Shown here: one piece after another, positions 1 through 37,871 of the stretch
Layout of the letters: the number at the start of each line of letters is the position of its first letter
Position numbering within the stretch: the first letter of the stretch is position 1
Origin: Armatimonadota bacterium
Lineage (GTDB): Bacteria > Armatimonadota > Armatimonadia > Armatimonadales > Capsulimonadaceae
DNA length: 37,871 nt
Direction of reading: 5' to 3'
Assembly: GCA_025354405.1 (NCBI GenBank)
Contig: JANXMY010000110.1
Span: 1 to 37,871, forward strand
Notes under the pieces: model-generated
What the model saw: only the letters and a program-made list of their open reading frames with translations
Told to the model about the DNA's origin: nothing
Database searches by the model: none
Position numbers and translations under genes: made by a program

Positions 1-20
1 TCCCTGCCTCCGACCTCGCC

Positions 21-48
21 AACTCTTCTCTCCCCCCGGAGAAGAGTT
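21..48 (+). promoter_or_regulatory. Perfect 10-bp stem-loop over the MFS ribosome site
   Basis: AACTCTTCTC (21-30) and GAGAAGAGTT (39-48) pair perfectly around an 8-base C-rich loop. The right arm contains the purine-rich GGAGAAG that would serve as ribosome site for the ATG at 54, so folding would hide it. It may instead be a hairpin ending an upstream gene, or chance within a longer coding region. No T-tract follows. Confidence 0.4.
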
Positions 49-53
49 GGCTG

Positions 54-1481
54 ATGGCGATTCTCCCAGTCGTGCTGATTGCCGCCTGTGCCGAGCTAGG
101 CATCTCCGTGCTGAACAATTCCGCCCTGCCGATCTACTTCACCCAGGGCTTGAAGATCAGCACGTCGGTCCTCGGTTTTCTGATGGTGCCATTCTTTATC
201 AGCGAAGTGCTGTTTAAATCACCGCTGGGCGTTCTGGGAGACAAGTTCGGGCGCAAGCCACTGATGCTGGGGGGGGCGTTGATCTCGGTCTTCACGCCGC
301 TGATTTTAATTACAACCAAGTACGATCCCCTGGCAGCCACCGCCGTCATTACATTAATTGTCTTCGGCTTGCTGCGTGCCCTCGATGGCATCGGGCAGGC
401 AGCACTCTGGCCCGCGCTGTATGCATACGTTGGCGATGTGGTGGCGGAAAAAAAGCGCGGGGCGGCGATGGGCGTCCTCAATGTTGTGTATATGCTCGGT
501 CTGGCCTTGAGCTTTTTGATCGGTGGCTTCGTCGATGATAATTTCGGGCCGCTCTTTACCCACAAAGCGTCGTTCGGCCAGCAGATGCACCAGCTGGGAT
601 TGCGATTACACACCCGTGCGCATGCCGTCGGGCATGGCCTGCATGAAACGCTGCAGCACCCGCACCCGGTGCTGCACCCTCTGCATTTACCTGCTCTTCC
701 AGCGGCTCCGCTGGAGCCATTGATCAAACCTGCCTTCCAGCCGGAGTATTATCATCCGTCGTTTATCCTGGCCAGCGTGCTGTTCGGGATCGCGGCGATC
801 GCGGCCCTTTCCGTGCGTGGACGGGTGCGCTCATGGAAGAACCAGTCCGCAGACACGGGACATGAGGAGACGATCACCTGGGACGGCTTTGTCGCTGCGC
901 TGCGCACGGTGCCGCAGTTTTTGGGTTTGGCATTCGTGACGTTTTTAGGTATCGGCTGCATCTCGCTGCTGGTCAAGAAGTTCGCCCTGGATGAATACGG
1001 CCTCTCGGAAAGCGCGTTCGGCGTTCTGGTGCTGGGGCCGATGGTCGGGATTGCGCTGATCGCGGTCCCCGCCGGGCATCTGGCGGATACGTGGGGTAAG
1101 ACCCAGTGTGTACGGCTGGGCTTCGTCCTCTGTGCCATCGGCATCTGGGGAATCCCGATCCTGCACCACTTCGGAGCGGGTATCGGCGGGTTTATGGTCT
1201 CCGCAGGCATCATGGGTGCGGGCTTTGTGCTGGCCTTCCCAGCCTGGCTGGCCCTGCTCACGGAGCTTGGCGGGGAGAAGCAGCGCGGGACGGTCTTTTC
1301 GGCGGTCAGCACGGCGCAGGGGGTTGGGGCCCTGTTTGGGGTCGTGCTTGGAACGCAGCTTTATGCCCGGGTCGGTCACATCGCGCCCTTTATCGCGGCC
1401 TCTGTTCTGGTTTCCATTGGAACGCTGCTGGCTCTGATCTTTGTGCGGGGAAATGGGAAACCGACCACGCGCCTCTCCTGA
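54..1481 (+). CDS. MFS transporter with His-rich loop (5' end possibly beyond window)
   Basis: Integral inner-membrane protein of the major facilitator superfamily; substrate unknown. From the ATG at 54 it is 475 aa, about the usual 400-450 plus a loop insertion. The MFS signature between helices 2 and 3 is seen as GDKFGRK (residues 62-68), with a weaker copy in the second half (GHLADTWGK). Residues about 161-235 form a polar loop between helices 5 and 6 with some eleven histidines, where most MFS proteins have a short turn. The frame stays open to the left edge of the window, so the true start may lie upstream. The ATG at 54 does have a GGAG-type ribosome site at 38-44, although that site lies in a hairpin arm. 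No operon partner is visible. The family call is strong; a drug or metal efflux role is only possible. Confidence 0.85.
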   Translation: MAILPVVLIAACAELGISVLNNSALPIYFTQGLKISTSVLGFLMVPFFISEVLFKSPLGVLGDKFGRKPLMLGGALISVFTPLILITTKYDPLAATAVITLIVFGLLRALDGIGQAALWPALYAYVGDVVAEKKRGAAMGVLNVVYMLGLALSFLIGGFVDDNFGPLFTHKASFGQQMHQLGLRLHTRAHAVGHGLHETLQHPHPVLHPLHLPALPAAPLEPLIKPAFQPEYYHPSFILASVLFGIAAIAALSVRGRVRSWKNQSADTGHEETITWDGFVAALRTVPQFLGLAFVTFLGIGCISLLVKKFALDEYGLSESAFGVLVLGPMVGIALIAVPAGHLADTWGKTQCVRLGFVLCAIGIWGIPILHHFGAGIGGFMVSAGIMGAGFVLAFPAWLALLTELGGEKQRGTVFSAVSTAQGVGALFGVVLGTQLYARVGHIAPFIAASVLVSIGTLLALIFVRGNGKPTTRLS

Positions 1482-1816
1482 AGAAAAACAAATTCACGAT
1501 ATTCGAAAATAATTGAAGCGTTTTTGACTGAGAGTGCTCAAAGATGTCGGCCTCAGGGGGACGGTGGCAAATTTGCCTCTTTATTAGCGCGGAATAACAG
1601 TTTTGGAATTCCTATAAAAACCGCTTGCCAAAACAAAAGCAGTGTGTTATAATCAAGACCAGTGTCCTCTGAGAAAGAATAGCACCGAAATTTCGATCAC
1701 GCTCGAGCCGCAGGCAATTCGCCCGGCGGCCGCCTTGAGATAGACTATCCCCACCTGAATATTTTGTCCTGTAAGCCCCTGTGCAATCCACAGGGCACTT
1801 CTAACAACCAGGGAGG
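1482..1816 (+). other. Intergenic region and leader of first giant gene
   Basis: No gene is seen here. Besides the promoter, it holds a perfect 12-bp palindrome GGCAAATTTGCC (1566-1577), a 10-bp palindrome CGAAATTTCG (1686-1695) inside the leader, and a leader stem-loop with CCCTGTG (1777-1783) pairing with CACAGGG (1789-1795). The Shine-Dalgarno GGGAGG lies at 1811-1816. The palindrome upstream of the promoter could be an operator; this is inference. Confidence 0.5.
1625..1653 (+). promoter_or_regulatory. Strong extended -10 promoter for first giant gene
   Basis: TTGCCA (1625-1630), a 17-base spacer, then TATAAT (1648-1653) preceded by TGT, giving a TGnTATAAT extended -10. Transcription should begin near 1660, leaving a leader of about 150 bases before the ribosome site at 1811. 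The 12-mer GTGTTATAATCA recurs exactly in the promoter of the second giant gene. Confidence 0.8.
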
Positions 1817-1825
1817 TTGTACTCT

Positions 1826-4800
1826 TTGAACGTACCACGCACTGCTTCCACCGGCGCCGCACGCGCCTTTCAGCTTTTCTTAGTTTTCGTCGGGCTCTTT
1901 GCCTTTGCCAGCCAGTCCGGGCTTTTGGCTGCCTCCGGCGATACCGGTGAGGCCCTGGCTCTGCGGGCTGCCCTGCGGATGGCGGCGTCGCAAAGCACTG
2001 CTTCGGCAGGGAATGCCTCTTCGGATTCCCAGCATACTCCTGCCGGGAAAGCCTTGCTGTCGCGCCACCTGATGCGTTCTGGTGCAATCAGTCGATCCTT
2101 CGCAACCGGCAGCAGCACCGTACCTATCCCTGGTTCCGTGCAGACATTCGACCTGTTTAATCCGCCGCCCGCCTTTCAGCCTCTGATCGGGTACGGTACA
2201 CCGACTGCTCTGAGCAATAACCCGACATCCCCTCCGGTTTACTTGAACAATCTGACCCCGCTGAACCTGACCCCGGTCTGGTCGCAGGATGAGACGTTCC
2301 TCATTTTCTCTTCAGACCGTACCCTTCAGGGCGGAATTCAGGCGGATCACCGCTTCCATCTCTGGGCAATCTCCGTCAATGGCGGCGAAGCCTATCAGAT
2401 CACTACCAGCAGCGGCAAAAACAGCGGCGGTGAGTTCTTCCCAGCTATGGTCTCAGCGGACAACCGGATTGCGTTTACATCGGATGCCCAGACCCCGGGC
2501 GATGCTTTGAATCCGGCCCGGCAAAACCTGTATGTCATTCCGTTTTCCTACAGCGTCTTGACCGCCAGCAACAATGCCCCTGCCTCCATCATTAACGTCA
2601 ACGATGTCACGACGATCCTCCCTTATACTAACCGCGGCAATGACAGTTCGGGTGCACCCGCGACCGGGTTCGATCAGGTGCAGCGCCCGACCTTCTCGCC
2701 CAGCAATAATGACCTGGTCGTCTTTTCCGCGCACAGCGTCACGGGAACCTTTCACGGTAACTACCACATCTACTACCTGTACCTCAGCACGGGCGGCTTC
2801 GATTCGAATAATACGTCCCTGCCTGCGAAGCTGACGGATGGCCCGGCGGATGATACCGACCCGGCTTTCTCGAAAGACGGCCAGTTTATCGCGCTATCTT
2901 CGACCACGACTGGCCTCACCAACTCGGGCAGCCCGTCGAGCTCCGACCCGAATACGACACAATCCACGACGAGTGCTCCCAACGGAAGCGGCCTGCGGAA
3001 CCTGTTCCTGATCGGCGGCGGCGGTGGCACCGGTGTTTCCTCCCCGGGCCTCGGTACGATTCCTGCCTCGCTGGTGTCAGCCGGCGGCAAGATTACGACG
3101 GCAGTAAATACGGATAACTACGGCCCGGCCTGGAGTTCGGTGGCCTACAACCAGTATACGAACACGAACCCCGGCTACGAATACCTGGCGTTCGCCCGTG
3201 CCACCGCACCAAGCACGACCCACGATATTTATTATCTGCAGACGGTCAGCGGCCTAAACTCGACCGGTGGCGGCCAGACAATTTCGCCGGAAGGCAGCAC
3301 GGTCAGCTTCACGACGGGAGGGAGTGGTCCCAATGCCGTCGTGCAGCTGAATACGGATGATAACGGAGCGCCTAACTCCGTCCCGGCAAACAGCTACGAC
3401 GATGTTTATCCGACCTGGTCCCCGTTCCGCTCGATCTTCAGCATCGCTTATGAGAGCGGAAGTGTCCGCAATGTCGATTCGCTGAGCGGGACCCTCGTAA
3501 ACGGAACAGTGTTCGGCGGGCGCACCGTGACCTATAACGATCCTGCGACCGGCTTCCCTTCCGAAAAGGCATTCTCAGTCGGGGCCGGTGGAACTGTCGT
3601 CAACACCACAGCTACTGGCAGCTACACGGTCGCGCCCAGCTATATCGGTATTCTCCAATCAGAGGTTCTGAACCTGAACCCGCCGAATCTGCTGCGCTAC
3701 AGCGCGGGCGAGATTATTCATGTCCAGGCGGGAACGCTAAGTGGTGGCGCAGCGGTAAATCCAGATCCGAGTCCCATCGGCGGCACCCCAACCAAAACCG
3801 GAATCAACCCCGGCCAGGCGGTGACATTTACGGTGCGCCTCAGCGACCGAGAGTCCGGGATTAACAACGGAAATACCGGCCTCAACGTCGGCCCTACCGA
3901 CTCCACCAAACCGCAGGTCTTCCTCCAGATCAAAAATCCGAACAGTAAATACCAGGACGCGCAGGGATTCGAGCATAAAGTCTTCGCTCGGGACGGTTTT
4001 TACAGCACGCAGGCAAACCATCCCGCCAATGACATTACGTCGAATACTGTCAACGGGTTGTCCCCATCCGGCGGACTTCTGAGCATGGATGGCGGACCGC
4101 TTATTTCTGGCCGCCGCGATCTTTATCCGACTTTCGGCTTAAATTACGGCAACTCCGTGGGAGATAGCCCCCCGTTCATACGAGGAGCACACGGCGGTTT
4201 TTACCAGCAAAACGGCAACAACCTGACCCCGACGACCATCTTTGTCGGCAAGCAGGCTGTTGGAACGACAAATGCAACTCCGGTCGCGGGTGGCGGTACG
4301 ATTCCGGGCACCGATCCCGACAAGTTTTTATCCTGGGGCCCGGAATACGAGTGCCAGTTCCTGAACCCGCAGTATTCAGGTCCGGATCCTACCGTGAACG
4401 AGTATGCCACTCCCTACTGGCTGGCGGGTGTCGATGACCAACTTCCCTTCAGCGGAGAGGGGCAGCAGCGCCCGACATTTAACGGCGGCGAATCCGGCGG
4501 CGCCGAGTGGCTGCAGCTTACGAAGTCGACCGCACAGGACAATCTGGGCGGAGTTCTCTATACTGTGTCCTGGAAGACGCCTATCTCCGGCAGCGACTTT
4601 TACCTGGACGTGATTGCGTTCGACCAGGCTGGGTTCCCGAAGTTCCCATCGGCTCCTGACGCCTATTCGGGAAAGAATGTCAACTGGCGCATCTACGATA
4701 ACGTCGGCGGCTTCAGCACGAATACGTCCATCGGAAGCAACGATATTCTCGTAGTCAGCGACAACACGCTGGGCCAGAAGTTTGCCTCGACGACTTTCGG

Positions 4801-7800
4801 CGGCACGAACGGCAACTTGAACCTGGTGCCCAAGCTTTACGGAGCTGAGTCTCAGGTCACCGATGTCGACGTCGATATGTTGCCGGACTCGGTCTATGCA
4901 GGATATCCGATCAATCTGCCCACAGGCCCCCCGAACACCATCTTCTCTCCTGCGATCTCGGCGATGTCAAAACCATATTTTTCGGCTCTTGGAACCGGAG
5001 CATGGCTGAATGGCCTGGGAGTTGGCTCCTACAACGATACCGTAATTGATGATGGAGGCCGTGTCAGCGGAAATTCCTACGTCGCCTCGCAGAGATACAG
5101 TCTCTGGCGTATCCTCTCGCGCGGCCCGCTGCCGCAGTCCATTCTGAATTCATACCTGCCGACCAAGCAGCTGCAGCCTGAGGTTAAAGATAGACAGGCC
5201 TCGAATGCTGCGTACACCTCCGTACCGGCGGCGACAGTCCTAGATGCCCATCGCTGCGTTCTGTGGATATCACCATATACGGGTGACCTCCTGGCAGATC
5301 CTGGTACGATTGACGATCCGGGTGCCTTCAACAGACCCGGCGCTCCCGATCGGCAGAGCACGCAGACAATCCTGCGCGGCTTCGTCCAGGGCGGCGGGCG
5401 GCTCTTCGTCACCGGTCAGGATGTCGGCTCGACGCTGACCACTGGCGGCTCCGTCGCCAATGGTGCTGGTGGTTTCTTGTCCGACGTTCTGGGTGCGAGT
5501 CTAGCCTCCTCCGGCGGCGGGACGTTCCAGCTTGGGGCGAGCAGGAACCGAATCTCATACTATCCGACTTTCGACGCCCAGAGCGGCGCAAATAACGGCT
5601 CCGTCCAGTATCCGGTCGTGGCTGGTTCCATACCATATCAGTACTTCACTAGTCAAGGCGGTGAGCCGGTCAACAGCCGACTCGAAATCAGTGGGGCCGA
5701 TAGCCGAGATCCAAACTTTGCTTCGGATGGCTCGCTCAGTCAGCGCTCTGGTTTCTCGCCGACGGGCTTCCCCGGAGCAAACCTGCTGGGGCAGCCGGAT
5801 ACACTGTTCCCCGCGAATAACGCGACGGTTGCTATGACCTACAGCAATGGTGCTGCGGCCATGGTCTATCACGACGATCCTTACAACTCGATGGGCACCG
5901 GCAAGCTGCCGGGCGGCGGGACGGGTGGGCGCACGGTCTATGCCGGATTTGGCCTCGAGGCGCTGAGCAACGACGCCTATTCGTCGGATGGTTCCAATCC
6001 GAGCACAGCGGTTCCACCAAACCCGCCGCTGATTACTTATATTCCGACCGTCGCTGCGCGCAATCCGCGCGCCAATATCCTGCACAACATCGTCGGTTAC
6101 CTGCGAACAGGCAGCGTCAGCGGTATTATCACGCAGACATCTGGGACCGGAGCCGGTGCCGGTCAAGGCGTGCCGGGGGTGACCGTCTACCTTGTCTCGG
6201 CGACAGGGCAGGCACCCCCGACCCGCGTGACGTTCAGTGCAACGACTTCGTCGGACGGCCGCTACTCTATTCTCGGGATCGAGCCGGGCAGATATACACT
6301 GGCGGCGTATAAGGCAGGTTATGCGCATGCTGCCTCAAATCCCGGCATCAGCTTCCTTGTGGAAGGGGACGCGAGTGCTAACGCCTCGCTGACGATCACG
6401 CCGCAACCACCAGGTAACATCGCGGGGAATGTCCATGATACGGCGAACAAGCCGGTGGTAAGCGCGACTGTCAGCTTCCTGTCGAAAGACAAGACAATTG
6501 TCAAGGCGACGACGACCTTCGACGGCTCCAATCCGCTGCAGCCGGCGGGTAACTACTTCCTGCCGAGTGTGCCGGTGACCGATTACTCCGGCTCTGCTAC
6601 CGGGCCGAACAACCCGGATCAAGGAAACCCCGAGTACCTGGCAGCCACTGCGCCCGATGCGCCGTACGCCACGGATGTCAATGTGCTTCCGAGTACGACA
6701 ACCGGCGACGGCTCGGCGCAGGGGGGGCCTCCGGTGACGTTCACCCTGACCCCGATCCTCGCGACGATCAGTGGACGCATCTACGACAGCACTGTCGGCA
6801 ATACCGATGCTGGCGGGGCGAAAGTCAGCGGCGCGACGCTGGCCGTTCTGGACAGCACGGGTACGCCGGTGCTGGACGCAACTGGCAATCCCGTCGTCGG
6901 CACAGCGGGAGCGGATGGAAAATATACCATCATCGGTATCCCGGCAAGTCAGACGGCGACGACATACACGATCTCCGCCACCAAAGCAGGCTACACTTCC
7001 GCCTCCTTTGCACAGGTTGTTTACCTGGGCGGGATTTACATCAATAAAGATCTGGGCCTTGGGCCGATCCCACCGGGGACGATCACAGGGACTGTCAAGG
7101 ATCAGGCCGGAGTGCCAGTTAGCGGAGCGAAGGTGACCTTCACCACTGCCGATGGCACAGTGGTCCCGGCGATCACAGACGCAAGCGGAAACTTCACCGT
7201 TGCGGCGCCTCCCGGGACTTACAGCGGCACGGCAGTCGGGCCGAACAACCCGAATGGCCGTCCGGTGTCCAGCTCCTCCGCGCCGCAGACCGTCACGGTG
7301 ACGACCGGCGCGACGGCGACGGCTAACTTCGTCGTCACGACGATCCCGCCGAGCTTTGCGGGAACCATCTCCGATTCCACCGGGAGACCATTGCCCGGAG
7401 CGGCCGTCGCGGTTTACGTGGCGAATGGCGATGGGTCGAAGGGTGCACTGGTCGGGTCAGTACTCTCGGCGGCGGATGGGACATACAGCACCGCGACGTT
7501 TGTTATTCCTTCCGGGGGCACCTACATCGTTGAGGCTTCGCTGGCTGGATACACGTCTGCACGGCTGGTGAAAACGCCCGCGGCCGGAACAACCCCTGCC
7601 GTGACAACGTTCACCGTTTATAACGGCGACGCGCTAATCGGGCAGAATATCGTTCTGACGTCAGTTCAGCCGGGGAGCATCTCGGGCGTCGTCAGCGACA
7701 CGGCTGGCAACCCGATTGCCGGGGTAGCGGTGACATTCGTGTCGTCTGATAAGACGCAGGTTTACACTGCAACCACGGATACGAATGGGGCTTACACCAA

Positions 7801-9343
7801 GCTGGCCGTGAAGTCCGCGGTATATGTGGGGACGGCGACAAGCAAGCCAGGTTACACGGATGCTGCGCCGCAAACATTCACCGTCAGCCCTGGGGTCAAC
7901 AGTGTCGTCAACTTCACACTGGCTCCGATCCTGCCGACAGTGACGGGCAAAGTCACGGATGGCACGACCGGCACGGCCCTGGGCAACGTCACAGTCACCT
8001 TCACCCCCACGGCGGGCGGAGCGCCCGTCACAGTGACATCGAATGCGGGAGGCACCTATGCCTCCGGTCCGCTGCCTGCAGGAGCCTACTCAGTGACGGC
8101 TTCGGCTCCGAGTGGCTACTTCGACAGCACGCAGGCGATCACCCTGGCTCTGGGTGACACGCGCACGCTGAATTTCCCGCTTGCACAGAAGGGAACTCTG
8201 ATCGGCTACGTCACGGATGCCACAACTGGACAGCCGCTGCTAGGCGTCTCACTGACAATCAAAGACGCCGTCACAGGAATCGGTGTCGCGACGCTTCCGT
8301 CTCCGCTCTCAACAATAGCAGTCACAACCGGCGCGGACGGAAGCCCGATCAACTACATCGCCAGTCTGCCGCCGGGGACTTACACCCTCACCGCAACCAA
8401 GGGGAACTACGCGATCCTGGTCAGTGCGCCGGTGACGATTGGCAACGGCCCATTTGTCCGGCTGGACCTCAAGCTGGTCAGCACAATCGGGACACTGGGC
8501 GGTCTGGTGACGGATTCCTCCAGCACCAATCCGATTGCCGGGGCTGCAGTCACGGTTAAGGATAGTTCTGATACGGTGGTCGCGACCTTCTCGACTGTGG
8601 GGGCAATATCCACGCCGCCGTCGCCGGGGGGTGACAGCAATCCGCTGAACTACTCCGGTCAGCTCGCCAACGGGACCTACACGGTCATCGTCAGCAAAGG
8701 GTCGCGAAAATCAGTGGCGAAGACAGTCACGGTGGTGGGAGGCAAGTTTAATCGGCTTGACTTCACGGGTGCACTGGGCGGCCTGCCCGCACTGCACACG
8801 TTTGCGGCCGGCCTGAACTTCCTGTCCGCTCCGTACGATTACAGCTCGATGTCGTTTGATACCCTGTTTGGGAATCTGAACACCGCACCGGCAGGAACGA
8901 CGCCAAACGGCAACCGCTCCCATGTCGCGGTCTGGAATCCGGTTACCAGTGCCTATGCGGTGGACCCGAGCTTCCCTGCCGATTCGTTCCGGCTAGGAAG
9001 CGGCTACTGGATCTTCCTGAAGAACCCGATCAGCTTCACCACGCAGGGCGGGACGCCGACCACGCCGACAGTGTCGGTAAGTCTGCATCCGTTCTGGAAC
9101 CAAATCGGTGTGCCGAACGTCAACGGTATCAAGGTTTCGGCACTGCAATTCGATAACGGCCATGGCGGAACCATCACATTCGCCGATGCTATGAGCAGCC
9201 GGTACAACGTCGTCTCACCGACGCTCTATCGCTTCGATGGTTCTGGCTACCAGGCGGTCACGGCGGCAGATACCCTTCTGCCCTACCAGGCTTACTGGAT
9301 CAAAGTCAATGTTGATGCGACACTGCTGATGCCGACACAGTAA
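1826..9343 (+). CDS. Giant secreted beta-propeller / carboxypeptidase-regulatory-like repeat protein 1
   Basis: Predicted exported protein of about 2,505 aa, function unknown. I chose the TTG at 1826 because GGGAGG (1811-1816) lies nine bases upstream and the paralogue at 9657 has the same layout. Domains: signal peptide (1-~35); WD40/TolB-like propeller repeats (~145-560, with WSQDETFLIFSSD, FSPSNNDLVVFS and AFSKDGQFIAL); an unassigned region holding VTFTVRLSDRESGI; a Rossmann/flavodoxin-like segment (~1140-1230, LWISPYTGDLL then GGGRLFVTGQDVG); nine Ig-like carboxypeptidase-regulatory repeats (~1432-2318), each opening like GTITGTVKD and ending in a GxYTL-type strand; and a C-terminal domain (~2322-2505) with GSGYWIFLK, FWNQIGVP and PYQAYWIK. 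I see no sortase motif. Surface adhesion or glycan binding is plausible but unproven. Confidence 0.85.
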   Translation: MNVPRTASTGAARAFQLFLVFVGLFAFASQSGLLAASGDTGEALALRAALRMAASQSTASAGNASSDSQHTPAGKALLSRHLMRSGAISRSFATGSSTVPIPGSVQTFDLFNPPPAFQPLIGYGTPTALSNNPTSPPVYLNNLTPLNLTPVWSQDETFLIFSSDRTLQGGIQADHRFHLWAISVNGGEAYQITTSSGKNSGGEFFPAMVSADNRIAFTSDAQTPGDALNPARQNLYVIPFSYSVLTASNNAPASIINVNDVTTILPYTNRGNDSSGAPATGFDQVQRPTFSPSNNDLVVFSAHSVTGTFHGNYHIYYLYLSTGGFDSNNTSLPAKLTDGPADDTDPAFSKDGQFIALSSTTTGLTNSGSPSSSDPNTTQSTTSAPNGSGLRNLFLIGGGGGTGVSSPGLGTIPASLVSAGGKITTAVNTDNYGPAWSSVAYNQYTNTNPGYEYLAFARATAPSTTHDIYYLQTVSGLNSTGGGQTISPEGSTVSFTTGGSGPNAVVQLNTDDNGAPNSVPANSYDDVYPTWSPFRSIFSIAYESGSVRNVDSLSGTLVNGTVFGGRTVTYNDPATGFPSEKAFSVGAGGTVVNTTATGSYTVAPSYIGILQSEVLNLNPPNLLRYSAGEIIHVQAGTLSGGAAVNPDPSPIGGTPTKTGINPGQAVTFTVRLSDRESGINNGNTGLNVGPTDSTKPQVFLQIKNPNSKYQDAQGFEHKVFARDGFYSTQANHPANDITSNTVNGLSPSGGLLSMDGGPLISGRRDLYPTFGLNYGNSVGDSPPFIRGAHGGFYQQNGNNLTPTTIFVGKQAVGTTNATPVAGGGTIPGTDPDKFLSWGPEYECQFLNPQYSGPDPTVNEYATPYWLAGVDDQLPFSGEGQQRPTFNGGESGGAEWLQLTKSTAQDNLGGVLYTVSWKTPISGSDFYLDVIAFDQAGFPKFPSAPDAYSGKNVNWRIYDNVGGFSTNTSIGSNDILVVSDNTLGQKFASTTFGGTNGNLNLVPKLYGAESQVTDVDVDMLPDSVYAGYPINLPTGPPNTIFSPAISAMSKPYFSALGTGAWLNGLGVGSYNDTVIDDGGRVSGNSYVASQRYSLWRILSRGPLPQSILNSYLPTKQLQPEVKDRQASNAAYTSVPAATVLDAHRCVLWISPYTGDLLADPGTIDDPGAFNRPGAPDRQSTQTILRGFVQGGGRLFVTGQDVGSTLTTGGSVANGAGGFLSDVLGASLASSGGGTFQLGASRNRISYYPTFDAQSGANNGSVQYPVVAGSIPYQYFTSQGGEPVNSRLEISGADSRDPNFASDGSLSQRSGFSPTGFPGANLLGQPDTLFPANNATVAMTYSNGAAAMVYHDDPYNSMGTGKLPGGGTGGRTVYAGFGLEALSNDAYSSDGSNPSTAVPPNPPLITYIPTVAARNPRANILHNIVGYLRTGSVSGIITQTSGTGAGAGQGVPGVTVYLVSATGQAPPTRVTFSATTSSDGRYSILGIEPGRYTLAAYKAGYAHAASNPGISFLVEGDASANASLTITPQPPGNIAGNVHDTANKPVVSATVSFLSKDKTIVKATTTFDGSNPLQPAGNYFLPSVPVTDYSGSATGPNNPDQGNPEYLAATAPDAPYATDVNVLPSTTTGDGSAQGGPPVTFTLTPILATISGRIYDSTVGNTDAGGAKVSGATLAVLDSTGTPVLDATGNPVVGTAGADGKYTIIGIPASQTATTYTISATKAGYTSASFAQVVYLGGIYINKDLGLGPIPPGTITGTVKDQAGVPVSGAKVTFTTADGTVVPAITDASGNFTVAAPPGTYSGTAVGPNNPNGRPVSSSSAPQTVTVTTGATATANFVVTTIPPSFAGTISDSTGRPLPGAAVAVYVANGDGSKGALVGSVLSAADGTYSTATFVIPSGGTYIVEASLAGYTSARLVKTPAAGTTPAVTTFTVYNGDALIGQNIVLTSVQPGSISGVVSDTAGNPIAGVAVTFVSSDKTQVYTATTDTNGAYTKLAVKSAVYVGTATSKPGYTDAAPQTFTVSPGVNSVVNFTLAPILPTVTGKVTDGTTGTALGNVTVTFTPTAGGAPVTVTSNAGGTYASGPLPAGAYSVTASAPSGYFDSTQAITLALGDTRTLNFPLAQKGTLIGYVTDATTGQPLLGVSLTIKDAVTGIGVATLPSPLSTIAVTTGADGSPINYIASLPPGTYTLTATKGNYAILVSAPVTIGNGPFVRLDLKLVSTIGTLGGLVTDSSSTNPIAGAAVTVKDSSDTVVATFSTVGAISTPPSPGGDSNPLNYSGQLANGTYTVIVSKGSRKSVAKTVTVVGGKFNRLDFTGALGGLPALHTFAAGLNFLSAPYDYSSMSFDTLFGNLNTAPAGTTPNGNRSHVAVWNPVTSAYAVDPSFPADSFRLGSGYWIFLKNPISFTTQGGTPTTPTVSVSLHPFWNQIGVPNVNGIKVSALQFDNGHGGTITFADAMSSRYNVVSPTLYRFDGSGYQAVTAADTLLPYQAYWIKVNVDATLLMPTQ

Positions 9344-9362
9344 CAAGTGAGCGCAGGCAATG

Positions 9363-9391
9363 GCGGCAGGGGTTAGTTTTACCCCTGCCGC
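9363..9391 (+). terminator. Hairpin after first giant gene
   Basis: GCGGCAGGGGT (9363-9373) pairs perfectly with ACCCCTGCCGC (9381-9391) around a T-rich 7-base loop, 19 bases past the stop codon. Only a short TTC follows, so it may be a weak intrinsic terminator or a 3'-end stabiliser. The next promoter starts 30 bases later, which supports a transcript boundary. Confidence 0.65.
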
Positions 9392-9421
9392 TTCTCGGAA
9401 ATCGGGCAGAAAAAATATTGC

Positions 9422-9450
9422 TTGCGTAAAATCTTCCCGCGTGTTATAAT
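9422..9450 (+). promoter_or_regulatory. Strong extended -10 promoter for second giant gene
   Basis: TTGCGT (9422-9427), a 17-base spacer, then TATAAT (9445-9450) with an upstream TGT. The -10 region shares GTGTTATAATCA with the first giant gene. The expected start near 9457 is followed at once by a small hairpin (CTGTCA 9465-9470 with TGACAG 9475-9480) and a leader of about 185 bases. Confidence 0.8.
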
Positions 9451-9656
9451 CATCTCGCAGCCCCCTGTCACAGGTGACAGCTTTCGGGTTTGAGCTGATT
9501 TTGAGAATGACTACCGGTACGATGGAGAGACAACCCCCCCAGAGACCTACCGACACACTCACTTTTGACACTCTTTTAAGACACTTTGATTTTCGTCACT
9601 GGTTTGTCGCTTACGGATCCGAACTCCCCGTGCGCAACCAAGGAGGTTGTACTCGC

Positions 9657-12600
9657 TTGAAATCTTTACGTTCTATTCGCTTTGTCACCCTGCTGTCACT
9701 TTTGGCAGCCTTGTTATCGATAACTCTGGCGGCCAGCCACTTGCAGGCGACGCCGCTGCGAGCTGGAAGTGGAACCGGTCAGGCACTCGCACTTCGTGCG
9801 GCGTTACGTGCTCTGGTTCCGCCGGTGTCCCAGGCAGCCTCTTTCCGTGCGGCCGGAATTCCTGCGAATACGCAGCGTGGGCCCGATGGGCGCTTTATTT
9901 ACGGTAAACCCGGCCTGATGCGCTCCGGTGCGATCCGCCGGGCAGCGCTGGGCAGCAGTGCGGCTCAGGTCAACGAGGGGGTGCAGACATTCGATGTCTT
10001 CAACCCACCTCCCGGCTTTACGCCGACCCAAGGGCCTTCGCTGACGCCGACCAACTTGACACCGATCTGGACGGCAGATGAATCCATGCTCGTCTTCTCC
10101 TCGAACCGGAACAGTGCCGGGTCGGTGGGAAGCCGCTACCATCTCTGGGCCATTCCCTCCAGCGGTGGTGCGCCGATTCAGCTGACCGACAGCACCGGCC
10201 TGGCAGGGGGCGGTGAGTTCTTTCCTGCCCTCAGCGCTGGCAACAACCAGCAGATCGCCTTCACTTCAGATGCCAATTCGCAGGGAATCCAAAACCTGTA
10301 TACGATGGCGTTCACTTCGGCGACCGTCAATGTCACCTCCCTGAATTCGCCGACCATACGCACCGATGCGGGGGCGATTGCGGCAGGCGGCACGGGCTTT
10401 TCCGGCGTCCAGCGCCCGGCATTTTCCCCAAGCAACTCGGACGAAATCGTCTTCTCCGCGCTGAGCAGTGCTGGCGTCTATGCCGGCCACTATCACTTGT
10501 TTTACCTGTATGTCAGCACGGGTGGCTATAGCCAATCGAGCACGTCTCTGCCGGCTAAAATCACCGATGGTCCCGCAGACGACCAGGATCCGGCGTACTC
10601 AGAAGATGGTCAGCTGATCGCATTCTCTTCGACGTCACCGATCTTGACGGCGACGAACGCGGCACCCACCTCGAATCCCGATTCCGCACCGCTCAAGACA
10701 AGTTCGCCAGGCATCAATCGCGGCATCTTCCTGATCGGCGGCGGCGGACGCATCGGCTTCACCAACATTACGAATGCTGACAAAACAACCGGGGCCGGCC
10801 AGCCAATCACAACGACTGGAGCCGACAGTTTTGGTCCGGCCTGGTCGCCGCTTCGCCGCAATGCGTATTTGAACCCGGCTCCCGGTGCGGAGTATATCGC
10901 GTTCGCCCGCGGTGCAAGCCCCTCCACGCCTCATGACATCTTCTACCTGCAGGTGCTTCAGAACATCGACTCGACTGGTCAGAGCGGTGTTTCTAACGAG
11001 GCGGCGACGACACCAGTCAACCCCAGCACACCGATCTATCAAATCAATTCCGGTGGTCCGGAAATCCGTGATCCGAATTTCCCTGGAACGGACTACGCTT
11101 CCGTGACAGTGCTCGCGGCGCAGCGAAATCGCCCGGTTGTCTTAACCGGTGGAACAACAGATGTGCCAGCGCCGCCGCCGGTCACAAACACGCTCAACGA
11201 TCCGGGCACCCCTCCCGCTGTCTACAACACCGATGTCTCCGGCACCTTCGCCTATAATTTCAAGTATCTGACACCGCAGGCCCGCTACAAAGTGCGGCTG
11301 CATCTGTCCGACCCGAAGAACAATGTCCCGAAGGCACGCCTCTTCACTGTGACCATCAACGGCCAGTTGCAAACGGTCGCGGATGCCACCGGACAGCCTA
11401 CAACCAGCATTGATATCGTTCAGCAGGCACAGTCATCGCCCGGTAAGCTGATCGGACTAGTTACCGACTCCACCTCGGGCACGCCGGTCTCCGGAGCAAC
11501 GATCACGGTCACTGATCCGACCAGCGGCGCCACCATTGGTACATCGCCAAGTCCGCTCGTCACCAGTGCTGCTACAGGCACAAATTATAACGGCGTTGTG
11601 AACCGCGGGACTTACCGCGTCACAGTGACGCCGGCTGCCGGATCAGGCTATGGACCGCAGTCCCAAATCGTCAATGTGAACAGCGGCTCTTCAGCCCGAG
11701 CTGACTTCAACCTTTCTCAGGGGACAGGAACGGTAACTGGTACCGTAACCGATAGCATCGGTTCGCCGGTAGTCGGCGCTCCCGTCACTTTCACGGATTC
11801 TACTTCCGGAGTCGCCGCAGTGACTAGCCCCGCCAGCGTGGCCACCGGCACGAACGGTAAATACACGGCTACGCTCGCTCCCGGCAACTACGATGTTACG
11901 GTCTCCCCAGGGAACGGGTCCGGCACTGCCACCCAGACGAAACAGAGCACGGTGACGACTGCAAATACCCCGGCTGCTCCCGCCGTGGTGAACTTCTCGC
12001 TCGCGACGGGTGCCGGTGCCGGAACCGTCGCCGGTCTGGTCACCGACTCGGTGTCAACCCTGCCGATCTCCGGCGGGACAGTCAAGGTCTTGACCGGGAC
12101 GACTGTCGTCGCAATCTTCACGACCACTGGCGGGACCCCCGCCAACACGCCCGCCGCCCCGAATGGTGACGGCAAGCCGGCAAACTATATCGGTCTTCTG
12201 CCGACCGGTACCTACTCGTTCCAGTTCTCGGCGTCGGGCTACACGGCAGTGTCCCAAAGTGTCACTGTCGTGAATACGACGGCCGCACCGGCAAATGCCT
12301 TTGTCCGCGCCGATAAAGTTCTGGTCAACACTGCGCCAAGCTCCGGCCAGAATACTGCCGTCGTTGAAACGTTCAATGTCCAGGCCCCGGCCCAGGATGT
12401 GGTCGATGGCTCCGGCTTGATCGTCGCCCGAACGGGCAGCATCACCGTGGCCTTTAATCCGGTCTCCGGTGATCCGCCGATCGTTCAGGCCATCGAGATC
12501 ATCTCGGATGGGGCTGAAACTCCCCCGGTCGGAAGTGGCCGGTTTGTCAGCAGCGGCTTCGGCGACCTCACGCGAACCACGACATTCGCGGCGCCGACAA

Positions 12601-15600
12601 TTACCAGCGCCCTCGGTGGAACTGTCTCCGGTCAGCCCCAGATCACGCTAAACTTTACTCCCGGCTTCAGCAACAGTGTTCCGACCAGCTTCAATCTGTA
12701 CCGCTCGGCGGGGACGCTCACTTCGGTGAACACTCCTCCTTCGGTCAGTCAGGCCGGCTCAGAAGGCTCCGTCCCGATCGCACTCATTGCAGGCACGGGC
12801 GGCAACCCGCTTCCGTACGTTGACACCAACGTTTTCCTCAACACGGAGTACTATTATCAGCTGACAGCGGTGTACAGCGAAACTGTTACCCCGGAGACGG
12901 GCGCAAATCCTGCGATCATGCTCAATACGGATGATAATGCCGGTCAGACCGGACCGAATGGCAACGTTTACGATGATATCTATCCGACGTGGTCGCCGTT
13001 TATCACCGTGTCCAGTATCGCCTATTCGTCCAACCGGACCGTGACTTACAACGACCCGGCAAATAATGGGTCACCGGCCGAGCGGGCGATCTCCATCGCT
13101 CGCGGTGGCAGTCTTGGGACGACCGGGACCGCTGGGCCGAACTATGCTGGAATTCTCGAATCACAGCTTCTGAACCTGGACCCTCCGACTCTGCTGCCAT
13201 ACAGCGGCAACGAAGTCATCCACGTGTCGGACTCCGCGGGTAATACGACACGCACGGGTATCACGCCGGGTCAGTCGGTGACATTCACCGTTCGCCTCAG
13301 CAGCCGCGAAGCCGGGATCGACAACACGGGCGGCCCGGACGGCAAGCCGAACGTCTATATTCAGATCAAAGATCCTGACAGCAAGTATCAGGATGCTCAG
13401 GGCATAGAGCATAAGGTCTTTGCCAAGGATTACCAGTTCCGCAATCAGGTTAATAACCAGCGCGGCCCGAATTTCGACAGCGGGACGTCCGCAACACTGA
13501 TCAATGGAGGCGGCTACACCGGCTACAACTTCTTGCCAGGCACGAATGGAACCTATTCGGTTCCGCAGCGCGGTTCCATCGGTGGGGTTGAAGGAGCGGA
13601 AGGCTTTAGCAGCACCCCGATCGGTCCGGATGCCAACAAGTCCGACACGATCTCCATCGGTCGAGACGGTGGCGGCACCAATATTCAGCAGCCGGTCGAC
13701 GGCAAAGGCCAGCCGATTCTGGACGGGAACAAAAACCCCATCCTCAATCTGCCCGGCGGTGATCCCGATAAGTTCATTCCATGGGGTCCGGAGTTCGAAT
13801 GCCAGGTTGTCAACCCGCAGTTTGCATTGGCCGGAACCGGGGACACGGCAATCACTGATTATGTCGATCCGTATTACCTGGCGGGTGTGGATGATCAGCA
13901 GCCGTTCAGCGGCTTCTCCAAGCAGCGTCCGACCACGGGCACAAATGGGGCTCCGGCGGAATGGCTTCAGCTGACCAAGGCAGCCGCGCAGGATAGTCAA
14001 GGGGGCGTTCTTTACACCGCGACCTGGAAAACGCCGACCTCGGCGAGTGACTACTACCTGGATGTCATCGCCTTCGATACTGCGACGCCACCGGTCATCT
14101 CCGGCTCTGGCGGCTTAGGCCAGGGGAACTGGCGTATCTACGACAATGTCTGGGGCTTCAGCACGGCTTCCACCATCACGAACAACGACATTCTCGTTGT
14201 TGGCGATTATCCGCTGGGCCAAAAGTTCGCGGCATCCACATTTGGTGGTCAGCGTGGTCTCCTGAACCTTGTTCCGAAACTGTTCGGAGCGGAGTCCTAC
14301 GTCACGGACATCGATGTCAATCTGCTGCCCAATGCGATCTACCGCTATACGGTCTTCCCTGGCGCAGATGTTGATCGGCCGCAGAACGAGGTGCTTGATC
14401 TCAACACCTACTATAATCCCGCCGACCTCGGGACATTCTCTGCGAGTAATCTGCCAGTCCTGAATGGTCTTGGTGTCGGGTCGTACTACGACAATTTCAT
14501 TGATGACGGCGGGCGGGTTGACGGCAAACCCTCTGTCCGAGCTCAGCAGTACAGCCTCTGGCGTATTCTTGCTCGTGGCCCGGTTCCCGAAGCAGTTTAC
14601 AAAGCGTATGAGCCGGTGACGCAAAAGCAGCCGGCGGTGAACGATCCGGCTGCGCCGACCAATGTAAATGTCGCGGCGGGCAATGTAACAGTTGCCAACC
14701 GATGTATTCTCTGGATATCACCTTTCACCGGCGATCTCTTGGTCGGGCCGGGAACTCTGATCGATCCGTCTACACAGACCTCGCTTCGGGCGTATGTCAA
14801 AGCTGGTGGACGTCTCTGCGTCTCCGGCCAGGACGTCGGTTCTGCCCTGACTCAGGGCGGCACGGTCAATAACGCTGCGGGTGGGTTCCTCTCCGACGTA
14901 CTAGGTGCGACGCTGAAATCGACGAATGGCGGAACGCACATCCCGGTCAGCGGCACCAGTGTGGTGGATAATCGTATCACGAGCATTCCTTACTATGATG
15001 GGACGCTGGAGGGAAGTTACCCGGAGATACTGCCAAGTGGACTCAGAATAGATATCCCACCTTCAACGCGTCCGATCAGAATCTCGAATAACTACAATGG
15101 AAATATCTTCCAATCCGTATACAATCCGAACCAGAACTGGTCTGGTAACTGGCGCACAGATGGCTCTCTGGATCAGCTTGGGCCCTATATTCAGCCCTTC
15201 CCGGAGCAGTCGAACAACTTCAACTCTGTCGTCAGTGCAATCGATACGATCACACCAAATGCCGGAGCACACACGGATATCACCCTGGCGGCCTTTGTAA
15301 ACCCAATCCCGTCTACCCAAAACGGCAACGTCAATGCGGCCTCCGCACCGGGCGGCGCTGGTCTGATCTACACCGATAACACCGGGCTGGGTGGCAACGG
15401 CAGCAAAGTGGTTTACTCCACCTTCGGCCTGGAAGCACTCAGCACCGAATATTACAAGCAGACGAACTCCAATAAGCCGAACCCGAACATCTACCTGCCT
15501 CGTAATCAGAGGCAGAACATTCTGCATAACATCGTGGACTATCTGCGGACAGGGACGATTCTTGGCACGGTCCGCTCGACCAGCGGCAGCGGCTTGGTAG

Positions 15601-17213
15601 GATCCGGGATTGCCGGTGCCACGGTTTATCTGCTCTCCGCTTTCGGCCCGGCTATTCCGGGACGCGGGACGTTCAGCGCCACGACCGATGCTGGCGGCAA
15701 CTTCCATATCGACGGCGTCGAGCCGGGCAGCTACACTATCGCTTCCTACCGAACCGGGTATATTCGGGCGGCCTCCAACCCCGGCGTCGTCTTTACCGTC
15801 GAGGGCGACTCTTCGCAGCAGGCCAGCTTGACATTGACCCAGGCGACCCCGGGTGCCCTGAGCGGCACGGTCACGGACGGCACTAACCCTGTCTCCGGCG
15901 CTTCCGTCGTGTTCACATCAACGGACGGCCAGACGGTGGCGGCTACGACAGACACAAACGGTAAGTACTCGCTGCCGACGATTCCTCAGGGTACCTACAC
16001 TGGGACAGCAGCAAAAACTCCCGGCTTTGGCACTTCTGCATCGCAGACGGTGACGGTGACCGGCGGCTCCAGCCAGACTGTCAACTTCATTCTGAAGCCA
16101 GGTCCTGGTACGGCCACGGGCCGCGTTGTTGATCTCAGCGGTAATCCGATCTCCGGAGCGACCGTTTCCTTCATCACCGGCAGCCCGGCCACGATCGTGA
16201 CGACCGCGACTACCGCGGCGGACGGAACCTACTCCGCCACGGTAAATGCCGGTTCGTACTCCGTAACTGCGACTGCGCCCGGCTATGGCAACAGCGTGCC
16301 GATCAGCGTCGTCGTGACAGGCGGTGCAGCCGTCTCCGTGCCAGACATCCAGCTCGGTCCGATTTCCAACGGCACTCTGGGAGGGCTAGTGACTGGGACT
16401 ATCTCGGCGACACCGATCGCTGGAGTGACGATCACGGTCACGAGCTCTGTGACCGGGCAAGTTGTCTCTGCCACCACTGGGGCGGTGACCGCAGCCCCGG
16501 ACGGCAGCGGGCCGATCAACTATGGACCGGTCACGCTGGCATCGGGTACGTACAACGTTTCCGCGGCGAAAAACGGAACCGCAGCGGGCAGCCAGAGTGT
16601 GACAATCACCGCGAACACGTTCAGCCGGCTGGACTTCACCGGAACCTCCGGTCTTCCGGCACTGCACACGTTCCCGGCGGGACTGAACTTCCTGTCCGCG
16701 CCGTTTGATTACAGCAGCTCCAGCTTCGACGTGCTGTTTGGCACACTGAATACGGCGGCTGCAGGCGCGATGCCGAACGGGAACCGATCGCATGTTGCGG
16801 TTTGGGACCCGACGGTCAGCGCTTACGCGGTTGATCCGACCCCGCCCGCAGATGCCTTCCGGCTTGGCAGCGGCTACTGGGTCTTCCTGAAAAACGGTGC
16901 GATACTTAGCCAGCCGGGTGCCAGCCCGACGGGGCCTACCGTCTCCGTGGCCCTGACTCCCTTCTGGAACCAGATCGGTGTCCCCAGCACGAGCGGGGTC
17001 CCTGTCTCCAGCCTGCGATTCAATACCGGTGCGACCACGCTGTCCTTCGCTGATGCAATCAGCAGCAGCAACCATGTGGTTTCGCCGACGCTCTACCGCT
17101 ACGACGGGAATGCTTATCAGGCCGTCGGTGCCGCCGATACGCTTCAGCCTTACCAGGCTTACTGGATCAAGGTCTTCGTTGCGACATCCGTACTGATCCC
17201 GACCGGCAAGTAA
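9657..17213 (+). CDS. Giant secreted beta-propeller / malectin / carboxypeptidase-regulatory-like protein 2
   Basis: Paralogue of the preceding giant gene, about 2,518 aa, function unknown. The TTG at 9657 is preferred: AGGAGG sits at 9641-9646, and translation opens directly into a signal peptide (MKSLRSIRFVTLLSLL). A reading from 9474 would put about 60 untypical residues before it. The order matches paralogue 1: propeller repeats, VTFTVRLSSREAGI region, Rossmann-like segment (LWISPFTGDLL, GGRLCVSGQDVG), four regulatory-like Ig repeats, and C-terminal GSGYWVFLK / FWNQIGVP / PYQAYWIK domain. It differs by an insertion of about 600 residues (about 11032-12900) in the propeller. This holds a malectin-like domain, itself split by three Ig-like repeats, then an FN3-like domain. 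Malectin domains bind glucose-rich glycans, so carbohydrate binding is a reasonable inference. Confidence 0.85.
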   Translation: MKSLRSIRFVTLLSLLAALLSITLAASHLQATPLRAGSGTGQALALRAALRALVPPVSQAASFRAAGIPANTQRGPDGRFIYGKPGLMRSGAIRRAALGSSAAQVNEGVQTFDVFNPPPGFTPTQGPSLTPTNLTPIWTADESMLVFSSNRNSAGSVGSRYHLWAIPSSGGAPIQLTDSTGLAGGGEFFPALSAGNNQQIAFTSDANSQGIQNLYTMAFTSATVNVTSLNSPTIRTDAGAIAAGGTGFSGVQRPAFSPSNSDEIVFSALSSAGVYAGHYHLFYLYVSTGGYSQSSTSLPAKITDGPADDQDPAYSEDGQLIAFSSTSPILTATNAAPTSNPDSAPLKTSSPGINRGIFLIGGGGRIGFTNITNADKTTGAGQPITTTGADSFGPAWSPLRRNAYLNPAPGAEYIAFARGASPSTPHDIFYLQVLQNIDSTGQSGVSNEAATTPVNPSTPIYQINSGGPEIRDPNFPGTDYASVTVLAAQRNRPVVLTGGTTDVPAPPPVTNTLNDPGTPPAVYNTDVSGTFAYNFKYLTPQARYKVRLHLSDPKNNVPKARLFTVTINGQLQTVADATGQPTTSIDIVQQAQSSPGKLIGLVTDSTSGTPVSGATITVTDPTSGATIGTSPSPLVTSAATGTNYNGVVNRGTYRVTVTPAAGSGYGPQSQIVNVNSGSSARADFNLSQGTGTVTGTVTDSIGSPVVGAPVTFTDSTSGVAAVTSPASVATGTNGKYTATLAPGNYDVTVSPGNGSGTATQTKQSTVTTANTPAAPAVVNFSLATGAGAGTVAGLVTDSVSTLPISGGTVKVLTGTTVVAIFTTTGGTPANTPAAPNGDGKPANYIGLLPTGTYSFQFSASGYTAVSQSVTVVNTTAAPANAFVRADKVLVNTAPSSGQNTAVVETFNVQAPAQDVVDGSGLIVARTGSITVAFNPVSGDPPIVQAIEIISDGAETPPVGSGRFVSSGFGDLTRTTTFAAPTITSALGGTVSGQPQITLNFTPGFSNSVPTSFNLYRSAGTLTSVNTPPSVSQAGSEGSVPIALIAGTGGNPLPYVDTNVFLNTEYYYQLTAVYSETVTPETGANPAIMLNTDDNAGQTGPNGNVYDDIYPTWSPFITVSSIAYSSNRTVTYNDPANNGSPAERAISIARGGSLGTTGTAGPNYAGILESQLLNLDPPTLLPYSGNEVIHVSDSAGNTTRTGITPGQSVTFTVRLSSREAGIDNTGGPDGKPNVYIQIKDPDSKYQDAQGIEHKVFAKDYQFRNQVNNQRGPNFDSGTSATLINGGGYTGYNFLPGTNGTYSVPQRGSIGGVEGAEGFSSTPIGPDANKSDTISIGRDGGGTNIQQPVDGKGQPILDGNKNPILNLPGGDPDKFIPWGPEFECQVVNPQFALAGTGDTAITDYVDPYYLAGVDDQQPFSGFSKQRPTTGTNGAPAEWLQLTKAAAQDSQGGVLYTATWKTPTSASDYYLDVIAFDTATPPVISGSGGLGQGNWRIYDNVWGFSTASTITNNDILVVGDYPLGQKFAASTFGGQRGLLNLVPKLFGAESYVTDIDVNLLPNAIYRYTVFPGADVDRPQNEVLDLNTYYNPADLGTFSASNLPVLNGLGVGSYYDNFIDDGGRVDGKPSVRAQQYSLWRILARGPVPEAVYKAYEPVTQKQPAVNDPAAPTNVNVAAGNVTVANRCILWISPFTGDLLVGPGTLIDPSTQTSLRAYVKAGGRLCVSGQDVGSALTQGGTVNNAAGGFLSDVLGATLKSTNGGTHIPVSGTSVVDNRITSIPYYDGTLEGSYPEILPSGLRIDIPPSTRPIRISNNYNGNIFQSVYNPNQNWSGNWRTDGSLDQLGPYIQPFPEQSNNFNSVVSAIDTITPNAGAHTDITLAAFVNPIPSTQNGNVNAASAPGGAGLIYTDNTGLGGNGSKVVYSTFGLEALSTEYYKQTNSNKPNPNIYLPRNQRQNILHNIVDYLRTGTILGTVRSTSGSGLVGSGIAGATVYLLSAFGPAIPGRGTFSATTDAGGNFHIDGVEPGSYTIASYRTGYIRAASNPGVVFTVEGDSSQQASLTLTQATPGALSGTVTDGTNPVSGASVVFTSTDGQTVAATTDTNGKYSLPTIPQGTYTGTAAKTPGFGTSASQTVTVTGGSSQTVNFILKPGPGTATGRVVDLSGNPISGATVSFITGSPATIVTTATTAADGTYSATVNAGSYSVTATAPGYGNSVPISVVVTGGAAVSVPDIQLGPISNGTLGGLVTGTISATPIAGVTITVTSSVTGQVVSATTGAVTAAPDGSGPINYGPVTLASGTYNVSAAKNGTAAGSQSVTITANTFSRLDFTGTSGLPALHTFPAGLNFLSAPFDYSSSSFDVLFGTLNTAAAGAMPNGNRSHVAVWDPTVSAYAVDPTPPADAFRLGSGYWVFLKNGAILSQPGASPTGPTVSVALTPFWNQIGVPSTSGVPVSSLRFNTGATTLSFADAISSSNHVVSPTLYRYDGNAYQAVGAADTLQPYQAYWIKVFVATSVLIPTGK
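11032..12513 (+). other. Split malectin-like domain with Ig-repeat insertion
   Basis: The N-terminal half (about 11032-11366) reads INSGGPEIRDPNF, then GTFAYNFKYL, YKVRLHLSDP and ARLFTVTING, the usual malectin order. The C-terminal half (about 12359-12513) reads VVETFNVQAP and SITVAFNPVSGDPPIVQAIE, the usual malectin end. Between them lie three repeats opening KLIGLVTDS, TVTGTVTDS and TVAGLVTDS. The domain name rests on motif order and not on a profile search. Confidence 0.6.
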
Positions 17214-17252
17214 GCCGGCCTGTTTCAGAGAGTAAGAGCAGTCTTATCCTCC

Positions 17253-17277
17253 GTCCCGGCTCCATGAGAGCCGGGGC
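17253..17277 (+). terminator. Hairpin after second giant gene
   Basis: CCCGGCTC (17255-17262) pairs with GAGCCGGG (17268-17275) around CATGA. A G-U and a further G-C pair extend the stem to ten. No T-run follows, and no clear promoter is visible before the next gene, so it may act as an intercistronic partial terminator or processing site. Confidence 0.5.
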
Positions 17278-17349
17278 GGCACGCCAATACTAGAAAACCG
17301 CGATTGTCGCCGATCTACTCGGCATACTTTTCAGGAGGAATGTGACTCA

Positions 17350-19599
17350 GTGAAACGATTCAAACAGCATTGGAGCGCGCCGCTCATCAGTGCCCTGCTT
17401 TCGGCCTTGATGGTACTCCCCGTACTCTGTCTTTTCCTGTTTGCCGCACCGGCGGCGCAGGCGCAGGGCTTGACCGCCAGGCAGCCGACGTGGGCTATTC
17501 TGGACTTCGCCAATCCCTCTGGGTACGGTGGTGCGGATGTCGGGAGACTGGCCTCGGACTCTTTCGTGGTCCAGCTTTCCAAGCTGAACCGATACGCCGT
17601 CCTGCCCCGGCAGGAGCTGCTAAATGGTATCCAGACCGAGAACTTGACACCGCCGCTGAACCTGACTAGCATCCGCCGCCTTGGAGAGAGCCTCGGCGTG
17701 AATGCGGTTGTCGCCGGTGAAATTGCGTCCGTCTCGTTCTCCAGTGATCGCCGCCAGGCGAAAGTTAATGTCGTCATCCGTGTGATCGACCCGCGCTCCG
17801 GTTACCTCTTGAACGGTGCTTTGGCGGAAGGCCTGTCCAACCCCCGACCCATTCCGGTCACCGACGAAGAGCAGCTGGTCAACGAAGCCTTTAGCAACGC
17901 GGCCTTCAACGCCGTTAAGCAGATCAGCAAGTTCAATCTGCCGGTTGCGACAGTTCTGATCGGGCGTGACACGACCAGCGTCACCCTGAACAAAGGCAGC
18001 CGCGATGGCCTTTACAATGGCCTGGACATGTTCGTGACTCGAAACGGTGTCGTGACCGGAACGGTCAAGATCTCGGAAGCGACGAATAACGACTCCAACG
18101 CCACCGTCACTGACCTGGGCATTGGCATTCGGCCGGAAGACCGGGCGACCGCGATTTATCACCTGCCTTCCTATACGGTGGATAAAGCAACGGGAGTTTA
18201 TGACGGCGTTAAAACTGGCGATGTCGCAGCAGATATGCCGGCCTCGGCGCCAAGGCACAGTGCGTTCAGCGGCATTGGCGGAATCCTGATTGCCATTCTC
18301 GCCAGCGTGCTGCTGATCTCCCTCATTAAGCGGGGTCATAATGACAATTCGCTCGGCGGGGCGACTGTTGCCGGACCGCAGGCGATTGCCGGGCGGTCCC
18401 AGGATCTGGGCGGGCCCCTGACTACTCTGCCGCTGGGCGGCACAATCAGTATTCCCAACTATATTCCGGTCTCGGTGCGTATCACGTCCGACCTGGGCAA
18501 CATCAACCCAAATAACTTTCTGGAATACCATATCTACCGCAGCGATTCGCCTACCGTTTTGACCAGCCCCGCCAGCCTTGGCTTCGTCCCCGTAGTCACC
18601 ACCAGTACTGGTGGCAACAATGGCAACAATGGCGGCGGCAATGGCAACGGCGGCGGGACGACCGGTACCGGCACTGGGGGCGGGCTTGGCCTCGGTGGCT
18701 TTGGCCAGCTTCCTCTGCTGTCCCAAAGCGCCCATGGACGGCTGCTCGTCTTTGATGACATCAACAACAAGACCTCTGTCGTTGCCTCCAAGCCGGACTT
18801 GACGGATAGTTCCACGCTTATCTCTATCACTGTCACGGCCCCGATTGCGACCGTGGCGAACCCAACAATTGGGCTGCCTGGGACCGGACTGCTGTTCGGT
18901 CAGCGCGTTTCCTATTCGATTGAAGGGCTTTATATCCAGCCTGCGACTTACAGTTCAGGCTCGATCAATCCCGGCACCAGCAGCAGTGGTAACTCCAATA
19001 CAAACAGCGGAAATACCGGCGGCAACAATGGTGGCAATAATGGGGGAAACAATGGCGGCAATAATGGAGGCAACAACGGCGGCAATACCAGTGGCAATAA
19101 CTCCAGCACGTCTGGCTCTAACTCAAGCGGTACCACCAGTGGACACGGTCAGACCTTCCAGTTAACGGGACGTCGCAACACAAACTCCGTGACGTTGATT
19201 GAGCCGGTGCAGCCGGCGGCCAATGCCGTCACAGGCACAGGTCTCAACAACATCAACGTGAGCGTTCCAGCAACGCGCGGAGCGGACGACTATGTCCTGC
19301 AAGTCAGCACCAATCCCAGCTTCTCGGATGCGGTCTCATTCAAATCCGCGTCAGGTTCATATGCGAACACGGCCACCCCGTTGAATCCAACTCAGGGTGC
19401 TCCAGTGGTTTTCAACAACATCAACCTGACGACGACATTCCCGAATGGTACGAACTTCTTCTACCGAATCGGAGCACGTGACCCGGCAAATGGCGGCGAT
19501 TCGGGGTCAAATCCGTATGTCTTCAGTGACCCGCTTCCGCTGGCAGCGAGCAGCGGAAACCCGCCCATTCAACCCGCGTTCCGGGGCCGGAACAGATAA
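17350..19599 (+). CDS. CsgG/FlgT-like envelope protein with membrane helix and Gly/Asn-rich linker
   Basis: Exported 749-aa protein starting at GTG 17350, with AGGAGG at 17333-17338. Order: signal peptide (1-38, cut after AAQA; no lipobox); CsgG-like domain (~45-195) with WAILDFANPSGYG, LGVNAVVAGEIASVSF and VVIRVIDPRSGYLLNG; an FlgT C-terminal-like segment (~200-272) with VTLNKGSRDGLYNGLDMFV; one hydrophobic helix (~308-327); then an FN3-like region, two Gly/Asn-rich stretches and a final FN3-like domain. True CsgG is a shorter lipoprotein forming the curli secretion pore; here the lipid anchor is missing and the protein is nearly three times longer. Six GGNN units (19018-19089) use different synonymous codons, so the repeat is kept at protein level. 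Its place right after the giant genes suggests a role in their assembly or anchoring; this is inference. Confidence 0.75.
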   Translation: MKRFKQHWSAPLISALLSALMVLPVLCLFLFAAPAAQAQGLTARQPTWAILDFANPSGYGGADVGRLASDSFVVQLSKLNRYAVLPRQELLNGIQTENLTPPLNLTSIRRLGESLGVNAVVAGEIASVSFSSDRRQAKVNVVIRVIDPRSGYLLNGALAEGLSNPRPIPVTDEEQLVNEAFSNAAFNAVKQISKFNLPVATVLIGRDTTSVTLNKGSRDGLYNGLDMFVTRNGVVTGTVKISEATNNDSNATVTDLGIGIRPEDRATAIYHLPSYTVDKATGVYDGVKTGDVAADMPASAPRHSAFSGIGGILIAILASVLLISLIKRGHNDNSLGGATVAGPQAIAGRSQDLGGPLTTLPLGGTISIPNYIPVSVRITSDLGNINPNNFLEYHIYRSDSPTVLTSPASLGFVPVVTTSTGGNNGNNGGGNGNGGGTTGTGTGGGLGLGGFGQLPLLSQSAHGRLLVFDDINNKTSVVASKPDLTDSSTLISITVTAPIATVANPTIGLPGTGLLFGQRVSYSIEGLYIQPATYSSGSINPGTSSSGNSNTNSGNTGGNNGGNNGGNNGGNNGGNNGGNTSGNNSSTSGSNSSGTTSGHGQTFQLTGRRNTNSVTLIEPVQPAANAVTGTGLNNINVSVPATRGADDYVLQVSTNPSFSDAVSFKSASGSYANTATPLNPTQGAPVVFNNINLTTTFPNGTNFFYRIGARDPANGGDSGSNPYVFSDPLPLAASSGNPPIQPAFRGRNR

Positions 19600-19619
19600 G
19601 ACAGAGAGGAACTCATTTC

Positions 19620-20603
19620 ATGGTATCCATCGGTAACTTTGCCCGGGTGAAAACAAAACCGGGCCGCTCTCTGGCTTTTCTTCTCGCCGGGTCGCTGCTG
19701 TGCCCGCCCTGTGCTGGACTGCTCCCGGCTGCGCTTGCGCAGGGGGTGCCGGCCAGCCAGCCCGCCGCACCGGCACCGTCTTCAGGAATGCCTCCGGGCA
19801 GCATGATTATTTTGCCAACCGCTCCCGTGCAGACAGGGCCGATTCGAACAATCCTGCTGTTCCCGTTCTCGAATGCCATTGCGGCAAATGGCTCGTCTGC
19901 CGGCTTCTCCCCGGAGATCACCGGGGCACGGGTCGAAGATGCAATTAAGATGCGTCTGAACGTCATCGGGCGCTACAAAGCCAATAGCTTCTCCCCGGCC
20001 CTGCCGCAGATTCAGCGTGCTCTGCAAGAGTCCCGTATTGAAGGGCTGACGGAGAGTGATGTCACCCCGCCCTACGACAACTCACAGAAAGTGACAAAAA
20101 TCGCGTCGCAGGTCGGCACGGATGGTTTCCTGCTTGGAACGATCGAGACGATCAGAGTCAATCCGACCACCCGCAACGTTGACCTCGCCGTGAGTGCCAG
20201 CCTTTACAACAGCACGACCGGCTCCCCGGTCAAAGTGCTGGCGGTGACCGGCCATGGAGTCTCGTATAACGTTTCCGATGCACCGGATAACCTGCTCCAA
20301 ATCGCGATCAACGACGTTGCCGGACAGATCGTTTCTGCACTGAACGCTGATACCATCAAAACGGCGGAAGTGCTTCCCCCGGTGGACTACGTTCGCGGCC
20401 ACAAAAACAACAGCGGATCGATACTCCTCGGCATCCTGCTTGCTACGGGTATTGGCTTCGCGATCTCGTCCTCGCACCACAGCAATAATAACAACGGCGG
20501 CGGCGGTACGATTCCCCCGAACCCCGGCTCTCCGGGTGTCCCCGCTCCGCCCGTTCTTAACGGACCCAGCGGCGGCCCGCCGAGTGCGCCCAGTGGCGGC
20601 TAG
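19620..20603 (+). CDS. Second CsgG-like envelope protein
   Basis: Exported 327-aa protein, start ATG 19620 with GAGAGGAA about eight bases upstream, and 20 bases after the previous stop, so very likely cotranscribed. Signal peptide 1-40 (cut after AALA); the cysteines at 28 and 31 do not form a good lipobox. A CsgG-like domain follows (~75-245): ILLFPFSNAI, then VTKIASQVGTDGFLLGTI and VDLAVSASLYNSTTGS match the CsgG strand-turn pattern. A hydrophobic glycine-rich helix (~266-283) and a Asn/Gly/Pro-rich tail follow, the same order as its larger neighbour. The two are probably distant paralogues. Proposed as a periplasmic or membrane part of the local surface system; no enzymatic motif is seen. 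Confidence 0.7.
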   Translation: MVSIGNFARVKTKPGRSLAFLLAGSLLCPPCAGLLPAALAQGVPASQPAAPAPSSGMPPGSMIILPTAPVQTGPIRTILLFPFSNAIAANGSSAGFSPEITGARVEDAIKMRLNVIGRYKANSFSPALPQIQRALQESRIEGLTESDVTPPYDNSQKVTKIASQVGTDGFLLGTIETIRVNPTTRNVDLAVSASLYNSTTGSPVKVLAVTGHGVSYNVSDAPDNLLQIAINDVAGQIVSALNADTIKTAEVLPPVDYVRGHKNNSGSILLGILLATGIGFAISSSHHSNNNNGGGGTIPPNPGSPGVPAPPVLNGPSGGPPSAPSGG

Positions 20604-20631
20604 TTCGTCGATGCTTCTGTGAAAATCCTGT

Positions 20632-20651
20632 CCCCGCCTTTGCAGGCGGGG
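20632..20651 (+). terminator. Intercistronic hairpin before the barrel gene
   Basis: CCCCGCCT (20632-20639) pairs perfectly with AGGCGGGG (20644-20651) around TTGC. There is no T-run. It lies between the second CsgG-like gene and the ATG at 20673, which argues for that start and against an earlier GTG at 20619. It could tune the expression of the downstream gene. Confidence 0.5.
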
Positions 20652-20672
20652 ACTTGTCTCAGGTCACCTATT

Positions 20673-22796
20673 ATGCGCTTTCCACTCACCGCATTGCCTC
20701 TGCCGACGATCCTGCTCGTTGCTGCCCTGTTTTGCCTCTTTGGCGGAGGAAACGCCGCGTATGCGTCGGGCCGAGCTTCACTCTTCCTGGGGACCGCCCC
20801 GGATGTGATCTTTGCCGACGGCAAAAGCACGACGATTATCACCGCAACGGTCCGGGACAGCAATGGAAGCCCCGTTCCTGACGGCACCCCCGTACGCTTC
20901 AGCACGACACTTGGAATCCTCACGCCGGACACGGCTACGACTGCATCCGGGGTCGCCCGGGTCTCGCTGACCAGCACTTCGTCCGCCGGGGATGCCGCGC
21001 TGACCGCCACTGCCTTCTCCGCCAGTGCCGACGGATCGTCCATCGGGACGGCCCATGTCGAGTTTACCACGGACCGTGAATCGCTCTTCGCTCAGGATGC
21101 CCGCTGGATCCGCCTGGACTGCCCGCAGTATCTCATCTACAGTGCTGATACCAAAATCGCGGAAGCGCAGGGCAAAAAGGGCTCCGCGCATCTGGAGTAC
21201 AAGTCGCTGGATATCACGGCCGACTCCCTTCAGGTCGATCTGCTGACGCAGACAGTTCTGGCGCATCAAGCCGTGATGCAGCGCGGCCGCCACGTTCTGC
21301 GCGTTGCCGAGCTGCGCTATGACCTGGTTACGGGCTCCGGCACGGCGATCCTGTCGGACGGGGCGTCCCTCGTCTCTTCCAGCGTGACGATCACTGGCTA
21401 CGCCCTCGAGACCGCGCCCCAGCCCCTGGATGCGGCCCAATCGCCCCTGCTGGTAAATCCATATCGCTTTGTCGATCTCTCCGACAGCAAAGTCGTCATT
21501 TCCGCCCGCGCCATCACCGCGGCTCCCGGCGATCAGGTGCAGTTCCGCCGGGCGTCGATCTATTCCGAGGGCCGGAAAATCCTTTCGATGCCCTACCATG
21601 TTATGCCGATGAACACCGACCAGCTCTTTGGTCAGCAGCTTCTCGGCTTCGGCTCTCAGGGTATCTTTGTCAACGTTCCCTACTACTACAATGTCACTCC
21701 GCATAGCAAAGGGACGATTTTCCTGCGGAACTCCGGGGTCAACGGCACCACCCTCAGCAACAACGGCCTTTCGTCCGGCAGCTCGTTCTTCGGCAGCCAT
21801 GCGTCGACCGGCGGGATGGCACTCGACCTGGAGCAGTCCTACGACTTCGGGCGCGGCGGCAGCGGGCAGCTCCTGGTCAACGGTATCACACGGTCCCAGT
21901 GGGGCGCGCAGTGGACCCATGCCCAGCGCATCGATGATTCGACCCACTCCTACTTCTTCGTGGATTATCCGTCGCATCGAAGCCTCTTTGCTTCGTCCAA
22001 TCTCACCCGCCAATTCAACGGCTTCTCGCTGAATATCACTGCCAGCGGCAGTCATGACCCCGGAACCGCGGGTTACTCAGCCAGCAGCACGACGGTCAGT
22101 ACGTACCTGCAGACAAATCCGCGCGCGCTCGGCCATAGCGGCATCAGCTATACCACCGATTTCACGGCGCAGTCCGGGCATCTGGTCGAGAACTCGCCTG
22201 CGACCGGGCAGGTGAACACTCCCATCAATAATAAAGGCGTCGATATCCGCCTGTTTACCGCGCCGCTCAAGCCCGATAAGCGGACCCAGATCACCGACTC
22301 CCTGACCGTCGGCCAGGTTTGGAGTGGTACTACCAGCCGTGTTGCCCCGACCATCAGCGCGAGCCTCAGCATCATGCGGACATTCCGCAAAAGCGACTCG
22401 CTCTCGCTGAATTACACCTATCGTTACGACCCGCTGCTTAGCCAGGTCGGGACATATTCCAGTGCCTTGAACCCCCTGCAAGCCTTGCTCTATTCCAGCA
22501 CCCAGCAACGTGTCACAGCGACCTATTTCGCCAATCTCGCCCCCCGCCTGTCCGTCAACTTCTCCGGCGGCTACGGCCTCCCCCTGGGCGACCGCAGCCT
22601 CTTCGCTTCGGCGACTTACCGCGTCAACGACAACTGGGGCCTGGGCGTCAGCACGTCCTACGAGCGTTACTTCCTCAATACCTATCAAGACACCGAATAC
22701 TCCGTCTCCCGCCGCTTCTTCGGCCGCGACCTCGTATTCTACTACTCCACCAAATCCAAGAAACTGCGCTTCGATTTCGGCGGCCTGAACTTCTAA
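20673..22796 (+). CDS. Big_1 / OstA-like / outer-membrane beta-barrel fusion (LptD-like)
   Basis: Predicted outer-membrane protein of 707 aa from ATG 20673, which opens directly into a signal peptide (MRFPLTALPLPTILLV). Order: an invasin/intimin-type Big_1 Ig domain (~32-130; GKSTTIITATVRDSNGSPVP, then GVARVSLTST); an OstA/LptA-like beta segment (~135-250; LDITADSLQVDLLTQTVLA, VAELRYDLVTGSGTAIL); then a beta-strand-rich C-terminal region (~297-707) whose alternating strands end in LRFDFGGLNF, with the terminal Phe typical of Bam-inserted barrels. LptD, the lipopolysaccharide translocon, has an OstA-like domain plus barrel, but has no Big_1 domain and in E. coli carries cysteine pairs; here the mature protein has one cysteine. 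It may export or anchor something other than lipopolysaccharide, perhaps the nearby giant proteins. Function is inference. Confidence 0.75.
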   Translation: MRFPLTALPLPTILLVAALFCLFGGGNAAYASGRASLFLGTAPDVIFADGKSTTIITATVRDSNGSPVPDGTPVRFSTTLGILTPDTATTASGVARVSLTSTSSAGDAALTATAFSASADGSSIGTAHVEFTTDRESLFAQDARWIRLDCPQYLIYSADTKIAEAQGKKGSAHLEYKSLDITADSLQVDLLTQTVLAHQAVMQRGRHVLRVAELRYDLVTGSGTAILSDGASLVSSSVTITGYALETAPQPLDAAQSPLLVNPYRFVDLSDSKVVISARAITAAPGDQVQFRRASIYSEGRKILSMPYHVMPMNTDQLFGQQLLGFGSQGIFVNVPYYYNVTPHSKGTIFLRNSGVNGTTLSNNGLSSGSSFFGSHASTGGMALDLEQSYDFGRGGSGQLLVNGITRSQWGAQWTHAQRIDDSTHSYFFVDYPSHRSLFASSNLTRQFNGFSLNITASGSHDPGTAGYSASSTTVSTYLQTNPRALGHSGISYTTDFTAQSGHLVENSPATGQVNTPINNKGVDIRLFTAPLKPDKRTQITDSLTVGQVWSGTTSRVAPTISASLSIMRTFRKSDSLSLNYTYRYDPLLSQVGTYSSALNPLQALLYSSTQQRVTATYFANLAPRLSVNFSGGYGLPLGDRSLFASATYRVNDNWGLGVSTSYERYFLNTYQDTEYSVSRRFFGRDLVFYYSTKSKKLRFDFGGLNF

Positions 22797-22823
22797 AGCC
22801 CTGTTCTGCCGTCCTCGGTTCCA

Positions 22824-22851
22824 TCGACGCTCCCCGCATGGGGAGCGTCGA
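22824..22851 (+). terminator. 12-bp perfect hairpin ending the surface locus
   Basis: TCGACGCTCCCC (22824-22835) pairs perfectly with GGGGAGCGTCGA (22840-22851) around a GCAT tetraloop, 27 bases after the barrel gene stop. No T-tract follows, but the stem is very stable and a new promoter follows at 22942, so this is the likely end of the operon. Confidence 0.65.
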
Positions 22852-22941
22852 ACTCATGGCGAAAGCAGCACGCGCGGCCTGTCCGGCAGCCTGACGGAGT
22901 TTAAGAGCGCAGGCACAAACTCACTTTCCTTATCCCCTCTG

Positions 22942-22950
22942 TGCTATAAT
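22942..22950 (+). promoter_or_regulatory. Extended -10 promoter of the glycoside hydrolase gene
   Basis: TGCTATAAT is a perfect extended -10 box; no convincing -35 is seen, as expected for extended -10 promoters. The ribosome site AAGGAG follows at 22976-22981. Confidence 0.65.
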
Positions 22951-22987
22951 AAATGCAAATCTCCCAATGCGTTTCAAGGAGCACTCG

Positions 22988-25633
22988 ATGAAGACTTCTC
23001 TCTTTTCTCTGGCCGGGCTGACATTGGCCCTGAGTGGTCCCTTAGGGGCACAGGCTCCCGTGGCCACGCCGAACACTCCGACGACGATGTTTCCGTTCGC
23101 GACACCTTGGGACGACGCCGTTCCCGGCACCATTACCGATGTCTCTTTTCTCAATGCCAAGCCCGCCGGGGTCAATGGCTACATCACGCCGAAAAATGGG
23201 CATTTTGTCGAGAGTAAAACGGGGCGGCGTGTTCGGTTCATCGGGACGAATTTTGCGGCTTTGCAGGCGTTTCCCACGCATGCGGATGCCGAAAAGGTGG
23301 CCGCGCATATTGCCAAGCAGGGCATCAATCTGGTCCGCCTGCACCACATGGACAACTCCTGGGGGGCGGCGGGGAGTATTTGGGACCCGGCTTACGCGGA
23401 CCATCAGCACCTCAGCGCCTCTCAGCTGGAGCGAGTCGATTACCTGGTGGCGCAGCTGAAGAAAAATGGCATCTACTCGAATATTAATCTGCATGTGAGC
23501 CGGCAGTTCTCCGTCGCCGATGGCTTCCCAGAGAGCGTAACCAAACTCCCTTCCGACTTCGACAAACGGGTCGATGAGTTTGATCGCCGCATGATCCAGC
23601 TGCAAAAGAACTACGCCCGCGACCTGCTGACCCATGTCAACCCGTACACGGGGCTGGCATACACAAACGATCCGGCGGTCGCTGTGGTCGAGATCAACAA
23701 CGAAAACTCACTGACCAGCAACTGGGGTCCGCTTGGAGCCGGACTGGACACGCTGCCGGAGCCGTTTCGCGGCGAGCTGGTCGGGTTTTGGAATACCTGG
23801 CTGCTGAAGAAGTATGGGACCGATGCCAAGCTCACGGCGGCCTGGACCGCGGGGCTGACGCCCACTGGGCCGGGCCTGCTCGCGAACACGTCGGCCTGGA
23901 GCATCGAGCATCAGGGAACCTCGACCGCCGACTTCGCGACGGCCCTGGACAGACGACTCAGCCTGGGGGCGCCGAATATCAATGTCCATATCACGCAGGT
24001 CGACGGCACGAGCTGGCATGTCCAGGTGCATCAAACGGGCCTGGACCTGCGCGCGGGCTCGACGTACACCGTCTCGTTTCGGGCGAAAGCGGATGCCCCC
24101 CGCTCCATCAATGTCTCCGCCGGTCTGGATCAGGCCGATTGGCACAGTATCGGCCTTGCCCAGGATGCCGCGCTGACCACGGAGTGGAAAGAGTTTCATT
24201 TCGTCTTTACTGCCCAGAACACCGTGCCGAGCCATGCCCGGATCGCCTTTGTTCTCGGCGACTCCGTCGGCACGGTCTCCTTGTCAGACCTGCAGATCCA
24301 TCCGGGTGCGGAGGGAGCCGGGCTGCAGCCGGGGCAGTCGCTGACGACCAAGAATATCGAGATGCCTGCAGCCGCCCTGAAAGTGCAGAATGAAGACTGG
24401 ATCGGCTTTCTGGCCGATACGGAGCGGGCGTATGCCGAGGAGATGCGCTCCTACCTCAAGAACGACCTGCATGTCCGCGCCAACGTCATCTGCTCCCAGA
24501 TGGGCTACGGCGGCCTGACCAGTCTAAGGCGCAATGCTTCAATGGAATTCGCCGACAATCACGCCTACTGGCAGCATCCGTCATTCCCCCACAAAGCCTG
24601 GGACTCCAAAGACTGGAATATGCCCAACACCTCCATGGTCGCAGATATGGCGGCAGGTGGGGGGGGCACCCTGCGCGACCTGGCTCAGTACCGGGTGTTC
24701 GGCAAGCCGTACTCCATATCTGAGTACAATCACCCCGCGCCGAACGATTACCGGGCGGAGATGATGCCGGAGTATGCGTCCTTTGCGGCGTTCCAGGACT
24801 GGGACATGATCTACTTGTTCGCGGAGGGGGACTACGGAGCGAATGCCTCCACCGATCGGATCAACAGCTTCTTCGATACGGCAAACGATCTGGCTAAGAC
24901 GGCATTTCTGCCCGCCGCCGCCCTGATGTTCCGAGCGGAAGCGTTTCCCGCCTCACAGGATATCGTCGTGGCGACTGTGCCGCCAAGCCGCCTGGTCCCG
25001 CTCGCGTCGGCCTCGGCGGCCTGGGGCGCAGCGACCGGGCAGGGGAACATCAAACTCTCCCCGTATGTCCAGCGGCTCGGCCTGACGCTGGGCGCAGCGA
25101 ACGCGCAGGATCTCACGTTATCGCAGAAGCAGTCACGCATGGCCGTGCAGTCCGTCGTGACGGTCGGTAAAAATGCGGCCGGCCCACTGTACACCGGGAG
25201 TGCTCCCGCCGCGCAGACGTTCGCCGGTTATGTCGGCGGGCAGACGGTGACCCTGGGCGGCAGTACCCTGACCTTTCCGGCCTTTGGGAACAACTTTGCG
25301 GCGATGGCATTGACGGCGATGGACCAGAAGCCCCTTACCCAGTCCCGCCATGTCCTGCTGACACTGGTCGGGAAAGTGGAAAACACGGGCATGGTCTGGA
25401 ACGCGGATCGAACGAGTGTCACCGATCAATGGGGGCACGGGCCGATCCTGGCCGAAGGCATCCCGGCCACTGTAGTCCTGAAAACCGATGGCACGCCCGG
25501 GCGGCAGGTTTGGGCGCTGAATGCGGCGGGTAATCGCAGTGTGGAAGTCCCAGTGATTTCGGCGAATGGCAGCCTGACTTTTACCGTCGGGCCGCAGTTC
25601 AAGACGCTCTGGTACGAGATTGGGAATAAATAA
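22988..25633 (+). CDS. Secreted GH5-like glycoside hydrolase with inserted carbohydrate-binding module
   Basis: Exported 881-aa enzyme predicted to hydrolyse a beta-linked polysaccharide; substrate unknown. Start ATG 22988 is set by AAGGAG six bases upstream and a following signal peptide (MKTSLFSLAGLTLALSG). Clan GH-A (beta/alpha)8 features: RRVRFIGTNFAALQAFP, GINLVRLHHMD, the probable acid/base Glu in VEINNENS (~238) and a probable nucleophile Glu in YSISEYNHP (~579). Between them, residues ~303-441 form a beta-rich CBM4/9-like module (LRAGSTYTVSFRAKADAP, WKEFHFVFTAQ). The barrel is therefore interrupted, and the second catalytic Glu lies unusually far down the chain. The last ~250 residues are a beta-rich C-terminal domain. 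It has its own promoter and follows a hairpin, so it is likely a separate unit from the surface locus. Confidence 0.75.
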   Translation: MKTSLFSLAGLTLALSGPLGAQAPVATPNTPTTMFPFATPWDDAVPGTITDVSFLNAKPAGVNGYITPKNGHFVESKTGRRVRFIGTNFAALQAFPTHADAEKVAAHIAKQGINLVRLHHMDNSWGAAGSIWDPAYADHQHLSASQLERVDYLVAQLKKNGIYSNINLHVSRQFSVADGFPESVTKLPSDFDKRVDEFDRRMIQLQKNYARDLLTHVNPYTGLAYTNDPAVAVVEINNENSLTSNWGPLGAGLDTLPEPFRGELVGFWNTWLLKKYGTDAKLTAAWTAGLTPTGPGLLANTSAWSIEHQGTSTADFATALDRRLSLGAPNINVHITQVDGTSWHVQVHQTGLDLRAGSTYTVSFRAKADAPRSINVSAGLDQADWHSIGLAQDAALTTEWKEFHFVFTAQNTVPSHARIAFVLGDSVGTVSLSDLQIHPGAEGAGLQPGQSLTTKNIEMPAAALKVQNEDWIGFLADTERAYAEEMRSYLKNDLHVRANVICSQMGYGGLTSLRRNASMEFADNHAYWQHPSFPHKAWDSKDWNMPNTSMVADMAAGGGGTLRDLAQYRVFGKPYSISEYNHPAPNDYRAEMMPEYASFAAFQDWDMIYLFAEGDYGANASTDRINSFFDTANDLAKTAFLPAAALMFRAEAFPASQDIVVATVPPSRLVPLASASAAWGAATGQGNIKLSPYVQRLGLTLGAANAQDLTLSQKQSRMAVQSVVTVGKNAAGPLYTGSAPAAQTFAGYVGGQTVTLGGSTLTFPAFGNNFAAMALTAMDQKPLTQSRHVLLTLVGKVENTGMVWNADRTSVTDQWGHGPILAEGIPATVVLKTDGTPGRQVWALNAAGNRSVEVPVISANGSLTFTVGPQFKTLWYEIGNK

Positions 25634-25668
25634 GGAGCCAGAGGGCATTTAGAAAAGAGACGGAACTG

Positions 25669-25716
25669 ATGGATTCTAAGTCGATGGATTCTAAGTCGAT
25701 GGAGTCAAACTCAATG
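25669..25716 (+). repeat. 15-bp tandem repeat across the VOC start codon
   Basis: Two exact copies of ATGGATTCTAAGTCG (25669-25683, 25684-25698), one diverged copy ATGGAGTCAAACTCA (25699-25713), and a fourth ATGGAG. Each unit starts with an in-frame ATG. The pattern fits slippage duplication of the 5' end of the gene. Confidence 0.9.
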
Positions 25717-26046
25717 GAGCTGGACCATGTGGCGGTCCCCGCGCGGGACATCGCCGCATCGGCCCTCTGGTACGTGGAAAACTTCGGGGCGCAGGTGCTG
25801 TATCAGGATTCAACCTGGGCATTCCTGCAGATGGGGCGGGGGAAGCTGGCGCTGGTGACTCCCGCCCAGCATCCGCCCCATACCGCGGTGCGGGTGGACG
25901 AAGCGACGCTCGCCCAGGCGGCATCAAAGGCCGGCAAAGCGATCGACTCCCACCGGGACGGCACCAAGGGGATCTACATCGACGACCCGGACGGCAACCA
26001 GGTAGAGCTGATCTGTTACCCCGCTGGAAAGACAGTTTACGAGTGA
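25669..26046 (+). CDS. VOC (glyoxalase/bleomycin-resistance) family protein with tandem start codons
   Basis: Small soluble protein of 125 aa from the first ATG, or 110 aa from the fourth. It has one pair of beta-alpha-beta-beta-beta modules as in single-domain VOC proteins. Candidate metal ligands are His20 (LDHVAVPARD), His71 (PPHTAVRV) and Glu113 (GNQVELICYP); DDPDGNQVEL is the typical VOC end. The reaction (glyoxalase, dioxygenase or binding protein) cannot be told from sequence. The N-terminus MDSKSMDSKSMESNS is an expansion of a 15-base unit, giving in-frame ATGs at 25669, 25684, 25699 and 25714. The family core begins at the fourth ATG. A purine-rich site lies at 25656-25664 before the first. 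It sits 35 bases after the hydrolase gene and could be cotranscribed. Confidence 0.8.
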   Translation: MDSKSMDSKSMESNSMELDHVAVPARDIAASALWYVENFGAQVLYQDSTWAFLQMGRGKLALVTPAQHPPHTAVRVDEATLAQAASKAGKAIDSHRDGTKGIYIDDPDGNQVELICYPAGKTVYE

Positions 26047-26081
26047 GGGTAATTCGAAGTAACGTGAACGGAAGAGTTGGC

Positions 26082-26108
26082 GGCTGCCGCCGGAACTAGC
26101 CGGCAGCC
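26082..26108. terminator. Hairpin between convergent genes
   Basis: GGCTGCCG (26082-26089) pairs with CGGCAGCC (26101-26108) around 11 bases. It lies between the plus-strand VOC gene and the minus-strand small gene ending at 26148, so it could serve both. There is no T-run on either side. Confidence 0.4.
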
Positions 26109-26147
26109 ATCGGGGCCAGGAGGGAGAAAGACGGGTCGGGATCAGAG

Positions 26148-26375
26148 TCAGTGTGCTCCGGCGGCGGCGAACTTCCAGATCGGCTGGGAGTTGGTGAGAT
26201 CATCCTCATTGGCGAACGTGTAGGCGATCTGCAGGGCGTCCAATACGGATAGGCTGCGCAATGGAATGCAGAACACGTCGTTGGACAGACGGCTGACGGG
26301 ACAATGGTCGATAAGTTCTTCAAAGCCAAGCACACTATCCTCGGCAGTACGGAACTTAATGTAAGCGTTTCTCAA
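26148..26375 (-). CDS. Small hypothetical protein, 75 aa
   Basis: I do not recognise this family. It is supported by a very good ribosome site: on the minus strand AAAGGAG lies seven bases before the TTG start at 26375. The product is soluble, with no signal peptide or membrane helix, beginning MRNAYIKFRTAED and mixing acidic and hydrophobic residues (FEELIDHCP, LDALQIAYTFANEDD). It has two cysteines, at about 24 and 36. It is convergent with the VOC gene and divergent from greA. Regulation is unclear: no confident promoter is seen between 26376 and 26496. Confidence 0.6.
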   Translation of the reverse strand: MRNAYIKFRTAEDSVLGFEELIDHCPVSRLSNDVFCIPLRSLSVLDALQIAYTFANEDDLTNSQPIWKFAAAGAH

Positions 26376-26496
26376 CTGACGACTCCTTTCTTTGAGTAGA
26401 TAGTCTCACTTCTCTTACTGCATAAATCGTGCCAATCCTGCAATTGTATCAGACTCCGCCCAGTTCAGCCAATAGAGCGTGGGATATTGTGACTGA

Positions 26497-26525
26497 TTGA
26501 CAGCCTGTGCCGTCTGTGGTATCAT
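26497..26525 (+). promoter_or_regulatory. Promoter of greA
   Basis: A perfect TTGACA (26497-26502), a 17-base spacer, then TATCAT (26520-26525). Transcription should start near 26532, giving either a very short leader for a GTG at 26546 or about 40 bases for the ATG at 26573. Confidence 0.8.
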
Positions 26526-26572
26526 AAAACACTGGAGTTTATTCGGTGCGAGAGAGGCAGTGCGGCAACCCC

Positions 26573-27043
26573 ATGCAAGACGACGAGATTATTCTGTCCC
26601 CGGCGAAGTACAAAGAGCTGGAAGCGGAGCTGGAAAACCTGTCCACTACCGGACGCCGGGAGATTGCGGAGCGGATCAAAGACGCTCGCTCTCTGGGGGA
26701 CCTGAGCGAAAACTTCGACTATCATGATGCCAAGCGGCAGCAAGGGTTTCTGGAAGGCCGGATCAACAACCTCAAGCAGATGCTGGAACGGGCCCAGGTC
26801 GTGGAGTCTGTCGGCGGCGGTGATACCATCTCGCTCGGCTCCGTGGTCAATCTCCATGATGTGGAATACGATGAAGATATCGAGTATAAGATTGTTGGGG
26901 TCATGGAAGCCGACGCTTCCCAGAACCGCATCTCAAACACATCGCCGCTCGCCAAAGCGCTGATGGGTCACAAAGTCGGCAGCCGGGTGGAAGTGCTAAC
27001 TCCCTCCGGGACTGATACCTATGAGATCGTTTCCGTAAAGTAA
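26573..27043 (+). CDS. greA: Transcription elongation factor GreA
   Basis: GreA enters the RNA polymerase secondary channel and stimulates cleavage of backtracked RNA. From ATG 26573 it is 156 aa, close to the family norm of about 158. The N-terminal coiled coil is seen in LSPAKYKELEAELENL through NLKQMLERA, with the acidic tip LGDLSENFDY carrying the Asp and Glu that coordinate catalytic Mg2+. The C-terminal FKBP-like domain holds EYKIVGVMEADA and ISNTSPLAKALMGHKVG. An in-frame GTG at 26546, with GGAG eight bases upstream, would add nine residues (MRERQCGNP). I prefer the ATG on family length, but the GTG has the better ribosome site. Own promoter; no cotranscribed neighbour is certain. Confidence 0.95.
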   Translation: MQDDEIILSPAKYKELEAELENLSTTGRREIAERIKDARSLGDLSENFDYHDAKRQQGFLEGRINNLKQMLERAQVVESVGGGDTISLGSVVNLHDVEYDEDIEYKIVGVMEADASQNRISNTSPLAKALMGHKVGSRVEVLTPSGTDTYEIVSVK

Positions 27044-27088
27044 ATCTGAAGTGTCCCGTAGCCTTAAGAGACTGGAACCATAGCCCGA

Positions 27089-28078
27089 GTGGAAATACAA
27101 GACCGAGTGGAAGCTGCGCCGCCCGTCCCGGAAGGACTCCTGGCGGTCGCGGAGATGATGCGGCTGGTCGCTGACCAGATTGAGACCGTGATTGTCGGCA
27201 AGCGCGGCGCGATCGAACTGGCTCTGACGGCCTTTCTGGCCGGGGGGCATGTGCTGATCGAAGATATCCCGGGGGTCGGCAAAACTACCCTGGCGAAAGC
27301 ACTCGCGAAAGCGCTGGGCCTGGTTTTCAAGCGGGTCCAGTTTACGCCCGACCTGCTGCCCGCCGACATCACCGGCACGACCATCTTCAACCAGAAGACG
27401 GCCCAGTTCGAGTTTCGGGAAGGCCCCGTCTTCGCGAATATCGTGCTGGCCGACGAGATCAACCGGGCGACTCCGAAAACGCAGTCCAGCCTTCTGGAGT
27501 GTATGGAAGAGCAGCAGGTGACCACGGACGGCATCACCTATAAGCTGCCCCACCCATTTTTCGTCATCGCCACGGAGAACCATATCGAATCGCATGGCAC
27601 CTACCCGCTGCCAGAGGCCCAGCTGGACCGCTTTCTGCTGCGTCTTTCGATCGGATATCCCGACGCCGAAGAAGAGAGCCGCATTCTGGCCCAGCAGACC
27701 CGCCTCAAGCCCCTCGACGCCCTGGGACCTGTGACCACCCGCGAACAGATCCTGCGCCTCCAGGAAGAGGCCCACGCCGTCTTCGTCGCCCCGGCCCTGC
27801 GTGACTACATCGTCGCCATCGTCGGCGCGACCCGCACCCATCCCCAGGCCGCCCTCGGAGCCAGCCCGCGCGGATCCCTCGGCCTTCTCCACGCCGCCCA
27901 GGCCTACGCCGCCATCGCGGGACGAACCTATGTCCAGCCCGATGACATCAAGCGCCTGGCCGTGCCTGTCCTCGCCCACCGCCTCATCCTCCGCCCCGAA
28001 ACCCGCGTCAAGCGCGTCACCGGCCCCGCAGTGATCGAAGAGATCCTCGGCCGCATTCCGGTGCCGACGTCTTTGTGA
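27089..28078 (+). CDS. MoxR-family AAA+ ATPase
   Basis: Cytoplasmic AAA+ chaperone-like ATPase of 329 aa, a normal MoxR length. Walker A is PGVGKTT (61-67), Walker B LADEINRA (~120-127), followed by the family pattern TPKTQSSLLECMEE, a sensor-1 region FFVIATENHIE, the arginine-finger area LPEAQLDRFLLR and the lid ASPRGSLGLLHAAQAYA. MoxR proteins usually help insert cofactors or mature partners encoded next door, with DUF58 and von Willebrand A proteins. None of these follows here, so its client is unknown. It starts at GTG 27089, 45 bases after greA, with only a weak ribosome site, and may be cotranscribed with greA. Confidence 0.9.
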   Translation: MEIQDRVEAAPPVPEGLLAVAEMMRLVADQIETVIVGKRGAIELALTAFLAGGHVLIEDIPGVGKTTLAKALAKALGLVFKRVQFTPDLLPADITGTTIFNQKTAQFEFREGPVFANIVLADEINRATPKTQSSLLECMEEQQVTTDGITYKLPHPFFVIATENHIESHGTYPLPEAQLDRFLLRLSIGYPDAEEESRILAQQTRLKPLDALGPVTTREQILRLQEEAHAVFVAPALRDYIVAIVGATRTHPQAALGASPRGSLGLLHAAQAYAAIAGRTYVQPDDIKRLAVPVLAHRLILRPETRVKRVTGPAVIEEILGRIPVPTSL

Positions 28079-28091
28079 AACAGGATTGGCA

Positions 28092-28159
28092 CCGGCATTT
28101 AGGTGTTGCCCTCTCGGGCCCCGGCATTTAGGTGTCGGACCCCGGCATTAAAATGCCGG
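28092..28159. repeat. CCGGCATT repeat cluster ending in a palindrome
   Basis: CCGGCATT occurs at 28092, 28121 and 28142; the first two continue identically with TAGGTGT, and the third is followed by its own reverse complement. This resembles small interspersed palindromic (REP-like) units. No transposase is nearby. Confidence 0.6.
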
Positions 28160-28452
28160 TCTATTCGGAGAAAGTCACTGCGTGACTGAGATCAACCTCC
28201 CCGCAGGGGGGCTGCTTGCCGCGTCCTATTCGTCTTTTCCTACCCCGTATTTCCACTTGGCACGAATTATGCATAGGAGGAGACTGTGAGGCCAGTCGCC
28301 TCTTGCAAGACGCGCCCTGCCCGGCACTTCTGCACCCCGCCAAGGACGGCAATTTTCTTCCTTCTCCAGAAGAGTTTGTCTTACGGAAGAGGACGGATGC
28401 AAAAGCGCCGGGTGTGGTGTTTTTTTCGCAGGGAAATTTCGCGGCAGGCGAG

Positions 28453-28458
28453 TATAAT
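28453..28458 (+). promoter_or_regulatory. -10 box placed for leaderless transcription
   Basis: TATAAT ends six bases before the ATG at 28465, so the expected transcript start coincides with the start codon. No ribosome site is present in the intervening AGCACA. No clear -35 is seen. Confidence 0.6.
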
Positions 28459-28464
28459 AGCACA

Positions 28465-28773
28465 ATGAACCTCCTCGCAAAACAAGACGAGAAAGTCCTG
28501 GATCAATCGCTGAGTGTGCTTCTGGCAACGCACGGTTATCCGCAGGTACTGGCGCACTTGGTGCGGCTCGCCCAGCGCGAACAAAAGCCAATGCCTAGTG
28601 CGAAATATCTGATGACACTGACTCCCGAGGAAAGGGAACCGTTTCTGGCCGCCGCCGCTGCCGATGCCCTGCCGCTCTACGAAGCGGACATCGCAAGACC
28701 GGAAGCGGAGCGGGTCTTGACAGCCGATCTGGAAACAGGCGATTTCCACGACTATGAGACGAGCCATGGTTGA
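28465..28773 (+). CDS. Putative antitoxin preceding a MazF/PemK gene
   Basis: Small acidic protein of 102 aa. The C-terminal half, LTPEEREPFLAAAAADALPL then YEADIARPEAERVLTADL and DFHDYE, resembles small proteins that precede MazF/PemK toxins; the disordered acidic end would suit toxin neutralisation. The N-terminal part is predicted helical (KVLDQSLSVLLATHGYPQVL) and could bind DNA or dimerise. ATG 28465 is chosen because a TATAAT lies just upstream. The stop overlaps the toxin start by eight bases (ATG at 28766), the usual antitoxin-toxin coupling. The role rests on context and resemblance; I cannot name a defined family. Confidence 0.6.
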   Translation: MNLLAKQDEKVLDQSLSVLLATHGYPQVLAHLVRLAQREQKPMPSAKYLMTLTPEEREPFLAAAAADALPLYEADIARPEAERVLTADLETGDFHDYETSHG

Positions 28774-29131
28774 TCCATAACGGGGCGAAATATGGCGTGT
28801 GGATTTCGAGCCGGTGGAAGGCTCGGAAATCGGCAAGCTCCGGCCCGCCCTCGTCATCGGTGATGAGACGCTGGGGCGTCTACCGGTACGGATCGTGGTA
28901 CGGATCGTGGTACCGATCACGGGCTGGGATACGCGTTACCGACAGTATCCGTGGATGACAGAGCTAAAGGCGAACATCGGTACCGGCTTGTCAAAAGTTT
29001 CAGCCGCAGATGCTTTGCAAATTCGCACCGTTTCTCTGCATCGGTTCCAGGAAAAGCTCGGAACACTTCCCATGGGAATCGTAGACGAGATCGCCAGCAG
29101 CATCGCGCTGTGTCTCCGGGTACCTCTTTAA
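28766..29131 (+). pseudogene. MazF/PemK-family toxin with early stop and internal duplication
   Basis: MazF/PemK toxins are small sequence-specific mRNA ribonucleases. The frame reads MVDP-stop-RGEIWRVDFEPVEGSE: an in-frame TAA (28778-28780) is the fifth codon, right before the hallmark RGEIWRVDF strand. Downstream the family is plain: LRPALVI with the conserved Arg, VVPITGWD, GLSKVSAADALQIRTV, and LGTLPMGIVDEIASSIALCL. There is also a 12-base tandem duplication, GTACGGATCGTG at 28886-28897 and 28898-28909, so LPVRIVVPIT has become LPVRIVVRIVVPIT. Restart at GTG 28799 would remove the first beta-strand. The toxin is probably inactive unless the stop is bypassed. A sequencing error at the TAA is the main alternative. 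Confidence 0.75.
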
Positions 29132-29174
29132 CAATTTCAAGCTTCTCCCCCGTATTTCCAAGTGAAAAGCTATG

Positions 29175-30323
29175 TCACAGGCTATTCGCCACCACCAGGA
29201 CATCAATACCCCGCACCTGGCGGATCAGCTTGCTGACGATCGAGCCTTGCAGGGTCTCCTGCCAGGCCGAGCGGCCGGAATGGCCGATGATGATCTCTGT
29301 GACCTGCGACTTGTGGGCGTATTCGGCAAGTGCCGCGGCGACGTCACGGCCGGTGACCTGCTCCAGACGGATATTCAGGCGTGAGGCCAGTGCGAAGTCG
29401 GTATCCAGGACTTTCTGCTGGGCGGACGAAACTTTGTCGTCGGCGACATACACGGCGACGATCTCCGCATGGAGGACGCGTGCGATGCGCCAGCCCCGAC
29501 GCAGAAGGCGGTCGGAGGGCTTGTCTGGGGAAATGCAGACCATGACGCGCTCCTGAGTCTGCCAGAGTTCGGTGACGTCGTTGTCCGCCCGGTACGTCTG
29601 CACGGAGCGGTCCACTTCCGAAGCGACTTCGCGGAGGGCAATCTCCCGCAAAGCCGACAAATTCCCCTCTGTAAAGAAGTTTGAGAGTGCCTGAGGGACC
29701 TTCTCCTGCGGGTAGACATCGCCGCGCTCCAGCCGGTGGATCAGGGCGCGGGGCGTGATATCGATGCTGACGATCTCGTCGGCCTCGCCCAGCACCCAGT
29801 CCGGCACAGTCTCCCGCACTTTAATTCCCGTGATCTGCTGCACCGTGTCGTTCAGCGATTCGAGGTGCTGGACATTCATCGTGGAAAGGACATTGATCCC
29901 TGCCGCAAGAATATCCAGAACGTCCTCGTAGCGCTTTTCATGCGGACTGCCGGGGATATTGGTGTGCGCCAGCTCATCCACCACCACCCACTTCGGGTGA
30001 CGGGCGATCACGGCGGCGGCGTCCATCTCTTCGAACGTCGATCCCCGGTACTCCATCGTCTTGCGTGGGACGATCTCCAGATCCCCGATCTGTGCCTGGG
30101 TGCCTTCGCGTCCATGGGTCACGACGAACCCGATCACGACATCCTGGCCGCGCTCGCCTTTGCGCCGGTTCGCCTCGGAGAGCATTTCATAGGTCTTGCC
30201 CACACCGGCGGCGAAGCCGAGAAAGAGCTTGAGGCGACCCCGCCCCGCTTTACGCTCTTCGCGCTGGACACGGGCTAATAACTCTTCAGGGGTCGGTTTT
30301 TTGGGGGGTTCTTCATGTGGCAT
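29175..30323 (-). CDS. kdpD: Short KdpD: KdpD plus universal stress domains, no histidine kinase
   Basis: A 382-aa protein matching the cytoplasmic N-terminal part of the K+ sensor kinase KdpD. The KdpD domain has Walker A GFAAGVGKT (36-44) and Walker B-like WVVVDELAHTN (~112-122), and the hallmark MNVQHLESLND. A universal stress domain follows (~255-380; VMVCISPDKPSDRLLRRGWR, EIIIGHSGRSAW). The four membrane helices, GAF and histidine kinase domains of full KdpD (about 890 aa) are absent; the protein ends normally at LVVANSL. Such short forms are known in cyanobacteria and Deinococcus. In Staphylococcus aureus the KdpD stress domain binds c-di-AMP; a similar role here is only inference. It starts four bases after the second kdpA, so translation is likely coupled. 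Confidence 0.9.
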   Translation of the reverse strand: MPHEEPPKKPTPEELLARVQREERKAGRGRLKLFLGFAAGVGKTYEMLSEANRRKGERGQDVVIGFVVTHGREGTQAQIGDLEIVPRKTMEYRGSTFEEMDAAAVIARHPKWVVVDELAHTNIPGSPHEKRYEDVLDILAAGINVLSTMNVQHLESLNDTVQQITGIKVRETVPDWVLGEADEIVSIDITPRALIHRLERGDVYPQEKVPQALSNFFTEGNLSALREIALREVASEVDRSVQTYRADNDVTELWQTQERVMVCISPDKPSDRLLRRGWRIARVLHAEIVAVYVADDKVSSAQQKVLDTDFALASRLNIRLEQVTGRDVAAALAEYAHKSQVTEIIIGHSGRSAWQETLQGSIVSKLIRQVRGIDVLVVANSL

Positions 30324-30327
30324 AACG

Positions 30328-32052
30328 CTATTTTACCATCAGATGCTCTAGGATTGGGCCTAATGCCAAAGCCGGTAAAAAACTCAAGCCGACCACAATG
30401 ATGGCGGTGCCGATTAGCAGCCCTGCGAACAGCAGCGAATCTGTTGGCAAAGTGCCGGACGTCGTCTGTCGACGGCCTTGCCTTCCAAATCGTCCGGCCA
30501 GTGCCAGGGCAGGAAGAGCGAGGCCAAAGCGTCCGACGATCATAGCAATTGCCGTTGTGACATTGTAGAAAGGACTATTGACGCTGAGGCCTGCGAATGC
30601 CTGGCCGTTGTTAGCGAAGCAGCTGGAGTAGGCGAAAAATATTTCGGTGAAGCCATGTGGCCCGCTATTCGTCGTCAGTCCGTCCAAACCCGGCTTGGCA
30701 ATCACGGCGATTGCAGTTAGTATGAGGACGGTAAAGGGCATCGCAATTGTATACAGTGTGATCAGCTTGATCTCAGTCGGCCCGAGCTGCTTGCCCAGAT
30801 ATTCTGGAGTGCGCCCCACCATTAGTCCCGCGAGGAAAAGACCAATCAGAGCCACCATGATAATGCTGTATAGCCCCGTTCCCAGACCGCCGAAGACCAT
30901 CTCACCAAGCAGCATATTTACCAGCGGAGCCATCCCGCTGAGAGGCATATAGCTATCGTGCATGGAGTTCGTCGAGCCGGTCGCACCGTTCGAAGTGACT
31001 ATCGCCGTCAAGACCGAGGCACCAATGCCGAATCGAGTTTCCTTGCCTTCCATATTGCCGCCAGGCTGCCCGGCTGTTGCCGATGGAATAAGATTTGCCG
31101 TCCGTATCGTCGTCAAATTGCCCTGCTGCTCAGGCCCGGCACAGAAGAAGAGGCCTCCGGTGAACATAACAGTCATCACCCAGAATAGGACCCAGCCCTG
31201 CCGTGGCCGCCCAATCATCCGTCCAAAGGTGAAAGTCAGGGCAGCGGGAAGCGCCACGATCGCAAGCATCTCGATGAAGTTGGTGAGTGGTGTAGGATTT
31301 TCGAATGGATGCGCACCGTTGGCGTTGAAGAAGCCGCCGCCGTTCGTGCCTAAATTTTTAATGAGCTCCAGGGCGGCGACCGGCCCCTGTGCGATGGTCT
31401 GAGCTCCGCCTTCCAGACCTGTCGCTGACGTATAGTGCAGGAAGTTCATTGGAACACCTTGCCAGACCAGTATCAGACTTCCGATCAGTGAGAATGGCAG
31501 CAGCACCCAAAGCGTCGCACGCGTCAGATCTACCCAGAAACTCCCGAGCCTGTTCGAGTCGCGCCTGGCCAGACCCCGGATGAAAGCGATTCCAAGAGCC
31601 AGTCCCGATGCACCGGCCAGAAAGTTCTGCCCGGTCAGACCTGCCAATTGGCTGAAGTAGGACATTGTGTTTTCGCCGCCGTACGCCTGCCAAGTGGAAG
31701 TTGTCGCGAAACTGATGGCGGTATTCATCGCCAGGTCCAGTGACATCGGCGTGACTTGGAAGATCTTGTCGAACCAGGGCAGGAAGTTTTGGAGGCGAAG
31801 AAGAGTATACAGGACTATGGTCCCGGCGAAACTGAAGAAGATGAACGAAAGCGAATATTGCTTCCAGTCCATTTCGCTCTGAGCCTCGACGCCGCCGATC
31901 TTATAGATTCCGCGTTCAAGCGGGAGGAGTATCGGATCGAGAATAGTTTTGCCGCCATCAAAAACGTGTGCCATGTAGCTGCCGAGGGGTCTAACCAGCA
32001 GGCCAACTACCAGCAAAAAGGCCGCGTATTGTACAAAGTTTTCTGCACTCAT
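30328..32052 (-). CDS. kdpA: Second KdpA, potassium-channel subunit with altered filter
   Basis: KdpA is the polytopic subunit of KdpFABC that binds and passes K+. This 574-aa copy has the full set of helices and four pore-loop regions: ISFATTSTWQAYGGE (~113-127), LGTNGGGFFNANGAHP, SNGATGSTNSMHDSY and CFANNGQAFAGLS. Compared with the upstream kdpA of the same operon, loop 1 reads TTSTWQ for TNTNWQ, loop 3 ATGSTNS for SCGAVNS, and loop 4 NNGQAF for NNGSAF, so selectivity or affinity may differ. Start ATG 32052 has AGAGGA eight bases upstream. By eye its codons carry more A/T at third positions than those of the first kdpA, which would fit a separate origin. It is a full-length, intact reading frame, not a relic. 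Confidence 0.9.
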   Translation of the reverse strand: MSAENFVQYAAFLLVVGLLVRPLGSYMAHVFDGGKTILDPILLPLERGIYKIGGVEAQSEMDWKQYSLSFIFFSFAGTIVLYTLLRLQNFLPWFDKIFQVTPMSLDLAMNTAISFATTSTWQAYGGENTMSYFSQLAGLTGQNFLAGASGLALGIAFIRGLARRDSNRLGSFWVDLTRATLWVLLPFSLIGSLILVWQGVPMNFLHYTSATGLEGGAQTIAQGPVAALELIKNLGTNGGGFFNANGAHPFENPTPLTNFIEMLAIVALPAALTFTFGRMIGRPRQGWVLFWVMTVMFTGGLFFCAGPEQQGNLTTIRTANLIPSATAGQPGGNMEGKETRFGIGASVLTAIVTSNGATGSTNSMHDSYMPLSGMAPLVNMLLGEMVFGGLGTGLYSIIMVALIGLFLAGLMVGRTPEYLGKQLGPTEIKLITLYTIAMPFTVLILTAIAVIAKPGLDGLTTNSGPHGFTEIFFAYSSCFANNGQAFAGLSVNSPFYNVTTAIAMIVGRFGLALPALALAGRFGRQGRRQTTSGTLPTDSLLFAGLLIGTAIIVVGLSFLPALALGPILEHLMVK

Positions 32053-32106
32053 CCTGAAGTTCCTCTGAAAAAAACTCGGAACCGTATCTTATGGCTTATT
32101 TTTTGT

Positions 32107-32146
32107 GGGCCGCACCCGGCAAGATGGGTACGGCCCTGGTTTTTTT
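32107..32146 (+). terminator. Intrinsic terminator facing against the kdp operon
   Basis: GGGCCG-C-ACCC (32107-32117) pairs with GGGT-A-CGGCCC (32126-32136), one mismatch, loop of eight, followed on the plus strand by seven T's (32140-32146). On the minus strand, the direction of kdp, the hairpin is followed by A's, so it should not end kdp transcription. It lies in the 164-base gap between kdpC and the second kdpA. Confidence 0.6.
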
Positions 32147-32216
32147 CATAACGTGGCGAAATTTGCCTAACTGTCACTCTCCTTTTTCGTAACGATTGAA
32201 GCCCGCCTAGAAGAGG

Positions 32217-32849
32217 CTATTTTTTCGCTGCGTCTAGCGCTAGATTGAGTTTCAGGACGTTGACGGCTGGCTCGCCTAAGACGCCAAGGCCACGGCCCGA
32301 GGTATTCTCTGCGATCAGACCACGTATTGCTTCTTCCGAGAGGCCGCGTGCTTTCGCAACGCGGGCGACTTGAATCTGGGCATTGGCCGGGCTGATCTGC
32401 GGGTCCAGACCCGAGGCAGAGCGGGTAACGGCATCGACCGGGACCCGGGTGGTTGCTGCTAGGCCATTTTCGGTGCGATAGGCTTTCGCCAGATCGGCAA
32501 CGCCGTCAAAGTCGGCGGGGTCCGGCTTGCCGGGAGACAGGTCCTTCTTGTGGACACCGTTGATCAGCTTATCGCTGGTCGGGCCTAAATTCGTGCCGCC
32601 GCTGGCTGTCGGGTCATAGCCATTACCTGCCGCTGAGGGGCGAGGATGGAAGTACTCGGGCTTCGTGAACCCCTGTGCCAGCAGCTCCGAGCCGATTACC
32701 TGGCCCTGCGCATTTCGGATGAGGCTGCCATTCGCCTGATGCTTAAAGGCGACCTGGGAGATCCCCCAGACGACCAGCGGGTAGACACCGCTGACGAGAA
32801 GCAGCAAGATGAATGTGATGCGAAGCGAGATAAGTAGTTGTTTTGCCAT
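32217..32849 (-). CDS. kdpC: KdpC, potassium-transporting ATPase subunit C
   Basis: KdpC is the single-helix subunit that stabilises the KdpFABC complex and increases ATP affinity. From the ATG at 32849 it is 210 aa, within the family range of about 190-210. The N-terminal helix (QLLISLRITFILLLLVSGVY) is followed by the family marks YFHPRPSAAGNGYDPTASGG, TNLGPTSDKL and DAVTRSASGLDPQISPANA. An upstream in-frame GTG at 32897 would add 16 charged residues; the ATG has a GGA-containing purine run upstream and leads straight into the helix. The gene starts 64 bases after kdpB. Confidence 0.95.
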   Translation of the reverse strand: MAKQLLISLRITFILLLLVSGVYPLVVWGISQVAFKHQANGSLIRNAQGQVIGSELLAQGFTKPEYFHPRPSAAGNGYDPTASGGTNLGPTSDKLINGVHKKDLSPGKPDPADFDGVADLAKAYRTENGLAATTRVPVDAVTRSASGLDPQISPANAQIQVARVAKARGLSEEAIRGLIAENTSGRGLGVLGEPAVNVLKLNLALDAAKK

Positions 32850-32912
32850 TGGTTTTTCCTTAAAAAAAGCCTTTCGTAACCTAACCCCGGCGATCACGCC
32901 GAAGTTAGGTTC

Positions 32913-35081
32913 CTAATGCGCCGGAGCACAGTGCAGTGCGACCACGGCCCAGTCGAGCAGCTTGATGCACGGGAATGGCAGCAGGATGCCGAAGAGGCCC
33001 CAGACCGTCAGGTTGCGCCGCAGCAGGGCCGCCGCGCCCATTGGCTTGTAGGGGACACCGCGCAGGGCGACGGGGATCAAGGCGATGATAATCAGCGCAT
33101 TGAAGATCACCGACGCCAGCACTGCCGAGTACGGCGAGTGCAGCTGCATGATATTCAAGGCCCAGAGCGGCCCATGGGCCGTGCCCGAGAGAAGGTAGAG
33201 TGTCGAGAACATCGCCGGGATGATCGCGAAGTACTTGGCGACGTCGTTTGCAATCGAGAACGTCGTCAGTGCCCCACGTGTCATCAGAAGCTGCTTGCCG
33301 ATCTCCACAATCTCGATCAGCTTGGTCGGGTTGGAGTCCAAATCGACCATGTTGCCCGCTTCTTTGGCGGCCTGTGTCCCTGAGTTCATGGCGACGCCCA
33401 CGTCGGCCTGTGCCAGTGCGGGGGCGTCGTTGGTGCCGTCGCCGGTCATGGCGACCAGTCGGCCCTCCGCCTGCTCTTTCTTGATCAGTGCCATCTTGTC
33501 TTCGGGCTTGGCCTGAGCAAGGAAATCGTCGACCCCCGCTTCCTGAGCAATCGCGGCGGCGGTCAGCGGGTTGTCCCCGGTGATCATGATGGTTCTGATG
33601 CCCATGGCCCGCAGATGGTCGAAGCGCTCCCGCATACCACCCTTCACGATGTCCTTGAGGTAGATGATGCCCAGTGGCTTCTCATTCAGGACGACCGCCA
33701 GTGGGGTTCCGCCCATTTTGGAGATGCCGTCGGCGATCTCCTGAAGCTCGGCGGGTACGGTGCCTCCGCTCTGCTTTACGTATTCGACCACTGCCTGGAC
33801 CGCGCCTTTGCGGACACGCGAGCCGGGGATGTTCACTCCGGACATGCGGGTCTGGGCGGTAAAGGGAATAAACTCAGTTTCATTCTCCTCCAGATGCCGC
33901 CCGCGCAAGTTGTACTTTTCCTTCGCCAGGACGACGATGGAGCGGCCCTCGGGTGTTTCATCGGCCAGCGAAGAAAGCTGAGCGGCATCGGCCAGCTCCG
34001 CAATGTCCACGCCCGGCAGGGGCAGGAACTCGGCGGCCTGCCGGTTGCCGAGCGTAATCGTGCCGGTCTTGTCCAGCAGCAGGACGTCCACGTCGCCCGC
34101 CGCTTCTACGGCTTTGCCGGACATCGCGAGGACGTTATATTGCATGACCCGGTCCATGCCCGCAATCCCGATGGCTGAGAGCAGCCCGCCGATGGTGGTC
34201 GGAATCAAGCAGACTAGCAGCGCAATCAGTACCGTGATGGAAGGGGCCGACCCCGAGCCTGCCTGGCCAACATTATAGAGGGCGAAGGGCAGCAGAGTTA
34301 CAGTCGCCAGTAGGAAGATAATCGTCAGGCCCGCAATCAGAATGTTCAAGGCGATCTCGTTGGGCGTCTTCTGCCGGGAAGCCCCTTCGACCAGGCTGAT
34401 CATGCGGTCGATAAATGTCTCACCGGGGTTTGCCGTAATCTCGATTTTGAGCTGATCTGAAATCACCTTCGTTCCGCCGGTCACCGCGCTCCGGTCGCCG
34501 CCCGCTTCGCGGATGACCGGGGCTGACTCGCCGGTAATGGCCGATTCGTCAACGCTGGCAATCCCTTCGATGATGGTGCCGTCGCTCGGGATGACATCGC
34601 CGACGGTGCAGAAGACGATTTCGCCTTTGCGCAGCGAGGAAGCCGAAACCTCTTCGATCTTCCCGTTTTTGTCCATGCGCTTGGCGCGGGTCGTCGTGCG
34701 GGTCTTGCGCAGCTCATCTGCCTGGGCCTTGCCCCGCCCCTCCGCGATCGCCTCCGCGAAGTTTGCAAACAGCACGGTGAACCAGAGCCAGAGCGCGATC
34801 TGACCGGTGAAGGCACGCTCCCAGCCGCCCATCGAGACGCCTGCTGCCGGAACCAAGCTGGCGAGAAAGATCAGCGTGGTCACCACGCTGCCGATCCAGA
34901 CCACGAACATGACCGGGTTTTTGGCTTCCAGGCGTGGGTCAAGTTTCTTGAAGGCGTCGCCCAGGGCACGGCGCACGATCGGCGGGTCAAAGAGAGGCCG
35001 TGTTCGGCTGGTACGCCGATCCGCCGGCTCAATTCCGTCCGGTATGGGACCCGGGGTTTGATTGGTTAAAGTTGTTGCCAT
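32913..35081 (-). CDS. kdpB: KdpB, P-type ATPase subunit of the potassium pump
   Basis: KdpB hydrolyses ATP to drive K+ uptake through KdpA. From ATG 35081 it is 722 aa (E. coli 682). Seen: TGESAPVI (actuator; its Ser corresponds to the inhibitory phosphorylation site of E. coli KdpB), [14 protein letters not shown] with the phosphorylated Asp at about residue 337, the nucleotide-binding region, and [19 protein letters not shown]. The N-terminus has about 30 extra polar residues before the first helix ([18 protein letters not shown]). An in-frame ATG at 35135 would add 18 proline-rich residues, but the DNA there is a palindrome plus 16-base repeats between genes, so the later ATG is preferred. 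Confidence 0.95.
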
Positions 35082-35094
35082 AGATTTCACTCTT

Positions 35095-35156
35095 CCCGGC
35101 CCTGGAGGGCCGGGTTCTTGAGAAGCCGGGTTCATAAAGAGCCGGATTTAGAAAGT
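35095..35156 (-). repeat. Palindrome and 16-bp tandem repeats between kdpA and kdpB
   Basis: CCCGGCCCT (35095-35103) and AGGGCCGGG (35106-35114) form a 20-base palindrome. Three 16-base units starting GCCGGGTTC, GCCGGGTTC and GCCGGATTT follow at 35109, 35125 and 35141, the last running into the kdpA stop. The hairpin lies just upstream of the kdpB ribosome site and could adjust kdpB translation relative to kdpA. Confidence 0.6.
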
Positions 35157-36935
35157 CTTTCCGCTATGCATCAAGAAGTGCTCCACCACCGGCCCCAGCG
35201 AAACAGCGGGGAAGTAGGTGAGCGCACCGACGATGATCACGACTCCGATGAGCAGACCGGCAAACAGCGGCGTGTCGGTCGGGAATGTCCCGGCGCTTGC
35301 GGCGACACGCTTCTTTTTGACCATGCTCCCGGCGATCGCTAGCAGCGGCACGATCATCAGGAACCGGCCCACCAGCATGGAGATGCCCTGGGTCAGGTTC
35401 CAGAACGGCGTGTTGACGGAAATGCCTCCAAATGCGCTGCCGTTGTTCGCAGTCGTCGAATCGTACGCATAGAGCATCTCTGAGAAGCCATGCGGGCCGC
35501 TATTGTTCGTGTTGGCGGAGGCCAGAGCGTTCGCCGTCCCTGAGACTGTGTTCCAGTACGCGGCCGGGTGGGGGACATGCGAGACACTCGCCAGTGCAGT
35601 AAACAGCAGCACGTCGGCGGCAAGCACCAGGGCGGCCAGCATCGCCATTTTGATCTCGAAGGCTTCGATCTTCTTGCCTAAGTATTCCGGCGTCCGTCCG
35701 ACCATCAGCCCCGCGATAAAGACCGCCAGAATGGCATACATCAGCATGCCGTAGAGCCCCGCGCCGACGCCGCCGAAGATCACCTCGCCGGTCATCATAT
35801 TCGCCATCGGCACCAGCCCGCCGAGCGGAGTAAACGAGTCGTGCATGGAGTTGACCGCGCCGCAGGAGGCGTCGGTCGTGACCGTCGCAAAGAGCGCGGA
35901 GCGGGCGATCCCGAAGCGCGTTTCCTTGCCCTCCATATTACCGCCGCTGTCGCCCAGCACACTTGCCTTGTCTTCGACTCCGGTCGCCGCGATCAGTGGG
36001 TTGCCACGCGCTTCCTGGATATAGGCGACGCTGACGCCGATTGCAAAGAGGAAGGCCATGGCTCCCCACAGTGCCCACCCCTGCTTTGTGTTGCCGACAT
36101 ACAGGCCAAACGTGTAAACAAGGCTCGCCCCGATCAGAAAGATCGAAAGCACCTGCAAAAAGTCCGTCAGGGCGGTCGGGTTCTCGAGCGGGTGAGCGGA
36201 GTTCGCATTGAACGGCCCGCCGCCGTTGGTTCCCAGCATCTTAATCGCTTCCTGCGACGCGAACGGCCCACCGGGGATAACTTGCGAGGCCCCTTCCAGC
36301 GTCTTCACCGTGCCGTAGGGGTGGAAGTTCTGCACGACACCCTGCTGGCAAAGCACCAGCGCATAGACGATGCACAGCGGCAGCAGGACGTACAGGGTTG
36401 TTCGGGTCAGATCCACCCAGAAGTTGCCGATGCTGAGTGCCGAGCGGCGCCCGAGGCCGCGCACTAAGGCGATCGCAATGGCGATTCCCGTGGCCGCCGA
36501 GAAGAAGTTGTGCGAAGTCAGCGCGACCATCTGCGAGAAATACGACATTGTATTCTCACCCGTATATGCCTGCCAATTTGTATTGGTAGCGAAAGAAACC
36601 GCCGTGCCGAACGCCAAATCCGGGGTCATGGGCGTGGTCATGTAGGTCTTATCGTACCAGGGCAAAAATGCCTGGAACCGCAGGATGACATAGGTAACAA
36701 CCAGGGTCACGATGCTGAAGAGCAGCATGGCGATGGTGTATGTCGTCCAGGGCATCTCCTCATCTTCCTTGACGCCTCCGATTTTGTAGATCACGCGCTC
36801 CACCGGGCGCAAAATGGGTGTAAGCCAGGTTTTTTCGCCCTCGAAGACGCGGTGCATGAAAGTCCCGAAGGGCTTGGTCAACGCCAGAATCGCGCCGAGA
36901 AACAGCAGGATTTGAAACCAGCCTATAAATGTCAT
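35148..36935 (-). CDS. kdpA: KdpA, potassium-channel subunit (first copy)
   Basis: Polytopic K+-translocating subunit of KdpFABC, 595 aa (E. coli 557). The four pore loops are canonical: [15 protein letters not shown] (~113-127), [30 protein letters not shown] and [12 protein letters not shown]. Start ATG 36935 has AGGAG six bases upstream, overlapping the stop of kdpF nine bases before. The extra length comes partly from a polar insertion in the last third ([20 protein letters not shown]). Together with kdpF, kdpB and kdpC it makes a complete pump, which leaves the second kdpA as an additional copy. Confidence 0.95.
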
Positions 36936-36944
36936 TTGAGTCTC

Positions 36945-37028
36945 CTAAAACTGCTCTGGCCGAATCAGCGCGTACAGCAGATAAATCGTAAGGCCGATAG
37001 CCGAAATTCCGGCGAGCCAGATTTCCAT
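36945..37028 (-). CDS. kdpF: KdpF, small subunit of the potassium pump
   Basis: A 27-residue membrane peptide that stabilises KdpFABC. It begins MEIWLAGISAIGLTIY and ends LIRPEQF; E. coli KdpF similarly ends in YALINAEAF, one helix followed by a short polar tail. The start is ATG 37028, with an AAAGAG-type purine run upstream. It sits between the 27-residue upstream small gene and kdpA, nine bases from the latter, the normal position. It is easily missed in annotation because of its length. Confidence 0.9.
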   Translation of the reverse strand: MEIWLAGISAIGLTIYLLYALIRPEQF

Positions 37029-37043
37029 TTTGTTGTCTCTTTC

Positions 37044-37127
37044 TTAAAGCTTATCGCACCCATGGGTGTAACCGATAGCGGCGGCGAAAAACACGAGCAC
37101 GACCGCCAAAAACCAAAAATCCTGCAT
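37044..37127 (-). CDS. 27-aa single-helix membrane protein leading the kdp operon
   Basis: Unannotated-type small gene. From ATG 37127 it encodes MQDFWFLAVVLVFFAAAIGY followed by THGCDKL: one hydrophobic helix, then a short polar tail with one cysteine. GAGGAG lies six bases before this ATG; an ATG six bases earlier overlaps that site. It ends 15 bases before kdpF and is the first gene of the operon. I recall similar tiny proteins (aromatic N-terminus, FF in the helix, ending near CDRL) ahead of kdpF in other phyla, but cannot verify this. It may be an extra pump subunit or a regulator. Confidence 0.75.
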   Translation of the reverse strand: MQDFWFLAVVLVFFAAAIGYTHGCDKL

Positions 37128-37328
37128 TTTCATCTCCTCTATCAAACGTCGAGCATCAAAGAGCAAACGTGATTCTTGATGCTTCAGAGTGCTCGACCGC
37201 AAAGACATCCACCGAACGGTTTTCGTCGTTCATCGTAGCAACATAGTATCCCAAGAAGTATAAAGAAGAAAGGGAGAAGAGCACGACGAGTATAACGATT
37301 TTATAAAGATTGGAACCTCTATATTTCT
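37128..37328 (-). promoter_or_regulatory. kdp upstream region with bulged 12-bp hairpin
   Basis: No gene. In the leader of the kdp transcript GTCGAGCATCAA (37148-37159, plus-strand reading) can pair with TTGATGC (37176-37182) and then TCGAC (37193-37197), leaving a 10-base bulge. It lies just upstream of the ribosome site of the first small gene. The rest, about 37230-37320, is AT-rich and probably holds the promoter, but I cannot assign -35 and -10 boxes with confidence. Confidence 0.5.
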
Positions 37329-37871
37329 TTACAGCTCGGCAGACGAAAATTCTTCCAGCCAGTGAAGACAGGCGTCGCGTGCTGCTGCCCGGGGCGTTCC
37401 CCCTCGGCCGGTCACATTGAGGTCCGAAAGTCGAACCGCGCCAGGCGCATGGGCGATCAGCCGGAACCGAAAGCCACAGGGCACATCTTCGGTCTCTCCC
37501 AGAGCATCGGTATAGTCCGGCACAACCTCATAGCGGCAATCTCCGACGATTGGACGCAGGGCCTGCCGCAGCAGCTCGGCCCAGTCGTCCACGCTTTCGG
37601 CCAGAACGATCATCTGTCTCTCGCTGCGCTCAGTCAATGTCCGGCGCATAAGCACTTCTCCCCAGACATAATAAAGATACCAATCGTCATCACTGCCTGC
37701 ACAGGGCAGCGGGTCCGGCAGGAGGATGCCATAGGCCGCGCGGCCCATTTTTTCCCAGCCGACCCGAAGTCCGGCCAGCGAGCGCTCTAGATGCGAGTCA
37801 TGCCGGTCCGCAAAGGCTCGGCAAAGCGCGTAATCTGCTTCTGCCTGTGCATGCCAGCGGTCGGTTTCCGT
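37329..37871 (-). CDS. Hypothetical protein, 5' end beyond the window
   Basis: I do not recognise the family. The frame runs unbroken from the right edge to the stop at 37329, at least 180 residues, so an internal ATG at 37748 is unlikely to be the true start; residues upstream of it (RWHAQAEADYALCRAFADR, HLERSLAGLRVGWEKM) look coding. The product is soluble, with aspartate-rich and aromatic stretches (GSDDDWYLYYVWGE) and a C-terminal RAAARDACLHWLEEF helix. No signal peptide or catalytic motif is visible. It reads towards the kdp operon in the same orientation, but 200 AT-rich bases separate them. Confidence 0.65.
   Translation of the reverse strand, partial: TETDRWHAQAEADYALCRAFADRHDSHLERSLAGLRVGWEKMGRAAYGILLPDPLPCAGSDDDWYLYYVWGEVLMRRTLTERSERQMIVLAESVDDWAELLRQALRPIVGDCRYEVVPDYTDALGETEDVPCGFRFRLIAHAPGAVRLSDLNVTGRGGTPRAAARDACLHWLEEFSSAEL

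Follow-up and report, generated by a model that had tools for sequence, protein, structure and literature searches.

Between a moxR gene and, on the minus strand, a gene for a KdpD-like potassium sensor, the window (the whole stretch of DNA analysed, 37.9 kb) carries a small antitoxin gene and an overlapping PemK/MazF toxin frame that contains one nonsense codon. It makes up one complete contig (C17) in a MAG from an Armatimonadota bacterium related to Capsulimonadaceae, the genome of which amounts to 3.6 Mb in 233 contigs. The features of the locus are as follows.

27089-28078: moxR, the upstream neighbour of the PemK/MazF module
28302-28426, plus strand: palindromic leader or terminator-like element ending in a T run
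28453-28458, plus strand: TATAAT box, 6 nt 5′ of the antitoxin ATG
28465-28773, plus strand: intact antitoxin gene (102 aa)
28766-28773, plus strand: toxin start and antitoxin stop, overlapping by 8 nt
28766-29131, plus strand: PemK/MazF toxin frame, open and conserved apart from one nonsense codon
28778-28780, plus strand: premature TAA at codon 5 of the toxin frame, immediately 5′ of RGEIW
28886-28909, plus strand: 12-bp in-frame tandem duplication within the toxin frame
29175-30323, minus strand: KdpD-like potassium sensor gene, on the other side of the module

The antitoxin was assigned to no family in Pfam, NCBIfam, or PADLOC. It belongs to the type of antitoxin that accompanies this PemK group: it resembles the protein encoded beside the toxin of a relative in another genome (G080) and has the conserved C-terminal segment (YEAD...LTAD...GDFHDYE) that is common to the antitoxins of the group. 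The toxin ATG (28766-28768) and the antitoxin TGA (28771-28773) lie within the same 8 nt (ATGGTTGA), and the closest relative, L068 (51% identical), has an identical overlap architecture (ATGATTAA). A small, overlapping or adjacent antitoxin gene upstream of the toxin is the layout of a type II toxin-antitoxin (TA) operon, and similar antitoxins adjoin the toxins of relatives. From the TATAAT box, which is so close to the antitoxin ATG, a near-leaderless mRNA would be produced.

The interrupted toxin frame

The toxin frame is translated as MVDP, the stop, and then RGEIWRVDFEPVEG... (in a longer quotation, RGEIWRVDFEPVEGSEIGKLRPALVIGDETLGRLPVRIVVRIVVPITGW...). It matches the PemK_toxin family of Pfam (PF02452) with 74 bits (E 1.3e-20), above the gathering cut-off of 23.1, and among solved structures in the PDB it matches Mycobacterium tuberculosis MazF9 (E about 1e-10). 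Residues R21 and T47, in post-stop numbering, align with the RPA and VPVT motifs of MazF9, such that the catalytic Arg of RP and Thr of VPxT are kept. These residues are the counterparts of Arg25 and Thr48 of Bacillus MazF, both of which are needed for catalysis (PMC7354611). An AlphaFold2 model built from a 12-sequence alignment has a mean pLDDT of 81, and MazF structures are its best matches in Foldseek, with 6kys at the top (E 1.5e-8, TM 0.74-0.77). Judged by its sequence, the frame beyond the stop is a genuine PemK homologue rather than a chance reading frame, and the same genome has at least two further frames that match PemK_toxin (L002, L003). The window copy thus resembles the MazF/PemK/EndoA mRNA interferases, of which MazF9 (MazF-mt1; 5hjz, 6kys) is the nearest solved member, in homology over the whole frame, in its modelled fold, in the catalytic Arg and Thr, and in the antitoxin-toxin order with overlap. 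It differs from them in the codon-5 stop and a four-residue insertion, which would make it a pseudogene of the family.

The toxins of relatives begin a few residues ahead of RGE, and none has a stop at the position of the premature TAA, where they carry a sense codon, mostly for Lys or Arg. An uninterrupted frame from a start codon, as a functional toxin would have, is not found, since TAA stands at codon 5 and all upstream in-frame starts read into it. The first ordinary in-frame start past the stop is GTG at 28799, and a protein begun there would lack RGEIWR, which forms the first beta strand. Reassignment of the stop codon was ruled out, since TAA is the terminator of 7 of the 16 genes of the window. 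Beyond the premature stop, 116 sense codons precede the terminal TAA (29129-29131). A preliminary description of the locus had claimed that the toxin ATG overlaps the antitoxin stop, that TAA replaces a sense codon just before RGEIWRVDF, and that the frame is otherwise intact for more than 110 codons, and each of these claims agrees with the positions and counts given here.

The tandem duplication consists of two identical, codon-aligned copies of GTACGGATCGTG, read as VRIV VRIV, which adds four residues; Tandem Repeats Finder (TRF) lists it at 28885-28918 with 2.8 copies. It is the sole exact 12-bp tandem in the window, and an insertion at this site is absent from all 22 relatives aligned. 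The extra VRIV lies directly ahead of RIVVPIT, the strand bearing the catalytic Thr. The preliminary description had the duplication add four residues to a core strand; the duplication and its four residues stand, but damage to the strand does not, as RIVVPIT is kept intact in the AlphaFold2 model. There, one copy forms the strand (residues 41-48) and the other lies mainly in or beside a loop (residues 30-38, pLDDT <50). In the model, then, the duplication looks mild and may be tolerated. Identity of the two copies is as a recent event would predict, although 12 bp is too short for dating.

Relatives of the toxin are 32-51% identical to it. A near-identical intact copy was found neither in the same genome, nor in 291 genomes of the phylum (best 51%), nor in further genome contigs, nor in plasmids (best 46%) or viral contigs (best segment 43%). 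In a leave-one-out comparison, restricted to columns on which 90% or more of the remaining rows agree, the window frame retains 22 of 24 such columns, and other members of the family retain 19-22 of 23-25. Since its conservation equals that of its relatives, the protein shows no measurable drift since the lesion, which argues for a recent loss. The intact remainder alone would date the loss loosely, because only 3.4% of the possible single substitutions in the toxin frame yield a stop. Two observations count against decay: the rest of the frame has no lesion beyond the duplication, and the best relative, at 51% identity, is too distant for dating the loss or for dN/dS.

Five of the 22 near homologues from this phylum are themselves broken, by a TGA near the end (L007), a TAG in the core (L010), or frameshifts or truncation (L014, L076, L077). 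Decay of the PemK toxin is therefore common and not peculiar to the genome of the window. The nearest Armatimonadota PemK group (L068, L004, L005, L006, L024) is 43-51% identical to the window toxin and has a similar antitoxin C-terminal segment, but unlike the window copy its members are intact and without the duplication.

The leader element and the sister genome

The palindromic element upstream of the module occurs once in the genome of the window (28302-28426) and twice in G001, the sole genome of the same genus compared (L060 5349-5472; L048 4031-4155). All copies fold strongly (z -2.4 to -5.4) and share an invariant 18-bp core, TCTTACGGAAGAGGACGG. The element may act as a terminator or be transcribed as a leader RNA; an Rfam search gave matches at chance level only. 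A dispersed mobile repeat was considered and rejected, as the two genomes have one and two copies, with none convincing elsewhere. On its 5′ side, TTGGCACGAAT...TGCA is conserved in both species (28255-28275; L060 5304-5320) and by eye resembles a sigma-54 (-24/-12) promoter.

Several repeats also lie around the module. A 21-nt repeat (CCCCGGCATTTAGGTG) is present three times at 28085-28155, just 3′ of moxR, and is absent from the equivalent place in the sister genome. The module is flanked by a 16-bp direct repeat in near-identical copies at 28240-28255 and 29145-29160 (CTACCCCGTATTTCCA and CTCCCCCGTATTTCCA). The flanking repeat CCCCGTATTTCCA (at 28240 and 29145) was considered as an insertion footprint, and it is not present in the leader of the sister.

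In G001, homology to the window spans the end of moxR, the palindromic element, and the TATAAT box, and then stops. The shared leader is followed there by a different module, in which a DUF6932 gene is frameshifted near its end (L060 5503-5880) and a second small frame overlaps the DUF6932 stop. Some 2.6 kb is inserted after moxR in G001 (L060 2588-5275), with frames of 217 and 580 aa to which no family was assigned, and at its far end the final ~57 bp of moxR occur again, as if the insertion had restored the end of the gene. The other G001 copy of the element is on a different contig (C4), within about 30 bp of the kdpD end, and that contig then stops; a clean empty site without a TA module at this kdpD is suggestive only. 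As a tentative and rather doubtful reading of these sequences, the moxR-kdpD gap in this genus might be a slot in which different TA-type modules are swapped behind a fixed leader and promoter (the palindromic element and TATAAT) and then decay. The comparison is of one genome pair, with a PemK pair bearing a stop here and, in the sister, a DUF6932 module with a frameshift, and the G001 contigs end inside the region.

Probable loss of the toxin and retention of the antitoxin

The locus is best explained, with a probability of roughly 0.8, as a type II MazF/PemK TA operon in which a nonsense mutation at codon 5 has recently inactivated the toxin and the antitoxin is still fully encoded. Translation of the toxin would end after four residues, such that no RNase would be made and the module would no longer be addictive. 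Slippage would have duplicated the 12 bp downstream, either under relaxed selection on the toxin or independently, and the nonsense mutation would have been fixed by drift rather than by selection against the toxin. That the loss is recent, as the preliminary description held, is well supported by the sense codon of relatives, the absence of the insertion from the 22 relatives, the undrifted frame, and the recurrent decay in the family.

The main doubt, although an improbable one, is that the stop is instead an error of sequencing or of the MAG consensus, in which case the toxin would be intact with only a harmless four-residue insertion. A single base does decide the call, the remaining frame is as conserved as that of relatives, and the model tolerates the insertion. 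However, the other long frames of the contig, two of them about 2,500 codons long, have no interruption, as they would in a local consensus full of errors; the duplication is a second, independent lesion-like change in the same gene, and broken copies recur among relatives. Slightly less probable still is the proposal that the antitoxin is retained alone for its usefulness without the toxin, either as a regulator or in anti-addiction against related mobile toxins, for which a model exists (PMC2654758). Its intactness would fit, yet recent loss of the toxin leaves the antitoxin intact by default, and no sister genome was found with the antitoxin alone, only distant antitoxin homologues. The preliminary description also offered bypass of the stop as a means of holding toxin levels down, and this claim found no support. 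A real but leaky stop, with little toxin made by read-through or by restart at GTG 28799 or ATA 28790, is very unlikely, even though the frame downstream is intact and the GTG is preceded by GGGG-rich sequence. TAA is an ordinary stop in the window, no relative has a stop at this position, and restart at the GTG would drop a first strand (E2-8 in the model) that all relatives keep. Initiation at ATA is very rare, and ATA 28790 is not credible as a start.

Toxin loss with the antitoxin kept is real as sequence and ordinary as biology, a fate that is common among TA toxins and has been described before. Decay of chromosomal TA modules through nonsense mutation and drift has been covered in reviews (PMC7167474; PMC2654758), and ccdO157 of Escherichia coli and chromosomal hok-sok copies are likewise chromosomal modules that lose the toxin through point mutation (PMC2654758; PMC7167474). 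The window case differs from these in its toxin family, in its uncultured phylum, and in being known from a single genome. It adds one well-documented case, from a little-studied phylum, of a chromosomal TA toxin lost by point mutation with its antitoxin kept. That 5 of 22 near homologues are broken points to a fast turnover of such modules, and a leader shared by modules of different kinds would offer a small, testable example of cassette exchange.
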